A stretch of DNA of 64,000 nt from Halopenitus malekzadehii (GTDB lineage Archaea > Halobacteriota > Halobacteria > Halobacteriales > Haloferacaceae). This document shows positions 1 through 64,000 of this stretch, piece by piece. Numbering within the stretch: the first letter of the stretch is position 1; each line of letters starts with the position of its first letter. Below the pieces are notes generated by a model that saw nothing but the letters and a program-made list of their open reading frames with translations, had not been told where the DNA came from and did not search any database. The stretch is from assembly GCF_900108505.1 (NCBI RefSeq), contig NZ_FNWU01000001.1, forward strand, positions 496,001 through 560,000, in the 5' to 3' direction. Both the position numbers and the translations under genes were made by a program.

Positions 1-2
1 CC

Positions 3-842
3 GTCAGCAACCGCCCCGGGGCACGGTACGGGCCGCGGGCGGTCCGGGAGGCCAGCGGCTGGTGGGATTACCTCTCGGGGTACAAGGGCGGGTTGACGAA
101 CATGCGAACCGGCGAGGACGTCGACTTCGGCGCGCTCTCGGTCGCCGACTGTGGCGACGTGCCGGTGTTCCCGATGGACCAGAAGACGACCGCCGAAAGC
201 ATCACGGCCCACGTCGCGACCGTTGCCGAGCGGGCGTTCCCCGTCCTCATCGGCGGCGACCACTACTGTACGTTCCCCGCGTTCCGCGGGTTCGCGGAGG
301 GGGCCGGTCACGACGACGTCGGACTCGTTCAGATCGATGCCCACACCGACACCGTCTCCGAGAGTCCGATCTTCGGCCGGGAGTTCCACGGCTCGAGCAC
401 GGCGCTGATGGCCGACTCGCCGTACGGCGATCTCGAGAACGTGAGCCAGGTCGCCATTCGTGGCTACGAATCCCCGGCGTTCTTCGAGTTCGCCGAGGAG
501 ACCGGACTCAACCTCTTCGCGATGCCCGAGATCGAGGAGCGCGGACTGGACGCGGTGATCCGCGACGCGATCGCGGCTGCCGCCGAGGGGACCGACGCGG
601 TCTACGTCACCTTTGACATCGACTCCGTCGACCCGAGCGTGGCGCCCGGAACGGGGACACCCGAACCGGCCGGGCTCTCGGCCTCGCAGGCGTTGACCGC
701 GATGGAGGTCCTGGGCGGCCACGACGCCGTCGGCGCCGTCGATCTGATGGAGGTCGCTCCGGACTACGACCCGGCCGGGAACACCTCGCGGCTGGCGGCG
801 AACCTGCTCGTGGCGTTCCTCGAGCGCAAGTTCGCGGTCTAA
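3..842 (+). CDS. speB: agmatinase/arginase-family ureohydrolase, 5' end cut by window
   Basis: Ureohydrolase of the agmatinase type, which hydrolyses agmatine to putrescine and urea with two Mn ions. The frame is open from base 3 and already reads the family motif SNRPGARYGPRAVREA, so the true start lies upstream of the window; the TTG at 93 is not the start. Metal-site motifs visible are GGDHYCTFPAF, QIDAHTDT and TFDIDSVDPS, followed by PGTGTPEPAGLS, which is typical of the family. The stop at 840-842 leaves 25 bases before the convergent end of dapE. Agmatinase rather than arginase or another guanidine hydrolase is inferred from overall motif pattern; substrate is not certain. Confidence 0.85.
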   Translation, partial: VSNRPGARYGPRAVREASGWWDYLSGYKGGLTNMRTGEDVDFGALSVADCGDVPVFPMDQKTTAESITAHVATVAERAFPVLIGGDHYCTFPAFRGFAEGAGHDDVGLVQIDAHTDTVSESPIFGREFHGSSTALMADSPYGDLENVSQVAIRGYESPAFFEFAEETGLNLFAMPEIEERGLDAVIRDAIAAAAEGTDAVYVTFDIDSVDPSVAPGTGTPEPAGLSASQALTAMEVLGGHDAVGAVDLMEVAPDYDPAGNTSRLAANLLVAFLERKFAV

Positions 843-867
843 CCCTGACGCCGCCGCTGCCCGCGGA

Positions 868-2127
868 TCACTCCGCTTCGAGCAGCCCGGACAGCGTCCG
901 CGTGACCGCGTCGCCGGCCCACTCCACCTCGCGAACGCGGACGTACTCGCGGTCGGCGTGGGCCACGGCGCCCTCGGCGTCCGCCAGATCGCCCGGACCG
1001 AAGACCACGGTCGGGGCCGGCGAGAAGTAGGACGCTTCGGTCGCGGCCGAGAACGGACGGACCGCTCCGCCCCGATCGCGAACGGCGGCAGGAGCGTCCT
1101 GGACCCCGTGAGCGTCCTCGTCCTCGTCCGCGGGCGTGTCCTCTCCCGCAGATGTGTCCCCACCCGCAGGACGCGCCGCATCGATCGCGTCCGCGAGCAG
1201 CCGAACGAACTCGTGGTCGGGGTCGGTCGAGAAGGCCTCCAGAAACGGCGACTCGCGGTCGGTGAGTTCGAACGCGACGCCGACGTCATCCGGGACGGCC
1301 GCCCGGATGTCGTTCGCCAGCGACTCGCGGAAGCCCGCGGCCGTCTCGGGTGGGATCGACCGCCGGTCGACGACGATCGCACACCGGTCGGGGACCTGGT
1401 TGGTCGCGCCGCCGCCGTCGATCACGGTCGGCGTGAGCCGCGCCGGGCCGAGTTGGTCGTGGGACGGCCGGTCCGCGTCGAACTCGCGGACGGCGCCGAG
1501 CGCCCCTTCGGCGGCCGCCACCGCGTTGGTTCCTTCGTCCTCGGCGGCGTGGGCGGTTTCACCCGACAACTCGATCGTCCCCTCGAAGCGTCCCTTCGCG
1601 GCCGTACAGACGTCGAGGCCGGTCGGTTCGCCGACGATGTACAGATCCCCGTCGAGCTCGTCCCCGGTTCCCTCGAGTCCGCCGGTGAGCGCCGCGGCGC
1701 CGAGGGAGTGTACCTCCTCGTCGGGCGTGATCGCGAGCGTGAGCCGACCGCGATCGGGATCGGTCGCGAGAAAGCCGACGAGCAGCGCTGCAAGCGGACC
1801 CTTGGCGTCACAGGACCCACGGCCGCGGATCACGTCGACGCCCGATTCGCCCTCGACAGTCGCATCCGGGTCGCGTTCGAACGGGATGTGGGGCGTCACG
1901 GTGTCGATGTGGGTGTTACAGACCACGTGTGGTCCGGTGTCGGGGTCGATCGACGGCTTGCTCGCGAGCACGTTGCCGGCGTCGTCGACCCGGGCCTCGA
2001 TCCCGTGCTCGGCGAGTGTCTCGAGAAGGAACTCACGCATTTCCCCGACGTCCTCGTGGGACGGATGACGGACCGCGGTCTCCAGAAACGCGATCGGATC
2101 GAAGCCGTCGCCGTCGGACCGAGTCAT
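868..2127 (-). CDS. dapE: succinyl-diaminopimelate desuccinylase (M20 family metallopeptidase)
   Basis: Cytoplasmic zinc hydrolase that removes succinate from N-succinyl-LL-diaminopimelate in lysine synthesis. The 419-residue protein has the M20 metal motifs NTHIDTV (H73, D75), RGSCDAKGP, TPDEEVHS and GEPTG, a central dimerisation domain, and a late AHADREYV motif. Residues about 318-345 hold an acidic low-complexity insertion not expected in the family core. It is the last gene of the minus-strand dapD-lysA-dapF-dapE run; its ATG overlaps the dapF stop in an ATGA junction at 2124-2127, implying translational coupling. The specific DapE assignment rests on this neighbourhood, since M20 paralogues look alike. 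Confidence 0.88.
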   Translation of the reverse strand: MTRSDGDGFDPIAFLETAVRHPSHEDVGEMREFLLETLAEHGIEARVDDAGNVLASKPSIDPDTGPHVVCNTHIDTVTPHIPFERDPDATVEGESGVDVIRGRGSCDAKGPLAALLVGFLATDPDRGRLTLAITPDEEVHSLGAAALTGGLEGTGDELDGDLYIVGEPTGLDVCTAAKGRFEGTIELSGETAHAAEDEGTNAVAAAEGALGAVREFDADRPSHDQLGPARLTPTVIDGGGATNQVPDRCAIVVDRRSIPPETAAGFRESLANDIRAAVPDDVGVAFELTDRESPFLEAFSTDPDHEFVRLLADAIDAARPAGGDTSAGEDTPADEDEDAHGVQDAPAAVRDRGGAVRPFSAATEASYFSPAPTVVFGPGDLADAEGAVAHADREYVRVREVEWAGDAVTRTLSGLLEAE

Positions 2128-3257
2128 CGCGGATCGTCCTCCGCGTTTCGGTTCGGGTCAGCGGCGTCTGCGGCGTCGTCGACGTCGTCAGCAGCGTCTG
2201 GGCCGTCAGTATCGGACCCGGACTCGGTCCCCGGATCGACCGCGGGGGTCGCGTCGGCGGCGGCCGCCTCATCGACCTCCGGATCGGCGACGAGCTCGCC
2301 GGCGCCCTCCTCGGCGACCGGACCGGAAAGGGTCGCGGGACCCTCGTCGGGAACGGTGATCTCGAGCTCGCCACCCGGCGGTCGCGATCGGACGGTTTCG
2401 GCGTCGACCCGGCCGGTCCGGCGCGCGACCGCAGCGATCGCGACCGCGCCGGTGCCGCACGACCGCGTTTCGCCCTCGACGCCGCGCTCGAAGGTGCGCT
2501 GGCGGTAGGTGGGAACGAGGCCGTCGAACTCGCGGTCGTCAGCCGACCCGTCGTCGGGCGTGTAACTGACGCGCCCGGCGAGGTTCACGTTCGCCCCCTC
2601 CGGAAAGACGTCGGCGTGGCGAACCGGCTCGGCGACCGCTTCGAGATCGATGTCGTCGATCGCCTCAGCGTCCGCATCGCCGTCCTCCTCGATGAACGCC
2701 ACCGCGTGCGGGACGCCGGTGTTGACCGCGGAGACGGTGAGCCCCTCGACATCGGTCTCGATGAGGGGCGCGTCGGGATCGCCGTCCCGGAGTTCGGGAT
2801 CGTCAGCGCGCGAGCGATCGACCGGGACGCCCGCGGGATCGAACCGGGGGATCCCCATCTCGATCGTGACGTCCCGGCCGTTCGCGTCGACCGCGGCGCG
2901 CCGGTCGCCGGCCGGCGTCTCGATCACGAAATCGGTCTCGCCGGTGCGGTCGTGTGCCCAGGCGGCGACGACCCGGGCCCCGTTGCCACACATCGCCGCG
3001 GTGGAGCCGTCCGGCTGGACAAGCGACATCGTGACGCGGGTCGGGTCGGCTTCCGCCTCGATCCCGAGGAACAACACGCCGTCGGCGCCGCGACGTCCCG
3101 CGCCCGGCAATTCGACGCCGGTGTCGCGATCACAGTGTGCGATCGCGAACGGGCGACGATCCGCGAGCGCGGTCACCCCGGCTCGGTCGGCGTCGGCCTC
3201 GTCGACGACGATGAAGTCGTTGCCCGTGCCGTGGTACTTCCGGAACGGGACCGTCAT
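2124..3257 (-). CDS. dapF: diaminopimelate epimerase
   Basis: Converts LL- to meso-diaminopimelate using two active-site cysteines. Both are present: C90 in MCGNGARV and C267 in RSCGTGAVA. The N-terminal GTGNDFIVVD motif is also typical. At 377 residues it is about 90 longer than usual family members; the excess is a disordered acidic tail from about residue 322, rich in Asp, Ala and Thr, as seen in many haloarchaeal proteins. It overlaps lysA by four bases (3254-3257) and dapE by four bases, so the three genes form one tight transcription unit. Confidence 0.95.
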   Translation of the reverse strand: MTVPFRKYHGTGNDFIVVDEADADRAGVTALADRRPFAIAHCDRDTGVELPGAGRRGADGVLFLGIEAEADPTRVTMSLVQPDGSTAAMCGNGARVVAAWAHDRTGETDFVIETPAGDRRAAVDANGRDVTIEMGIPRFDPAGVPVDRSRADDPELRDGDPDAPLIETDVEGLTVSAVNTGVPHAVAFIEEDGDADAEAIDDIDLEAVAEPVRHADVFPEGANVNLAGRVSYTPDDGSADDREFDGLVPTYRQRTFERGVEGETRSCGTGAVAIAAVARRTGRVDAETVRSRPPGGELEITVPDEGPATLSGPVAEEGAGELVADPEVDEAAAADATPAVDPGTESGSDTDGPDAADDVDDAADAADPNRNAEDDPR

Positions 3258-4750
3258 TCCGCATCCTCCGTGGAACTTATGTCGCCGGCGGGACGCACCG
3301 GGTCCTCGAGCGCTGCGAGCCCCTCGTAGCCCGCTCGGCGCTCGACGGCGGTCACGTCGGCGATCGTCTCGCGATCGCGGACCAGGGTCGGGCCGGGATC
3401 GGTCGCATCGGGGCTCTCGTCGGTCCCCATGGCCGCATCCCTCCCGGCCCCGACGGCGACTTCAGCCGGTCGCGGCCGGGAGTTGTACTGGCTGGCCATC
3501 TCGTAGCCGTAGGCGCCCGCGATCCCGATCGCCAGGACGTCGCCGCGTTCGGGAGCCGGAAGCGGCCGGTCCTCACAGAACATGTCCGCCGTCTCACAGA
3601 TGGGGCCGGTGACCGTGGCCGGGATGGTCTCACGGCCGCCCCGATCGTCGATGACGTCGCCCCGGTCCTCCCCGCTGTGGGACGACGCCGAGACGTTCCG
3701 GATCGGATGGAACGCGTCGTACATCGCGGGGCGGAGCAGATCGGTCATCCCGGCGTCGACGCCGACGACGGTTGTTTCCGGCGCCGGCTTGACGGTGTTG
3801 ACTCGCGTCAGGAGGACGCCTGCGTCGGCGACCACGTAGCGACCGGGCTCGACGGCGAGGTCGAGGCCGGCATCGTCATCGACGTCGGCGTCCTCCAGGG
3901 CGGTCTCGAACGCCTCCCGCGTCGCGTCGGCGACCGCCGGAAGGTCGAGCGGCGGTTCGTTATCGCGGTAGGGGACGCCGAAGCCGCCGCCGACGTCGAC
4001 GTACTCGAGGGTGATGGGGTCCGCGTCAGCGTTCTCACGATCCCCGGCTGCCGGATCGACGAGGGCGGCGGCCAGCGCACCCATTCGCGAGACGAGCTCG
4101 CGGTGGCGATCGAGGCCTTCAGCGTCGATCCCGGAGCCGGCGTGGGCGTGGATCCCGACGACGTCGAATCGATCCGTCGCCTCGCGGACGACGCTCGCGG
4201 CGCGGTCGTAGGGGACGCCGAATTTGGCGTGGGCGCCGGTTCGGACCTTCTCGTGATGGCCGGCCCCGACGCCGGGAGTCACCCGGATGCAGACCCGGCC
4301 GTCGAAGCCGCGGTCGGCCAGCCGGTCGAGGGTGTCGACCGCGCCGGCGGTGATCGTGATCTCGGGGTGCTCGCGCCATCGATCGACGACGCGGTCGAGA
4401 TCCCTCGCGGGCGGATTGACGGCGGTGTAGTGGATCCGGTCGCCGGGGAAGCCGGCTGCGAGTGCGCGTTCGAGCTCGCCCGCGGAGGCACACTCCGCTG
4501 CGAGGCCTGCACGCTCGACCGTTCGAAGGACCGACTGGCCGGTGTGGGCCTTCACGGCGTACCGGACGTCGGCGTCCGGGAAGGCGTCCCGGAGCCGGGC
4601 ACAGTTCTCCCGGACCCGATCGCGGTCGATCACGTACAGGGGCGTCCCGTACCGGTCGGCGAGGGCCGCCAGGCGGTCCGGATCCCAGTCGGCGAGCCGG
4701 CGAACCGGCGGGTTCGACGACGATGCGTCCTCGGGCGTGGGACCGCTCAT
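3254..4750 (-). CDS. lysA: diaminopimelate decarboxylase
   Basis: PLP-dependent fold-III decarboxylase that makes L-lysine from meso-diaminopimelate, the last step of the pathway. The PLP lysine is K67 in YAVKAHTG; other family motifs are IHAHAGSG, YVDVGGGFGVPY, VEPGRYVV, CETADMFCEDR (active-site Cys) and GAYGYEMASQYNSRPRP. The 498 residues include short acidic insertions relative to bacterial LysA, around the segment before PATVTGPICE and near the C-terminus. It overlaps dapD by four bases at 4747-4750 and dapF by four bases. Haloarchaea lack peptidoglycan, so here the pathway serves lysine only. Confidence 0.95.
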   Translation of the reverse strand: MSGPTPEDASSSNPPVRRLADWDPDRLAALADRYGTPLYVIDRDRVRENCARLRDAFPDADVRYAVKAHTGQSVLRTVERAGLAAECASAGELERALAAGFPGDRIHYTAVNPPARDLDRVVDRWREHPEITITAGAVDTLDRLADRGFDGRVCIRVTPGVGAGHHEKVRTGAHAKFGVPYDRAASVVREATDRFDVVGIHAHAGSGIDAEGLDRHRELVSRMGALAAALVDPAAGDRENADADPITLEYVDVGGGFGVPYRDNEPPLDLPAVADATREAFETALEDADVDDDAGLDLAVEPGRYVVADAGVLLTRVNTVKPAPETTVVGVDAGMTDLLRPAMYDAFHPIRNVSASSHSGEDRGDVIDDRGGRETIPATVTGPICETADMFCEDRPLPAPERGDVLAIGIAGAYGYEMASQYNSRPRPAEVAVGAGRDAAMGTDESPDATDPGPTLVRDRETIADVTAVERRAGYEGLAALEDPVRPAGDISSTEDAE

Positions 4751-5586
4751 TCCCGGAGCGCCTCCTCCCGCTGGGTGGCCTCGAGGGTCTCGTCCTCGAC
4801 GTCAGTCGCGACGACGGCGGGCTTGTAGGCGCCGCCCTCGAAGAGGTCGTGGTCGCTCACCGAGGATTCGACCATCCGGGTGAACGCACGGCGGTTCGCG
4901 GGGAGGTGGCCGAAGACGACCGCCTCCTCGACGAGGTCGTAGACGGGGATCCGCGGGGTGAGAAGCGTGTTCTCGCCGACGATCGAGTTCTCGCCGATCC
5001 GGAAGCCGGAGGTGACACGGCAGCCGGCCCCCAGCGCGACGCCGTCCTCGATGACCACCGGTGCGTCCTCGACCGGCTCGAGCACGCCGCCGATCAGCGT
5101 GTTCGCGCCGAGCTTGACGTTCGCTCCGATCTGTGCACAGGAGCCGACCGTGTCACAGGAGTCGACGAGCGTCCCGTCGCCGACGTACGCGCCCACGTTG
5201 ACGAACGAGGGACTCATCATGATGCAGTCGCTCCCGAGGTAGGCTCCCCGCCGGATCGCGGTGCCGTCCGGCGTGTTCCGGGTTCCGCGCTCGCCCAGAT
5301 CGGCGGTGTCACGCAGCGGGAGGACGTCGTGGTAGGTGACGTCGCCGTATGTCCGTCCCTCGGTCTCGCGGAGCCCGAAGTTGAGGAGGATCCCCCGCTT
5401 CACCCAGGCGTTCGCCTCCCAGGAGGTCACGTCGGTGCCCGTCTTCTCGGCCGCACGGACCTCGCCGGCCTCGAGGGCGTCGAGGAAGTCGTCGAGGACC
5501 GCCTCGTCGTCCGCGGTCGTCCCACCCGCCGAGAGTCCCTGTTCGGAGCGTCGCCAGAGGTCGGTGACGTCTGCTTCGAGCGTCAT
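4747..5586 (-). CDS. dapD: tetrahydrodipicolinate N-succinyltransferase
   Basis: Transfers succinate from succinyl-CoA to tetrahydrodipicolinate, committing the pathway to the succinylase branch that DapE later reverses. The 279-residue protein carries a left-handed beta-helix built from hexapeptide repeats (roughly residues 115-215, e.g. GAYVGDGTLVDSC, IGANVKLGANTLIGG, IGENSIVGENT). The ATG at 5586 lies 27 bases after a TATA-like box on the minus strand, so it probably has its own leaderless promoter although dapB ends only 58 bases upstream. No dapC aminotransferase is in the cluster; a general aminotransferase elsewhere presumably serves. Confidence 0.93.
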   Translation of the reverse strand: MTLEADVTDLWRRSEQGLSAGGTTADDEAVLDDFLDALEAGEVRAAEKTGTDVTSWEANAWVKRGILLNFGLRETEGRTYGDVTYHDVLPLRDTADLGERGTRNTPDGTAIRRGAYLGSDCIMMSPSFVNVGAYVGDGTLVDSCDTVGSCAQIGANVKLGANTLIGGVLEPVEDAPVVIEDGVALGAGCRVTSGFRIGENSIVGENTLLTPRIPVYDLVEEAVVFGHLPANRRAFTRMVESSVSDHDLFEGGAYKPAVVATDVEDETLEATQREEALRE

Positions 5587-5609
5587 GGTGAACCAATGGG
5601 TGAGTGGGG

Positions 5610-5617
5610 GTTTTTAG
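5610..5617 (-). promoter_or_regulatory. TATA-like box for dapD-lysA-dapF-dapE
   Basis: On the minus strand the short dapB-dapD gap reads CTAAAAAC at this position, with its centre about 27 bases before the dapD ATG. That spacing matches leaderless haloarchaeal promoters elsewhere in this window. It suggests that the distal four genes can be transcribed separately from dapA-dapB. Confidence 0.5.
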
Positions 5618-5644
5618 CCGTCGGTTCCGGGAGCGGTCGCGATC

Positions 5645-6463
5645 TCACGCATCGTCGATCACGTCGCCGAAGTCGTACCAGCCGGCCGGTCGGTCGGCCA
5701 GCCAGACGGCCGCGTCGAGCGCGCCCGCGGCGAACACGCCACGATCGCCGGCCCGATGGGTGAGCTCGAGGACCTCGTGGTTGCCCGCGAGCAGCACTTC
5801 GTGCTCGCCGGTGACGTCGCCGGCCCGCCGGGCGTGCACGCCGATCTCGCCCGGCTGGCGGGGCGCGTCGCCCTCGCGCCCGTGGACGCGGCCGTTCCGC
5901 GAGAGGTCCTCGCGGACGTCCTCGAGATCGTCGAGGAGCGTGTTTGCGGTGCCCGAGGGCGCATCCCGCTTGCCGTTGTGGTGCGTTTCGGTCACCTCGA
6001 CGTCGTAGTCGGGGACCGCCGCGGCCGCCTCCCGAACCGCGCGGCGCAACGCGGCGATCCCCCGCGAGAAGTTGGCCGCCTTGAGCACCGGCACCGACTT
6101 GGCGACGTCCTCGAGGGCGGCGAACTGCGCGTCCGAAAACCCGGTAGTGCCGGTCACCAGCGGGACGCCGGCGTCGGCACAGGCCTCCGCGTACGCGACC
6201 GCCGACTCGGGACCGGTGAAGTCGACGACGGCGTCGGGATCGACCGCGTCGAGCCGCTCGGCGAACTCGTCTGCGGGGTCGACCGCGACGCCCGAGACGG
6301 GCTCCGTCTCCGAGCGGTTGACCGCCAGCGCGACCGCCAGGTCCTCGCGATCGACGGCCGCCGCGATCACCTCGGTGCCCATCCGGCCGCCGGCACCGGT
6401 CACGGCGATGCGGAGGTTCGGATCCGCGTCGGCGGTTTCGTCCGTTTCGGCGCCCTCGCTCAT
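5645..6463 (-). CDS. dapB: 4-hydroxy-tetrahydrodipicolinate reductase
   Basis: NAD(P)H-dependent reductase acting after DapA. The nucleotide-binding motif VTGAGGRMG is at residues 21-29 and the signature THHNGKRDAPSGTA contains catalytic H161-H162 and K165. Length (272) is normal for the family apart from an acidic N-terminal extension of about 16 residues. It overlaps dapA by four bases (6460-6463, ATGA), so dapA and dapB are translationally coupled. It is separated from dapD by a 58-base gap carrying a promoter-like box. Confidence 0.95.
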   Translation of the reverse strand: MSEGAETDETADADPNLRIAVTGAGGRMGTEVIAAAVDREDLAVALAVNRSETEPVSGVAVDPADEFAERLDAVDPDAVVDFTGPESAVAYAEACADAGVPLVTGTTGFSDAQFAALEDVAKSVPVLKAANFSRGIAALRRAVREAAAAVPDYDVEVTETHHNGKRDAPSGTANTLLDDLEDVREDLSRNGRVHGREGDAPRQPGEIGVHARRAGDVTGEHEVLLAGNHEVLELTHRAGDRGVFAAGALDAAVWLADRPAGWYDFGDVIDDA

Positions 6464-7395
6464 CGCGACGCCTCCTCCGTCGCGAACGGACCGATCTCAC
6501 CGGGTGCGGCCGTCTCGTACTCCGCGAGCAGGTCGGCGAGGGATTCCCGGTGCTCCACGGAGAGACGGGTGAGCGGCGACCGGACGTCGGGCCGACCGCG
6601 GTCGCGGATGGACATCGCCTCCTTGACTGGGATGGGGTTCGTCTCGACGAAGAGCTCCCGGCACAGCGGCGAGAGCTCGTGGTGGATGGCGCGGGCACGC
6701 TCGTAATCGCCCGCGAGCGCGGCGCCGACCATCGCGCAGGTGCGCTCGGGCTCGACGTTGGCGACGACGCTGATGGTTCCCGTGCCGCCGACCGACAGGA
6801 TGGGGAGGGTGAGCCCGTCGTCGCCCGAGAGGACGGCGAACTCCTCGTCCGCGGTCCGCTCGATGACCTCGCTTATCAGGCCGAGATCGCCCGAAGCGGC
6901 CTTGTAGCCGACGATGTTCTCGTGTTCGGCGAGGCGGGCGGTGACGTCGACCGGGATCGACCGACCCGTTCGGGAGGGAACGTTGTAGACGATCTGCGGC
7001 AGGTCGACCGCGTCGGCGATCGCGGTGTAGTGCTGGTAAAATCCCTCGGGCTCGGGCTTGTTGTAGTACGGCGAGATGAGCAGCAGGCCGTCCGCGTCGG
7101 CGGCGGCCGCGCGCTCGGACAGCGAGAGCGCCTCCGCCGTGTTGTTCGAGCCGGTCCCCGCGATCACGGGGACGTCGTCGACGGCCGCGGAGACGGTCTC
7201 GATCACCTCGACGTGCTCGTCGTGGGTGAGCGTGGCCGACTCGCCGGTCGAGCCGACGGGCACCAGCCCGTCGACGCCGGCGGTCTCGAGGTACTGCGCG
7301 TTGGCGGCCAGCTGGTCGTGGTCGATCTCGTTCTGTTCATCGAAGGGGGTCGTCATCGCGGGCATCACGCCCTCGAAGGGTGTCGTGGTGGTCAT
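6460..7395 (-). CDS. dapA: 4-hydroxy-tetrahydrodipicolinate synthase
   Basis: TIM-barrel aldolase condensing pyruvate with aspartate semialdehyde, first committed step of lysine synthesis. Motifs: PVGSTGESATL, YNVPSRTG (Y137) and VGYKAASGD, where K165 forms the Schiff base. Length 311 is close to family norm. It heads the minus-strand lysine cluster; its start faces a 454-base gap shared with a divergent HTH gene, and the nearest good TATA-like box is some 340 bases away, which would give a long 5' leader. Confidence 0.95.
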   Translation of the reverse strand: MTTTTPFEGVMPAMTTPFDEQNEIDHDQLAANAQYLETAGVDGLVPVGSTGESATLTHDEHVEVIETVSAAVDDVPVIAGTGSNNTAEALSLSERAAAADADGLLLISPYYNKPEPEGFYQHYTAIADAVDLPQIVYNVPSRTGRSIPVDVTARLAEHENIVGYKAASGDLGLISEVIERTADEEFAVLSGDDGLTLPILSVGGTGTISVVANVEPERTCAMVGAALAGDYERARAIHHELSPLCRELFVETNPIPVKEAMSIRDRGRPDVRSPLTRLSVEHRESLADLLAEYETAAPGEIGPFATEEASR

Positions 7396-7849
7396 CGTGG
7401 GATCGTGTGGTGGGTCGTGGGTCGATCAGTCGTGTTCGGATCGGTTGGGGTCGGTCGTGTTCGGGTCGGTCAGTCGTGTTGCGGGTCGGGTCGTCCCTGC
7501 TGCGTGTCGGTCGGATGGAATCGGTCGGTGATCGTCGGATCGACGACCACCGACGCGCTCGCGGACGCGTCGCTGTGTGGTCAGGTCGGGGGCCGCCCGG
7601 GACGGGGTCGCCACTCCCGCCGGTGGGCGTCTCACACGCGTTTTTTCGAGAAGAGCCGCGTCGCTGGCGGCGAGGTCGTGCTCCGGATGGACGCGGCGGT
7701 CGGCACGGGCGTGAGTGTGGGCTTCTGTTTCTTATACGTTCCGGCTTCGGGGGGAGGCCATATTGCGCGTGAAGATATCGGGCCCTCGATCGCCCGTTAC
7801 TAATATCCAGTACAATAGATATATATTTAGTAACGGTCTATTCGATCCT
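7396..7849. promoter_or_regulatory. 454-base divergent intergenic region between dapA and the HTH/TumE-like module
   Basis: No convincing gene lies here. On the minus strand a TATA-like CGTATAAG (about 7733-7740) could start dapA transcription and leave a leader of roughly 310 bases. Positions 7425-7500 consist of degenerate repeats of a TCGGTCGTGTTCGGG-like unit. A 69-codon minus-strand frame (7426-7635) is rich in Arg, Pro and Thr, looks like chance translation, and I do not call it. The right end, from 7794, holds the operator-like inverted repeat of the divergent module. Confidence 0.5.
7794..7836 (+). promoter_or_regulatory. promoter inside a 10-bp inverted repeat (putative autoregulatory operator)
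   Basis: CCGTTACTAA at 7794-7803 and its exact reverse complement TTAGTAACGG at 7827-7836 are separated by 23 bases. A TATA-like AT stretch (GATATATATTTA, about 7819-7830) lies in the spacer and runs into the right arm. The ATG of the HTH gene follows at 7850. Arm centres are 33 bp apart, about three helical turns. This geometry suits a dimeric repressor that blocks TBP/TFB, and the HTH protein encoded next is the obvious candidate. Confidence 0.6.
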
Positions 7850-8374
7850 ATGTCCGATACCACCGAACCGAGCGACGATCACGCCCGCGACGCAATGACT
7901 CGGGGTGACCGGGTGCGAGCCGCCGCACGGACGCTTCGAACACCACGGAGCCCAGCGTGGGTCGCCGAGGAGACCGACGTCTCCGTGAAAACCGCTCAAA
8001 AATACCTCGACCAGCTCGTCGAGGACGACGTTCTTCGTCGGATCGAACGGGCGGATCGATCGCTATACTGCGTCGATCGATTGATGGCGACCTACCGCGA
8101 GGTCGCGGCGCTACAGCGTGAACACGACCGTGAGGAGCTGACCGACGTCCTCGAATCGATGCAGTCCGAGATCGCGGCGTGGAAAACGACTTACGACGTG
8201 GAGTCGCCGGGCGAGCTTCGGGCAAGCATCGCGGACGTGGCCGATCCCGACGAGGTCAAGGAGCGGCGTGAGGTCGCCGCCGACTGGGAGCATCTCGACG
8301 ACCGGATCCCCATCGTTCGTGCTGCCCTCAACGAGTACGACTGGGCGAGCGATCGGGACGTCGTGCCGGTGTGA
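7850..8374 (+). CDS. winged-helix HTH protein, candidate antitoxin/autorepressor
   Basis: A 174-residue protein with a helix-turn-helix at about residues 20-75; the segment AWVAEETDVSVKTAQKYLDQL reads as the turn plus recognition helix, and is followed by a charged alpha-helical region. The ATG at 7850 was chosen because it directly follows the TATA-like box; upstream in-frame codons translate the promoter. It is four bases from the next gene. Small HTH proteins of this form paired with TumE-like proteins are annotated in haloarchaea as putative toxin-antitoxin partners; that role is inferred, not shown. It could also be an ordinary transcription regulator. Confidence 0.7.
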   Translation: MSDTTEPSDDHARDAMTRGDRVRAAARTLRTPRSPAWVAEETDVSVKTAQKYLDQLVEDDVLRRIERADRSLYCVDRLMATYREVAALQREHDREELTDVLESMQSEIAAWKTTYDVESPGELRASIADVADPDEVKERREVAADWEHLDDRIPIVRAALNEYDWASDRDVVPV

Positions 8375-8378
8375 GAAG

Positions 8379-8822
8379 ATGGGCTTGCCAGGAACGATCG
8401 ACAGCTCGACCTATCAGGGACTAAAGGACGTCCTGCAACGATATCCGGTGGTCACCACCGTCACGTACGAACCGGACAGCATTCGCAAGCGATCGATTCG
8501 AGCGCGGATCGATCCCGCCAGAATCTCACCACCGACGGGACCGGCTACTCCCACCCTGGACGTCGAATGGCGGTTCGAATCCGAGACGTCGTACTACCGC
8601 ATCCACTATGCGGACCCGAACACGGGGTTTAATTGTGGCTGGCACCGCGACCGGGATCATCCGGATCTCGGCAACGTCCACTTCCAATATCGAACCGAGG
8701 GAATGAATCGGCCGGCTCGTGAGGCCGCCGCGTTCGAGCAGGCCATCCCGACGGAGATACTCTGGACGGCTCTCGAACGTCTGTTCGAGACACACCTTCC
8801 GTCACTAGTTGGTGAGGAGTGA
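8379..8822 (+). CDS. TumE-like (DUF6516-like) putative toxin
   Basis: A 147-residue cytoplasmic protein. The ATG at 8379 is four bases after the stop of the HTH gene. A central aromatic and His-rich block (YYRIHYADPNTGF, then CGWHRDRDHPDLGNVHFQY) resembles the conserved W/H-DxHP-H core I associate with TumE/DUF6516 proteins, whose biochemical activity is not firmly established. The C-terminus is helical. Two-gene layout, shared promoter and operator-like repeat favour a toxin-antitoxin or similar self-regulated module. Family assignment is from memory of motif shape and needs an HMM search. Confidence 0.55.
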   Translation: MGLPGTIDSSTYQGLKDVLQRYPVVTTVTYEPDSIRKRSIRARIDPARISPPTGPATPTLDVEWRFESETSYYRIHYADPNTGFNCGWHRDRDHPDLGNVHFQYRTEGMNRPAREAAAFEQAIPTEILWTALERLFETHLPSLVGEE

Positions 8823-8888
8823 GGACGAACGGATAGAAGGCCTAAGTAGGAGAGGAACGGACACCTTCGATCCTGACGGCAAGACGTC

Positions 8889-9284
8889 TCACGTGTTTCC
8901 GTCTCGTCGCCGCCGAACGCCGATCGCGAACAGCACGCAGCCCGCGCCGATCGCGCGAACGACCGAGACGAACCGGTCGGACCACTCGACGTCCCCGGGC
9001 CGGTCGTAGGCGACCGACGCGCCGACGTCGAGGTAGCGACGCGGGGCGGCGAGGACGACGGTTCCGATCACGCCCATGAGCGTCGCCAGCCATCGGTAGG
9101 GCCGACCGCCGATGAGGGCGATCGCGACGTATGCAAGCCCCTCGGCCCGGATCGCCGACTCGAGCCAGGGTTTCGGGGTCGCCTCGCCGGCCGACTCGAA
9201 GGCGACCGACTCGTAGACGGTGAGCGTTCGGTCCGGGAGGGCCGCGAGGAGGGCGCCGAGCAGCCCCAGGAGCAATCGTGTCAT
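8889..9284 (-). CDS. small integral membrane protein, unknown function
   Basis: A 131-residue protein with hydrophobic segments near residues 1-20 (LLLGLLGALLAALP), 48-62, 64-80 and 105-122, so three or four membrane helices, and a basic C-terminus (GVRRRRDG). I do not recognise a family beyond haloarchaeal membrane proteins. On the minus strand a CTTATATATT box at 9303-9312 lies about 25 bases before the ATG, giving a leaderless start. It is divergent from nadA and convergent with the TumE-like gene. Confidence 0.65.
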   Translation of the reverse strand: MTRLLLGLLGALLAALPDRTLTVYESVAFESAGEATPKPWLESAIRAEGLAYVAIALIGGRPYRWLATLMGVIGTVVLAAPRRYLDVGASVAYDRPGDVEWSDRFVSVVRAIGAGCVLFAIGVRRRRDGNT

Positions 9285-9446
9285 ACGATATCTATGAATT
9301 AGGAATATATAAGGGGTGCGTGGTGGTGCGATCGTTCCACGGTTGGGGCTATCGAATCTTTAAAACCTTTATGAAGGCATACCCGTGGACAATATATCTT
9401 TCATCCCGATACCGAATCGTGATATGGGTTCAAATCCTATATTGAA

Positions 9447-9460
9447 GATAAAATTTTATC
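9447..9460. promoter_or_regulatory. 14-bp perfect palindrome in the nadA promoter region
   Basis: GATAAAATTTTATC is self-complementary over all 14 bases and lies 45 bases before the nadA start, in a 220-base AT-rich gap. It may be the nadA TATA region, an operator, or both. Another TATA-like AATATATC lies near 9390-9397. No NAD-responsive repressor is encoded nearby. Confidence 0.45.
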
Positions 9461-9504
9461 AATAGTTGCCGTCGACGTTTGAGTCACTACACGATCCATA
9501 ATCT

Positions 9505-10638
9505 ATGCCAGAACTCAAATCGACCTCCCTCGAAACGGATCTCAGCCTCTTCAAATACGACGATCTCGAGCGGCTGCCGCCGCAATACCGGGATCTGAAC
9601 GAGGCGGAGCGGACGGAACGGATCGAGACGGCACGCTCGGCGCTCGGCGATGACGTGGTCATCCTGGGACACAACTATCAGCGCCGGGAGATCATCGAGC
9701 ACGCCGACTTCGTCGGCGACTCCTACGGCCTGAGCGAGCGCGCTGCGGCCGCGGACGCCGAGTACGTCGTCTTCTGTGGGGTCACGTTTATGGCCGAGTC
9801 CGCGGACGTCATCACCGACGACGACCAAACCGTGATCCTCCCGAGCATGGAGGCGTCCTGTCCGATGGCTGGGATGGCCGAGGCGCTGCAGGTCGACGAC
9901 GCCTGGGAGACGTTGACCGCGGCGGCCCCGGACGCGGATATCGTCCCGATCACCTATATGAACAGCTACGCCGATCTGAAGGCCTTCTGTGCCGAACAGG
10001 GCGGGCTGGTCTGTACCTCCTCGAACGCCCACGAGGCCTTCGAGTATGCCCTCGATCGGGGTGACACCGTCCTGTTTCTCCCCGACAAGCACCTCGGGGA
10101 GAACACGGCCCACCGGCTGGGGATGGCCGACGCGGTCGTCGAGTGGGACCCCTGGGATCCCGACGGCGCCGACGCCGACGCGGTCGCTGACGCGGAGATC
10201 GTCCTCTGGGACGGCTACTGTCAGGTCCACGAGCGGTTTACCGCGGACCACGTCGCGTCCGTCCGCGAGCGCCACCCCGACGCGAACGTCATCGTCCACC
10301 CCGAGTGTCGCCGCGAGGTCGTCGAGGCGGCGGATGTCGTCGGGTCCACCGCGACGATCCGCGAGACGGTCGCGGATGCCGATCCCGGCGAGACCTGGGC
10401 GATCGGTACCGAGATCCACCTCGCGAACCACCTCGACCGGTGGCATCCGGACGTGAACGTGGTGCCGCTGTGTGGGGACGCCTGTATGGACTGCAACGCG
10501 ATGCGGCAGGTCGACCCGAACTACCTGACGTGGGTGCTTGAGGGACTCCTCGAGGACGAGCCGCGGAACGTGATCGAGGTCCCCGGCCGCGAGGCCAAGC
10601 TCGCGTCGCTGGCGATCAAGCGGATGTTGGAGCTCTGA
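9505..10638 (+). CDS. nadA: quinolinate synthase
   Basis: Fe-S enzyme that condenses iminoaspartate with dihydroxyacetone phosphate to quinolinate in de novo NAD synthesis. The 377-residue protein has the start motif ILGHNYQR and cysteines expected to hold a [4Fe-4S] cluster: C91 (FCGVTFMAE), C170 (VCTSSNA) and one of the C-terminal group C323/C327/C330 (CGDACMDCN). The ATG at 9505 fits the N-terminal alignment of archaeal NadA. It is followed after five bases by nadB and then nadC, a complete operon for quinolinate to nicotinate mononucleotide. Confidence 0.96.
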
Positions 10639-10643
10639 TCCCG

Positions 10644-12212
10644 ATGGCCGACCGAACCGACGCACCCATCGACGGGGAAACGACCGACCTGCTCGTGGTG
10701 GGCAGCGGGATCGCGGGCTGTGCGGCCGCGCTGGCCGGCGCGCGAGCGGGCGCGAACGTCACCCTCGCCACCGAGGCGAGCCGGCCGGCGGACGCGACGA
10801 GCTACTGGGCCCAGGGCGGGATCGCGGTCACCCGGGATGACCCGGAAGCCCTGAAGCGTGACGTGATCGACGCCAGCGACGGCACGGCCGACCCGGCTGC
10901 GGTGGACGTCCTCGTCTCGGGGGCCGACGCGGCCGTCCAGGACGTCCTGATCGACACGCTCGGCGTCGCCTTCGACGAGGGATACGGTCGCGAGGCCGCT
11001 CACGACGAAGCGCGGATACGCCACGTCGACGCCGCCACGGGGCGACACGTACTGGTTCCGTTCCTCGAACACCTCCGCGGACTGTCGGCCGTCGAGATCC
11101 TGGAGGACACCGCGGCCCTCGAACTGTGTACGCACGAGGGGCGCGTCCACGGTGCCCTGCTCGAGCGTGACGGCGAGGTGACCCCGTGGTTCGCCGGCGC
11201 GACGGTGCTGGCGACCGGCGGGATCGGCGCCTGCTACCCGCGCTCGACGAACCCCCGGACCGCGACCGGCGACGGGATCGCGATGGCCGCGCTGGCTGGC
11301 GCCGATGTCGCCGATATGGAGTACGTGCAGTTCCACCCGACCGCCTTCGCGGGCCAGGGAACGGACGAGCGTGCGACCGGGAACGAAACCGCCGGATCCG
11401 GGCCGACGCCGGACCGCGGGACGTTCCTCCTGAGTGAGGCCATCCGCGGCGAGGGAGCGGTGTTGCGCGACGCGACCGGCGAGCGGTTCATGCCCGAGTA
11501 CCACCCGGACGCCGAGCTTGCGCCCCGTGACGTGGTCGCGCGGGCCGTCGCGACCGAGCGTGAGCGCACGGGGGAGGTCGTCCTCGACGTGACGCCGATC
11601 GACTTCGCGGGCGAGTTTCCGGCCCTCGCGTCCGAATGTGCCGATCGCGGGGTTTCCCTCGAGGACGGGATTCCGGTCGCACCCGCCGAGCACTTCCTCT
11701 GTGGCGGGATCGACGTCGACCTCGAGGGGCGAACGTCGCTCGACCGGCTCTACGCGGTCGGCGAGTGTGCCCGGACCGGCGTCCACGGGGCCAACCGGCT
11801 GGCGTCGACGAGCCTCCTCGAGGGACTCGTGTGGGGACTGCGCGCCGGCGAGACGGCGGCGGACACGGGCGTCGAGGCCGGTCCGAAGCCGATCGAGCCG
11901 CCCGAGCTCCTCGATCGTGACCCGGCCCTTCCCGACCGGTTTGCCGCGGAGAAGTTTCATCGGCTCCGCCGCGTGATGGACGCGGAGCTGGGCATCGTCC
12001 GCGATCCGGCCGGGATCGAACGGGCACAGGCGACGATCCGCCGGCTCAAGGGCGAGGTCGACGCCTACACGCGAACCCGGACGAGCCGGGCGCTCTACGA
12101 ACTCCGCGGGGCCTGCGTGTCCGCGCTGTTGATCACACGGGCCGCAGCCGCAAACGAGGAGTCCCGCGGCTGCCACCAGCTCACGGAGGGAGCCCCCGTC
12201 GATGCCGATTGA
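10644..12212 (+). CDS. nadB: L-aspartate oxidase
   Basis: Flavoprotein of the succinate dehydrogenase/fumarate reductase fold that oxidises aspartate to iminoaspartate, the substrate of NadA. The FAD motif VVGSGIAGCAAALAGARAG is near residue 17; SYWAQGGIAV, the active-site segment with GECARTGVHGANRLASTSLLEGLVWG, and a helical C-terminal domain follow. Length 522 is usual. It starts five bases after nadA and its last 11 bases overlap nadC, so the three are one operon. Confidence 0.96.
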   Translation: MADRTDAPIDGETTDLLVVGSGIAGCAAALAGARAGANVTLATEASRPADATSYWAQGGIAVTRDDPEALKRDVIDASDGTADPAAVDVLVSGADAAVQDVLIDTLGVAFDEGYGREAAHDEARIRHVDAATGRHVLVPFLEHLRGLSAVEILEDTAALELCTHEGRVHGALLERDGEVTPWFAGATVLATGGIGACYPRSTNPRTATGDGIAMAALAGADVADMEYVQFHPTAFAGQGTDERATGNETAGSGPTPDRGTFLLSEAIRGEGAVLRDATGERFMPEYHPDAELAPRDVVARAVATERERTGEVVLDVTPIDFAGEFPALASECADRGVSLEDGIPVAPAEHFLCGGIDVDLEGRTSLDRLYAVGECARTGVHGANRLASTSLLEGLVWGLRAGETAADTGVEAGPKPIEPPELLDRDPALPDRFAAEKFHRLRRVMDAELGIVRDPAGIERAQATIRRLKGEVDAYTRTRTSRALYELRGACVSALLITRAAAANEESRGCHQLTEGAPVDAD

Positions 12213-13050
12213 GCGCTCCGCGGTCGAGCGATGGCTGCGCGAGGACGTGGGCCACCACGACGTCACGAACGACGTCCCGGGCGAGACGTCGGGGCGACTC
12301 GTCGCGACGGAGCCGGGCGTGGTCGCGGGAACCGAGGCCGCGGTCGCCGTCTTCGAGTACCTCGGCGTCACGGTCACCGACTGCCTCGATGCCGGGGCGC
12401 CGGTCGAGCCCGGCGACGTCGCGATGTCGGTTGCCGGTCCCACCGAGGACGTTCTCCGCGGCGAGCGCGTCGCAGCCAACCTGGTCGGGCACGCCTCCGG
12501 GGTCGCGACGCGCACCCGGCGGGCGGTCGAGACGGCTCGCGGAGTCTCGGAGACCGTCCGGATCGCGGGCACGCGCAAGACGACGCCGGGGCTACGCGGT
12601 CTCGAAAAGCGGGCGATTGCGGCCGGCGGCGGCGACACCCACCGGCTCGACCTCTCACATATGGCGATGGTGAAGGACAACCACATCGCCGAACTCGGCC
12701 TGGAGCGAGCGGTCGAACGCGTTCGTGACCGGAGCTCCTTCGCGACGCGGATCGAGGTCGAGGCCGAGGACGTGGAGACCGCTCGGGCGGCCGCGCTGGC
12801 CGGCGCCGACGTCGTCCTACTCGACAACCTCCCGCCCGAGACCGTCGAGCGCGCGGTGTCCGTCCTGGGTGATCTGGCGAGTGACGGGTCGGTCGAGGTC
12901 CCGAGCGACCGCGTGCTGACGGAGGCCAGCGGCGGGATCACGATCGACGATCTCGAAGCGTACGCCACCACCGGCGTCGACGTCGTCTCGATGGGGTCGT
13001 TGACCCACAGCGCGTCGGCGCTGGACTACTCGTTCCGGACGGGGGAGTGA
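12202..13050 (+). CDS. nadC: nicotinate-nucleotide diphosphorylase (quinolinate phosphoribosyltransferase)
   Basis: Converts quinolinate and PRPP to nicotinate mononucleotide with loss of CO2. Signature segments: AGTRKTTPGLRGLEK, GGGDTHRLDLSHMAMVKDNH, IEVEAEDVE, LLDNL and EASGGI, then STGVDVVSMGSLTHS-like end. At 282 residues it is full length. The ATG lies inside the end of nadB (11-base overlap), a sign of translational coupling. Downstream, the convergent regulator gene ends at 13100. Confidence 0.96.
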   Translation: MPIERSAVERWLREDVGHHDVTNDVPGETSGRLVATEPGVVAGTEAAVAVFEYLGVTVTDCLDAGAPVEPGDVAMSVAGPTEDVLRGERVAANLVGHASGVATRTRRAVETARGVSETVRIAGTRKTTPGLRGLEKRAIAAGGGDTHRLDLSHMAMVKDNHIAELGLERAVERVRDRSSFATRIEVEAEDVETARAAALAGADVVLLDNLPPETVERAVSVLGDLASDGSVEVPSDRVLTEASGGITIDDLEAYATTGVDVVSMGSLTHSASALDYSFRTGE

Positions 13051-13099
13051 GGCTGGTCGACGATCGACGGGGACACTGACCGCAGTCGCGTCCGTCTGA

Positions 13100-14026
13100 T
13101 CACTTCGTCGTCGACCGACTGTCCGTCTCGGACTCGTCGGCGTGTGAGCGGACCCAGAGCTCGCCGATGCGCGAGAGGCGGGTTCGGTAGGACTTGCCGT
13201 GTTCCTCGCGTTCGATGTAGCCCTTGCCGCCGGGGCCGAGTTGGTCGACGTTGTAGATGACCTTCGAGCGGAAGGAGTCGGTGTACTCCTCGCCGAGCTC
13301 GCGGGCCAGCGTCCCGGCGAGTTCGGAGACGGACTCGAAGACGCCGTGTTCGCCGAGGGTGAAGAGGATCAGCTCCTCGAAGGGCTTGACGTTTGAGAAG
13401 GAGGCCACCGGGAGCTCGATGATGTGGTCCTCGCCGAACTGTTTGGCGCCGATCGTCGTACCGCGCTCGTCGAACTCCGCGAGGAGGTCGCGCGCCTCTT
13501 CGAGGTGGTCCGCGAGGTCCTCCCGGTCGGCGTCCGCGAGATCGCCGGCGAGGACGTCCTCGAGGTGGTCACACTGGGTGCGCAGCGTTTCGGCCAGCTC
13601 GGTCTCGAGATACTTCTCCGGGACGGTGTAGTAGGTGTGGATGCGGTCCCGGTCGCCCTCCCGCTCGACCATGATCGAGTGGGCGGCGGTCGCGAAGGCG
13701 AACGAGACCGTCCGGGGCATCGCGGAGACGTTCACCCACACCTCGCTGCCGGCGTCGAGCTCGTCGTTGATCAGCCCGTAGGCCTGCTCGAAGGCGGCGT
13801 CGTAGTCGTAGACGTCCTCGACGACGAACCGCTCGGTGTCGGCGCCGAGCAGGTTGCGGAAGTCCTTCTCCAGCTTCTCGGCGAGCCGGCGGGAGTACTC
13901 GACGTTGGCCTCGCTGCCCACGGCGCCCTCGAGCAACACCACGTGGTCGACGTCGAGTTGGTCCCGCACGAGCGGGGCGATCAGCCGGTCGTAGTCGAAC
14001 CCGACCGGGACGATGTGGGTCTGCAT
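13100..14026 (-). CDS. HFX_2341-type regulator: Rossmann-like sensor domain plus winged helix
   Basis: A 308-residue cytoplasmic protein. The N-terminal half (to about residue 140) is an alternating strand/helix domain (HIVPVGFDYDRLIAPL, DHVVLLEGAVG, VWVNVSAMPRTVSFAFATAA) whose layout recalls ligand-binding CARF-type Rossmann domains. The C-terminal part (about 205-300) reads as a winged helix ending in a basic wing (IEREEHGKSYRTRLSRIGELWV). It matches what I know as the HFX_2341 family of haloarchaeal transcription regulators (DUF6293). A GATATATAAAT box at 14047-14057 precedes the ATG by about 26 bases. It is divergent from the NYN protein. Ligand and targets are unknown. Confidence 0.75.
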   Translation of the reverse strand: MQTHIVPVGFDYDRLIAPLVRDQLDVDHVVLLEGAVGSEANVEYSRRLAEKLEKDFRNLLGADTERFVVEDVYDYDAAFEQAYGLINDELDAGSEVWVNVSAMPRTVSFAFATAAHSIMVEREGDRDRIHTYYTVPEKYLETELAETLRTQCDHLEDVLAGDLADADREDLADHLEEARDLLAEFDERGTTIGAKQFGEDHIIELPVASFSNVKPFEELILFTLGEHGVFESVSELAGTLARELGEEYTDSFRSKVIYNVDQLGPGGKGYIEREEHGKSYRTRLSRIGELWVRSHADESETDSRSTTK

Positions 14027-14141
14027 ACGTTATCCTACGGCGGGTCATTTATATATCCCCTCAAGTGGCATACCGTTCAATCTGAAGCGGGCGTGGTCGC
14101 GCAGTGGGAAACCCCTTAAGAGCGGGCGCGGAAGCGGGCGT

Positions 14142-14639
14142 ATGACCGAGATCCACGCGAACCAGCGCGTCGCGGTGTTGACGGACTCACAGAACCTGTA
14201 CCACAGCGCGCAGAGCCGGTACTCGCGGAAGATCGACTATTCGGCGCTCCTGGAGAAGGCCGTCCAGAACCGCGATCTCGTGCGGGCGATCGCCTACGTG
14301 ATCCGGGCGGAGTCGCCCGAGGAGGAGCGCTTCTTCGAGGCGCTGCGGGACATCGGCTTCGAGACGAAGATCAAGGACATCAAGACGTTCCCGGACGGGA
14401 GCAAGAAGGCCGACTGGGACCTCGGAATGAGTCTCGACGCGGTGACGCTTGCCAGCCACGTCGACGTCGTCGTCTTGTGCACCGGCGACGGCGACTTCGC
14501 GCGGCTCTGTTCACACCTCCGACACGAGGGCGTGCGCGTGGAGGCGATGGGGTTCGGCTCCTCGACGGCCGACGAGCTGGTCGACGCCGCCGACACGTTC
14601 GTGGATCTCGGCGAGCGCAAGGACACGTTCCTCCTTTAA
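14142..14639 (+). CDS. NYN-domain (LabA-like) protein, putative RNase
   Basis: A 165-residue PIN-like NYN protein. Acidic metal-site motifs are visible: VLTDSQNLYHSA near the start, ADWDLGMSLDAV in the middle and LCTGDGDFARLCSHLR later, matching the D-N-D-GDxDF pattern of LabA/DUF88 proteins. The ATG at 14142 sits 25 bases after a CTTAAG box (14115-14120), so transcription is probably leaderless; longer in-frame extensions run through the divergent promoter region. Members of this family are predicted RNA nucleases, but substrates in haloarchaea are unknown to me. Confidence 0.85.
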   Translation: MTEIHANQRVAVLTDSQNLYHSAQSRYSRKIDYSALLEKAVQNRDLVRAIAYVIRAESPEEERFFEALRDIGFETKIKDIKTFPDGSKKADWDLGMSLDAVTLASHVDVVVLCTGDGDFARLCSHLRHEGVRVEAMGFGSSTADELVDAADTFVDLGERKDTFLL

Positions 14640-14661
14640 ACTGGGGGCACGAACGGGGAGT

Positions 14662-14847
14662 ATGAGCATAGATCGGCCACCGGCGGCGATCGCCGAGGCG
14701 CTCGCGATGCCGTTCATCCTCGGGATGGCACTCGGGTTGACGATCGGCCGGTTTCTCGGCGGGCTCCACATCGGCGTGCCGCTCGGGCTGGCGCTCGTCG
14801 CGGTCTTCGCCGTACTCCGGCGGGGACTGATCGCGCTCGCACGGTGA
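14662..14847 (+). CDS. 61-residue membrane protein, unknown function
   Basis: Short protein with one or two membrane helices (PFILGMALGLTIGRFLGG and IGVPLGLALVAVFAVLRRGLIAL) and basic residues at the helix ends. The ATG is preceded by a CTTTAAAC box at 14634-14641, overlapping the end of the NYN gene, which supports a separate leaderless transcript. No family recognised. Composition and promoter argue that it is real. Confidence 0.6.
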   Translation: MSIDRPPAAIAEALAMPFILGMALGLTIGRFLGGLHIGVPLGLALVAVFAVLRRGLIALAR

Positions 14848-14874
14848 CGGCCACACTCACGGACGCAGATCGCG

Positions 14875-16269
14875 TCACGGACGCAGATCGCCGCGACGAA
14901 GCAGCGTCGCGATCGCACAGCCGACGAGCGCGACGGCGGCCAGCACGAGGAAGACGGCCGCGTCCGCGGTCGCGTAGGTGAGGACGACGCCGACGATCGT
15001 CGCCCCGAGCGCGCCGATCCCGAAGGTCCCGAGGTAGGTGAATCCGAACGAGAGGCCGCGTGACTCGGGCGGGGAATAGGCCGCGACGGTCGCCTGGCTG
15101 AACGGCTGGATGCCGAACAGCACGAACCCGAGAACGGCGCTGATCGCCAGTAGAGGGCCCACCCCGGCCGCCGCAAGCGGGACGAACGCGACCGCGATCG
15201 CCGCGAGGAGGAACAGGACGATCGCGAGCCCGCGCTCGGGCTCGATCCGGTCGAGGAGGCGCCCGCTCGTGTACTGTCCCGCGATCCCGATCGTCAACAG
15301 CCCCACGTAGACGTATCGCGAGACGTCGAACTCCTCGGCGAGCGGGCTGTCGGGGGCAAAGAGACCGAGCCGGACGTCGCCCACTGCGGCCAGGAGGAAC
15401 TCGCGCAACAGCTCCGGAAGGAAGGTCACCATTCCGCGGTAGACGAGCCCGTTGCACAACACCACGAGGAAGACGAGCGCGAATCCGGCGGTGAACACCC
15501 GACGGCTTCCCGCGAGGAAGTCGCGAAGCGACCGGATGTCCGTATCCGGGTTCGTGTCCGTGTCCGCCTCCGGCTTCGTCCCCGTATCCGGGTTCGTGTT
15601 CGTGTCCGTGGATCCGCCGTCGGCCTCGGCGGCGGTGGCGTCGGTTCTCGTGTCTGCGTCCGCCCCCGTGTCCGCGCCAGCACCCGCATCAGACCCCGCG
15701 TCGATCCCCGCGGTCTCGTCGAAGTCGGCGGAGAGCCCGATGACGCCGGCGACGATCGAGATCGCGCCGAGGGCGGCGGCGACGACCCGCCAGTCGACGA
15801 CGAGCAGCAGCACCGCCGCGGCCAGCGGGCCAAAGGCGATACCGACGTTGCCCGCCATTCCGTGGTAGCCGAAGGCTGCGCCGCGTCGATCCGGGTCGAC
15901 GCCGTTGCTGATGAGCGCGAGCCCGGCTGGGTGATAGACGCTGGCGGCGATCCCCCAGCCCGCAAGCGCCAGCGCGATCCCCACGAGTCCCGGCGCGAGG
16001 GCGAGGGCGAAAAAGGACGCGCCCATCCCGAACAGGCAGCCGATGATCAGCCGCTTTGAGCCGAACACGTCCGCGAGCAGCCCGCCGGGAAGCGCGCCCA
16101 CGCCGAAGAGCCCGTAGCCCACCGTGACGACCCCGCCGAGAACGGCCGCGGTGACCGAGAACTCGGCCAGCCAGACCGTCATCAGGATCGGGATCGACAG
16201 CTCGTAGACGTGGACGAGCCCGTGGCCGGCCATCGTGAACGCCGTGATCGAACGGTCGTTCGCGTTCAC
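14875..16269 (-). CDS. major facilitator superfamily transporter
   Basis: A 464-residue membrane protein with about 12 hydrophobic helices, six on each side of a long central loop. The loop (about residues 195-250) is a low-complexity acidic and Thr-rich tract (repeats of D-T-N-P-D-T/G-T-K type), unlikely to be structured. N-terminal features GHGLVHVYELSIPILM and GYGLFGVGALPGGLLADVFGSKRLI fit MFS motif A between helices 2 and 3. Substrate cannot be predicted. It is convergent with the 61-residue membrane protein gene and is followed upstream by the PUA-like gene. Confidence 0.85.
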   Translation of the reverse strand: MNANDRSITAFTMAGHGLVHVYELSIPILMTVWLAEFSVTAAVLGGVVTVGYGLFGVGALPGGLLADVFGSKRLIIGCLFGMGASFFALALAPGLVGIALALAGWGIAASVYHPAGLALISNGVDPDRRGAAFGYHGMAGNVGIAFGPLAAAVLLLVVDWRVVAAALGAISIVAGVIGLSADFDETAGIDAGSDAGAGADTGADADTRTDATAAEADGGSTDTNTNPDTGTKPEADTDTNPDTDIRSLRDFLAGSRRVFTAGFALVFLVVLCNGLVYRGMVTFLPELLREFLLAAVGDVRLGLFAPDSPLAEEFDVSRYVYVGLLTIGIAGQYTSGRLLDRIEPERGLAIVLFLLAAIAVAFVPLAAAGVGPLLAISAVLGFVLFGIQPFSQATVAAYSPPESRGLSFGFTYLGTFGIGALGATIVGVVLTYATADAAVFLVLAAVALVGCAIATLLRRGDLRP

Positions 16270-16443
16270 GGGTCACACTCCGCGGGACGGACGCGGGCAC
16301 GCCGATCGTGTGTGGGGAGTGAGCAGGGATACATCGGCAACGATCGATACGGAGAGGGACCGGTACCCCAAAGAACCCACCGGATCCGGAACGCTGTGGG
16401 TCCGAACGCGACCGCGATCGCCGGTGACATAGCGCACGAGCTC

Positions 16444-16450
16444 TTTATAT
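16444..16450 (+). promoter_or_regulatory. TATA-like box of the PUA-like protein gene
   Basis: TTTATAT ends 23 bases before the ATG at 16473, the spacing of a leaderless haloarchaeal promoter. It also argues against the earlier ATG at 16449, which lies inside this box. Confidence 0.55.
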
Positions 16451-16472
16451 GTCGGGGCAGCCAGGCTGGCGT

Positions 16473-16979
16473 ATGAGCGACACGACGACGCTGTCCGACC
16501 TGCGGGTGGTTGCGGACTACCAGTTCGGCGCGGGCGCCGGCACGGCGCTGTTTCCACCCGGGGAGCCCCACTCGATCCGGCGGTCGAGCGGCGGCCGCCC
16601 GCGTCAGGTGCTTGCTGGCGACGTCGACGCCTCTGGTGGTGATGCGGGCGAGCGACTCGTCTCCTACGGGACTGACGGACGGTTCACCCTCGGGATCGCC
16701 GGCGGGCGGCGGCTTCGAGCGGCCCTCGATCCGCCGGCCTACCGCGTCGTCGTCGGTGCCGAGAGCGAGCCCTTCGTCCGGGACGGGAAGAACGCGTTCG
16801 CGAAGTTCGTGCAGTCGGTCCACGACGCGGTTCGCCCGGGCGATGAGGTGCTTGTCGTCGACCCCGACGACGAACTGTTGGCGGTCGGGCGCGCTGAGCT
16901 TGCCGCCTCGGAGCTGCGGACGTTCGACACCGGGATGGGCGTGAAGGTGCGCGGCGGTGTCGGCGTGGCGGCCGACTGA
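16473..16979 (+). CDS. PUA-domain-like protein (conserved archaeal, RNA-binding predicted)
   Basis: A 168-residue protein. The C-terminal half (about 85-165; VGAESEPFVRDGKNAFAKFVQ, then PGDEVLVVDPDDELLAVGRAEL and a closing FDTGMGVKVRGG) has the strand pattern and Gly/Val spacing of a PUA domain, as in archaeal tRNA-guanine transglycosylase relatives. The N-terminal half contains RVVADYQFGAGAGTALFPP-like residues typical of small archaeal PUA proteins. The start was chosen from the promoter spacing. RNA binding is inferred from the fold; the target is unknown. Confidence 0.7.
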   Translation: MSDTTTLSDLRVVADYQFGAGAGTALFPPGEPHSIRRSSGGRPRQVLAGDVDASGGDAGERLVSYGTDGRFTLGIAGGRRLRAALDPPAYRVVVGAESEPFVRDGKNAFAKFVQSVHDAVRPGDEVLVVDPDDELLAVGRAELAASELRTFDTGMGVKVRGGVGVAAD

Positions 16980-17035
16980 GCCGCACGCCAGCCGCCGACC
17001 GAGCCGCACGCTAGTCCCTGGCTGACGACCATACG

Positions 17036-17671
17036 CTACGTCGATCGGAGTTCCGGCGGCGGGCCCGCATCGCCCAGCCGGATCCGGTCGTCTCGGAACG
17101 TCTGGACAGTCGCCGAAACCGCGACGCTCGCGACGGTGACGGCCGCGATCTGGAGATCGCCGACCTCGGTGAACAGGCCGACGTCGAGCCACGCCAGCCC
17201 GATCAGGAGCGCGTTCGCGACGCTGAGCCCGAGGTAGAACTGGCCCCAGGGGATGTCCCGCGGGTCGACGACCTCGAGATGGATGTCAGCGTTTCGGACC
17301 GCGTCACGCAGCGCCACCGTCCCGCGGTCCTCGTCGTACGCCACCAGCCCCCGATCATCCATCGACGAGAGGTGGCCCTGGTACAGCGAGATGTAGACGC
17401 GCTTGCGCTCCTGGGCGGTGAGCGCCTCGACGGGCTTGTCGTTCTCCCAGGCCGCCACCTGCTCGGCGAGATCGCGGACGTCCACACGCTCGTCGACCTG
17501 CTTGAGGTAGTGGATCGCATATCGGCGGCGCTTGTTCGAGAGAACGTCGTAGACGTCGTCCTGGGTGAGTCGATCGTCGCCCTGGCCGCCACCCGGAAGC
17601 GACGGTCCGACCCGGGACCGGATCGACGACCGGAGCGTGGTGAGAATCGACGACGGCGATGGGAGGTCCAT
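17036..17671 (-). CDS. DUF7344-like HTH protein with C-terminal membrane helices
   Basis: A 211-residue protein. Residues about 32-135 form a predicted winged-helix unit (LTQDDVYDVLSNKRRRYAIH start, SLYQGHLSSMDDRGLVAYD later), common in haloarchaeal proteins that combine an HTH with a membrane anchor. Two hydrophobic helices follow (FYLGLSVANALLIGLAWLDV and IAAVTVASVAVSATVQT). The ATG at 17671 follows a GGTTATACG box at 17688-17696; an earlier in-frame start at 17722 would lie in front of that promoter. It is divergent from the receiver protein 150 bases away. Function unknown; a membrane-tethered regulator is possible. Confidence 0.7.
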   Translation of the reverse strand: MDLPSPSSILTTLRSSIRSRVGPSLPGGGQGDDRLTQDDVYDVLSNKRRRYAIHYLKQVDERVDVRDLAEQVAAWENDKPVEALTAQERKRVYISLYQGHLSSMDDRGLVAYDEDRGTVALRDAVRNADIHLEVVDPRDIPWGQFYLGLSVANALLIGLAWLDVGLFTEVGDLQIAAVTVASVAVSATVQTFRDDRIRLGDAGPPPELRST

Positions 17672-17821
17672 AGCAGCGACGGTAGTCGTATAACCCGAAC
17701 GAGTTCCTGTAAGTGTTCCCATCCGTTCGGACGAGTGACGTTTCGGTCCTACAGACGGATCACGGTCCGAGAATAGTTGGATTTTTAATCATTCACTAAC
17801 AGGATCCGGTGACTCCCCGGA

Positions 17822-18181
17822 ATGGTCGACGTCCTCCTCGTGGAAGATACTGATATGCAGCGTGCCCTCCTGCATGGGTTTCTCATCCCCGAACACACGG
17901 TCGTCGGAGTCGCAACGACCGGGGAGGAGGCGATCCGCGAGGCGGAACGCACCGCCCCGGACGTGGTCGTGATGGACGTCGACCTGCCCGGCACCGACGG
18001 GATCGAGGCCACTCGGGCGATCAAACGGGCCAACCCTGACGTCGCGGTCGTGATGAGCACCGCGATGGTGATTGATGAGACCCGCGACCGCGCCACCGAC
18101 GCCGGGGCGGACGCCTACCTCACGAAGCCCTTCAGCAAGGACGACCTTCTCGCCACGATCGACGAGGTGTGTGGACGTTGA
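17822..18181 (+). CDS. stand-alone response regulator receiver domain (CheY-like)
   Basis: A 119-residue receiver with no output domain. The acidic pocket (E8, D9), phospho-acceptor D52 in VVMDVDLPG, the switch Thr in VVMSTAMV and the lysine in AYLTKPFSK are all present, so it should be phosphorylatable. No histidine kinase is nearby. The divergent DUF7344-like gene and downstream secreted DUF1102 locus are its neighbours. It could be a chemotaxis-like or general phosphorelay component; sequence alone does not separate these. Confidence 0.85.
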   Translation: MVDVLLVEDTDMQRALLHGFLIPEHTVVGVATTGEEAIREAERTAPDVVVMDVDLPGTDGIEATRAIKRANPDVAVVMSTAMVIDETRDRATDAGADAYLTKPFSKDDLLATIDEVCGR

Positions 18182-18257
18182 TCGTGGTGCGTGCTACCAT
18201 CCAACTCCAACGCTACACGCCAACACATCGAACCCTTCAAACCCTCGAATTCGGCAC

Positions 18258-18305
18258 GTTAGGGCGCCCTAACTAGCCGATACCGGATCGTTAGGATGCT
18301 CTAAC
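18258..18305. promoter_or_regulatory. paired 16-bp palindromes (putative operators) upstream of the DUF1102 gene
   Basis: GTTAGGGCGCCCTAAC (18258-18273) is a perfect 16-bp palindrome. GTTAGGATGCTCTAAC (18290-18305) repeats it with the same outer half-sites GTTAG and CTAAC. Their starts are 32 bp apart, close to three helical turns, so two dimers would sit on the same DNA face. They lie about 35-85 bases before the TATA-like box of the secreted-protein gene, an activator or upstream-element position. Confidence 0.65.
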
Positions 18306-18340
18306 TACTGGGTAGGTCGGGCTTACAATGATGGTAGGGG

Positions 18341-18350
18341 TATATGTATG
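18341..18350 (+). promoter_or_regulatory. TATA-like box of the DUF1102 locus
   Basis: TATATGTATG follows a G-run in an otherwise GC-rich stretch. It would start transcription near 18370, leaving a leader of about 45-50 bases, unlike the leaderless genes around it. Confidence 0.5.
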
Positions 18351-18402
18351 CAATAGAGACGCCGGCCGGGGGCACCGACGCCCGCCGCGCTGACGCGTAC
18401 AC

Positions 18403-18408
18403 AAGGAG
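18403..18408 (+). promoter_or_regulatory. Shine-Dalgarno site of the DUF1102 gene
   Basis: AAGGAG lies nine bases before the ATG at 18418. A strong ribosome binding site is unusual in this window and agrees with a real 5' leader here. Confidence 0.6.
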
Positions 18409-18417
18409 ACAACAACT

Positions 18418-18948
18418 ATGGCACGACCCAAAGGAAAGCTGCTTGCGCTGGTATTGGTCTTCGGAGCGATCACGGTCGTCACGGCCACGGGCGCGTTCAC
18501 CACGGTGGAGGCGGAACGGACCGCCGAAGTGAACGTCACCGGTGACGCGAACGCGCTGCTTGGACTGACGGAGTACGAGGACAGTGATGGTGACACGCCG
18601 TACGCGAGGACTACCGACGATGGTCAGATCGTGATGGTTCTTGGTGAGAATATGAGTACTGGCCAAGGTGCAAGCGGTATCAACGCCAACGCGAATACCA
18701 CGATCCAGAACGCGATAAACGTTACAAATCAGGGGAACCAGGAGGTTGATGTAACCCTTAGCGTACAAGATTCAGAGGGTAACTCCGTTAACGGAATAAA
18801 TATGATCTGGTCGGACGGTTCCACTGGATCTAAAGCCCTCTCATCGGGAACTACTGAAACGTTCGGGATCGAGATTAACCTCCTCGGCGCTGCATCCGAC
18901 GGTGACCTGGATGATCTCACGATCGTGATCAACGCGAGCGCAAACTAG
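18418..18948 (+). CDS. secreted DUF1102-type protein
   Basis: A 176-residue exported protein. It has a signal peptide (MARPKGKLLALVLVFGAITV, then VTATGAF), directly followed by the TTVEAERTAEVNVTGDANALLGL segment characteristic of haloarchaeal DUF1102 proteins, then a beta-rich body with many Asn/Thr-Thr sites suited to N-glycosylation (NTT, NVT, NAS). There is no C-terminal anchor or PGF motif. The middle of the gene is less GC-rich than its neighbours. It has a strong SD site and paired palindromes upstream. DUF1102 proteins are of unknown role; a fibre or envelope component is a guess from secretion and beta content. Confidence 0.8.
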   Translation: MARPKGKLLALVLVFGAITVVTATGAFTTVEAERTAEVNVTGDANALLGLTEYEDSDGDTPYARTTDDGQIVMVLGENMSTGQGASGINANANTTIQNAINVTNQGNQEVDVTLSVQDSEGNSVNGINMIWSDGSTGSKALSSGTTETFGIEINLLGAASDGDLDDLTIVINASAN

Positions 18949-18950
18949 AC

Positions 18951-18962
18951 TTATATATAATA
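18951..18962 (+). promoter_or_regulatory. TATA-like box between the DUF1102 gene and the PKD gene
   Basis: TTATATATAATA begins two bases after the DUF1102 stop codon. It could give the downstream gene its own transcript with a leader of about 75-80 bases. Confidence 0.45.
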
Positions 18963-19060
18963 GATCACAACGCAGTCCTTGGATAACGCCGAATTCGGTC
19001 GCTGCGGTTTTCATACCGAAGTGATCCGATAATCAGCAATCCATTAGCCACCACGCCACA

Positions 19061-21244
19061 ATGAAACTCCGCTCCATCACCGCCGCGGTCGTCGTACTCT
19101 TCGCGCTCGGCGCGATAGTGGCGACCGGAGCGGTGTTGGGGACCGCGGGCTCGCCGACGGAGAATCTTTTTAACGGCGAGCCGGACGTCGAGTTCGGCGC
19201 CACCAACGGCACGAACGGGAACTACGTCGTGAGCGACGACGACGGCGAGCTCCGGATCGACCTCACGGATCCGGGCGTGAACGCGGAGGCGTACACGACC
19301 GTCGACCGGATCTTCTACCTGCACAACCAGGACACCCAGGAGGTCCTCGTGTGGGTAACCCACGACGGCGGCGAGCGGGTCTCGATGACGAGCGATGAGG
19401 GCGGAGCGCCGATCGAGGGCGAAGAGAACGCCGTCACGCTCGCGCCGGGCGAGCGCGTGGTCGTAAACGTCGGCCTGGACAGCCAGGGCATCGAGGAGGG
19501 CGACCGACTCCTCACGAGCGTGACGATCCACACCGGCTACGAGCTCGAGGAGGAGGTCGGCGACGGCAACGACACCGACGAGAACGCGTCCGACGGCGGA
19601 CCGGGGACGCCCGGATCCGGCGGCGGGGGCGGAGGCGGTGGCGGGGTCGGCGTACCGGGCGAGGAGACCCCCGAAACGACGCCCGACGAGGAGAGCGAAC
19701 AGGGCGAACCGGGTGAGGAAGGTGAACAGCCCGAGGGCGACGCGCCCGGCGAGGACGTGATCGACTCCGAGACGGGCGTGGAGGTCGAGTTCGAGGGTGA
19801 ACCGGACGAGGACGGAACCGCCGACGCGGACGGCGGCGAGGGATCCGATGCCGGGATCACGGTCCGTGAACTCTCGAACGAGGACCTCGACGCGATCGAC
19901 GCCACCGCCAGGGACGGCAACCCGCGAGCAGTGATCTCGACGGCGGAGGACGAGGACGGCGACGGCGTCAACGACGAGAGTGACGGCTCCGAGGGCGACG
20001 CGATCGACCTCGCGGAAGGCACCATCGTGACGACCGTCGGGGAACCGACCCGGCTCTCGGGCGAGCGGTCGACGATCAGCGTTTCGAGCGGGGTGACGGA
20101 GCAGGACCGGATCGTGCGCGCGGTGGACATCGAACCGCCCGAGAACCGCCGGAATCAGCCGGCCACGGTGCGGCTGCGCGTCGACCGCGACCGGTTCGGC
20201 GACGCCGACCCCTCGGGCGCCACGCTCGGCCACCGGACCGAGAACGGCTGGGAGCTGCTCGACACCACCGTGACGGAAACCAACGAGAACTACGTGGTCG
20301 TGTCGGCGCGCACGCGCAGCTTCTCTCCGTTCGCGGTCTTCGTCAACCCGGACGTCACCTACCAGTGGACGCTGCCGGACGGAACCACGCAGAGCGGCCG
20401 AGTGCTCGAGTACACCTTCGCGGAGCCGGGCCAGTACGATGTCGGACTCACCGTCCGCGACGCCCTCGGTCGCGAGAGTACGGCCACCCGGACGGTCATC
20501 GCCAACGACGTGCCGACCGCCGAGGTCTCCGCGGAGTACGACCGGGCGGCCGAGATGGCGACCCTCACCGCGGACGTCACGAACGAGGTCGGCGATGCCA
20601 CGGTGACCTGGACGTTCGCCGACGGCACCACGAAAACCGGCGAGACGATCACCCATCCCCTCGAACCCGGCGAGCACGTGGTGGACGTGCGCGTGGCCGA
20701 CGAGTACGGGGCCGCCACGGAGACCACCGAGCGGATCGCGGTCGCGACCGGCTGGTCGGTCGTCTCCGAGCTCTCGGCGCTGGGCATCGGCAGCACGATC
20801 CTCTGGCAGACGCTCCTGTCGCTGACCGCCCTCGGCCTCATCGTCGCCGCCTACCGCTACGTCCCGTGGGGACGCGCCGTCCCCGAGGGTCGCGGTCCCC
20901 GAATCACGACCTTTGAGGACCCGCGCGTTAGCCTTGAGACCAACCGCTTCGCGATCGGGTCGCTGTCGGTCATCGATCCACAGGTCGCGCTCGATACGGT
21001 CACCATCACGGTCGTCGACGGCGACGGTGACGAGGTCGTCCGCAAGCGCCTCGAGATCGTCGGCGACCGCGAGTACGAGACCACGGATGAGACGATCGTC
21101 GTCCCGCCGGGAACCGCGCTCGACTCCGACGAGAGCTACCGGATCCGGGTGACTGCTCGCAACGTGCGCGACCGGACCGGCACGCATAACGGGACCTCGG
21201 TACGGGTCGTCGAGGCCCTCACGAACCCGGTTCCGTCGGTCTGA
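19061..21244 (+). CDS. membrane-anchored surface protein: DUF1102-like head, linker, PKD repeats, TM, cytoplasmic tail
   Basis: A 727-residue protein with an N-terminal signal peptide (MKLRSITAAVVVLFALGAIV). Residues about 30-165 are a DUF1102-like beta domain (IFYLHNQDTQEVLVWV, APGERVVVNVGLDS). A Gly-rich then Glu/Pro-rich linker follows (about 175-250), then a beta region, and two PKD-like repeats (about 434-560; YTFAEPGQYDVGLTVRDALG, then TWTFADGTTKTGETITHPLEPG-like). One membrane helix (about 575-597, LLSLTALGLIVAAYRYV) precedes a soluble tail of about 125 residues with a beta-sandwich look. It follows the secreted DUF1102 gene by 112 bases. Probably the anchor partner of that protein; this is inferred from shared head domain and order. 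Confidence 0.75.
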   Translation: MKLRSITAAVVVLFALGAIVATGAVLGTAGSPTENLFNGEPDVEFGATNGTNGNYVVSDDDGELRIDLTDPGVNAEAYTTVDRIFYLHNQDTQEVLVWVTHDGGERVSMTSDEGGAPIEGEENAVTLAPGERVVVNVGLDSQGIEEGDRLLTSVTIHTGYELEEEVGDGNDTDENASDGGPGTPGSGGGGGGGGGVGVPGEETPETTPDEESEQGEPGEEGEQPEGDAPGEDVIDSETGVEVEFEGEPDEDGTADADGGEGSDAGITVRELSNEDLDAIDATARDGNPRAVISTAEDEDGDGVNDESDGSEGDAIDLAEGTIVTTVGEPTRLSGERSTISVSSGVTEQDRIVRAVDIEPPENRRNQPATVRLRVDRDRFGDADPSGATLGHRTENGWELLDTTVTETNENYVVVSARTRSFSPFAVFVNPDVTYQWTLPDGTTQSGRVLEYTFAEPGQYDVGLTVRDALGRESTATRTVIANDVPTAEVSAEYDRAAEMATLTADVTNEVGDATVTWTFADGTTKTGETITHPLEPGEHVVDVRVADEYGAATETTERIAVATGWSVVSELSALGIGSTILWQTLLSLTALGLIVAAYRYVPWGRAVPEGRGPRITTFEDPRVSLETNRFAIGSLSVIDPQVALDTVTITVVDGDGDEVVRKRLEIVGDREYETTDETIVVPPGTALDSDESYRIRVTARNVRDRTGTHNGTSVRVVEALTNPVPSV

Positions 21245-21297
21245 TCGGCGGTCACCGTTCCACAACGCTTTTTCGTTCGCTCGGAAACCTCCCACGT

Positions 21298-21555
21298 ATG
21301 ACTGACGTCGAATCCGAGCTTCGCGCACAGTTCACCGAGGCCTTCGAAGGCGCGGAGTTCCCCGTCGAGAACCAGATGGACCTCGTCCCGGCGCTGCCGA
21401 ACGGCCCGGGAACGACCTTCGAGGCCGGCGACGTGCGGTTTACCGCGATGGAACTGGCCACCAAACTCGGCGGCGAGCAGGAGTTTCCGTACGAGTCCGT
21501 CGAGGCGTTCGTCGACGACATCATCGCCGGACTCAAGAAGAACGATATGATCTAA
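21298..21555 (+). CDS. MTH865 family protein
   Basis: An 85-residue acidic protein matching the small archaeal MTH865 family, which has a compact EF-hand-like helical fold and no assigned function. Recognisable segments are ELRAQFTEAFEGAEFPV, LPNGPGTTFEAGDVRFTAMEL and EFPYESVEAFVDDI. The ATG is 27 bases after a CTTTTTCG box at 21268-21275, consistent with a leaderless transcript. The J-domain gene begins 37 bases downstream. Confidence 0.85.
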   Translation: MTDVESELRAQFTEAFEGAEFPVENQMDLVPALPNGPGTTFEAGDVRFTAMELATKLGGEQEFPYESVEAFVDDIIAGLKKNDMI

Positions 21556-21592
21556 CCCGTTTTCTCGCGCGGATGCGAGAGATCTCCGTCGA

Positions 21593-22420
21593 GTGGTTCT
21601 TCCCCGTGCGTACACTACGCCGGGACAACCCGTGGTGGTCGACACAGTTCCTCCGTTGCCGGCGTGGCTCCTGATCGGTCTCGGAGTCGGACTGCTCGCG
21701 ACGGGGGGCGTCGTGGTCCTCTTTTATCTCGGCGATCGGCTGTTACCGGCCGGCGGTGCGTCCTCGGCAGCCACGTCCGGCGTGTCGATCGACGGCGACG
21801 CCAGGCGTCGGACCGAGATCCGGTCGTACCTGTCCGCGATCGGCGAACGGTTCCAGGAGGACCATCCCGTTCACGACGACCCGGTCGACTTCTATCTCCC
21901 CGATCGGAAGGTCGCCATCACGTTCGATGCCCAGCAGTTCTTCCGGCTCGAGCGCGCCGGCGTCGCCGCCGTCCTCTGTGAACACGAACTTCCCGGTCGT
22001 GGACTCGGCGACCGGTTGCCCTTCGACACGCCGGAGACGCCGACGTTCGGGTCGGGCGACGCCCGGGACGTCGGTCCCGCTGGCGACTCTGGTCGCGACC
22101 GGATCGCCGGGGCGTTCGGGACGTCCGGCAGGCACGGTGAGGACCCGGTCGCAGCCGCCTTCGCGGAGCTGGATATCCCGCGCTCGAGCGACGAAGACGC
22201 GGTGAAACGCGCCTATCGCGATCGAGTGAAGGACGTCCACCCGGACCAGGGCGGCGACGAGGCGGCGTTTCGGCGGGTTCGGTCGGCGTACGCCACCGCG
22301 ACCGAGTACTGTCGACGGAGGAACGACGCCGCCGAGACGGAGCCTCGAGCCGCGGGTCGCCGATCACGGGGATCCACGACAACTGCCAACGGGCGACGCA
22401 CGACCCGAGGACGTCGGTAG
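21593..22420 (+). CDS. membrane-anchored J-domain (DnaJ-like) protein
   Basis: A 275-residue protein with one N-terminal membrane helix (about residues 21-45, PAWLLIGLGVGLLATGGVVVLFYLG), a conserved middle domain (about 65-125) and a J domain near residues 190-250. The J domain keeps the HPD motif (KDVHPDQGGDEAAF) needed to stimulate Hsp70 ATPase. The tail is Arg/Thr-rich and disordered. The start at the GTG of 21593 is uncertain; a GTG a few codons later would also serve. A tandem repeat follows immediately downstream. Confidence 0.8.
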   Translation: MVLPRAYTTPGQPVVVDTVPPLPAWLLIGLGVGLLATGGVVVLFYLGDRLLPAGGASSAATSGVSIDGDARRRTEIRSYLSAIGERFQEDHPVHDDPVDFYLPDRKVAITFDAQQFFRLERAGVAAVLCEHELPGRGLGDRLPFDTPETPTFGSGDARDVGPAGDSGRDRIAGAFGTSGRHGEDPVAAAFAELDIPRSSDEDAVKRAYRDRVKDVHPDQGGDEAAFRRVRSAYATATEYCRRRNDAAETEPRAAGRRSRGSTTTANGRRTTRGRR

Positions 22421-22440
22421 CACGATACTCGATCCTCGGC

Positions 22441-22592
22441 CGGTCGAACAGCGATATGCCGGTCGAACAGCGATATGCCGGTCGAACAGCGATATGCCGG
22501 TCGAACAGCGATATGCCGGTCGAACAGCGATATGCCGGTCGAACAGCGATATGCCGGTCGAACAGCAATATGCCGGTCGAACAGCAATATGC
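22441..22592. repeat. 19-bp tandem repeat, eight copies
   Basis: The unit CGGTCGAACAGCGATATGC is repeated eight times head to tail without spacers. Copies 1-6 are identical; copies 7 and 8 share one G-to-A change (AGCAATATGC). It fills most of the 210-base gap between two convergent genes. The period is not a multiple of three, the array is not coding, and the absence of unique spacers rules out a CRISPR array. Confidence 0.97.
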
Positions 22593-22630
22593 CGATCGTG
22601 TCCTCGGCCCCCCACGAGGGTCGACGCCGA

Positions 22631-24049
22631 TCAGGGGTCCACCGCTCCGAGAACGATCTCGCTCGCCTGCCGCCCGCTCGCGAGCGCACCCTGGATGGAC
22701 GACCAGTCGGTGTACTCACCGGCGAGCACGACCGGTCCCTCGGGTGCGTCGGGAGCCGGCAGCCTCTCCCGGAATCCGGGCGGTTGCGTGAACTGCGCGA
22801 ACGGGGTTCGGTCGGTCACGAGGGGTTCCAGCCCGTCGAGCGAACGCTCGGGGAACCAGGACGCGAGCGCGCGCTCGGTCTCGGCGGCAAGCGTCGCGTC
22901 GTCGCGATCGAACGCATCGTCGTCGACGAACGTGGCCGCGAGCAGCGTCCGGTCCTCGGGGGCGTACTCCGGGGCGACCGCGCCGAGCGGAGCGACCGTG
23001 TTCGGGCGATCGCCGCCGGCGTTCAACAGGATCCGGGGGCCAGTTCCGAGCGACCGTCCGGGCGGGAGCGTGTACCACTGCGTGACGCAGCCGACACCGG
23101 TGGTCGGTATCGACTCGACATCCGTTAGCCGGCGGGCTTCCGGCGGCGACGTCGCGACGACCGCCGCGTCGGCGACCGTCTCCGAGCCGTCCGCGAGACG
23201 CAGTCGGACGCCATCGTCGTCCGCATTCACGCCACCTTCCGTCGATCCTCCACCCCGCGACTTCCCGGCCGCCGATCCCTCGGCCGACGATCCCTCGACC
23301 GTCAGCTCCTCGACGGTCGTTTCGAGACGGAGCGAGCAGCCGGCATCCCGGGCTCGCCCGGCGAGCTGCCGAGTGATGGCGCCCATCCCGTCCGCCGGGA
23401 CGACGGTTCGGCCCTCGCTCATCGCGTGGAAGGTCTCCCGAAAGACGCGTGCGGAGCTCGACAGCGACCGGTCGAGGGTAATGCCGCCGTAAAAGGGGGC
23501 GACGAACCGGTCCAAATACGTCTCGGAGAAGCCGCGTTCCCACAGGAACGACCGGATGGATTCGTCGGTGCCGGCGGTTCTTATAAACCCGAATCCGTCG
23601 ACCGGGTCGGGTTCGGAGTCGGGATCGACGTCGGACTCGGAGCCGGACCCGGTGGCCAGCTCGCGTTTCAGTCGGAGGGTTCGGAGCTTGTCGGCGAACG
23701 GTATCTCCCGCGAGAACGCCGACTCGAGGGCTGCCCGCGGATCGCGGAACGGATCCGCGAGCGTCGATCGCGACCCCGGCCGGCAAATTATGGCGCCGGG
23801 CGCGAACGCCCGGAGGTCGAGCGCCTCGAGGTCGAGTTCGGCGCGAGCGGCCGGGTAGGAGTCGAAGAACACCTGGAACCCGCGGTCGATCGTGAAGCCG
23901 TCGACGGTCCGGCTGCGGACGCGCCCGCCGACGGTCCCCTCGCGTTCGAGGACGGTGACGTCGGCGCCCGCCTCGGCCAGCCGCGCGGCGGCCACGAGCC
24001 CAGCAGGCCCCGCGCCGACGACCGCGACCGCCATCTCGGAGTCATCCAT
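22631..24049 (-). CDS. FAD-dependent oxidoreductase (amine oxidase / phytoene desaturase-like)
   Basis: A 472-residue flavoprotein with an N-terminal dinucleotide-binding motif (VAVVGAGPAGLVAAARLAEAG), the ERE-GTVGGRVRS segment typical of the amine oxidase/desaturase superfamily, and a C-terminal FAD-closing motif (LAGEYTDWSSIQGALASGRQ). An acidic insertion near residue 135 (DVDPDSEPD) is probably a loop. The ATG at 24049 was chosen over an earlier in-frame codon because the motif then begins near residue 7. It follows artA on the same strand with an 81-base gap. Substrate is unknown; protoporphyrinogen- or carotenoid-type reactions are possible. Confidence 0.8.
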   Translation of the reverse strand: MDDSEMAVAVVGAGPAGLVAAARLAEAGADVTVLEREGTVGGRVRSRTVDGFTIDRGFQVFFDSYPAARAELDLEALDLRAFAPGAIICRPGSRSTLADPFRDPRAALESAFSREIPFADKLRTLRLKRELATGSGSESDVDPDSEPDPVDGFGFIRTAGTDESIRSFLWERGFSETYLDRFVAPFYGGITLDRSLSSSARVFRETFHAMSEGRTVVPADGMGAITRQLAGRARDAGCSLRLETTVEELTVEGSSAEGSAAGKSRGGGSTEGGVNADDDGVRLRLADGSETVADAAVVATSPPEARRLTDVESIPTTGVGCVTQWYTLPPGRSLGTGPRILLNAGGDRPNTVAPLGAVAPEYAPEDRTLLAATFVDDDAFDRDDATLAAETERALASWFPERSLDGLEPLVTDRTPFAQFTQPPGFRERLPAPDAPEGPVVLAGEYTDWSSIQGALASGRQASEIVLGAVDP

Positions 24050-24130
24050 ACCCGGCGTTCGCGGCGGACCCACAAAAACGTCCCAGGGCCACGAGGGGCG
24101 GGAGGCGGCAGAGGGTCCGGTCGGTGGTGG

Positions 24131-25102
24131 CTACCGATCGACGTTCGTCGGTTCCCGCGGGAGATCGAGTGCCGCAAGCAGGTCGTGCTCCTCGCCGGTC
24201 AACACGTAGAGGACGTCCTCGAGAACGACGACGAGCTCCGGTAGCTGGCGAGCGACGAGGTAGGTGATCCCGACGAGCGCGACGACGGCGAGCAGCTGGC
24301 TGAGGATCCGGTCGGAGACGAAAAAGGACACGCGGTAGGGGTCGCTGGCGCCGAACATCGCCATCACGAGTTCGGGCTGCCAGTGCATATACTGGTTGCC
24401 GGTGACGATCGTGATGAACGTCGTCCGGGCGATGTTCAACACGTAGATGAGGGGAATCGAGACCGCGAGTCCGCGGAGCTTCCGCGAGATCGGGGCGTCG
24501 ACGGCCGCGATGAGCCCGCCGAAGATCGCCATGCTCCCGATTCCGGTACACGCGAGTACGACTGAGACGAGAATGATCTGCTCTTCGGGGCCGTAGACCC
24601 ACCGGAAGGTTGCCAGAAAGCCCTCCGAGCTCTCGACCATCGTCGGCGCGTACCCGAGGAGGTCCATCGCCGCAGCCGTCTGGGCCGCCACGATCTCGAT
24701 GAACACCCGCTTGGGTTCCGGAAGGGTGATCCCGCCGACGGTCACCGCGGGGACCGTCTCGAATGGGAGATAGATGAACAGCATCGCCGCGACCGCGCGA
24801 GTCAACACGAACAGGGATCCGCGGCCACGATGGAGCAGATAGCCGGCGTAGGTACACGCCGGAACGGCGACGAGCGACAGGATACTCTCGACGTAGCTCT
24901 GGTGTTCGAGGGCGAAATAGGGCACCATCGTGAGCCAGAAGATCCCGAACAACACCCACGTGCCCGCCGCGAACGGTCGCCCGAGCGAGTGCCCACGGCG
25001 GTCGAGGAGGGCACCGATCGCGAACAGGACGGCGACGACCCACGCGAACGTGAACGTATCGGGCAGCATCGAGAGCGCCGACTGGCCGATCGCGGCGATC
25101 AT
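24131..25102 (-). CDS. artA: archaeosortase A
   Basis: Multi-pass membrane transpeptidase that cuts PGF-CTERM surface proteins and joins them to membrane lipid. The 323-residue protein has about eight helices. Catalytic residues are C185 in LACTGIGS, R226 in NIARTTF and R265 in FVSDR; the 41- and 39-residue spacings match those I recall for Haloferax volcanii ArtA (C173, R214, R253). It lies on the same strand as, and 71 bases downstream of, a very large surface-protein gene, which suggests functional linkage although that protein shows no PGF tail. Confidence 0.93.
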   Translation of the reverse strand: MIAAIGQSALSMLPDTFTFAWVVAVLFAIGALLDRRGHSLGRPFAAGTWVLFGIFWLTMVPYFALEHQSYVESILSLVAVPACTYAGYLLHRGRGSLFVLTRAVAAMLFIYLPFETVPAVTVGGITLPEPKRVFIEIVAAQTAAAMDLLGYAPTMVESSEGFLATFRWVYGPEEQIILVSVVLACTGIGSMAIFGGLIAAVDAPISRKLRGLAVSIPLIYVLNIARTTFITIVTGNQYMHWQPELVMAMFGASDPYRVSFFVSDRILSQLLAVVALVGITYLVARQLPELVVVLEDVLYVLTGEEHDLLAALDLPREPTNVDR

Positions 25103-25173
25103 ACACCACCGAAAACGGGATCGCCGGGTAAAGCCCTTGCCGTTGGGGACGATCGGGAACCGATCGACGACGC

Positions 25174-28100
25174 CTAGCGAACGCGCCGGTACGTCGCGAA
25201 GGCGAACAGCGCGACGCTGATCGCGGAGGCGATCGCATCGATGGCGATCCGGTTACGAACCGTGCCGAGTGCGCCGAGGATCACCCCGATCGATCCGGAT
25301 CGGAGCGTCGCCAGGATCGACTCGATAGATGCACCAACGTCGATGTCCCCGATCAGATCGACCAGGTCACCACTGACCGAGCTGCCGACCGTCTCGATGA
25401 CCGTTTCGCCGACCGTCTCGACGACGTCACCGACCGCACCGCCCGGTCCACCATCGTCGCTCGCCCCGCCAGGCCCGGTGCCGCGATCGCCGGCCGTTGG
25501 CGGGCTATCGGTCGCGCCATCGGCTCCGCCTGCGGGAGTCGTGTCGCCGTCGACGGTGGCGTCATCGGGAGTCACGGTCGCCGCCGGATCGGGCGTCTCA
25601 AGCGCACGTATCCGTCCACCCACGGTCGGACGAGGAGAGAGGTCGGCGTCGTGGATCGACACGCGGTATCGGTCGCCGACGGAGCCGGCCGTGAGGTCGA
25701 GCGTCGACGTCCAGGTACCGTCCTCACGGACGCGAACGCCCTCGTCCACGGCCCGGAGCTCGGGTGCTGGTTCGTCGGTCGACTGAAGCCGAACCGTGAA
25801 CTCGGTCCCGGGCGCGAGGGTCGTCGTGCCCGTGAACGACTGGTCCGGGGCGGCGTGTGCGTCATAGGGATCGGCCGTGAACGTCGCGTCGCGCTCGACG
25901 ACGGTGACCCCGGTCGTCACGTCCGCCTCCTCGTGGGTTTCCACCGCGGTATCGGTATCCATCGCTTTACCCTCCGTATCGGCGCTCCCATCCACCGCGA
26001 CCGACTGCATACCGATGGCGTCGGGTGACGGTCCAGGGTCACGCGATCGCGTTGGCGGCCAGCCGATCGCTCCAGCCTGGCCCACACCCGCGACGGACCC
26101 GCCGATCGGGGAGCGATCCACGGTGACGATGGATCCCGGCCCGGTGACGGGCGATCGGTCCACGGCGACGACCGGCCCCTGCATCGATCCGATAGCCGGC
26201 GTGCGTCCGGTGGCGACGGGCTCGATGCTGGCGGGCAGATCGGATCCAGGATCGTCGGCGTCACCGGCGTCGTCGGCGTCACCGGTGCCCCCACCCGACT
26301 CCGACGAGGGCGACTCGGCGGTACTGATCCCGAGTTCGAGCGCCGGCGCGAGGCTCGGATCGACCGCAGAGCCGTTCGTGAACCGAAGCGTGTCGGTCTC
26401 GACGAACAGTGCGACTCCATCGCCGCCCCGGTCGGGCACGATTCCGAGCGTGCTCGCGCCTACATCGATCGCCCGCGACGCGGTTGCGTCGCCGTGTTCG
26501 ATCTGGCCGTTTCGTTCGGCTCGTTGGGACCGTTCAGTCGCCGTCACCGCGATCGGGGGCGTATCGAATGCCGGCTCGGCGTCCGGCGTGTCGGTCGCTC
26601 CGTCACGGCCCGTGAGCAGACCGAACCGGTCACGTGGTCCGGCGTCCGGACGCCGTCGGTTCGTCAGCGCCAGGGGACCCGACACGCCGGCAGACTCGAC
26701 CCTGAAGACGGCCACGTCGCCGGCCGCGACGGCGTCGGTTCGAGTGACTGCTCCCCGTTCGACGGCGGTCGAAAGCGCCGTTGCCGGCGTCTCGGCCGCG
26801 AGTATCGATCGGGCCGTCCCGGCGGTCGTGGTCCAACTCGAAGCGGATCCCTCGCTCGTGGGCGTCAGCGTGAGCACGCCGTCGGCGTCGGCCGTGACTG
26901 CGGCCGGATCGGGGGCCGATGCACCGGAGGCCGCGATCGGGTACTCGCCGGCACCCAGGCCGCCGGAGCGGAGTGATTGGTCGGTTCGCGGATCGAAGTC
27001 GATCGTCGCCCCGGCGTCGATCGACGCCGGTGCCAGCTTCACGACGGGGCCGGCCGTCGTCCCCGCGGTATAGGTGTTGACGTGCAGCGTAACCGAGGAT
27101 GTCGCCCCGAAGTCCGTGATCCGGACCGTCGCCTCGTAACCAGCCGTCCCGTTCCCGATCACGAGCGTGGCACCGGACGCCGAGTCCGTCGTTTCGCCGC
27201 CCGCCGAGACCGAGAGCTCGACGACGCTACCGGCGGTGGCATCGATGGTGGTGTTGGCAAGTGATACCGAATTAGGTCGAACCGGATCGTGTATAGGAGC
27301 CGACCCGTTCTCACCGCTACGGCCGTCAGCTGGCCGGGTGTCGTGACCCGCGGCGCCACCACCGGTATATCCGCCACGAGGGGTCCTCGTAGGTTTCCCT
27401 CCGTCAGAAGGTATGGTCTCCGGTGACGAGACGGGCGTTTTAGTGGATACGGATTCCGGTGTTTCCGTCTCCGGTATCGATGGAGTTGTCGGTACGTGGA
27501 TCGGTGACGGCGTTGGCGTCGGCGTTGGTGTTGGCGTTGGCGTCGGCGTCGGTGTGGGAGTCGGCGAGGGGGTCGGCGTTGGTGTTGGCGTTGGCGTCGG
27601 CGTTGGCGTCGGCGTTGGTGTTGGTGTCGGCGTCGGTGTGGGAGTCGGCGAGGGGGTCGGCGTTGGTGTCGGAGATGGCGCGGGCGTCGCCGTCTCGATC
27701 GTCGGCGTCGACAGCGTGATCGATCCGGTCGCCGAATCACCGGTGAGCGATTCGGTGGCGACGATCGGATGCGTTCCGTCGGGAAGCGCGGCCAGCGTCT
27801 CGTCGTCGAACGAGACCGAGACGGACCGCGAATCACCGACGGCGAGGCCCTCGAGTCCGGTGACGGTTCGAGTGACCGTTCCCGACCCGACGTCGACGGT
27901 CACGTCGAACGGGTCCGAGCCATCGGTCTCCCCGACGTTCGTCACCGTCCCCGCGATCGATACCGATCCCGACTCACTCCGCTCATAGGTGTAATCGGTC
28001 GGATCGAGCGTAACCGAATACTGCGGCGGCTCGACGATCGTGACCGTCCCGGTCGTACGGTCGTGATCACCGCGTACCGTGACTGATCGGACGTCGCCGG

Positions 28101-29259
28101 TCGACGCGTTCTCGAGGCCGTGTGTGAGCGTCGTGATCGCCGTCGATCCGGAGTCGACCGTCACCGACTGCGTCTCGACGACCGTCCCGTTGACCAGCAG
28201 TTCGATCGTGTCGGTGTACGTCGATCCGCCCGTGTTGGTGAGGTTAATGCTATAGTTTGTATATTCCTTATTTGCATAGATTGATTCTGGCAAATCTGTA
28301 CTAATATCTGAACCAGAAATGTTGATCGACGTGGAAGTATCTACATTTGTAGTGGGATCCCCGACAGAGATTCCAGATTCACCAGAAACACCGATGGCAT
28401 AGTCGCCTACTTTTTCTCCAAGTGTGATATCCTCGTCCGAAATTCCGTACGAAAATTCAACAGTATTGTTCTTAACTGAGTTATTTATATGTGTTTGATC
28501 AAAGTATTCATCACCATCAGTATCGATTCCAATGGTTGCTTTGGTAGTTGATTCTCCTGTCTTAGAGACGACTGTTGACTCTGATGAGTTCGATAAATCA
28601 AGATCTTTGGATGTTGTCTCGTGAACAGTTCTATCCTTTATATCTAGATCTAGACTTATTTCATCTTGACCCGCTGTCGCATTACTAAGCGATTCAGATC
28701 CGGTCTGTATGAGTACGTCGGTAGCATAATGTCCCGACGAAGCAGGATTCAATACCTGATTACCAGCGGTTGAACGATTAGTATAATCACCACCATCATT
28801 CAGATAGACAATTAAAATCCCATCTTCTCGAATTTCAAGTGGTTGGCTAAAATTCAATAAAAGTCGATTATCCTGCGTTTCAATAGTGTCGAAGTCAACC
28901 TTCTTAGAGAATATAACTTCATTATATACATCATATTTGGACATTGTTCCTTCATAGTAAACAGTAACATCGGAATGGTCAAAAGAATCCCCGAAAACTG
29001 GGTCCTCGATCTCTTGACTGTAATCTATAACTAGATCACTCATATTATTTGTCTGAGATGACTTGTCAAATTCAACAGTGACTTCGTGCTGAGATTGGGT
29101 ATTTATATCATCTGAATAGGCCTCAACGGTACTATTGGAACTATCAATAGCAGTTGTTTTTCCAATTAACCCACCTGGAACCACACCCGCAGTACCGACG
29201 AGCGCGACGAGGAAAACGGTACGAAGCATCGATCGTGTCGGAAACGGCTCTCTTGTCAT
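25174..29259 (-). CDS. giant surface protein with CARDB-like domains and Thr-Pro linker; mosaic N-terminus
   Basis: A 1361-residue exported protein. It has a signal peptide ([20 protein letters not shown]), then an N-terminal domain (about residues 31-338) encoded by AT-rich DNA, two CARDB/adhesion-like beta domains (about 339-525), a Thr-Pro repeat linker (about 530-590), further beta and Asp/Gly/Pro-rich regions with many N-glycosylation sequons, and a C-terminal hydrophobic helix ending in TYRRVR, which probably anchors it. No PGF motif is visible. ATG at 29259 is preferred over the upstream GTG. Directly downstream is artA. An adhesin or S-layer-associated role is inferred from architecture. 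Confidence 0.75.
27497..27675 (-). repeat. coding hexanucleotide repeat (Thr-Pro linker)
   Basis: Hexamers of the GGCGTC/GGCGTT/GGTGTT type run for about 180 bases and encode alternating Thr-Pro on the minus strand, interrupted twice by Ser-Pro. Being in multiples of six bases, gain or loss of units keeps the reading frame and changes linker length only. Confidence 0.9.
28245..29165 (-). other. AT-rich, compositionally foreign module inside the surface-protein gene
   Basis: By direct count the 60-base lines at 28501 and 28801 hold 38% and 32% G+C, whereas the line at 28141, in the same gene, holds 67%. Composition changes within a few tens of bases at both edges, and GC-rich DNA returns for the signal peptide. 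The segment encodes the mature N-terminal domain and uses A/T-ending codons freely, unlike the rest of the window. Confidence 0.85.
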
Positions 29260-29520
29260 AGGGGACGAACCCACACCGGAACACGGTATACGCGATCGAG
29301 GGGCCGCTCACCATTTCGGCTTCCCCAACGGTATATCACTTCACTCGATAGAGTTCAATTAATTCTATTAGTTACTTAATAAAGTATATATTCACAACGT
29401 CTGTATTTGCAAAAAGGTAGCCGTCGAAGCGTCGTCGAATGTCACTCAAAAATGTATTCGTGCGTGAATGTCCGCGATCCGGCGTCGATCGGGACGGCGA
29501 TGTCGGGTGCGAGAGAGCCG

Positions 29521-30285
29521 CTACTCTCGGTTCAGGATCTCGATCTCGTGGCCGTCCTGATCGGTGGTGAACGCGTACCGGTTGTTGCAGGATTCGGGAT
29601 CGCGATCGTCGGCGGCGCCGCGCTCCATCAGCGTCTCCCAGTCGCTCTCGAGGTCGTCGGTCCGGACACAGAGGTGGCCCCAGGCGTCGCCCATCTCGTA
29701 GGTGCGACCGTCGTAGTTGTAGGTGAGCTCGACGGACATCGCCTCCTCGGCGGCGTCTGCGGGCTCCATGAAGTAGTTCGCGAACGTGTCGGCCTCCCAG
29801 CGGCCCGCGGGCTCGTACTCGAACTTGCGGGTCCAGAAGCCGATCGCCTCGTCGGCGTCCTCGACGCGGATCATCGTGTGGTCGAGGCTCCACTTCGCGC
29901 CGTGGTCGCGTTTCACGATCTCGATCTCGTGGCCGTCGGGGTCCGTCACAAACGCGTACCGGTTGTTGCAGGATTCGGGATCGCGGTAGTCGTCGACGCC
30001 GTTGGCCAGCAACTCGTCGTAGGCGTCCTGCAGGCCGTCCTCCGGCACACGAACCGCGATGTGGCCCCAGGCGTCGCCCATCTCGTAGGACCGGTCGTCG
30101 TGGTTGTAGGTGAGCTCCAGGAGCGCGCCGTCCGCGTGGACGTCCTCCGGACCGAGATAGACGTTCGTGAACGTGTCGGCCTCCCAGCGACCTTTCTCCT
30201 CGTAGCCGAAGTTGGACTGGTACCACTCGAGGCTCTCCTCGAGGTTCTCGACGCGGATCATCACGTGATCGAGTAGGGGATTCAT
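29521..30285 (-). CDS. tandem VOC (glyoxalase-fold) protein
   Basis: A 254-residue protein made of two VOC domains of about 127 residues each. Both keep a possible metal set: domain 1 DHVMIRVE, LLELTYN, WGHIAVRV and GHEIEIV; domain 2 DHTMIRVE, SVELTYN, WGHLCVR and GHEIEIL (H, E, H, E). Haloarchaeal relatives are annotated as lactoylglutathione lyase-like, but haloarchaea use other thiols than glutathione, so the substrate is open. The ATG at 30285 lies about 30 bases after a CGTTTTTCC box on the minus strand. Some stretches of DNA are identical between the two halves. Confidence 0.85.
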   Translation of the reverse strand: MNPLLDHVMIRVENLEESLEWYQSNFGYEEKGRWEADTFTNVYLGPEDVHADGALLELTYNHDDRSYEMGDAWGHIAVRVPEDGLQDAYDELLANGVDDYRDPESCNNRYAFVTDPDGHEIEIVKRDHGAKWSLDHTMIRVEDADEAIGFWTRKFEYEPAGRWEADTFANYFMEPADAAEEAMSVELTYNYDGRTYEMGDAWGHLCVRTDDLESDWETLMERGAADDRDPESCNNRYAFTTDQDGHEIEILNRE

Positions 30286-30445
30286 CCGGATCGATATTGG
30301 GTGAAGACGTGGAAAAACGTACCGTCCTCGGCCCTCCCGGCCGTTGGTCGGTCCCGCCACCGATCCGGATCGCGGGCGATGTCGGCAGCTCCCGGAGACG
30401 CCTGCCGGCGGCCGAAACGCCTTAGGTGTCACCGGGGAAGGGGTG

Positions 30446-31927
30446 ATGTCTCCCGTGTTCCGTCCCCCGAATCCGGTCCGGCTCCTGATCCTGTGGATCG
30501 GGCTCGCGCTCGCCCGTCTCGGCCTCATCGATCGCGATCGGGCGGCGCGGACGACCGAGCTCGCGTGGCCACGCGTGGTGACGGGGATCGCCCGGATGTC
30601 GAAGAACGCGGTCGACGTCGCGATGGTCGGCATCGCGGTCGGCTCCGCCGCGATCGCGGGCGTCGGGTTCGCCGGCCCCTTCTGGGGGCTCGCGTTCGCG
30701 ATCGGTGGCGGGATCGCCGGCGGGACGATCGCGCTCGTCTCCCAGCGCTACGGGGCCGACGCCCACGAGGACCTCGGGCAGGCCGTCCGCGGCAGCGTCC
30801 TCCTCGTGGTCGTCGTCACGCTCCCGGTCGCGGCGACCTTCTGGCTCATTCCGACGGACCTGATCGGACTCCTGTCGAGTGACGCCCGGGCGATCGAACT
30901 CGGTGCGCGGTATCTCCGGATCGTCGGGCTCGGGATCCCCTTCGCCGCGCTCAACCTCGTCGGCAGTCGCGTTCTCGTGGGGAGCGACGACGCATACACG
31001 GCGATGCAGCTCCGTGCCGGCGGCGCGATCGCGAACGTCCTCATCAACGCCGTCCTCATCTTCGGTCTCGACCTCGGCGTCATCGGCGCGGCGATCGGGA
31101 CGGTGCTCTCGAACGTCGTGGTCGCGACGGCCTTCGCGGTCGGGCTCGTCCGCGGCGGATTGCCCGGGATCGGCGCATTTCCGGTGCGTATCTCGCCGAT
31201 CGGCGCGTACGCAGACCCGGAGACCATCGCTGATCTCGTCTCCATCGGCGCGCCGGTCGGCGCGCGTAACCTCGTGTGGACGGCCGCCGAGTTCCCGATG
31301 CTCGGGATCCTCGACGTCTTCGGCCGCGACGTCGTCGCCGCGTTCGTCATCGCCAGGCGGATCTGGGGGATCATGAACACGCCCGGCTGGGGATTCGGGT
31401 TGGCTGCCTCGAGTCTGGTCGGCCAGGAGCTCGGAACCGGCGCGGAGGACGCCGCCGAACGATACGGACGGGACATCATCCGGTTCGCAGTGGCGACGTA
31501 TCTCGTCTCGGCCGTCCTCGTCGCGGCCTTCGCCGAGCCGATCGTCGGTCTGTTCGTCGACGACCCCGGCGATCCCGCGATCCCGATCGCGGTCACGCTC
31601 GTGTACGCCGCCTGCGTCGCGATCGTGTTTCAGGGCGTGGCCGGTGGCGCCGCAGGGCCGCTTGACGCGAGCGGCGACACGACCGTGCCGTTCCTCAGCC
31701 AGTTTCTCGGGATGTTCTGCGTCTCGATCCCGCTTGCGTACGTCGGGGCGACGACGCCGCTCGGTCTGTGGGGCGTCTACCTCGGGTTCCTCGCGGAGAC
31801 GGGCGTCCCAGCCGCGATCAACTACTGGCGGTTCGATTCCGGAACCTGGAAGTCGATCAGCCGGGGCTATCGGCCGGGAAACGAGGCCGGAAGCGACGGC
31901 GGGAGTGAGAGCGGACGCACCGATTGA
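30446..31927 (+). CDS. MATE family efflux transporter
   Basis: A 493-residue membrane protein with about 12 hydrophobic helices and an internal two-fold repeat typical of MATE exporters. Family-like segments are ARMSKNAVDVAMVGIAVGS, GGTIALVSQRYGA, LRIVGLGIPFAALNLVGS and GWGFGLAASSLVGQELG. The tail after about residue 475 is acidic and disordered. The ATG at 30446 follows a CCTTAGG box at 30420-30426, a leaderless arrangement. It is divergent from the VOC gene. Substrate unknown (drug, cation or flavin-like export are the family's usual roles). Confidence 0.88.
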   Translation: MSPVFRPPNPVRLLILWIGLALARLGLIDRDRAARTTELAWPRVVTGIARMSKNAVDVAMVGIAVGSAAIAGVGFAGPFWGLAFAIGGGIAGGTIALVSQRYGADAHEDLGQAVRGSVLLVVVVTLPVAATFWLIPTDLIGLLSSDARAIELGARYLRIVGLGIPFAALNLVGSRVLVGSDDAYTAMQLRAGGAIANVLINAVLIFGLDLGVIGAAIGTVLSNVVVATAFAVGLVRGGLPGIGAFPVRISPIGAYADPETIADLVSIGAPVGARNLVWTAAEFPMLGILDVFGRDVVAAFVIARRIWGIMNTPGWGFGLAASSLVGQELGTGAEDAAERYGRDIIRFAVATYLVSAVLVAAFAEPIVGLFVDDPGDPAIPIAVTLVYAACVAIVFQGVAGGAAGPLDASGDTTVPFLSQFLGMFCVSIPLAYVGATTPLGLWGVYLGFLAETGVPAAINYWRFDSGTWKSISRGYRPGNEAGSDGGSESGRTD

Positions 31928-32029
31928 TCGTTAACGCTTGTGGAACGGCCATCGGTTCCCGACGGCGGTTCGTCGGCGGCGGTTCGTCGGCGATGGTTCT
32001 CAGCGGCATCCGGCTCATCGGTCGAGAGG

Positions 32030-32641
32030 TCACCGATCGAGAAGTCCTCGAAGCGACGGTCCGTACAGGACGGCCGCACACGCCCACGCACAGATGGTCG
32101 CAATCGGGACGACCAGGGTGGAGACGGTGGGTCCGGCGAGGCCGTATCGGGACCCGAGCCCGATCGCCACCGAGAGGCTGGCGACCCCGGCAAGCACGAG
32201 CAAGCCGCCGGTAACACGGGGATCTTCCCGATCCACGACGACGCCGGCCGCAGCGCTTCCGGCGGCAAGCAGGTGGAACAGGAGCGCGACCGGCCACGCT
32301 TGGATCGACGACGGAAGCGCCCCGAACGGAAGCGGATGGGCGAGAACGTATCGCCAGATCGGGTAGCCGCTGACGGCGAGATCGCCGCCGGCGCCGGGAG
32401 CAATGGTGACAAGACCCCAGAGCGAGACGACGGTATACGTCGCGCCGTCGACGATGATGGTGACGGGAACGACGAGTAAGCCGACGATCACGAGGAGCGC
32501 TCGTCGGCGAGCTCTCGGCTCCGATCCGGCGGACGTGGCGTTCGGTCCATCGGACCGAGGGCGCGGCCGATCGGCGCGGTCGACGGAGCGGCCGGGGGCG
32601 TCGGAACGGGGATCGGAACGGTCGGCGGACGCGTCAGTCAC
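32030..32641 (-). CDS. haloarchaeal integral membrane protein, unknown function
   Basis: A 203-residue protein. The first 45 residues are a charged disordered segment (Asp, Arg, Ser, Pro), followed by about five membrane helices (ALLVIVGLLVVPVTIIVDG, YTVVSLWGLVTIAPG, WPVALLFHLLAAGSAAAGVV, GGLLVLAGVASLSVAIGLG and ALVPIATICAWACAAVLYG-like). The true start could be an internal Met-less position, so the N-terminal arm is uncertain. It ends up four bases upstream of the DRG GTPase stop, on the same strand. It resembles uncharacterised haloarchaeal membrane families; no function assigned. Confidence 0.65.
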   Translation of the reverse strand: MTDASADRSDPRSDAPGRSVDRADRPRPRSDGPNATSAGSEPRARRRALLVIVGLLVVPVTIIVDGATYTVVSLWGLVTIAPGAGGDLAVSGYPIWRYVLAHPLPFGALPSSIQAWPVALLFHLLAAGSAAAGVVVDREDPRVTGGLLVLAGVASLSVAIGLGSRYGLAGPTVSTLVVPIATICAWACAAVLYGPSLRGLLDR

Positions 32642-32645
32642 GGCG

Positions 32646-33755
32646 TCACTTCCGGGCGACGATCCGGAGTTCGTCCTCGTCGGCGAGTTCGTGGTCCCGA
32701 CCGACCTGCTGTTCGTCGTGTTTCGCGCTCGGTCCGGAGACGCGGGCGAACTTGAAGCGGTCGTCGAACTCGCCGCCGATCTTTTCGCAGGCGTCGCCGA
32801 CGGTATCCCCCTCGAAGAGGACTAGCGGTTCCTCGTAATCGACGCCGCGGCCCGGTTTGTCCATATAGATCCGGATCAGGCCGAGTTCCTCCCAGACGCG
32901 GTCGGTAAAGCCATCGAGGCCACGATCCTCCTCGGCGGAGATGAACACGACCTCCTCGGGATCGAGGTCCCGATCCCGAAGCTCCCGCTCGACCGTCGGG
33001 AGGTAGTCGGCGTCGATCAGGTCCGCCTTGTTGACGGCGACCATCGAGGGAAGATACACGCGGTTGTCCATCACGCCGTCGACGAGCTCGTCGATGGTGA
33101 GGTCGTGTGGGATCGTCACCTGCGCGTTGACGTACCCGTACTCGCGAAGGACCTGCTTGATCGTCTCCTCCTCGAGGCTCACCTCGTCGCTCGTGGTCAC
33201 CTGGATGCCGTCCTTGTGCGTCTTGCGAACGTTGATGTTGGGCGGCTCGGTGTCGAGTCGGATGTTCGTGTCGTACAACTCCTCGCGGAGCCGGTCGTAC
33301 TGTTCGATCTCGAACACCGAGAGCAGAAACACGACCAGATCCGCGGTCCGGACGACCGACAGCACCTCCTTGCCGCCGCCGCGCCCGCCCGCGGCGCCCT
33401 CGATCAGTCCGGGGACGTCGAGGATCTGGATCTGTGCACCCCGGTACTGGAGCATTCCGGGGTTGACGTCGAGGGTGGTGAACTCGTAGGAGCCGACCTC
33501 GCTGTCGGCGTTGGTGAGGGCGTTGATCAGCGTGGACTTCCCAACGCTGGGGAACCCGACGAGTGCGACGGTGGCATCGCCGTGCTTTTCGACGGCATAG
33601 CCGTGACCGCCGCCGGCGGAGGACTGGTTTTCCAGCTTCTCCTTCTTCTCCGCGAGCTTCGCCTTGAGACGACCGATATGGGCCTCGGTGGACTTGTTGT
33701 AGGGCGTCTCGGCGATCTCCTCGCGGAGGTCCTCGATCTCCTCTTCCAGTCCCAT
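32646..33755 (-). CDS. DRG-type GTPase (Obg/HflX superfamily) with TGS domain
   Basis: A 369-residue cytoplasmic GTP-binding protein. An N-terminal helical hairpin (MGLEEEIEDLREEIAETPYN) precedes the G domain: G1 GFPSVGKST, G2 around FTTLDVNPG, G3 DVPGLIEG, G4 NKAD and G5 SAEE, with the DRG-specific insertion in the middle and a C-terminal TGS domain (about 290-365, RIYMDKPGRGVD then KHDEQQVGRDHELADEDELRI). Archaeal DRG proteins associate with ribosomes and translation. The ATG at 33755 is chosen over 33764 because a GTTTAAC box at 33781-33788 precedes it by about 28 bases. Confidence 0.93.
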   Translation of the reverse strand: MGLEEEIEDLREEIAETPYNKSTEAHIGRLKAKLAEKKEKLENQSSAGGGHGYAVEKHGDATVALVGFPSVGKSTLINALTNADSEVGSYEFTTLDVNPGMLQYRGAQIQILDVPGLIEGAAGGRGGGKEVLSVVRTADLVVFLLSVFEIEQYDRLREELYDTNIRLDTEPPNINVRKTHKDGIQVTTSDEVSLEEETIKQVLREYGYVNAQVTIPHDLTIDELVDGVMDNRVYLPSMVAVNKADLIDADYLPTVERELRDRDLDPEEVVFISAEEDRGLDGFTDRVWEELGLIRIYMDKPGRGVDYEEPLVLFEGDTVGDACEKIGGEFDDRFKFARVSGPSAKHDEQQVGRDHELADEDELRIVARK

Positions 33756-33958
33756 CAGGGGCAACTCAGCCGCTCAGTTCGTTAAACCTGTTCCTTCGGT
33801 GGGCGGGACGCGTCGGCGTTCGTGGAGTGGCGGATCGGCCGCCTCGGCGGCACTGGTGACGGCGACGGGCCGGAACCGAATCCGACGTCCCCGACGGCGC
33901 CGGTACTCGCCAGTTTCGTCACGGTTATTTAGGGCCTGTGAGAGGATGCGAGTGTCGA

Positions 33959-34159
33959 ATGCCGGATCCGGCTCGCCTCAGAGACAGCACCCAGATCGTC
34001 CTCCCCTGTCGGTTGCTCGATGGGATCCGGGACCGTCTGGAGGCGGAGTTCACCGTAACGATCGTCGAATCGGATGGACAGTGCCGGATCATCGGGAGCC
34101 CGGTGGAGATAAAGTCGGTCAGCGAGTTTCTCGGCCGGTCCGGCATCCCGGTCGCGTGA
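33959..34159 (+). CDS. 66-residue conserved haloarchaeal protein (VNG_1110C-like)
   Basis: A small soluble protein starting MPDPARLRDSTQIVLP and ending in GSPVEIKSVSEFLGRSGIPVA; one central helix (LLDGIRDRLEAEFTVTI) and beta strands are predicted by eye. I recall a haloarchaeal family called VNG_1110C with this pattern, of unknown function. The ATG at 33959 follows a TTATTTA box at 33925-33931 by about 28-30 bases. Its neighbours (DRG GTPase, membrane protein) give no functional hint. Confidence 0.65.
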   Translation: MPDPARLRDSTQIVLPCRLLDGIRDRLEAEFTVTIVESDGQCRIIGSPVEIKSVSEFLGRSGIPVA

Positions 34160-34209
34160 CCGGCTGTGACGGGATGGACCGGTGCACGTGAACCGGCGAT
34201 CGAGACCGA

Positions 34210-34665
34210 TCAGCCGGCGAAGCCGACGACGAGCTGGATGGCGATGACGAGCATCAGGACCATCCCGAGCGCGATCGACCCGGCCGCGACGCCTTGAGCG
34301 TTGCCGAGGCCGCGCTCGCGTGTCGCCGCGTACGCGCCGAGGAACACGAACCCGGCGATGAGGAGGCCGACGAGACCGTAGACGACGTTCAGAATGGTCC
34401 CGGGAAGCCCCTCCGGAAGCCCGAAGCTCCCGACCGCAAGCACGGTCAATAGCCCGAGCCCGACCGCGAAGGCGATGAACGTCACGGTCCAGACCGCCGG
34501 CGAGTGAGCGATCGCTCGGAGCCGGGAGACGGCTCGATCGTACCGGTCGCCGTCGCCGTCGTCTTCGGCAAACTCCCGCTTGCGGCCGACCCGACCGACA
34601 GCGATGAAGGTGGCGATCACGAGCAACCCCATCAGTACCGTGCTCAAAAGCGTTAATGAGACCAT
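34210..34665 (-). CDS. four-helix membrane protein upstream of cox genes
   Basis: A 151-residue protein with four predicted membrane helices (LTLLSTVLMGLLVIATFIAVG, WTVTFIAFAVGLGLLTVLAVG, ILNVVYGLVGLLIAGFVFLGAY and AAGSIALGMVLMLVIAIQLVVG). The start at 34665 places the first helix right after the Met; an upstream in-frame Met at 34713 would overlap the likely promoter (TTTGTATAC near 34707-34713, minus strand). It is divergent from coxB, across a gap with a 25-bp tandem repeat. An accessory role in oxidase assembly is possible only by position. Confidence 0.65.
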   Translation of the reverse strand: MVSLTLLSTVLMGLLVIATFIAVGRVGRKREFAEDDGDGDRYDRAVSRLRAIAHSPAVWTVTFIAFAVGLGLLTVLAVGSFGLPEGLPGTILNVVYGLVGLLIAGFVFLGAYAATRERGLGNAQGVAAGSIALGMVLMLVIAIQLVVGFAG

Positions 34666-34767
34666 AACTGTCTGTGTGTCCTCGTTGTACTGACGGTCCG
34701 GTCGTGTATACAAATAGCCTTCGTATATGATCGGGCCCGCCCGGTCGTGTCACGACGGAGAATCCCC

Positions 34768-34865
34768 GATCGTCATCCGAACGGCAACCCTTGATCGTCA
34801 TCCGAACGGCAACCCTTGATCGTCATCCGAACGGCAACCCTTGATCGTCATCCGAACGGCAACCC
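34768..34865. repeat. 25-bp tandem repeat, four copies, upstream of coxB
   Basis: The unit GATCGTCATCCGAACGGCAACCCTT starts at 34768, 34793, 34818 and 34843; the last copy lacks its final two bases. All copies are identical. The array lies in the 270-base divergent gap, ending 70 bases before the coxB ATG and just upstream of a GAGATAAG promoter-like sequence at about 34886-34893. Confidence 0.97.
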
Positions 34866-34935
34866 GCTGACGACCGCGCTACAAAAGAGATAAGTGCGGC
34901 ATCACCAACTCACAGGCAAGGGCCGAGAAAAGAAC

Positions 34936-35727
34936 ATGATAGCGTCAGTATTACTGCAACAGACCGATGGTCTCCGGGCGCAGGCCGAGATCTTCAACGA
35001 GATCTTCTCCGTCTTCCTCGGGCTCGGGACGCTCATCGGGATCATTGTCGTCTCGTATATGCTCTGGAACGCATACAAATACCGGGACGACGGAAGTGAA
35101 CCGAAAGAGAGCTTCGATCCGCCCGTTCTCGGCGAGCTGCCGACCGGAAAGGGTGGTCCGAAAGCCAAGAAACTCTTCCTGTCGTTCGGGCTCAGTGCCA
35201 TCGTGGTCATCAGCCTCGTCGTCTACGCGTACGGCCTGCTGTTGGTCGTCGAGGAAGGGCCGGAGGCCCCGGGCGTCGAGTCTGCGGATATGGAAGTCGA
35301 GGTCGTTGGGTACCAGTTCGGCTGGGAGTTCCAGTACCCCAACGGCGTCACCACCCAGAACACGCTGTACGTCCCGGAGGATTCGGCGATCGAATTACGG
35401 GTGACATCACGGGACGTTTGGCACACCTTCGGAGTCCCCGATTTACGGATCAAGTCCGACTCGATCCCGGGCCAATACTCCGAAACGTGGTTTACCACTG
35501 AGGGTGGCCTCGACGCCGGCGAGGAGCAGACCTACGAGATCGAATGCTTCGAGCTGTGCGGGTCCGGTCATTCCTATATGAACGGTGAGATCGTGGTTAT
35601 GGACGACACCGAGTTCAACGATTGGTACGACGAACAGGCCGCGGCGCTTGAGGAGGAGAACGACTCCGGTGCCGCATCCGGGAACGCCACCGCAACCGGC
35701 AACGCCACCGCGGAGGGTGAGGCATAA
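34936..35727 (+). CDS. coxB: cytochrome c oxidase subunit II
   Basis: Membrane subunit of the heme-copper oxidase that takes electrons into the CuA centre. The 263-residue protein has two N-terminal helices (FSVFLGLGTLIGIIVVSYMLW and LFLSFGLSAIVVISLVVYAYG) and an outer cupredoxin domain. CuA ligands are visible: the distant His in DVWHTFGVPD and C-x3-C-x3-H-x2-M in CFELCGSGHSYM (about residues 203-214). The tail is rich in Asn-Ala-Thr sequons. The ATG at 34936 follows a weak AAGAAC site. The stop overlaps the coxA start (TAATG). Likely partner of the adjacent subunit I; electron donor may be halocyanin rather than cytochrome c. Confidence 0.94.
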   Translation: MIASVLLQQTDGLRAQAEIFNEIFSVFLGLGTLIGIIVVSYMLWNAYKYRDDGSEPKESFDPPVLGELPTGKGGPKAKKLFLSFGLSAIVVISLVVYAYGLLLVVEEGPEAPGVESADMEVEVVGYQFGWEFQYPNGVTTQNTLYVPEDSAIELRVTSRDVWHTFGVPDLRIKSDSIPGQYSETWFTTEGGLDAGEEQTYEIECFELCGSGHSYMNGEIVVMDDTEFNDWYDEQAAALEEENDSGAASGNATATGNATAEGEA

Positions 35728-38213
35728 TGTCCGAACTACCGCCGAAGACCTCAGTCCGCCGCTGGCTGGTGACGACGAACCACAAGGACGTCGGGATCCT
35801 GTACACGGTCACGGCGCTGTTCTTCCTGATCATGGGGGGGATGCTCGCGTTGCTTATCCGACTCCAGATGTGGGAGCCCGGCGCCCAGGTCCTCTCAGGG
35901 ATCGCCTACAATGAGGCGGTCACCACGCACGGCCTCATCATGGTCTTCTGGTTCCTCTCGCCGTTCGGGTTCGGGTTCGCAAACTACTTCGTCCCGCTAC
36001 AGATCGGCGCCGACGATCTCGCGTTCCCGCGGCTGAACGCGCTGTCCTATTGGATGTTCGCCCTTTCCGGGATACTGATGGGAATCAGCTACTTCCAGGG
36101 CGGAACCCTCAGTACGGGCTGGACGATGTACGCCCCGCTGAACGTGCCGATGTATACGCCGAGTCTGGGGTCCACGGGCGCGATCCTCGCGTTGGCGATG
36201 TTCGTCATCGGGATCACGGCGTCGACGGTGAACTTCCTGACGACGATCCACCACTCGCGTGCTGAAGGGATGGGCCTGATGGATATGCCGCTTTTCACCT
36301 GGTCCATGCTCGCGACGGTCTACATGATGCTGTTCGCGTTCGCGGCGCTGCTGGCGGTCGCGCTCATCCTGTTGTCCGACCGCATCCTCGGAAGCATCTA
36401 CTTCTCCGCGACCGAGGGTGGCGCGCTATTGTGGGGACACCTCTTCTGGTTCTTCGGCCATCCGGAGGTGTACATCGTCTTCTTCCCGGCGCTGGGTGTA
36501 ATGCTCGAGCTGTTCCAGTCGTTCTCCGGCAACCGGCTCGTCGGGCGGAAGTGGGTCATCATCGCGATCTGTCTCATCTCGATCCAGTCGTTCCTGGTGT
36601 GGACCCACCACATGTTCCTCACCACGATCAATCTGGAGGTCAAGACGCTGATGATGGCGACGTCGATCGGGATATCGCTCCCGTTCGACCTCGTCGTCTT
36701 CTCGCTCATCTACACGCTCATCAAGGGACGGATCAGGTTCACGACGCCGTTCCTGTTCGCCTTCGGCGCGCTGTTGTTGTTCATCCTCGGCGGCATCACC
36801 GGCGTCTTCCTGGGTGCGATCGTCCTCGACTACGAGTTCCGCGGCACCTACTGGGTCGTCGCCCACTTCCACTACGTGATGTTCGGCGGCGCGACGGCGC
36901 TGTTCGGCGGCGCCTACTACTGGTTCCCGAAGATGAGTGGGAAGATGTACGACGAGTTCCTCGGGAAGGTTCACTTCGTCGTCTTCTTCATCGGGTTCAA
37001 CGCGGTGTATTTCTCCATGTTCCTCGCCTGGGAGACGCCGCGGCGCGTCTTCGATTACGACCCGGCCTTCCAGAGCATGCACCGGTTCGGGACGATCGGT
37101 GCGTTCGTCCTCGGGCTGTCGTTCTTCATCATGTTCTACAACTTCGCGAAGTCCTACGTGTCCGGGCCCGACGCTCCCGACAACCCGTGGGAGTACACCC
37201 GGACCGCCGAATGGGCGGTTCCCTCGCCGCCGCCGCTCGAGAATTGGGGCGGACGCCCCTCCTACGCCTCCGGAAAGCTCGAGTTCGTCTCCGAGGCGCT
37301 CACCACGCCCGATGACGATCACGACGGACCGGCCGCGGCGACCGACGGCGGCCACGGTGAGGACCACATCGAGAGCTACCCCTACTGGGATAAACACGCG
37401 AGTCACGCCAGCATCTGGCCGTTTGCGCTCTCGTTGGCCACGGGGATCTTCTTCTTCGGGCTGTCCGGAGTCGCCTCGTCGTTCGACATCACGACCGCGG
37501 AGACGCTGGCGGGGACCGGAATCACGGTGAGCAATCCGGTGTACCCGATCTTCACCGCCATCGGTCTCGTCGGCCTGATCTGGACGGCCGTGAAGTGGGG
37601 CCTCGAGGACTTCTATGCACCGCCGATGGAGATCGCCGAGCGGTGGCCCTTCGAAGGCGTCGAAAAGGTAAAACTCGGGATGTGGTTCTTCCTGGCCTCC
37701 GACGTGATCGTCTTCGGGGCGTTCATCTCCGCCGCGGTCTTCATTCGCGTGGCTGCGGGCTGGTACACCTGGGAGCCGCTGACGGACTCCCTGCCGGGGC
37801 TCATCAACACCTTCGTACTGTTGACGTCCTCGTTCACGGTCATCCTCGCGCTCGTGTACGCCCGGCGCAAGAGCCGGGCCGGTCTGATCGCCAACCTGGT
37901 CGCGACGATGCTGCTCGGGTTCACCTTCCTGTCGATCAAGCTCTGGGAATGGCATCACGAGATCTACGACGTCGGCGTTACGCTCACCCAGAACTCCCAC
38001 GGTGACCCGGTACAGGCGACGATCTACTACGTCACGACGGGGCTCCACGGGATCCACGTCGTGATCGGCCTGCTGATCGCCGGCTTCCTGCTCGTGCGGG
38101 CGTGGAACGGCGCCTACCAGGAGGACTCCCGACCGGTCGAGTACTTCGGCCTCTACTGGCACTTCGTCGACATCGTCTGGGTCATCCTCTTCCCGCTGTT
38201 CTACCTCTTCTGA
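35727..38213 (+). CDS. coxAC: cytochrome c oxidase subunit I-III fusion
   Basis: An 828-residue catalytic subunit. Residues 1 to about 530 are subunit I: H68 (TTHGLIMVFW) is a heme ligand; FFGHPEVYIVFFP holds the CuB His and cross-linked Tyr; WTHHMF gives the other CuB ligands; AHFHYVMFGG supplies the two histidines for the high-spin and low-spin hemes. From about 560, after an acidic His-rich linker (TDGGHGEDHIESYPYWDKHASH-like), comes subunit III with seven helices. This fused form is known in some bacteria and archaea. Its start overlaps coxB by one base. No separate coxC is present in the locus. Confidence 0.95.
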   Translation: MSELPPKTSVRRWLVTTNHKDVGILYTVTALFFLIMGGMLALLIRLQMWEPGAQVLSGIAYNEAVTTHGLIMVFWFLSPFGFGFANYFVPLQIGADDLAFPRLNALSYWMFALSGILMGISYFQGGTLSTGWTMYAPLNVPMYTPSLGSTGAILALAMFVIGITASTVNFLTTIHHSRAEGMGLMDMPLFTWSMLATVYMMLFAFAALLAVALILLSDRILGSIYFSATEGGALLWGHLFWFFGHPEVYIVFFPALGVMLELFQSFSGNRLVGRKWVIIAICLISIQSFLVWTHHMFLTTINLEVKTLMMATSIGISLPFDLVVFSLIYTLIKGRIRFTTPFLFAFGALLLFILGGITGVFLGAIVLDYEFRGTYWVVAHFHYVMFGGATALFGGAYYWFPKMSGKMYDEFLGKVHFVVFFIGFNAVYFSMFLAWETPRRVFDYDPAFQSMHRFGTIGAFVLGLSFFIMFYNFAKSYVSGPDAPDNPWEYTRTAEWAVPSPPPLENWGGRPSYASGKLEFVSEALTTPDDDHDGPAAATDGGHGEDHIESYPYWDKHASHASIWPFALSLATGIFFFGLSGVASSFDITTAETLAGTGITVSNPVYPIFTAIGLVGLIWTAVKWGLEDFYAPPMEIAERWPFEGVEKVKLGMWFFLASDVIVFGAFISAAVFIRVAAGWYTWEPLTDSLPGLINTFVLLTSSFTVILALVYARRKSRAGLIANLVATMLLGFTFLSIKLWEWHHEIYDVGVTLTQNSHGDPVQATIYYVTTGLHGIHVVIGLLIAGFLLVRAWNGAYQEDSRPVEYFGLYWHFVDIVWVILFPLFYLF

Positions 38214-38332
38214 GGTTCACGCCTCGTTTTTGCGGTTCGGAAATTCGAACACGTCGTCTCGGAAAACCGGAATACGCCGTCGATGATGAGTCGTTTGCGC
38301 GAATATTTATGTCTCGACGGGCGAGTACCCGT

Positions 38333-38476
38333 ATGGTCACGGACGTGCTTACTGACCCACGGTTTCTCAGCGGGATCTTCTGGACGCTCGTCGGCGTCTC
38401 GTTCTGGGTCGTCGGTCCGTTCGTCGGGTACTATCTGTGGAAACGATGGCGAGGTCCCGACGACGCGGATGGATAG
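38333..38476 (+). CDS. 47-residue single-span membrane protein in the cox locus
   Basis: A very short protein with one helix (FLSGIFWTLVGVSFWVVGPFVGYYLW) and an acidic tail. The ATG at 38333 follows an AATATTTAT box (38303-38310) with leaderless spacing, and it lies between the oxidase fusion and the subunit IV-like gene. Size and topology fit a minor oxidase subunit or assembly peptide, as in other oxidase operons; the assignment is from position only. Confidence 0.6.
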   Translation: MVTDVLTDPRFLSGIFWTLVGVSFWVVGPFVGYYLWKRWRGPDDADG

Positions 38477-38512
38477 ACCTAAGAGGCCGCACTCCCAGCT
38501 TTCGCGTGAACA

Positions 38513-38785
38513 ATGGCGTCGGATTCGATCAAGCTCTACGCGCTGGTGTACGTCGCGCTCGTGGGGTTGGCGACCTCGAAGTTCGTCTTCTTCGAGTTCG
38601 ACCAGTTCTTTACCTACGAGCAGGCGTTCGCCGGCACGATGGGGGCCGCCGCGCTGAAGGGGGCGCTCATCGTCGGCTACTACCAACACCTCAAGTGGGA
38701 GAACCGATCGCTGACTTACCTGATGGCCGTCGCGCTGGCGTTCGCCCTCCTGCTGATGGCCGCGGCGACCTACTCCATCACGTAA
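38513..38785 (+). CDS. coxD: cytochrome c oxidase subunit IV-like protein
   Basis: A 90-residue protein with three hydrophobic helices (YALVYVALVGLATSKFVFF, AAALKGALIVGYYQHLKWE and LMAVALAFALLLMAAATYS) and the K-x6-YYQHLKWE segment typical of the prokaryotic subunit IV family, which stabilises the oxidase. Start chosen at 38513, about 30 bases after a CCTAAG box. It closes the oxidase locus begun by coxB. Confidence 0.8.
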   Translation: MASDSIKLYALVYVALVGLATSKFVFFEFDQFFTYEQAFAGTMGAAALKGALIVGYYQHLKWENRSLTYLMAVALAFALLLMAAATYSIT

Positions 38786-38942
38786 CGCATATCGACGCAG
38801 CGAGGTTTCAGACGCTCGCGCAGCCCGTTTCTCTCGACTTCGTGTCGCTTCGACCATCGACGTCGTCGACGCCATCTCGTACGGACGGGGTGCGTCCGGC
38901 CGGAGGGGAAACACCAAAACCCCTCCGACCGTATCGGCGGGT

Positions 38943-39350
38943 ATGTACCACGTACTACTTGCCGTGGACGAGGACGAGGGGCGAAGCACCCGGATCGCCG
39001 AGACGATCACGTCGCTCCCGAGCGCGAGCACGGACGTGTTCGTGTCCGTCTTCCACTGTTTCGTCGACAACCCCGCCGGCGCCTCGGCGACGCAGGTCGG
39101 CAGCGTCCGGGCGGTCCAGGGGATCCTCGAGGAGGCTGGGATCGACAACCAAGTGCTCGAGGCAAGCGGTGACCCCGCCGACACGATCCTCGAGGCCGCT
39201 GCGGAGGAGCAGGCCGACGCCATTTATCTGGGCGGCCGGAAGCGCTCACCGGCCGGAAAGGCGCTGTTCGGCAGCGTCACGCAGTCGGTGATCCTCGGCG
39301 CGGAGCTGCCGGTGACGGTTGCCGGGAAGACGCAGACGACCGCCGAGTAG
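38943..39350 (+). CDS. universal stress protein (UspA family)
   Basis: A 135-residue alpha/beta protein of the Usp fold, starting YHVLLAVDEDEGR and ending with the ATP-binding loop GGRKRSPAGKALFGSVTQSV, close to the G-x2-G-x9-G-(S/T) pattern. It is therefore a likely nucleotide-binding Usp. Neighbours do not point to a specific stress. The ATG is taken at 38943 because the fold begins immediately there. Confidence 0.9.
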   Translation: MYHVLLAVDEDEGRSTRIAETITSLPSASTDVFVSVFHCFVDNPAGASATQVGSVRAVQGILEEAGIDNQVLEASGDPADTILEAAAEEQADAIYLGGRKRSPAGKALFGSVTQSVILGAELPVTVAGKTQTTAE

Positions 39351-39393
39351 TCGGGGCAAGCCGTTGGCTCCGGAGCTGCCGGGCGATCGCCGA

Positions 39394-40428
39394 TCACTCC
39401 TGCGGGCCGACGTCCCCATCGTCGGTTCGGCCCTTCACCACGAACAGCGACGCGTATCCCGCAAGCAATCCCGGCCAGTAGGTCGTCAACCGGAAGAGTA
39501 CTGCGGCGGTCACGGCCGTTGCCAGCCCGACGGGGTAGAAAAGCGTCACGAGCCCCGAAAACGCCACCTCGTAGGTTCCGGACCCGCCGGGCGTCGGGGA
39601 GACCGTCGCGATGACCGAGAGGTTCACAATGAAGTACAACGAGACGAAGTCGGGATCGATCCCGAGCGACCGGAACACGAAGTACAACGAGACGATCTGC
39701 GCCAGGATCGCGAGGTGTGAGCCGACGGCGGTGGTGAGCAGAAAGGACCGACCACTGCCCGCGGTTTGGAAATGCCCCTCGATCCGCTTGATGCGGTCAC
39801 GGAGGGACTGAAACACGCCCTCCGCCCGGTCGGTTCGCCGCTCGATCGCGTTCACCGTCCCCACCGCGAGGTCGCCGAGGCGTCCGTCGTCGGACCACAG
39901 CAGGTACGTCACAGCGCCGCCGATCACCAGGAGCGCGACGGCAACCGCCCCGACGGATCGGAGAAACCCGGTCAGCGATCCTACGACGAGGAGATACCAC
40001 AGCCCGCCGAGCGTGAACGTGAAGAAGGGCGCGGCGTTCAGGATGTCCGCGGAAACCACGGCCGCAAGCGCCTTCTCGTAGTCCGTCTCGAGGGCGTCCG
40101 AGACGACGTAGGCCATAATCGGTTCCCCTCCGAACTGGCCGAGCGGAGTGATCGAGTTCAGGAAGTGGCCGGTGAGAAACAGGGAGACCGTGTCCGTCGG
40201 CGTCGGATCCATCCCCATGTGTCCGAAAAAGCGGTGCCAGACCCACGCCCACAACAGCAGCGACGAGAACCCGATGGCGAGCGCGACCGCGAAGTGGGAC
40301 GGATTCGCCCGCACGAGCGCCGACAGTACCTCCCCGACGTCCGCGAGCGCGAGAAGGGCGGCCAACAGCACGCCGGTCACGATGAACCAGATCCACTCGC
40401 GCCGCCCGGCCGCGATCGGGACGTTCAT
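39394..40428 (-). CDS. flippase-like membrane protein (LPG synthase TM region / UPF0104)
   Basis: A 344-residue membrane protein with about eight helices in the pattern of the lysylphosphatidylglycerol-synthase membrane domain family. Characteristic stretches are LALADVGEVLSALVRANPSHFAVAL, a TGHFLNSITPLGQFGGEPI core and a SVIATVSPTPGGSGTYEVAF segment near the end. Members flip or handle lipids and lipid-linked glycans. Its ATG overlaps the stop of the sulfatase-like gene (40425-40428), so the two are one transcription unit. The lipid-linked glycan role is inferred from family and from the nearby glycosyltransferases. Confidence 0.85.
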   Translation of the reverse strand: MNVPIAAGRREWIWFIVTGVLLAALLALADVGEVLSALVRANPSHFAVALAIGFSSLLLWAWVWHRFFGHMGMDPTPTDTVSLFLTGHFLNSITPLGQFGGEPIMAYVVSDALETDYEKALAAVVSADILNAAPFFTFTLGGLWYLLVVGSLTGFLRSVGAVAVALLVIGGAVTYLLWSDDGRLGDLAVGTVNAIERRTDRAEGVFQSLRDRIKRIEGHFQTAGSGRSFLLTTAVGSHLAILAQIVSLYFVFRSLGIDPDFVSLYFIVNLSVIATVSPTPGGSGTYEVAFSGLVTLFYPVGLATAVTAAVLFRLTTYWPGLLAGYASLFVVKGRTDDGDVGPQE

Positions 40429-41816
40429 CGATAGCCCAGCTGTTCGAGCCGGTCCTCGACGGCGCCGTCGACCGGTCGGTTACCCTCGTCCGGACGGTCG
40501 CCGTCGGCATCGTCGGCGTCCGCATCGACGTCGCCGGTTCGGTTGACGGCGGCCTTGAGATCCGGTGGGACCGCGATCGACTCGTCCGCCTCGTGGTCGT
40601 ACGCCTCGTAGGTGGCGTCGCCGTCCTCGGTGACCGACTTGACCACCGTCACTCCGTCACGTTTCGCGTAGCGGTGTTTCCGGTAATACTCGTCCCACCG
40701 ATCGGTCGGAATGTAGCCCGTGAAGTTCTGCGGATACTCACACCCGCCAAGGACCGTTTTCGGGAAGACGTCCTCGTGGGTGGGTTCGGGCGCGATACCG
40801 GCGTAATACGGGACGAGTCGGCTGAGCGACCGGAGCTCGATCGGGTCCGTGACCCTGTCCACCGCCAGATCCGGATGGGAGACGAACAGGACGGTGTTGA
40901 TCACCGGTTCCGCGACGGTGAACTGGTGGCCGAACTCGCCGCCGTTCTCGCCGAGCGCCTGGCCGTGGTCCGAGAGCAGCACCACCACGGTGTCCTCGCG
41001 GAGGCCGTTGTCCTCGAGCGCGGCGACGATCCGTCCCACGAGGTCGTCGGTGTAGTCGACGGAGGCGTCGTAGACGCGCTCGAGCTGGTCGAAATCGATG
41101 TCGTCCATCGTGAAGACGTCCTTTTGCCGGTGGGGGATCGTCGCGTCCGGGGCCACACCGTGCCGATCGGCGTATCGATCCGGAGGCCGGTACGGCTCGT
41201 GGGGCTCCATCAGGTTGGTGTACAGGAAGAACGGCCGGTCATCGTCCTCGCGGGACGCGAGATACTCGGTCACGGCGTCGACGGTCTCCTCCGACTGCGT
41301 GGAGTCGTCGACGTCGAACAGTCGGAAGACGCGGTCGATCTGTCGCCCGAGGATCCGACGCGGCGTCTCACCGAGGGCGTGATAGAACTTCGCAAACGCC
41401 TTCGAGAGGCGAACGCTCAACCGGTTGTCAGCCGTCCCCAGGAAGTTCTCGACGTGGTCAAAGTCCTCCGTCATCCCCTTGTGGGGGGTGATCCAGACGT
41501 TCGGCGTTATCGCGGCTGTGTCGTACCCCGCATCCCGAAAGGCGGAGACGAACGTCTCCCGGTCCTCGTCGAAGTAGCTCTTCGCATGGGTGGTGCCGTG
41601 CTCCCAGGGATACTCCCCGGTGAACATTGAGGCGTGCGATGGCAGCGTCCAGGGTGCTTGCGTGACCGCGTTCTCGAAGACGATCGACGAGTCGGCGAGC
41701 TGCTGGATGTGGTCGGTGAACTCGACGTCGGCGTTGTACGCGGACACCCGGTCCGTCCGGAGGGAATCCAGAACCAGAAAGACGACGTTCTTCGTCCCCG
41801 AAACGGTGTCCTCCAT
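40425..41816 (-). CDS. sulfatase-fold hydrolase/transferase with Thr at the nucleophile position
   Basis: A 463-residue protein of the alkaline phosphatase superfamily. N-terminal metal motif LDSLR (D17), active-site segment APWTLPSHASMFTG and second metal motif LSDHGQALGEN are clear. In sulfatases the residue at T57 is the Cys/Ser converted to formylglycine (C/S-x-P-S-R); here it is T-L-P-S-H, closer to phosphoglycerol or phosphoethanolamine transferases. So a sulfatase reaction is doubtful. No signal peptide is visible; it overlaps the flippase-like gene. The C-terminal acidic linker precedes a short end (EDRLEQLGYR). Confidence 0.85.
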   Translation of the reverse strand: MEDTVSGTKNVVFLVLDSLRTDRVSAYNADVEFTDHIQQLADSSIVFENAVTQAPWTLPSHASMFTGEYPWEHGTTHAKSYFDEDRETFVSAFRDAGYDTAAITPNVWITPHKGMTEDFDHVENFLGTADNRLSVRLSKAFAKFYHALGETPRRILGRQIDRVFRLFDVDDSTQSEETVDAVTEYLASREDDDRPFFLYTNLMEPHEPYRPPDRYADRHGVAPDATIPHRQKDVFTMDDIDFDQLERVYDASVDYTDDLVGRIVAALEDNGLREDTVVVLLSDHGQALGENGGEFGHQFTVAEPVINTVLFVSHPDLAVDRVTDPIELRSLSRLVPYYAGIAPEPTHEDVFPKTVLGGCEYPQNFTGYIPTDRWDEYYRKHRYAKRDGVTVVKSVTEDGDATYEAYDHEADESIAVPPDLKAAVNRTGDVDADADDADGDRPDEGNRPVDGAVEDRLEQLGYR

Positions 41817-41959
41817 ACCCGCTACCCGGACCGCCCGGCAGTTAGGTACGTCGGTTCGAACCGGTGCCGGTGGACCGGTTCGACCGGAGCCGACGAATGA
41901 ACCCCGGATCGTCGGAGCGGACCCACGACCGATTTATAGGGGACGCAACAACGGGGGGT

Positions 41960-42955
41960 ATGGTCGAGAGCGTGGCGATCGTCTACTGGTGTGACGGGGC
42001 CGGACACGCGGCCAGGAGCATCCCGGTCGCCAAGGAGTTCGAGTCACGCGGCATCGACGTGTCGATCGCCGGCGGCGGACAGGGCGCGCGGTTCGTGGAG
42101 ATGAACGGCTTCGACCAGCCGGACCTCACGACCGTCTCGGTCGAGGGGAGCACGCCGCGGGCGTTCCTTGAACACACCCTCTTCGATCTCGCACCCTCCG
42201 CAGTGAAACGGACGCGGGAGATCCACCAGTGGCTCAAACGGGAGGATCCGGACGTGCTGGTGACCGACGACGTCTTCGCGGGCCTGTCGGCGGCGGCCCA
42301 GGGGATCGATTTCTACCGGATCGACCACCTCACGCCGGATCTGTTCGGCCCGGTCTGGGGGACCCCGCTGCGGATCTACAACGCGGCGTCGTTGCTGTTC
42401 GGCGAGGGGATCCTCGTGACGTCCCTGTGGCCCGACGAGCCGGACCCGACGGGAATCACGCGGGTCGGACCGCTCGCCCAGGAGGGCGACCGTGGCGATG
42501 GAGACGACGTCGACGATGGTTCCGATTTCGGATCCGCCGGCGAGATCGACGAGTACGATGTGCTCATCAATCCGGGAACACACGGCGAGGGCTTCGACGA
42601 GATACGGTCCCGACTGGAGGCGGACGGCTACACGGTTAGAACGGTCGGGGATGACGACTGGGAGACGAAGCCGACGATGACTCCGTATACGGAGGCAGCC
42701 GACGTCGTGATCTGCACCGGCTTCTCGTCGATCGCGGACACGGTCGTCGCGGGAACGCCCTGCGTGATCTACCCGTTCCTCCCGTTTCAGAAGGCGATCG
42801 CGGAGCGCGCCGAACGCGAGGGCAACGAGGGGATCGCCAGGGCCGCCTCGGTGCCCGACGCCGTCCTGAAAGCGAAACGCTTCTGTGAATCCGATGAAAG
42901 TCCCGACTACGAGAACGGTGCCCCCGAGTTCGTGGATGCGGTCCTGGATGCGTAG
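41960..42955 (+). CDS. glycosyltransferase, GT28/MurG-like GT-B fold
   Basis: A 331-residue protein with a two-domain GT-B look: N-terminal VAIVYWCDGAGHAARSIPVAKEF (Gly-rich acceptor-side loop), and a C-terminal domain with LINPGTHGEGFDEI and a late donor-site block (CTGFSSIADTVVAGTPCVIYPF) resembling UDP-sugar binding in family GT28. An acidic low-complexity loop lies near residue 180. The ATG at 41960 follows a TTTATA box (41933-41938) by 25 bases. It is divergent from the sulfatase-like gene. Donor and acceptor are unknown. Confidence 0.8.
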   Translation: MVESVAIVYWCDGAGHAARSIPVAKEFESRGIDVSIAGGGQGARFVEMNGFDQPDLTTVSVEGSTPRAFLEHTLFDLAPSAVKRTREIHQWLKREDPDVLVTDDVFAGLSAAAQGIDFYRIDHLTPDLFGPVWGTPLRIYNAASLLFGEGILVTSLWPDEPDPTGITRVGPLAQEGDRGDGDDVDDGSDFGSAGEIDEYDVLINPGTHGEGFDEIRSRLEADGYTVRTVGDDDWETKPTMTPYTEAADVVICTGFSSIADTVVAGTPCVIYPFLPFQKAIAERAEREGNEGIARAASVPDAVLKAKRFCESDESPDYENGAPEFVDAVLDA

Positions 42956-43093
42956 CCGTCCCGACCGCCGACGTCGGCCGGTGATACCGAAGGACCGGAT
43001 CGTGACCCTGCAGGGCCGGATCGTCCCACCGCAGGGCCGGTTCGTGAGGCTCGCCTCGGGCGCACGCGTCGATCGGAACGAACGGAGGACGGT

Positions 43094-44131
43094 ATGAGAA
43101 TCGGATTCTTCACGGACAGCTACTTCCCCGGGATCGACGGCGTCACGTACACGATCCAGGCCTGGCGCGAGCGTCTCGAGGATCGGGGTCACGAGGTGTA
43201 CGTCGTGTATCCGGCAAGCAGCCACGAGCCGGATGACCACGAGCTTCCGGTCCGGTCGTTCCCGAATCCATTTTATAAGCAATATCGGTTTCCGACCTAT
43301 CGCCGACTCTCGACGCTGCCGGAGTTGGACGTCGTCCACTGTCACGGGCCGGCGTCGACGGGGATCATGGGCCGACGATACGCGACGCAGACGGGCGTGA
43401 AATCGGTCTATACACACCACACGCCGGTCGAGGACTACCTCGAACGCGGCCTCAAGTTCGAGTCGATCGCCGCGGCCGCGTCGAGACTCTACGTGGCCTA
43501 CGAGAACCGGTTTCTCCGGTCGTTCGACTGTGTGACTGCCTCGACCTCGCGGATCCGACGGGACGTGGAGCCGCGACGGCTCCCCGTCGGCATCGAGATG
43601 GACACCTTCCGGCCACAGTCGGACCGGCTGTTCTCGTACCCGGAACCGGTCATCGGCTACAGCGGGCGGCTAACTGTCAAGAAGAACGTCGACGAGATAC
43701 TCCGGCTGGCGGCCGAGATGCCGGAGCATCGATTCGTGCTCGTCGGTGAGGGACCGGAGCGGGAGTCGCTCGAGCGACGCGCACCCGAAAACGTGACCTT
43801 CAAGGACTTCCTCCCGCGCGAGGATCTTCCCACGTTCTACTCGTCGATCGACGTCTTCCTCACGGCGTCGACGTGTGACACCCTCGGGCTGTCGACACTC
43901 GAGGCGAACGCCTGCGGCACGCCGGTTGCGGCGGCCGACGTCCCGCCGTTCGATGAGACGATCGGAAAGGCGAACGGGGCGCGGTTCGCGTACGGTGATC
44001 TCGAGGAAATGAAACGCGCCGTCGAGGACTGCCTGCGCCACGATCGAGACACCCGAAGCGCGGTCGAGCGGTTCTCGGTGACCGAGACGATCGACGAACT
44101 CGAACGGATCTACGGAGTGACCGACCGATGA
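43094..44131 (+). CDS. glycosyltransferase family 4-like protein
   Basis: A 345-residue GT-B enzyme. N-terminal FFTDSYFPGIDGVTYTI, middle VYTHHTPVEDYLE and C-terminal GYSGRLTVKKNVDEILRLA, LVGEGPERESLE and the donor motif DTLGLSTLEANACGTPVAA are typical of GT4; the usual EX7E begins with Asp (D...E). It probably extends a lipid-linked sugar or glycolipid in the locus with the flippase-like protein and neighbouring transferase. A GGAGG site lies about eight bases before the ATG. A 41-bp duplication covers its stop codon. Confidence 0.88.
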   Translation: MRIGFFTDSYFPGIDGVTYTIQAWRERLEDRGHEVYVVYPASSHEPDDHELPVRSFPNPFYKQYRFPTYRRLSTLPELDVVHCHGPASTGIMGRRYATQTGVKSVYTHHTPVEDYLERGLKFESIAAAASRLYVAYENRFLRSFDCVTASTSRIRRDVEPRRLPVGIEMDTFRPQSDRLFSYPEPVIGYSGRLTVKKNVDEILRLAAEMPEHRFVLVGEGPERESLERRAPENVTFKDFLPREDLPTFYSSIDVFLTASTCDTLGLSTLEANACGTPVAAADVPPFDETIGKANGARFAYGDLEEMKRAVEDCLRHDRDTRSAVERFSVTETIDELERIYGVTDR

Positions 44132-44170
44132 TCGACGAACTCGAACGGATCTACGGAGTGACCGACCGAT
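44089..44170. repeat. 41-bp direct duplication across the GT4 stop codon
   Basis: Two perfect adjacent copies of a 41-bp unit begin at 44089 and 44130 (first bases GATCGACGAACTCGAACGG); eight bases of a third follow. The first copy encodes the last residues of the glycosyltransferase including the stop, so the second is silent 3' material. Two 18-bp copies (ATGACCGACGGAGAGCGG at 44192 and 44210) and a partial third follow. Confidence 0.95.
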
Positions 44171-44250
44171 GATCGACGCGGGGACCGAGCAATGACCGAC
44201 GGAGAGCGGATGACCGACGGAGAGCGGATGACCGACGCGGGGATCGACTG

Positions 44251-45894
44251 ATGGGCGCGGACAACGTCGACGTCTTCCAGCGGTTGGTGTTCAGTCTGCC
44301 GCCGTTGAAGGCACAGATCCCGGCGCTCGTCGTGTTGAGCCTGGTGTACAGTTTCGGGATGCATCTGGCCTTCACGGTCTTCACGCCGATCCGTCTGACC
44401 ATCCCGCTCGTGCTCGTTGCGGGATCGCTCGTGTTCCTCCTCCCGTTCCTGTTCGCGGGGGAGCTGTTTCACCAGGTGTTGCCCCGCTATCCGCGCTCGT
44501 GGAGCTACTTCCTCGCGTTGGTCAACCAGTTTGTCCTGTTCGTCTACGGGCTCATCCTCTCGGGGGCTGACACCACCGGAAACGCCTGGAGCATCGTCTG
44601 GCTGGCGTTCATCACGCTCCACGTCAACAACGTCCTCGTCCTGTTGATCTCGACGGGCATCGAGTACTACAAGCGCATCCTCGTGGTCTCCTCCGCACAG
44701 ACGGGCATACTCATCGCCGTCTTCTACCTGTTCGTCGGCGGCGCGCTGGGGATCGAGACGTACAGACACGTCTTCAGCCTCGCCTCTGTCGCCATCGCCG
44801 CCGTCTTCGTCGTGCTCATCCTGTTAGCGGTGGAGTACCTGATCAAGAGCAACACCGACGTCTCGGCGTTCACGCTCACGGCCGGGCTGCTCAGGAACGA
44901 CCGCGAGTCGCTCGATCTGGGCTTTGAGTCCGAGCCCCACGTCCAGACCCTGTCGATCGACAACGGCGATCGGCTGACGCTTGCGGCACCGTGGATCCAT
45001 CCGGGTCCGCTCGGCGGGTTCGGAGGCGGACAGCTCAGCGGCACCGTCATCTCCGAGCTGAATGCGGAGGGAACGGGCTTCTTCCTGCACGTTCCCTGCA
45101 CGCACAAGGAGGACCTCGCGAACCCCGACGACGCGGAGAAGGTTCTCGATGCCGTCGCCGATCCCGAGCAGGTCAGCCGCGCCTCACGGCTCGTGAGTGA
45201 GGATTACGGGGAGATCGAGTTCTTCGGCCGCCGGTTCGACGGGAAGCGGATCGTGTTCCTCCACGCCGAGCACATCGACGACTACGACACCGGCGTGTTC
45301 ATGCGGGACGTCGAGGAGTCGTCGGTGCTCCTCGTCGACCTTCACAAACACGACATCCAGGAGGGCCCCGAGAAGGAGGTCCAGTACGGAACCGCCGAGG
45401 CGAACCGGCTGAAAGGCCACTTCGACGACTTCCTCGAGACGCTGGAGGCGGCCCCGTTACACGAGTACGAGGCAGGGTTCGACGTGCATCTCGACGATCA
45501 GGACCTGTTCGCGATGGTCGAGGTCGTCGACGGCGAGCGCACGCTCCTGCTGGGTACCGACACCAACGGCGTCACGGCGGATATGCGGGACCTCGAGGAG
45601 GAGTACCGCGAGGAGTTCGATCACGTCCTGCTGTTCTCGACGGACACGCATGCCTCCATTCACGACCTGGCGAACATGAAGCGCTCGAACGTCACGGCGA
45701 TGCGGCGCGCCGTCGAGAACGCGGCCGCCAGCGTTGCGCCGGCGACGATCGGCCTGACGAGCCGCACCACGCGGCCGCTCGATCTCCTCAAGAACCACTA
45801 CAACGGGCTGGTCTTCAGCGTCAACATCCTCATCCGACTGACGATCATCTCGTTGTTCCTGTTCTACTTCGTCCTGATCGTCTGGATGTTCTGA
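44251..45894 (+). CDS. DUF2070 family membrane protein
   Basis: A 547-residue archaeal protein. The N-terminal part has about seven helices (e.g. IPALVVLSLVYSFGMHLAF, IPLVLVAGSLVFLLPFLFAG and ASVAIAAVFVVLILLAVEYL); the long soluble part holds the HPGPLGGFGGG motif and a later VLLFSTDTHA segment; one last helix is at the C-terminus (LTIISLFLFYFVLIVWMF). This layout matches DUF2070, a widespread archaeal family without known function. It follows the glycosyltransferases, with a repeat-rich gap of 119 bases; association with surface glycan is positional. Confidence 0.85.
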   Translation: MGADNVDVFQRLVFSLPPLKAQIPALVVLSLVYSFGMHLAFTVFTPIRLTIPLVLVAGSLVFLLPFLFAGELFHQVLPRYPRSWSYFLALVNQFVLFVYGLILSGADTTGNAWSIVWLAFITLHVNNVLVLLISTGIEYYKRILVVSSAQTGILIAVFYLFVGGALGIETYRHVFSLASVAIAAVFVVLILLAVEYLIKSNTDVSAFTLTAGLLRNDRESLDLGFESEPHVQTLSIDNGDRLTLAAPWIHPGPLGGFGGGQLSGTVISELNAEGTGFFLHVPCTHKEDLANPDDAEKVLDAVADPEQVSRASRLVSEDYGEIEFFGRRFDGKRIVFLHAEHIDDYDTGVFMRDVEESSVLLVDLHKHDIQEGPEKEVQYGTAEANRLKGHFDDFLETLEAAPLHEYEAGFDVHLDDQDLFAMVEVVDGERTLLLGTDTNGVTADMRDLEEEYREEFDHVLLFSTDTHASIHDLANMKRSNVTAMRRAVENAAASVAPATIGLTSRTTRPLDLLKNHYNGLVFSVNILIRLTIISLFLFYFVLIVWMF

Positions 45895-45969
45895 CGGGAC
45901 GTCCTCGTCACGCCCATCACCATCGTCGGCGCCGCTCCTGTAAGCACCATCGCCGTCGATTCCCCGATC

Positions 45970-47196
45970 CTACTCCGGCACGTCCAGGAGGTCCACGTCG
46001 GCCGGTCCCGCGCCGTCGAAGGTGGCGACCGCACGATCGAGGCGGTTCGGATCGTCGACGGCGGGCAGTTCCCGGTCGGCGGTACGGCAGGAGGCATCCA
46101 CGCCGAGCCAGTCACTGACGAGATCGGCAGTCGATTCGGCCATCAGTCGGTACGTCGTCAGCTTCCCCCCGACGACGGTGACGAAACCGTCCACCCCGTC
46201 GTCGGCGTGATCCAGGAGCGTGAACCCGCGCGAGATCCCGCGACCGCCGCGGTCAGCCTCGTCGGGAGCGTATAACGGGCGAACGCCCCACCAGTGTCGG
46301 ACGATCGGGCGATCGGCGAGTTCGGGCACCATCGCGGCGCACTCGTCGATCACCGTCTCGATCTCCCCGCGGGGCGTGTCGTAGTCATCGGGGTCACGAA
46401 CGGGAACGCTCGTGGTTCCGAGGACCGCCTCGGTCCGGTGTGGGACCACGATATCGCCATCAGCGGGGCTTCGACAACGGTTCAAGACGGGGCCGATCCC
46501 CTCGCTGTCGACGGACACCATCACGCCGCGCGTGGGCTGCATCGCGACGGTCACGCCGGCCATCGCGGCGACCTCGCCGGCCCACGCACCCGCCGCGTTC
46601 ACGACGACGTCGGGACGAAACACGTCGTCGAGCCGTCCGCCGACACGGGCGGCCGTCACTCGCTCGCCGCGGACGGTCAACGACTCGAGCGGTGCGTGTG
46701 GGTGGATCGTGGCACCGTGTCGGTCCGCGTCGAGGGCGGTCGCCGCGACCAGACGAGACGGGGAGACGACCGCGTCCGGAACCGACATCGCGCGTTCGAC
46801 GTCTGCCGACAAGCCGGGTGCGCGATCACGTGCAGTCGCGGGATCGACGGTTTCGACCGGGATCCCGACCGAGTCACAGGCGTCCCGTTTCGCGTCGAAA
46901 TAGGCGTCGTCGTCGCCATCGAGGGCGAGGAACAGGCCACCGGTCTCGCGGACACAGACGCCGGCGATCCGGCGAAGGATCCGGTTCTCCGCGAGACACT
47001 CCGCCGCCCCCTCGGGATCGGTGTCGGCGTAGCGCGCGCCGCTGTGTAACAGGCCGTGGGATCGTCCCGTGGTCCCGCCACAGAGGCCGTCCCGGTCGAT
47101 GAGGGCCACGTCCACGTCACGCAGCGCGAGGTCGCGTGCGACGCCCACGCCGGTCGCGCCACCCCCGATCACGAGTACCTCCGGTTCACGCGTCAT
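45970..47196 (-). CDS. FAD-dependent glycerol-3-phosphate dehydrogenase-like protein, short form
   Basis: A 408-residue DAO-fold flavoenzyme. The FAD motif VLVIGGGATGVGVARDLALR and the GTTGRSHGLLHSGARYA segment are GlpA/GlpD-like; the C-terminal FAD closure is GFVTVVGGKLTTYRLMAE. It ends soon after, lacking the C-terminal [2Fe-2S]/BFD-like domain of the longer anaerobic GlpA. No glpB, glpC or glpK lies nearby. The start at 47196 follows an ACATATTC box on the minus strand (47221-47229). Could be a paralogue acting on another hydroxy acid. Confidence 0.75.
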   Translation of the reverse strand: MTREPEVLVIGGGATGVGVARDLALRDVDVALIDRDGLCGGTTGRSHGLLHSGARYADTDPEGAAECLAENRILRRIAGVCVRETGGLFLALDGDDDAYFDAKRDACDSVGIPVETVDPATARDRAPGLSADVERAMSVPDAVVSPSRLVAATALDADRHGATIHPHAPLESLTVRGERVTAARVGGRLDDVFRPDVVVNAAGAWAGEVAAMAGVTVAMQPTRGVMVSVDSEGIGPVLNRCRSPADGDIVVPHRTEAVLGTTSVPVRDPDDYDTPRGEIETVIDECAAMVPELADRPIVRHWWGVRPLYAPDEADRGGRGISRGFTLLDHADDGVDGFVTVVGGKLTTYRLMAESTADLVSDWLGVDASCRTADRELPAVDDPNRLDRAVATFDGAGPADVDLLDVPE

Positions 47197-47292
47197 ACCC
47201 GTGGTTCGTGCGGCAGCGGATGAATATGTCCGGATCGTCCGGACGCGATTCGCGCGCGAGGCTTTTTGTGACTGGCCGTGGACCGTACCGGT

Positions 47293-48048
47293 ATGGACCT
47301 TCGAGCGGCCACGCCGAACGACGTCGAGGCGATCCGGTCGGTCGCACGCACATCGATGGACGACTCCTACGGCCACGCGGTCTCGGAGTCGGTCCTCTCG
47401 GGGTCGATCGACGAGTGGTACGATCCCTCGGAGCTGGCCGCGGACGTCGACTCACGACGAACGGTGTTCCCGGTCGCGGTGGACGACGGCGAGGTCGTGG
47501 GGTTCGCGGAGAGCTACGTGGTCGACCGCCGGGAGCGTGTCGGGGAGATCGACTGGCTCCACGTGCACCCCGATCACCGCGGTGCCGGGATCGGCCACCG
47601 GCTGCTCGCCCGCGTCGAGGAGACGCTCCGGGACCGGGACGTCGACCGGATCGAGGGGCGGGTGCTCGCGGCGAACGAGTCCGGGACGCGGTTTTACGAG
47701 GAGGAGGGGTACGACCACACCGGAACCGAGGAGATCACGATCGACCGGGAGACGTTCCGCGAGCTGATCTACACGAAACGACTCGACGAGACCCACCCGA
47801 CCCTCGAGTCGGAACCGTACACCGACGCTGACGGCGAGACGGTGTACGTCGACTTCGAGGACAGCGAGCGTGGATCGACGGGCCCGTTCTTCGCGGCGTA
47901 CCGCGATCCGGACCACGAGGACCGGTACGGGTACCTCTGTGGGAACTGTGAGGGACTCGACGTCACGGTCGACACGATGGACCGGCTCGAGTGCGCCGAC
48001 TGCGGCAACCGGCGCAAACCCACGCGCTGGGACGCCGCCTACCTGTGA
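47293..48048 (+). CDS. GNAT N-acetyltransferase fused to a zinc-ribbon domain
   Basis: A 251-residue protein. The N-terminal GNAT domain (to about 155) contains the acetyl-CoA binding stretch VHPDHRGAGIGHRLLARVEE. The C-terminal part (about 170-250) has two CxxC pairs (CGNCEGL and CADCGNRR), forming a zinc ribbon known to me as DUF5816 in haloarchaea. The ATG at 47293 is about 28 bases after a CTTTTTGTG box, a leaderless start. Acceptor substrate is unknown; the zinc ribbon suggests a protein or nucleic-acid target. Confidence 0.8.
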   Translation: MDLRAATPNDVEAIRSVARTSMDDSYGHAVSESVLSGSIDEWYDPSELAADVDSRRTVFPVAVDDGEVVGFAESYVVDRRERVGEIDWLHVHPDHRGAGIGHRLLARVEETLRDRDVDRIEGRVLAANESGTRFYEEEGYDHTGTEEITIDRETFRELIYTKRLDETHPTLESEPYTDADGETVYVDFEDSERGSTGPFFAAYRDPDHEDRYGYLCGNCEGLDVTVDTMDRLECADCGNRRKPTRWDAAYL

Positions 48049-48209
48049 CGCGCTTCGGGGCAAGATTTCGGCGACCCTTCGGGGCGGACGCTGCCGATCG
48101 CCGCGAGATCCGGGGCTGTCGTAACGCCTAAGAACGAAACGGCCATGGTCTCGGACAATGAATACCGAATTTCGCGATCGATCTCCGAACCGACGCCGGG
48201 GGCCCGACC

Positions 48210-48902
48210 GTGGGCGTTGAAATAAAGGAATCCCGGGTTCCGGACGACGAGTTCGAGGAGATGGCGGCGTTCGTCCACGACTACCTCGCCGCCAGCGTCG
48301 AAAGCGAGGACGACGGCGGCCGGATGCGGTGGTATCCCTGGCACTCCGCGGAGTACCGGTTCAACCACATTCTCAACGTCGTCGACCTCGCGACGCAGAT
48401 CGCCCGAGCGGAGGGCGCCGACCTCGACGTCGTTCGCGTGGCGGCGCTGTTTCACGACGTGGCCAAACTCGAGGTCGATCAGGACGTCCACGCCGAGGAG
48501 GGTGCCCGGATCGCCCGCGAATACCTCCGGAACCGGGGCGAGTACCCCGAGTCGTTCATCGACGAAGTCGCCCAGTCGATCGTCGACCACTCCTACCAGG
48601 GGGACCTCTCGAACGTCTCGTTGGAGTCGCGATGTCTGATGGAGGCGGACCTGCTCGACAAGGTCGGCGCGAACGGGGCCGCGCTGATGCTGTTGCGGAT
48701 GGGCTATGAGGCTCGCACCCATATGGACGCAGCAAAGATGGTCGACCGCGTGCTCGAGCGCGGCCGCGACCACGCCGAGCGCGTGCGGTCGGACACCGCC
48801 GAGAGCATCGCCCACCAGCGTCTCAAACGCGTGAAGTGGTTCCGCGAGTGGCTCGAAGCCGAGGTGACGGAGATGGACCCCGAGGGCGTCACCGACCGGT
48901 GA
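48210..48902 (+). CDS. HD-domain phosphohydrolase
   Basis: A 230-residue cytoplasmic protein with an HD metal site: H in YRFNHILNVVD, HD in LFHDVAKLEVD and Asp in MEADLLDKVG. Predicted nucleotide or phosphomonoester hydrolase. The GTG at 48210 gives VGVEIKESRVPDDEF, matching relatives that begin MGVEIKES; no good ATG is in frame. A CCTAAG box at 48127-48132 is placed for a transcript starting near 48156, so the leader is about 52 bases and holds a 20-codon ORF overlapping this gene. Substrate unknown. Confidence 0.8.
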   Translation: MGVEIKESRVPDDEFEEMAAFVHDYLAASVESEDDGGRMRWYPWHSAEYRFNHILNVVDLATQIARAEGADLDVVRVAALFHDVAKLEVDQDVHAEEGARIAREYLRNRGEYPESFIDEVAQSIVDHSYQGDLSNVSLESRCLMEADLLDKVGANGAALMLLRMGYEARTHMDAAKMVDRVLERGRDHAERVRSDTAESIAHQRLKRVKWFREWLEAEVTEMDPEGVTDR

Positions 48903-49002
48903 CGCGTCGATCACGTCGATCGTGTCGAGCGCCTCGATCGGGGCGGACCGGCGCGACGGGGCTTCGGTCGGTTTAAGTCCCGCACGGCGGATCCACGATG
49001 TA

Positions 49003-50478
49003 ATGACCGACGACGAGCAGGAACTCGGGATCACCGAGTCCAAATCACACGACACCGGCGACTGGTACGCCGAGGTCGTCCGGAAGGCTGGGCTCGCGAG
49101 CTACGGGCCGGAAGGAATGAGCGGATTCATCGTGACGCGACCGCGTGGATACGCGCTCTGGGAGGCGGTCCAGAACGCGCTCGACGCGGAGTTCAAGGAC
49201 ACGGGCGTGCAGAACGCCTACTTCCCGATGTTTATCCCCGAGTCGTACCTCGAGCGCGAGAAGGAGGTCGTCGAGGGGTTCGACCCCGAGGTCGCCTGGG
49301 TCACCCAGGGCGGTCACGAGCAGCTCGAGGAACGGCTCGCGGTGCGGCCGACCTCCGAGTCGATCATCGCACCCTACATCTCCCAGTGGGTCCGGAGCCA
49401 CCGCGACCTGCCGATGCGCGTCAACCAGTGGTGCTCGGTCGTTCGGTGGGAGGCCACCGAGACGAAGCCGTTCTTCCGCACCAAGGAGTTCCTCTGGCAG
49501 GAGGGACACACGGCCCACGAGACGAGCGAGGGGGCGTGGGAGGAGACGATGCTGCGGCTCGACCAGTACGAGTCGCTCTACGAGGACGTCCTCGCGATCC
49601 CCGTGTTGCGCGGCCAGAAGCCGCCACACGACACCTTCCCCGGCGCCAAGACGACGACGACCGTCGAGGCGCTGATGCCGGACGGAAAGTCCGTCCAGGG
49701 CGCGACCTCCCACCACCTCGGGCAGTCGTTCGCGGAGGCGTTCGACATCACGTTTTCGGACGCCGACGAGGAGGAGCGGGTCGCACACACCACCTCCTGG
49801 GGCGTCTCCTGGCGGTGTCTCGGGGCGCTGATCATGACCCACTCGGACGAGCAGGGGCTCGTGTTGCCGCCGACCGTGGCGCCCACGCAGGTCGTGATCG
49901 TCCCGATCTGGCAGTCGGACACGCACGAGGAGGTCCTCGAGTACGCCGAGGGCGTCGCCGACGACCTGGAGGACGCCGGCGTCAGGGTCGAACTCGACGA
50001 CCGGGACGAGCGCAATCCCGGCTTCAAGTTCAACGAACACGAGCTCAACGGCGTCCCGCTCCGGATCGAGATCGGTCCGAACGAGGTCGAGGACGGGGAA
50101 CTGACGCTCGTTCATCGGCCGGACGGCGAGAGCATCGTCGAGGACCGCGAGGACGTGTCGGACACCGTCGAGAGCCACTTCGACGAGGTCTACGCCAAGC
50201 TGTACGCCGCCGCCGAGGAGACCCTCGACGGTGCGGTCCGAGAGGCCGACGACCGCGCGGAGATCCTGGGGACGCTCGGCCGCCACGGTGGCTACGTCGA
50301 GACGCCGTGGTGTGGCGACGAGGACTGCGAGGCGGAGATCAAAGAGCAGATCGCCGCCGAGATCGTGATGGTGCCGTTCGAGGACGACGACGAGCTCCTC
50401 GGGACCGACCACGAGGAGACCTGCGGCGTCTGCGGCGATCCCGCCGAGCGGACCGCCTACTTCGCGAAGTCGTACTGA
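49003..50478 (+). CDS. proS: prolyl-tRNA synthetase
   Basis: Class II aminoacyl-tRNA synthetase charging tRNA-Pro, 491 residues, archaeal/eukaryote-like type. Class II motifs: VQNAYFPMFIPES (motif 1 region), RPTSESIIAPYISQW then MRVNQWCSVVRWE (motif 2), and VQGATSHHLGQ with WRCLGALIMTHSDEQGL (motif 3 region). The anticodon-binding domain (about 285-390) and a C-terminal zinc-binding domain with CGDEDCE and CGVCGD follow. The ATG at 49003 lies after a TTTAAG box (48972-48977). A 305-base AT-rich gap follows. Confidence 0.96.
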   Translation: MTDDEQELGITESKSHDTGDWYAEVVRKAGLASYGPEGMSGFIVTRPRGYALWEAVQNALDAEFKDTGVQNAYFPMFIPESYLEREKEVVEGFDPEVAWVTQGGHEQLEERLAVRPTSESIIAPYISQWVRSHRDLPMRVNQWCSVVRWEATETKPFFRTKEFLWQEGHTAHETSEGAWEETMLRLDQYESLYEDVLAIPVLRGQKPPHDTFPGAKTTTTVEALMPDGKSVQGATSHHLGQSFAEAFDITFSDADEEERVAHTTSWGVSWRCLGALIMTHSDEQGLVLPPTVAPTQVVIVPIWQSDTHEEVLEYAEGVADDLEDAGVRVELDDRDERNPGFKFNEHELNGVPLRIEIGPNEVEDGELTLVHRPDGESIVEDREDVSDTVESHFDEVYAKLYAAAEETLDGAVREADDRAEILGTLGRHGGYVETPWCGDEDCEAEIKEQIAAEIVMVPFEDDDELLGTDHEETCGVCGDPAERTAYFAKSY

Positions 50479-50783
50479 TCGCTCCACCCGTCGGACGCAC
50501 CAGTTCGCGGACCCGTCCGTCCGGTCGCCATCGAGGCGATCGACGCCAAACGAAAATTGAAAAGACGTGTTCTAGAGCGGTTGGTTATGGGCCATATTTG
50601 GTTTGAAAACCCGATATATGTTTTCCTATTTTGAGAAAATGCAGGTATATATTATGATTACAAATCTGTGGTATTGAGTCACAGGCCCTGTAGAATAATG
50701 ACCTTATATTCCCTAATGGGTGGGTAAGGCACCCTACGTGTATCAGGGTTAGCCCTTTAAGATGGAGACGGGTTCGGTACGGT
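50479..50783. promoter_or_regulatory. AT-rich gap with the gltB promoter
   Basis: This 305-base stretch has no coding frame I can support. From about 50570 to 50760 it is unusually AT-rich and includes TATATATTATG-like tracts, the near-palindrome ATTTTGAGAAAAT and a second TATA-like CTTATATT at 50703-50710. The likely gltB core promoter is CTTTAAG (50755-50761), 26 bases before the ATG, overlapped by AGGGTTAGCCCT. The rest may hold upstream regulatory sites for nitrogen control. Confidence 0.5.
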
Positions 50784-53700
50784 ATGACCAAGCCACACAG
50801 TATCACCCCCGAGCCGAGCGACGGCGCGGCGGGCTCCGGGCGAGACGGAGACGAGGAGAACGCCCGCGATGGTCTCGCGGACCCGACCGACGAGCGATCG
50901 AACTGCGGCGTCGGCGCCGTCGTCGATCTCGCCGGCGAACCCAGCCACGAGACCGTCGCCGATGCCGTCCGTCTGCTCGAGAACCTCGAACACCGTGGAA
51001 CGACGGGTGCCGAGACGAACACCGGCGACGGCGCCGGCATCATGGTCCAGCGGCCGGACCCGTTCTTCCGATCGGTCGTCGACGTCGATCTCCCCGCGGA
51101 GTACGCGGTCGGCTCGCTGTTCCTCCCCCGGAACGACCGTGCCCGTGAGGAGCTGTTCGACGTCGTCGCCGAACGGCTCGCGGAGTACGACCTCGAGGTT
51201 CTCACCTGGCGGTCGGTTCCGACCGAGAACGACGACCTCGGCGCGACGGCGCTCGAGTCGGAGCCGGACCACTGGCAGGTCTTCGTGGCGCCGACCGACG
51301 AGGCCGCCCTCGCCGACCGGTTCGTGGACGCCGACGCCGATGCCGACGCCGACCGGGACCCGGCACTGATCGGGTTCGACCGCGCGCTCTACGTCGCCCG
51401 AAAGGCGATCGAGACCGCCGCCGCGGACGTCGATGGGAGCGGCCGATTCTACGTCGCCTCGCTCGATCGCCGCCGCGTCGTTTATAAGGGGCTCCTGAAG
51501 GGCGAGCAGCTCGCCGACTACTTCCCGGATCTCAATGACGATCGGTTCGCCTCCCGGGCCGCGCTCGTTCACGCCCGGTTCTCGACGAACACCCTCGGCG
51601 CGTGGCACCTTGCACACCCGTACCGCAACATCGTCCACAACGGCGAGTTCAACACGATCCAGGGGAACATCAACTGGATGCGGGCACGGGAGACCGACGT
51701 CTCCCATCCCGGGTTCGGCGCCGACCTCGAGACGGTCAAACCGGTTATCGACGATCCCAACCAATCGGACACCGCCTCCGTCGACAACGCGCTCGAGCTG
51801 CTCATCCAGAGCGGTCGGGAACTCCCACACGCCCTCCGAATGCTGATCCCCGAGGCGTTCCGCGACGATCACCTGATGGACGAGGATCGGGCCGACTGGT
51901 ACGACTATCACGCCTCGCTGGTCGAACCATGGGACGGCCCCGCGCTCGTGCTCGGGTTCGACGGCGACCACGTCGCCGGCGTCCTGGACCGCAACGGCCT
52001 CCGCCCGTGTCGCTACGAGGTCACGACCGACGATCGCCTGATCGTCGGCAGCGAGGTCGGCGCGCTGCCGACCGATCCCGCCGACGTCGAGCGGCGTGGT
52101 CGGCTCCAGCCCGGCGAGATCTTCGTCGCCGACCTGGAGTCGGGTCGGGTCGTTCCCGACGAGGAGGTCTTCGCGGAGCTGACCGACGACCGCTACGGCG
52201 AGTGGGTCGCCGAGGAACAAGTCGACCTCGCGGAGATTCGCGAGACGGATGATCCGACGAGCGCCGGGATCGGTCCTGACGCCGGCGACGAGGACGTCGA
52301 CGCGGAGGGAGACACAGGCGACGTCGAAGGGGCCTCGCCGCTGCGCGCCCGCCAGGCGGCCTTCGGCTACACGACCGACTCGATGAACCACCTCGTTGAG
52401 CCGATGGCCGAGACCGGGTCCGACCCGGTCGGATCCATGGGCGATGACACCCCGCTGTCGGTGCTCTCGGATATTGACCGGCCGCTTTTTACCTACTTCA
52501 AGCAGCTGTTCGCGCAGGTGTCGAACCCGCCGATCGACTACATCCGTGAGGAACTCGTGACTTCCCTCGAAACGCGGCTCGGTTTCCAGCGGAACCTGCT
52601 CGACGAGTCGCCCGAGCACGCGCGCCAGCTCGTGTCCGAGACGCCGATCCTCACGGACGCCGAGACCGAGTCGATCAAGGCGCTCGGCGAGGAGGCGGCC
52701 GCCGACGCGACGAGCACGGACGCCACGAACGCCACGAACGCCACGGACGCCGCCCTCGACTCGCGGGTCCTCGATACGACCTTCGAGGCAGGGACGGACC
52801 TCGAGGACGCGGTGTCGCAACTCCGCGACGCCGCCGCCGCGGCGATCGAGGACGGCGCGGACGTGATCGTTCTGTCGGACCGCGCGATCGGCCCCGACCG
52901 GATCGCGATCCCGAGCCTGCTCGCGACCGGGGCGGTCCACCACCATCTGGTTCGCAACGGGCTCCGGAACCACGCCGGGCTCGTGGTCGAATCCGGCGAG
53001 CCGCACGAGGTCCACCACGTCGCGACCCTCGTCGGCTACGGCGCGGGCGCGGTGAATCCCTACCTCGCGTACGCCTCCATCGCCGACGTCGTCGCCGGCC
53101 CCGACGGGGCCGACGAGGCGGAGGCGATCGCCGCCTACCGCGGCGCGCTCGAGGACGGCCTGCTCAAGACGATGGCGAAGATGGGCATCTCGACGATGGA
53201 GAGCTACCAGGGCGCACAGATCTTCGAGGCGGTCGGCCTCGACTCCGGGTTCGTCGCCGAGTACTTCTCGGGCACGGAGATCCGTACCGAGGGGATCGGA
53301 ATCAACGAGATCGAGGGAGATGTCCGGACGCGACACGCGATGGCGTTCGGCGCCGACCCGCAACTGGAGACCGTCGGCGAGTACGAACACCGCTCGTCAG
53401 GGATCAAACACGGCTGGAACCCGCAGACGGTCGGGACGCTCCAGCAGGCGGTTCGGGCGGGCGAGTACGACCAGTACCTGGAGTTCGCCGAGGCGGTCAA
53501 CGACCAGGAGGACTCGCCGCACACGCTGCGGGGGCTCCTCGAATTTGACGCCGACCGCGATCCGGTGCCGATCGACGAGGTGGAGCCGGTCGAGGAGATC
53601 GTGACGCGGTTCTCGACCGCGGCGATGTCGCTGGGCAGCATCTCGCCGGAGGCCCACGAGAACAACTCGATCGCGATGAACCGGATCGGCGCGAAATCCA

Positions 53701-55532
53701 ACACCGGCGAGGGCGGCGAGCCGCCCGAGCGGTTCGGCACCGAGCGCGAATGCACCGTCAAGCAGGTGGCCTCGGGGCGGTTCGGGGTCACCGCGGAGTA
53801 CCTCGCCTCGGCCGACGAGCTCCAGATCAAGATGGCACAGGGGTCGAAGCCGGGCGAGGGCGGCCACCTTCCCGGCAAGAAGGTCAACGAGATGATCGCC
53901 CACGTTCGGTGCTCGACGCCGGGGGTCGGGCTCATCTCGCCGCCGCCCCAACACGACATCTACTCGATCGAGGACCTCAAACAGCTCATCTACGACCTGA
54001 AGTCGGCCAACCCGGACGCCGACGTCAACGTCAAGCTCGTCTCGGAGGCGGGCATCGGAACGATCGCTGCCGGCGTCGCGAAGGCGAACGCCGACGTCGT
54101 TCACGTCTCGGGCCACTCCGGCGGGACGGGCGCGTCCCCGAAGACGTCGATCAAGAACGCGGGGCTCCCGTGGGAGCTCGGCCTCGCGGAGACGAACCAG
54201 ATGTTGCGGGCGACCGGGCTGCGCGACCGCATCCGGGTGTCGGCCGACGGCGGGATGCGGACGGGCCGCGACGTCGCCGTCGCCGCGCTGTTGGGCGCCG
54301 AGGAGTACGTCTTCGGGACGGCCTCGCTCGTCACCTCCGGCTGCGTGATGGCCCGGCAGTGCCACGAGAACACTTGCCCGGTCGGCGTCGCGACCCAGCG
54401 TGAGGACCTGCGACAGCGGTTCCCCGGCGAGCCCGATCACGTCATCAACTACATGACCTTCATCGCCGAGGAACTCCGTGAGATCATGGCCGAACTCGGG
54501 TTCCGGACGGTCGAGGAGCTGATCGGCCGCCCGGAGCTGCTCGCACAGCGCGAAACGGACCACGAGAAGGCGAAACACCTCGACCTCTCGAGCGTCATCG
54601 CGGAGCCGACCGGGTCGATCCGGACGAAGGTCCGCGCACAGGACCACGGGATCGACGACCGGCTCGACTGGGACCTCATCGACGACGCTGCCGACGCCAT
54701 CGCCGACGGCGCGCCGGTCTCGATCCACGAGGACGTCACCAACGTCGACCGCGCGGTCGGCGCGACCCTCTCGAACCGCGTCGTGAGCGCACACGGCGGT
54801 GAGGGGCTGGCCGACGACACGATCGCCGTCGACTTCGACGGCTACGCCGGCCAGAGCTTCGGCGCGTTCCTCGCGGAGGGCGTCACCTTCTCGCTGACCG
54901 GCGCGGCCAACGACTACGTCGGCAAGGGGCTCTCCGGCGGGAAGCTGATCGTGAACACGCCCGCGGACGCGGGCTACGAGGCGAGCGAGAACGTCGTCGT
55001 CGGCAACGTTTGTCTGTACGGCGCGACCGCGGGCGAGGTCTACGTCAACGGCGTCGCCGGCGAGCGCTTCGGCGTCCGCAACTCCGGGGCCAGGGCGGTC
55101 GTGGAGGGCGTCGGCGACCACGGCTGTGAGTACATGACCGGCGGCGTCGTAGCCGTCCTCGGCGAGACCGGCCGGAACTTCGCGGCCGGGATGTCGGGCG
55201 GTGTCGCCTACGTCCACGACCCCGATGGCCGCCTCGCCGAGCGGGCCAATACGGGGATGGTGTCGCTCTCACGGGACCTCTCCGAGCGCGACGAGGCAAT
55301 GTTGCGCCGGCTCATCGAGAACCACGCGGCCTACACCGAAAGCGACCGTGCCCGCGAACTGCTCGACGACTGGGAGGCGACCTGCGAATCGTTCGTCTGC
55401 GTGTTCCCCGACGCCTACGCCGACGTCATTGCGGAGGGGATCGGCGAGGACGTTCGCGACGCGCGGCCCCCGGCCGCGACGGCGGAGGCGCTCCCGGAGG
55501 CGGACGCGAACGCGGTCTCGAGCGACGACTGA
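50784..55532 (+). CDS. gltB: glutamate synthase large subunit
   Basis: Makes glutamate from 2-oxoglutarate and glutamine. The 1582-residue protein has the N-terminal class II glutaminase domain with C41 (SNCGVGAVV) preceded by a 40-residue acidic propeptide-like segment, the central domain, the FMN-binding synthase barrel (GGEPPERF, MAQGSKPGEGGHLPG, VSGHSGGTGASP), the [3Fe-4S] cysteines (GCVMARQCHENTCPVG, about 1187-1198) and a GXGXG beta-helix end. No gltD follows. It may use ferredoxin, as in cyanobacteria and plants, or a distant small subunit. Confidence 0.95.
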   Translation: MTKPHSITPEPSDGAAGSGRDGDEENARDGLADPTDERSNCGVGAVVDLAGEPSHETVADAVRLLENLEHRGTTGAETNTGDGAGIMVQRPDPFFRSVVDVDLPAEYAVGSLFLPRNDRAREELFDVVAERLAEYDLEVLTWRSVPTENDDLGATALESEPDHWQVFVAPTDEAALADRFVDADADADADRDPALIGFDRALYVARKAIETAAADVDGSGRFYVASLDRRRVVYKGLLKGEQLADYFPDLNDDRFASRAALVHARFSTNTLGAWHLAHPYRNIVHNGEFNTIQGNINWMRARETDVSHPGFGADLETVKPVIDDPNQSDTASVDNALELLIQSGRELPHALRMLIPEAFRDDHLMDEDRADWYDYHASLVEPWDGPALVLGFDGDHVAGVLDRNGLRPCRYEVTTDDRLIVGSEVGALPTDPADVERRGRLQPGEIFVADLESGRVVPDEEVFAELTDDRYGEWVAEEQVDLAEIRETDDPTSAGIGPDAGDEDVDAEGDTGDVEGASPLRARQAAFGYTTDSMNHLVEPMAETGSDPVGSMGDDTPLSVLSDIDRPLFTYFKQLFAQVSNPPIDYIREELVTSLETRLGFQRNLLDESPEHARQLVSETPILTDAETESIKALGEEAAADATSTDATNATNATDAALDSRVLDTTFEAGTDLEDAVSQLRDAAAAAIEDGADVIVLSDRAIGPDRIAIPSLLATGAVHHHLVRNGLRNHAGLVVESGEPHEVHHVATLVGYGAGAVNPYLAYASIADVVAGPDGADEAEAIAAYRGALEDGLLKTMAKMGISTMESYQGAQIFEAVGLDSGFVAEYFSGTEIRTEGIGINEIEGDVRTRHAMAFGADPQLETVGEYEHRSSGIKHGWNPQTVGTLQQAVRAGEYDQYLEFAEAVNDQEDSPHTLRGLLEFDADRDPVPIDEVEPVEEIVTRFSTAAMSLGSISPEAHENNSIAMNRIGAKSNTGEGGEPPERFGTERECTVKQVASGRFGVTAEYLASADELQIKMAQGSKPGEGGHLPGKKVNEMIAHVRCSTPGVGLISPPPQHDIYSIEDLKQLIYDLKSANPDADVNVKLVSEAGIGTIAAGVAKANADVVHVSGHSGGTGASPKTSIKNAGLPWELGLAETNQMLRATGLRDRIRVSADGGMRTGRDVAVAALLGAEEYVFGTASLVTSGCVMARQCHENTCPVGVATQREDLRQRFPGEPDHVINYMTFIAEELREIMAELGFRTVEELIGRPELLAQRETDHEKAKHLDLSSVIAEPTGSIRTKVRAQDHGIDDRLDWDLIDDAADAIADGAPVSIHEDVTNVDRAVGATLSNRVVSAHGGEGLADDTIAVDFDGYAGQSFGAFLAEGVTFSLTGAANDYVGKGLSGGKLIVNTPADAGYEASENVVVGNVCLYGATAGEVYVNGVAGERFGVRNSGARAVVEGVGDHGCEYMTGGVVAVLGETGRNFAAGMSGGVAYVHDPDGRLAERANTGMVSLSRDLSERDEAMLRRLIENHAAYTESDRARELLDDWEATCESFVCVFPDAYADVIAEGIGEDVRDARPPAATAEALPEADANAVSSDD

Positions 55533-55589
55533 CCGGCTGCGATGGCCGGTTGAAGCGGTGACCGTTCGATCGACGTCCGGGCCCGCGCC

Positions 55590-56087
55590 TCAGCCATCCA
55601 CGTCGACGCCGAAGGGGCTCGGCTCCTCGCGCCACGTCCAGCCCGGCAGTCGCGTCTGGAACCCGGCCGCGAGGGCGGCATCGAGATCGTCGAGTCCGGC
55701 GGGATCGGCCTCGGCTGCTCCATCGTCCGTGTGAATATCCGCGAAGTGGAACGTCGCCGCGGCAAGCAGCGAGAGCGGCTGCCCGCCGGCGATCGTCTCC
55801 GCGAGCGCGCGACCCAACACCTCGTCGACGACGAACCCGGGATAGTCGTTCGCGACGTCCAGATCCCGGAGGATCGCGACGTAGCCGGCGACGTTGACCG
55901 CCACCTCGCCGTCGGCGAAGACGGCGTCGACGGCCTCCCCGTAGGCGGCCGGCGAGACGGATGCCACGTCCGTGTCGAACCGGTCGCCAAGAGCCTCGCG
56001 GGTCTCGTTGATGAGCGCCACGACGGTCGGCTCGCGCTCGCGAACCCACTCGTACTCGGCCGCGACGCGGTCGGGCGTGAGTCGCAT
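55590..56087 (-). CDS. uncharacterised haloarchaeal protein
   Basis: A 165-residue soluble, acidic protein, largely helical by eye (VAAEYEWVREREPTVVALINE, YGEAVDAVFADGEVAVN, LVDEVLGRALAETI-like). No motif that I can assign. It sits between gltB (convergent) and the FttA leader (divergent). A possible promoter GTACTTGACC at about 56109-56118 on the minus strand is weak. Coding character (strong third-position GC, full-length frame with natural start) supports a real gene. Confidence 0.6.
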   Translation of the reverse strand: MRLTPDRVAAEYEWVREREPTVVALINETREALGDRFDTDVASVSPAAYGEAVDAVFADGEVAVNVAGYVAILRDLDVANDYPGFVVDEVLGRALAETIAGGQPLSLLAAATFHFADIHTDDGAAEADPAGLDDLDAALAAGFQTRLPGWTWREEPSPFGVDVDG

Positions 56088-56120
56088 CGTAGCTCACTAC
56101 GGCGGCGGCGGGTCAAGTAC

Positions 56121-56200
56121 GTTCCCCCGATCGCCGGCACATTTTCCCGGTTGCCGGCTTGGTTCCCCGATCGCCGGTACATTTCCCCGGTCACCGGTCG
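56121..56200. repeat. degenerate 20-bp tandem repeat, four copies
   Basis: Four 20-base units begin at 56121, 56141, 56161 and 56181. Each resembles TTCCCCGATCGCCGGYACAT, with the first and third, and the second and fourth, most alike. It occupies the divergent gap upstream of the FttA promoter. The order of the copies suggests a 40-bp duplication of an older 20-bp pair. Confidence 0.75.
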
Positions 56201-56259
56201 TGATCGTTATGGAGGGCCGCCATCGGCGGTACGACGATCGAGGGGTGGTTTGCGAAGGC

Positions 56260-56464
56260 TTTTATAACGGGTGGCGTCTATGTCCGAATAAGCGGGTTTT
56301 CACCGTCTCTTCCCGCAGACGAAGCTACGGACAGTACTCGCCATTATGCCTCCCTCGTCACCACTGACGACACAGCAGTCGTCGGACCTCGAACCCGAAC
56401 GTCCCCATCCGAGCAGCCGGAGACGGACGTCCTCGGCGTCGGTTACCGCGGGGGATTTGTACCT
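56260..56464 (+). promoter_or_regulatory. FttA promoter and long 5' leader with an overlapping upstream ORF
   Basis: CTTTTATAACG around 56259-56269 is a strong TATA-like element; initiation would be near 56288, giving a leader of about 175 bases instead of the leaderless layout seen at most genes here. From 56346 a 40-codon ORF (MPPSSPLTTQQSSDLEPER start) runs to a TGA at 56466-56468 that overlaps the fttA start in an ATGA junction. The peptide is Ser/Arg/Pro-rich with no known motif, so it may be a leader peptide or chance. Confidence 0.45.
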
Positions 56465-58390
56465 ATGAGCCAAGTCGATACCCAACTCGAAGACATCAGA
56501 TCCCAGATCGAACAGGAGATCCCCAACGACGTCACGATCACGGACGTAAAATACGAAGGCCCGGAGCTGGTCGTCTACACTCGCGACCCCAAGCGGTTCG
56601 CGGGCGACGGCGACCTGATCCGCCGGCTCGCCTCCCAGCTGCGCAAGCGGATCACGGTGCGGCCGGACCCGAGCACGCTGTCGCCGCCCAGCGAGGCCCG
56701 CCAGCAGGTCCTCGACGTCGTCCCCGAGGAGGCGGGGGTCAGCGACCTCGACTTCCACGCCGACACCGGCGAGGTCGTCATCGAGGCCCAGAAGCCGGGG
56801 ATGGTGATCGGCCGTCGCGGCTCGACGCTGCGTGAGATAACCCAGGAGGTCGGCTGGACCCCGGAGGTCGTCCGGACCCCGCCGATCGAGTCCTCGACGG
56901 TCTCGAACGTTCGCAACTTCCTGAAACAGGAGCGCGAGGAACGTCGCGACATCCTCGAACGTGTGGGGAGACAGATCCACCGCGAGGAGCTCTCCGACGA
57001 CGAGTGGGTCCGGATCACCACGCTCGGCTGCTGTCGCGAGGTCGGCCGTGCCGCCTTCATCCTCAACACGCCCGAAACGCGGATCCTGATCGACTGTGGC
57101 GACAAGCCCGGCGCCGAGGGCGAGGTTCCGTATCTACAGGTGCCGGAGGCGCTCGGCGCGGGCGCACAGAACATCGACGCCGTGGTCCTCACCCACGCAC
57201 ACCTGGACCACTCGGCGCTCATCCCGTTGCTGTTCAAGTACGGCTACGACGGGCCCATCTACACGACCGAGCCCTCGCGGGATCTGATGGGGCTGCTCCA
57301 GCTCGACTACCTCGACGTCGCCGCCAAGGAGGGTCGCACGCCACCCTACGAGTCGGCACAGGTCCGGGAGGCGATCAAACACACGATCCCGCTGGAGTAC
57401 GGCGACGTCACCGACATCGCGCCCGACGTGAAGATCACCTTCCACAACGCGGGCCACATCCTGGGGTCGGCGGTCACGCACTTCCACATCGGCGACGGCC
57501 TCTACAACGTCGCCTTCTCCGGCGACATCCACTACGACGACACCCGGCTGTTCAACGGGGCGGTCAACGACTTCCCGCGCGTGGAGACGCTGGTGTTGGA
57601 GTCCACCTACGGCGGTCGCAACGACTACCAGACGGACCAGGAGGACTCCGAACGAAAGCTCAAGGAGGTCATCAACGAGACCTACGACCGCGGCGGCAAG
57701 GTCGTGATCCCGGCCTTCGCCGTGGGTCGCTCCCAGGAGCTGATGCTCGTCCTGGAGGAGGCGATGCGGAACGGCGACATTCCGGAGATGCCGGTCCACC
57801 TCGACGGGATGATCTGGGAGGCGACGGCGATCCACACGACCTACCCCGAGTATCTGCGCGACGACCTCCGTGACCGGATCTTTCACGAGGACGAGAACCC
57901 GTTCCTCGCGGACCAGTTCAACCACATCGACGGCGGCGAGGACGAACGACAGGAGGTCGCCGACGGCGACCAGTGCATCATCCTGTCGACCTCCGGGATG
58001 ATCGAGGGCGGACCCATTATGTCGTGGCTTCGCCACATCGGTCCCGAGTCGGACTCGACGCTGACCTTCGTCGGCTACCAGGCGCAGGGAACGCTCGGTC
58101 GACGGATCCAGAACGGCTGGGACGAGATCCCGGTCGACGGCTGGGGCGGCGGCGGGCGCGGCGACACGCTCACGCTGAACATGCAGACCGAAACCGTCGA
58201 CGGGTTCTCCGGGCACGCCGACAGACAGGGGCTCGAGAACTTCGTGAAGACGATGAACCCCCGTCCAGAGAAGGTGCTCTGTGTCCACGGCGACGAGAGC
58301 TCGGTCCAGGACCTCTCCTCGGCGCTGTATCACGATTACAATATGCGGACGTTCGCGCCGAAGAACCTCGAAACGTTCCGGTTTAAGTGA
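56465..58390 (+). CDS. fttA: FttA/aCPSF1 transcription termination ribonuclease (KH + MBL + beta-CASP)
   Basis: Archaeal CPSF73-like nuclease that cuts nascent RNA and terminates transcription. The 641-residue protein begins with two KH-type domains (to about residue 150; VIEAQKPGMVIGRRGSTLREI is the second KH core), then the metallo-beta-lactamase domain with HxHxDH at 244-249 and later metal sites (SGDIHYDDT), interrupted by the beta-CASP domain (ILSTSGMIEGGP) and closed by GFSGHADRQGL plus a C-terminal LCVHGDE strand. All catalytic residues are present. The ATG at 56465 overlaps the upstream ORF. Long leader may allow autoregulation, which would suit a termination factor. Confidence 0.96.
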   Translation: MSQVDTQLEDIRSQIEQEIPNDVTITDVKYEGPELVVYTRDPKRFAGDGDLIRRLASQLRKRITVRPDPSTLSPPSEARQQVLDVVPEEAGVSDLDFHADTGEVVIEAQKPGMVIGRRGSTLREITQEVGWTPEVVRTPPIESSTVSNVRNFLKQEREERRDILERVGRQIHREELSDDEWVRITTLGCCREVGRAAFILNTPETRILIDCGDKPGAEGEVPYLQVPEALGAGAQNIDAVVLTHAHLDHSALIPLLFKYGYDGPIYTTEPSRDLMGLLQLDYLDVAAKEGRTPPYESAQVREAIKHTIPLEYGDVTDIAPDVKITFHNAGHILGSAVTHFHIGDGLYNVAFSGDIHYDDTRLFNGAVNDFPRVETLVLESTYGGRNDYQTDQEDSERKLKEVINETYDRGGKVVIPAFAVGRSQELMLVLEEAMRNGDIPEMPVHLDGMIWEATAIHTTYPEYLRDDLRDRIFHEDENPFLADQFNHIDGGEDERQEVADGDQCIILSTSGMIEGGPIMSWLRHIGPESDSTLTFVGYQAQGTLGRRIQNGWDEIPVDGWGGGGRGDTLTLNMQTETVDGFSGHADRQGLENFVKTMNPRPEKVLCVHGDESSVQDLSSALYHDYNMRTFAPKNLETFRFK

Positions 58391-58495
58391 CACACCGGTC
58401 GGCCCATCGTCGACGACGCCTCCGCGCCTCGAATGAGGGTCAGTCACACACACGTCTGACACACATTTATACGTCTCGGCCGACCGAACACACGT

Positions 58496-58918
58496 ATGAG
58501 TAATCGGGTGACGGAACTCGAACGCCAGGTCTCGGAGCTTCAGGCGGCGGTCAACGGACTCACTGAGGAGCTCGTCGAGACCAAAGAACGCGTTCGACAG
58601 CTGGAGGCGGGTGACGCGTCCGGGTCGACCGGGGCGACGGCCGACGAGACGTCAGAACCGGCCGCGAACCGCAGCGGGAGCGACCAGCCGGGTGCCGGAC
58701 CGACGCCGGAGGCTCCCGAACCGACGGAACGGACGACGAAGAGCGACGATCACGTGAACGTGGTCGAACAGACCGAATCCGACGGCGACGCCGACGCGAC
58801 CGCTGCAGCCGCGGAAGCGGCCGAAGCCGCAGCCGATGCGGCGGCGGACGACGTCGACGCGGACACGGACGAAGACACGACGGGCGGCCTCGAGGAAAGC
58901 GACATCATCGTCGCGTAA
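58496..58918 (+). CDS. short coiled-coil acidic protein upstream of smc
   Basis: A 140-residue protein: an N-terminal heptad-like coil (NRVTELERQVSELQAAVNGLTEELVETKERVRQLE-type, about residues 2-38) followed by a disordered Asp/Ala/Thr-rich tail ending EESDIIVA. The ATG is 28 bases after a TTTATA box at 58466-58471 (leaderless) and smc starts 27 bases after the stop, so it heads the condensin operon. Related small haloarchaeal proteins are found upstream of smc; I recall a DUF7518 label but am unsure. Role in SMC function is inferred from position. Confidence 0.7.
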   Translation: MSNRVTELERQVSELQAAVNGLTEELVETKERVRQLEAGDASGSTGATADETSEPAANRSGSDQPGAGPTPEAPEPTERTTKSDDHVNVVEQTESDGDADATAAAAEAAEAAADAAADDVDADTDEDTTGGLEESDIIVA

Positions 58919-58945
58919 GCTCGCGGCCCCCTCGCGAGCCCATCA

Positions 58946-61900
58946 ATGCACATCACAGAAGTCGTTCTGGACGATTTCAAGAGCTTCGGGCGGACGACGA
59001 GGATCCCCTTCTACGAGGACTTCACGGTCATCACGGGCCCGAACGGGTCCGGAAAGTCGAACATCATCGACGGGATCCTCTTCGCGCTCGGGCTCGCACG
59101 GACCCGCGGGATCCGCGCGGAGAAGCTGACCGACCTGATCTACAACCCCGGCCATGACGGCGCGGAGTCCGGCGACGGTCCCGACGAGGCCGCCGTCACG
59201 GTCGTACTCGATAACTCCGACGGGACCCTCGATCGCGGACAGGTCGTCTCGGCTGCCGGCTCCGAGAACGTCGGCGACGTCGAGGAGATCACGGTCAAGC
59301 GGCGCGTCAAGCGAACTGACGACAACTACTACTCCTACTACTACCTCAACGGTCGCTCCGTCAACCTCTCGGACATCCAGGACCTGCTCGCGCAGGCCGG
59401 GGTCACGCCGGAGGGATACAACGTCGTGATGCAGGGCGACGTCACGGAGATCATCAACATGACGGCCTACCAGCGCCGTGGGATCATCGACGAGATCGCC
59501 GGCGTCGCCGAGTTCGATGAGAAGAAGGAGGCCGCCTTCGAGGAACTGGAGGCCGTCGAGGACCGGATCGGGGAGGCCGACCTCCGGATCGGGGAGAAGG
59601 AGGACCGCCTTGACCGGCTCGCCGACGAGCGCGAGACTGCCCTGGAGTACCAGTCCTACCGCGAGGAGCAGGAGGAGTACCGCGGCTACCGCAAGGCCGC
59701 CGAACTCGAGGAGAAGCGCGAGACCCGCGAGGAGGTGTTCGCGGAGATCGAGGAGACCGAGGCCGAACTGGCCGACCGGCGGGCGGAACTCGACACGCGC
59801 CAGGGACGCGTCACGCGTCTCGAATCGGAGCTCTCGGAGCTCAACGACGAGATCGAACGGACGGGCGAGGACGAACAGCTCGCGATCAAAGCCGAGATCG
59901 AGGAGATCAAAGGCGACATCTCGCGTCTCGAGGGACAGATCGAGAACGCCGAGAGTCGCCTGGAGGAGGCCGAGACCGACCGCCGCGACGCGTTCGTCCA
60001 GATCGACCGCAAACAGGAGACGATCGACGACCTCGAGGCGGACGCCAAGGAGATCAAAGTCGAGAAGGCATCGGTCAAAGCCGACGTCGCCGACAAGCGG
60101 TCGGAACTCGCGGAGATCGAAGCGGAGATCGACGGGATCGACACCCAGTACGACGAACTCAAGGCCGATCTCGCCGAGAACAAAGAGCGGCTCGAGGAGC
60201 TCAAGGCCGACAAAAACGACGTCCAGCGTGAGAAGGACCGGCTGCTCGATGAGGCGCGGCGACGATCGAACGAGATCAGCGAGGCGCAGTCCGATCTGGA
60301 GGAGGCCCACGAGCGGATCCCGGATCTGAAAGCCCGGATCTCGGAGCTGCACGGCGAACTCGACACGGCGGAGACGAACCGCGACGCGATCGAGGAGACG
60401 ATCGCGGACCTGTTCGCCGAGAAGACGGAGCGACAGGAGCGGCTCGACGCCCTCGAGGACGACCTCCGGGAGAAGCAAAGCGAGTACGCCACCCTCGAGG
60501 CGGACGCGAAGAACCGCGGCGACACCTCCTGGCCGCGAGCGGTGACGACGATCCGAAACGCCGGAATCGACGGGGTTCACGGCCCGGTCGGTGAACTGGC
60601 GTCGGTGGACCCGACGTACGCGGAAGCGTGTGAGACCGCGGCCGGCGGCCGACTCGCGAACGTCGTCGTCGATGACGACGGGGTGGGCGAGACCTGTATC
60701 GACCACCTCAAGAGCCGCAACGCGGGCCGTGCGACGTTCCTGCCGATCACGGAGCTCGACGACCGCGGCCTCCCGAACGCGCCGACGATGCCGGGCGTGG
60801 TCGACTTCGCCCGAAACCTCGTCGAGTACGACGCCCGCTACGATCCGGTCTTCTCGTACGTTCTCGGGTCGACACTCGTCGTCGAGGACATGGCGACCGC
60901 TCGCGATCTGATGGGCGACTACCGGATGGTGACCCTGGAGGGCGACCTCGTCGAGACATCGGGCGCGATGACCGGCGGCTCGGGCGGCGGATCCAGATAC
61001 TCCTTCAGCACCGCTGGCGGCGGCAAGCTCCAGCGGCTGGCCGAGGAGATCGAGGAGCTCGAGGACGAACGGCAGTCCCTCGAGTCCGAGATCGACGACC
61101 TCGACGCGGAGATCGACGACGCACGCGAACGGAAGGCGGACGCGGAGGAACGCGTCCGGTCGGTCGAAGCCGACATCGACCGGGCCGAAACGGACCTGGA
61201 GGATGGACACGACCGGATCGAGGAGCTGGAGTCGACGCTGGAGACGCTCCACACCGAGCGCGAGGAGGTCGACGAGCGGATGACCGAGCTCGACGCGGAG
61301 ATCGAGGAGTTGGCGAGCGAGCAGGCGGCGGTCGAGGACCGGATCGCAGAGATCGAGGCCGAGCTCGCGGACTCACGGATCCCGGAGCTGACGAGTCGGG
61401 CCGACGACGTGCGCGATGAGATCGAGGACCTCGAGTCGCGGATGGACGACCTCGACGGCCGGCTCAACGAGGTGCAACTCGAGAAGGAGTACGCGGAGGA
61501 CGCCGTCGAGGAGCTCCACGACCGCATCGAGGCGGCCCAGAACAAGAAGGCCGAGGCTGAGGAGACGATCGCCGACCACGAGGCCGCCATCGAGGAGAAG
61601 CGGGAACTGCTCGCCGAGAAGCGCGATGAGATCGAGGACCTGGAGGAAGAACTGGCCGAGCTCAAGGCCGAGCGGTCGGACCTCCGGGAGACGCTGTCGG
61701 CCGCGACCGAGGAGCGCGACGAGCAGCGACAGCGCGTCTCCACGGTGGAATCGACGCTCTCGGACCTGTGCGACCGCGCGGACCGCTTGGAGTGGGAGAT
61801 CGACGAACTCGAGTCGCAGGTCGGCGACTACGACCCCGAGTCGATCCCCGACCACGACGAGGTGGAGCGTCGCATCGAGGAGCTCGACGCCGAGATGGAG

Positions 61901-62542
61901 GCGTTGGAGCCGGTCAATATGCGCGCGATCGACGAGTACGACGAGGTCGAAGCGGCACTCGACCAGCTTCAGGAACGGCGCGACGTCCTCGTGACCGAAC
62001 GCGACGGGATCGAGGAGCGAATCGCGGAGTACGAGTCACAGAAGAAACGGACGTTTATGGACGCCTTCGAGTCGATCAACGACCACTTCGAGGACATCTT
62101 CGAGCGCCTCTCCGCCGGGACCGGCGAACTCGTCTTAGAGAACCCCGAGGACCCCTTCGAGGAGGGACTCACGATGAAGGCCCAGCCGGCCGACAAGCCG
62201 GTCCAGCGGCTCGACGCGATGTCCGGTGGCGAGAAGTCGCTGACCGCGCTGGCGTTCATCTTTGCCATCCAGCGGCACAACCCGGCACCCTTCTACGCGC
62301 TCGACGAGGTCGACGCCTTCCTCGACGCGGTCAACGCCGAACGGGTCGGCGAGATGGTCCACGACCTGGCCGGCGAGGCGCAGTTCGTCGTGGTCTCACA
62401 CCGCTCGGCGCTCCTCGAGCGCTCCGAGCGGGCGATCGGCGTGACGATGCAGGAGGACAACGTCTCCGCGGTGACGGGGATGCAGTTCGGCGCGGACGGC
62501 GAGGAGGCCGACGGGGACGGGGAGGTGCCGGCCGATGACTGA
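58946..62542 (+). CDS. smc: chromosome segregation ATPase SMC
   Basis: The 1198-residue condensin core. Walker A GPNGSGKSN is at residues 31-39, a long coiled coil follows with the hinge around 510-680 (GPVGELASVDPTYAEACETAAGG region, then GSTLVVEDMATARDLMG), the return coil, and the C-terminal head with signature LDAMSGGEKSLTALAFIFA (about 1090) and Walker B YALDEVDAFLD (about 1120). It organises chromosomes by loop extrusion together with ScpA. scpA overlaps its end by eight bases. Confidence 0.97.
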   Translation: MHITEVVLDDFKSFGRTTRIPFYEDFTVITGPNGSGKSNIIDGILFALGLARTRGIRAEKLTDLIYNPGHDGAESGDGPDEAAVTVVLDNSDGTLDRGQVVSAAGSENVGDVEEITVKRRVKRTDDNYYSYYYLNGRSVNLSDIQDLLAQAGVTPEGYNVVMQGDVTEIINMTAYQRRGIIDEIAGVAEFDEKKEAAFEELEAVEDRIGEADLRIGEKEDRLDRLADERETALEYQSYREEQEEYRGYRKAAELEEKRETREEVFAEIEETEAELADRRAELDTRQGRVTRLESELSELNDEIERTGEDEQLAIKAEIEEIKGDISRLEGQIENAESRLEEAETDRRDAFVQIDRKQETIDDLEADAKEIKVEKASVKADVADKRSELAEIEAEIDGIDTQYDELKADLAENKERLEELKADKNDVQREKDRLLDEARRRSNEISEAQSDLEEAHERIPDLKARISELHGELDTAETNRDAIEETIADLFAEKTERQERLDALEDDLREKQSEYATLEADAKNRGDTSWPRAVTTIRNAGIDGVHGPVGELASVDPTYAEACETAAGGRLANVVVDDDGVGETCIDHLKSRNAGRATFLPITELDDRGLPNAPTMPGVVDFARNLVEYDARYDPVFSYVLGSTLVVEDMATARDLMGDYRMVTLEGDLVETSGAMTGGSGGGSRYSFSTAGGGKLQRLAEEIEELEDERQSLESEIDDLDAEIDDARERKADAEERVRSVEADIDRAETDLEDGHDRIEELESTLETLHTEREEVDERMTELDAEIEELASEQAAVEDRIAEIEAELADSRIPELTSRADDVRDEIEDLESRMDDLDGRLNEVQLEKEYAEDAVEELHDRIEAAQNKKAEAEETIADHEAAIEEKRELLAEKRDEIEDLEEELAELKAERSDLRETLSAATEERDEQRQRVSTVESTLSDLCDRADRLEWEIDELESQVGDYDPESIPDHDEVERRIEELDAEMEALEPVNMRAIDEYDEVEAALDQLQERRDVLVTERDGIEERIAEYESQKKRTFMDAFESINDHFEDIFERLSAGTGELVLENPEDPFEEGLTMKAQPADKPVQRLDAMSGGEKSLTALAFIFAIQRHNPAPFYALDEVDAFLDAVNAERVGEMVHDLAGEAQFVVVSHRSALLERSERAIGVTMQEDNVSAVTGMQFGADGEEADGDGEVPADD

Positions 62543-63569
62543 CGGCGAGGAGGAAACCGACGGCGGATACGTCCCCGAGATCGACCTCGCCGGCGAAGCC
62601 GATGTTGACACGTCCGTGGCTGGAACGCCCACGGTCGGCGACGGGACGTCATCGGCCGGCGACGCCACGGCCGACGGCGACGCCACGGCCGACGGCGACG
62701 CCACGGCCGACGGTGCCACGACCGACGACGCCACGGACGACGAGGTCGAACCGGTGGAGCTGCTCGTCCAACTGGCCGAGGAGGGCGAGATCGAGCCGTG
62801 GGACATCGACATCGTGCAGGTGACGGACGCGTTCCTGGCCGAACTCGACGCCCGGGACCTGCGGACGACCGGACGGGCGCTGTTCTACGCGAGCGTCCTG
62901 TTGCGGATGAAAAGCGACGCGATGCTCTCGGACGACGAGGAGGACGACGCCGACGAGCCGGAGTTGGAGCCCTGGGAGGCCGCGATGCGCGGCGAGGGAC
63001 GCCCGGGCGTCGGCGCCGGCGACGGGGACGGGGATCCGACCGACGGCGACGGGTTCGATCCGGTCGACCGCCTCGAGGCGGAGATGGACCGCCGGCTGGA
63101 TCGCAAGAACACCCGGGGGTCGCCCGAGACGCTCGACGAACTGGTCCGCGAGCTCCGGGAGGCCGAGCGCGGCTCGTGGTGGAAGCGATCGCGGGAGTAC
63201 GACACCTCGGAATCGCCACGGGGACACGACCGCGGGACGCAAACGCTCGACTACCGCGCCGCCGGCGACGTCCGCCGGGAGGGCGAGCCGACCGAGGGCG
63301 ACGTCACCGGCGGGACCCACGACGAGGACATCGAGGAGGTCATCGACGACGTCCGGACCGCAGTACGGACCCAGTACGACCAGGGCCGCACGGAGGTGCT
63401 GTTCGCGGAGATCGAGACGATCGGCGGGCGACCCTTTATGACCTACCTCGCGCTGTTGTTCCTCGCACACCGCGGCGGCGTCCGACTCCAGCAGGACGAC
63501 CTCTTCGGCGACCTGTGGATCCGGGACCCGACCGCAGCCACCGTCGAGGCGGAAGCGATCGCAGACTGA
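62535..63569 (+). CDS. scpA: segregation and condensation protein A
   Basis: Kleisin partner of SMC that bridges the two ATPase heads. The 344-residue protein has the N-terminal kleisin helix region (VELLVQLAEEGEIEPWDIDIVQVTDAFLAEL, about residues 76-106), an acidic central linker and a C-terminal winged helix (about 260-340; VLFAEIETIGGRPFMTYLALLFLAHRGGVRLQQDDLF-type). An N-terminal Gly-Asp-Ala-Thr-Ala-Asp repeat (62658-62711, three exact 18-bp units) is specific to this copy. It overlaps smc by eight bases, so the SMC-kleisin operon is preserved. Confidence 0.93.
   Translation: MTDGEEETDGGYVPEIDLAGEADVDTSVAGTPTVGDGTSSAGDATADGDATADGDATADGATTDDATDDEVEPVELLVQLAEEGEIEPWDIDIVQVTDAFLAELDARDLRTTGRALFYASVLLRMKSDAMLSDDEEDDADEPELEPWEAAMRGEGRPGVGAGDGDGDPTDGDGFDPVDRLEAEMDRRLDRKNTRGSPETLDELVRELREAERGSWWKRSREYDTSESPRGHDRGTQTLDYRAAGDVRREGEPTEGDVTGGTHDEDIEEVIDDVRTAVRTQYDQGRTEVLFAEIETIGGRPFMTYLALLFLAHRGGVRLQQDDLFGDLWIRDPTAATVEAEAIAD
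62658..62711 (+). repeat. 18-bp coding tandem repeat in scpA, three copies
   Basis: GGCGACGCCACGGCCGAC occurs three times in a row in frame and encodes Gly-Asp-Ala-Thr-Ala-Asp units in a disordered N-terminal arm. Copies are exact, implying recent expansion. Confidence 0.95.
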
Positions 63570-63614
63570 CCGCGGCCATCGCTCCCCGTCGTCATCGGCA
63601 GCACGTCGGCGACG

Positions 63615-64000
63615 TCACGCCGGATCGTCGTGATCACGGGCGGCAACGTATCGATCGTGGATGCGGTCGAGATGGGAACGCCCCGTCTCCGTCGACACGC
63701 TTCGACGAGCCGTCACGAAGAACTCGTCGAGCGCGTCGTACTCGGCGAACGCGTCCGCCGTCGGAGCGCCCGACGCCGGATCGTCCGTCGTCGGATCGTC
63801 GGCCGATGAGTCGGCCTGGTCGTATCGATCCGCACGCTCGTAGACGAGCGCTTGGAGGCACATGTCCACCACGTCGAGATCCTTGACGACCCGCGCCTCG
63901 GGACGGTCCCGGCGTTCGTAAGTCTCCCAGTCCGCACGGAGTCGCTCGGCGGCGTCGAAGGGCGCAGTCAGGTCGGCAACCGCACCGCGTTCGGCGGCCG
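63615..64000 (-). CDS. HD-domain (YfbR/HDDC2-like) nucleotidase, 5' end cut by window
   Basis: Only the C-terminal 128 or so residues are in the window; the frame is open to base 64000 with no upstream stop, so the GTG at 63870-63872 is not the start. The visible part reads RVVKDLDVVDMCLQALVYERADRYD, a late metal-aspartate and helix motif of HD-family 5'-deoxynucleotidases, then an acidic linker, and ends with LDEFFVTARRSVSTETGRSHLDRIHDRYVAARDHDD. The HD dyad itself would lie upstream, outside the window. It is convergent with scpA. Confidence 0.6.
   Translation of the reverse strand, partial: AAERGAVADLTAPFDAAERLRADWETYERRDRPEARVVKDLDVVDMCLQALVYERADRYDQADSSADDPTTDDPASGAPTADAFAEYDALDEFFVTARRSVSTETGRSHLDRIHDRYVAARDHDDPA

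Follow-up and report, generated by a model that had tools for sequence, protein, structure and literature searches.

Tafi-like pili are thought to serve adhesion. The operator consensus of DtxR/IdeR-type metal regulators contains a TTAGG...CCTAA inverted repeat. The sites of archaeal Lrp regulators occupy one face of the DNA at intervals of two or three helical turns (PMC2995911), and gas-vesicle promoters are activated only if the UAS lies near the BRE (PMC4390858). Tafi take their name from a twin-arginine motif (Galeva et al. 2025, cited in PMC12687288). Here we describe a locus of Halopenitus malekzadehii in which palindromic sites lie next to the core promoter of a gene for a tafi-like pilin. 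The locus lies within the 64-kb stretch of DNA analysed as a whole, referred to as the window, and its features are listed in Table 1. We estimate a probability of roughly 0.72, from sequence comparison, that two palindromes of this promoter, O1 and O2, belong to an array of three sites and are bound by dimers of the neighbouring DUF7344 protein.

Table 1. Features of the pilin locus, in window coordinates
Feature	Positions	Strand	Basis
DUF7344 winged-helix protein, proposed regulator	17036..17722	-	Pfam PF24035, 1e-30; two predicted TM helices
Lone receiver domain (Response_reg)	17822..18181	+	Pfam PF00072, 1.4e-27; no DNA-binding domain
Operator O1 (putative)	18258..18273	.	Perfect 16-bp palindrome GTTAGGGCGCCCTAAC, by sequence inspection; register -65
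Operator O2 (putative)	18290..18305	.	16-bp palindrome GTTAGGATGCTCTAAC; register -33
Operator O3 (putative)	18311..18326	.	Degenerate GGTAGGTCGGGCTTAC; register -12; register peak over eight lineages and null test
Core promoter TTACAATGATGGTAGGGGT, putative BRE/TATA region	18323..18341	+	Conserved in all aligned promoters; TSS inferred near 18352
Predicted 5'-leader stem-loop	18359..18398	+	Leader folding; significant in several genera, but not in Halopenitus taken by itself
Shine-Dalgarno AAGGAG	18403..18408	+	Sequence
Tafi-like pilin	18418..18948	+	NCBIfam TafE below cut-off; 9p0a profile match; Foldseek 9p0a and 7ueg
TafF-like PKD-containing surface protein	19061..21244	+	NCBIfam TafF 4.4e-8, 33 of 420 bits, below cut-off; Pfam PKD

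The gene behind the promoter

A first-pass annotation had described the gene as a secreted DUF1102 gene. This name suits 4 of 17 homologues, which match Pfam DUF1102 (PF06510), but the window protein is unmatched at E<=0.01, and both NCBIfam and structural comparison point to a Taf/tafi pilin instead. The NCBIfam TafE model is matched by all 17 homologues and scores 1.3e-13 with the window pilin, at 51 of 155 bits and hence below its cut-off. Homology to tafi pilins was found at the profile level, as the family profile hits the Natrinema tafi pilin of known structure, 9p0a, with an E of 5e-22. A Foldseek search with the predicted fold (model mean pLDDT 74) ranked 9p0a first, and 9p0a and the Pyrobaculum bundling pilin 7ueg were the only matches below 1e-3, both with modest TM-scores. 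The N-terminus of the pilin, MARPKGKLLALVLVFGAITVV, has no RR motif of a twin-arginine signal, and the equivalog cut-offs of NCBIfam TafA, TafC, TafE, and TafF are not reached at the window locus. By profile and predicted fold, the product is a tafi-like pilin and not tafi proper; we use "tafi-like" because the pilin has no twin-arginine motif.

The two copies in the home genome, one in the window and one at C26, are 88-98% identical in promoter, leader, signal peptide, and tafF, and only 40% identical in the mature pilin. The window copy shares 98% promoter identity with the G002:C4 copy, whose mature pilin matches the C26 one (90%). The mosaic that emerges when window positions 18559-18948 are compared with L046 (C26), L047, L048, and L049 suggests cassette exchange. 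Aside from these genes, a short tandem repeat at window positions 22456-22560 yields, in several frames, open reading frames containing the unit MPVEQRYAGRTAICRSNSD.

A phased array of three palindromes

The two palindromes reported by the first-pass annotation lie precisely at the positions it gave, share half-sites, and lie 32 bp apart from start to start; both sites are real, and the degenerate O3 had been overlooked. Scanning the window with up to one mismatch gave two matches against 0.21 expected, namely O1 and O2 themselves, and two matches were reached by 2 of 100 shuffles, a figure in which the spacing is not yet counted. The genome-wide search that the annotation proposed found exact GTTAGN6CTAAC at four sites in the 3.14-Mb home genome, against one for the reversed control. 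Two of the four belong to the window locus. The third belongs to the duplicated locus (C26:11661/11692) and has a 1-mismatch partner 31 bp away. The fourth (C26:354401, L002:1501-1516, G000), the one exact site outside pilin loci, carries the palindrome GTTAGACGCGTCTAAC in the start region or upstream of a UPF0016-type transporter gene. Its core differs; we rejected it as part of the same system on account of its missing pilin-promoter context and its merely partial conservation among congeners. It may be a separate metal-responsive site. Paired sites in the home genome are restricted to the window locus and its duplicate, so a wide regulon is rejected and the regulon once envisaged shrinks to these loci.

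Alignment of the promoters of the homologous gene revealed a conserved core, TTACAAAGRGGGTAGGGGT, the first T of which was taken as register zero. Averaged over eight lineages, the match to TTAGN6CTAA is highest at precisely -12, -33, and -65, and these peaks exceed all 20,000 random-offset draws of a null test. The spacings of 21 and 32 bp correspond to two and three helical turns and place the sites on one DNA face, the arrangement of an Lrp-like phased operator array. Four imperfect copies in 32-bp steps occur in genome G007, which we take to be Haloquadratum walsbyi, and three phased copies in Haloquadratum J07HQW1. The pilin behind the latter (L132:4382-4849) has an in-frame TAG early in its mature part and may reflect a pseudogene or an assembly error. 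The 32-bp-phased pattern was matched in 4 of 391 Halobacteria genomes, each time at the homologous pilin gene; a comparable number of matches, at scattered places, came from the reversed-pattern control, so that the phased count alone is weak and the location is what counts. A promoter matrix built from seven lineages recovered promoters outside its build set (L060, L062, the second J07HQW2 copy, and the second G309 copy) at scores of 41-66, where shuffled sequence reached at most 16. A profile covering the entire promoter and built from sequence only matched 14 of 391 genomes under stricter filters, by which weak matches may be lost, and its matches outside training (G151, G361, and the second G359 copy) all lie before tafi-like pilins. 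Halobellus captivus and Halorarius have no good O1. Across genera the palindromic half-sites and the register are kept while the spacers diverge.

The two palindromes are no chance pair but the best two sites of the array. Upstream of homologous genes they are kept in other lineages, and their distribution in the genome is not random; either opposite outcome had been named as grounds for abandoning the idea. Their phasing, conservation, and distribution support the earlier view that a dimeric regulator acts on a surface-protein gene through same-face operators.

The core promoter resembles a TATA box only poorly. The array sites abut it, and O3 overlaps the core promoter with its putative BRE/TATA element TTACAA. 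Most leaders of the homologous genes fold into a stem at a nearly constant distance from the core promoter, with sequences that differ among genera; the fold z reaches -3.7 in Natronomonas and is not significant in Halopenitus. A strong Shine-Dalgarno site is present in Halopenitus and G017. The annotation was right about this site and about a real leader in the window. The layered control that it proposed gains partial support at the RNA level from the leader stems of most genera and the Shine-Dalgarno sites.

Candidate readers of the array

The annotation had named two neighbours as candidates, a DUF7344-like HTH protein and the lone receiver. The former belongs to DUF7344, with 106.4 bits against a PF24035 gathering score of 27.8. 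Its predicted model, of low confidence (mean pLDDT 65), contains a wHTH at about 54-138 with the recognition helix at 103-123, followed by TM-like helices at 159-178 and 189-211; a fold search with the HTH model found no significant relative. DUF7344 proteins often number several per haloarchaeal genome, and related HTH genes adjoin pilin genes across many haloarchaea. The class-A subclade is marked by the recognition helix YISLYQ[SG]H or a near variant of it and occurs in 13 of 391 genomes. The array accompanies it in 13/13 genomes against 1/378 others (Fisher 2e-23 by genome) and in 6/6 genera against 1/80 (Fisher 1.5e-8), p-values that overstate the association, as most of the genomes gave training promoters, the classes were drawn post hoc, and linkage contributes. 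In G361, the search for a class-A HTH came up empty; the array there is 1.2 kb away from the end of a contig.

HTH genes are mostly linked to the pilin, and co-inheritance can mimic pairing. Two observations provide evidence beyond linkage. First, the class-A array is kept where its HTH gene lies far off, at a distance of 372 kb in J07HQW2 and of about 10 kb in G151 and G304, and likewise at the C26 duplicate, where the sole DUF7344 gene nearby is a distant one and the cognate HTH gene is lacking. Second, a separate HTH subclade, known from Halocatena and g32 and having the helix TSLQQTHLPAL, pairs with another palindrome, CTTGA-N6-TCAAG, at register -23, which is in helical phase with the other registers. 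Among 341 genomes, the strict class-B pattern (TTGA-N6-TCAA type) was found only in two Halocatena genomes, in one of which two pilin genes on further contigs, remote from the HTH, carry it as well; the Halocatena relative L191 has no clear class-B site. Both operator classes go with PKGKL/PRGKL-type pilins. Other DUF7344 subclades adjoin pilins with twin-arginine-like N-termini (MQRRKFL), and inspection by eye indicated possible TTTC/GCAA repeats upstream of RR-type pilins at L136, L137, L142, and L143. With its subclade co-occurring with the array and a second subclade having its own palindrome, the DUF7344 candidate is strongly favoured, and the DUF7344 winged-helix protein next door is most likely the regulator of the array.

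The array could also be a true operator read by another dimeric regulator, e.g. of the DtxR/IdeR type, with DUF7344 merely travelling with the locus. The prevailing linkage of HTH genes to the pilin, the similar palindrome upstream of the UPF0016 gene, and the G361 array without a detected class-A HTH would all agree with this explanation. We nevertheless consider it unlikely, given that the paired sites of the home genome occur only at pilin loci and that the operator sequence varies with the HTH subclade, unlinked pilins included.

Control of the palindromes by the lone receiver, alone or with a partner, is improbable to a much higher degree. The receiver does adjoin the array in the Halopenitus copies, being duplicated with the pilin at C26, and related receivers occur near other pilin loci in Halobellus. 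It consists of a Rec domain only, however, and is absent beside the arrays of other genera, which makes this second candidate of the annotation an unlikely DNA binder. The position of the palindromes 77-125 nt past the receiver stop codon and the perfect inverted repeat of O1 might instead mean that the receiver transcript has an RNA hairpin or terminator as its 3' end; we rejected this scarcely credible reading, since arrays lack a preceding receiver in G017, Haloquadratum, Natronomonas, and L060, the spacing is locked to the core promoter, and no T-run follows. That the repeats are functionless products of shared ancestry or chance is just as hard to believe: the C26 pair does lie within a recent duplication and, because that segment is about 90% identical, is no independent evidence, so that the case rests on other genera, where half-sites and register outlast the diverged spacers, and chance is rejected by the shuffles and null draws together with register and conservation.

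Proposed mechanism and comparison with known systems

If DUF7344 reads the array, a dimer would bind each 4-N6-4 palindrome. Dimers on sites 21 and 32 bp apart would be aligned on one face, where cooperative binding is possible, and side-by-side contacts would extend a strong occupancy of O1 and O2 to the weak O3 on the BRE/TATA. We infer both the binding and the cooperativity. The two predicted TM helices suggest a seat in the membrane, from which the regulator might link pilin transcription to a cue from the envelope or from assembly. Activation through aid to TBP/TFB seems somewhat likelier than repression through BRE/TATA occlusion, given the weak TATA-like element and the sites directly adjoining the core promoter; the overlap of O3 with the TATA-like element leaves room for repression. 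The position of the array fits the placement, close to the BRE, of a UAS of the GvpE/Bat type.

More tentatively, and with the odds somewhat against so broad a statement, the DUF7344 family might consist of winged-helix proteins that are tethered to the membrane and regulate pilin promoters, with every subclade having its own 4-N6-4 palindrome (TTAG-N6-CTAA, TTGA-N6-TCAA, and perhaps others) in phased arrays on the core promoter and coupling pilin transcription to membrane events. The name DUF7344 was not found in the literature searched. If the assignment is true, this large uncharacterised haloarchaeal family would obtain a concrete function, and tafi-like pili a candidate promoter logic. 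The two subclades suggest a pairing of recognition helix and operator sequence, and the membrane anchor raises the question of whether control of pilin transcription originates at the envelope.

The locus resembles those of tafi and Pyrobaculum bundling pili in having a pilin homologous by profile and fold and a TafF-like partner gene, and it differs from tafi in that the pilin is without a twin-arginine motif and its TafE, TafA, and TafC scores stay under the cut-offs. As in DtxR/IdeR boxes, there is a TTAGG...CCTAA inverted repeat, but here 16-bp sites form phased arrays only at pilin promoters and not at metal genes, bar the one unrelated-looking UPF0016 site. The GvpE UAS of haloarchaeal gas-vesicle promoters (PMC4390858) is a two-part activator element that, like the array, is found close to the BRE; GvpE is bZIP-like and uses a single 20-nt UAS, whereas here several palindromes are phased and the last overlaps the TATA-like element. 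With archaeal Lrp-type operators (PMC2995911) the array shares dimer-sized imperfect palindromes that are located upstream of the BRE/TATA or close to it and follow one another on one face at two or three helical turns, the difference being that the candidate here is a DUF7344 protein with two TM helices instead of an Lrp protein.
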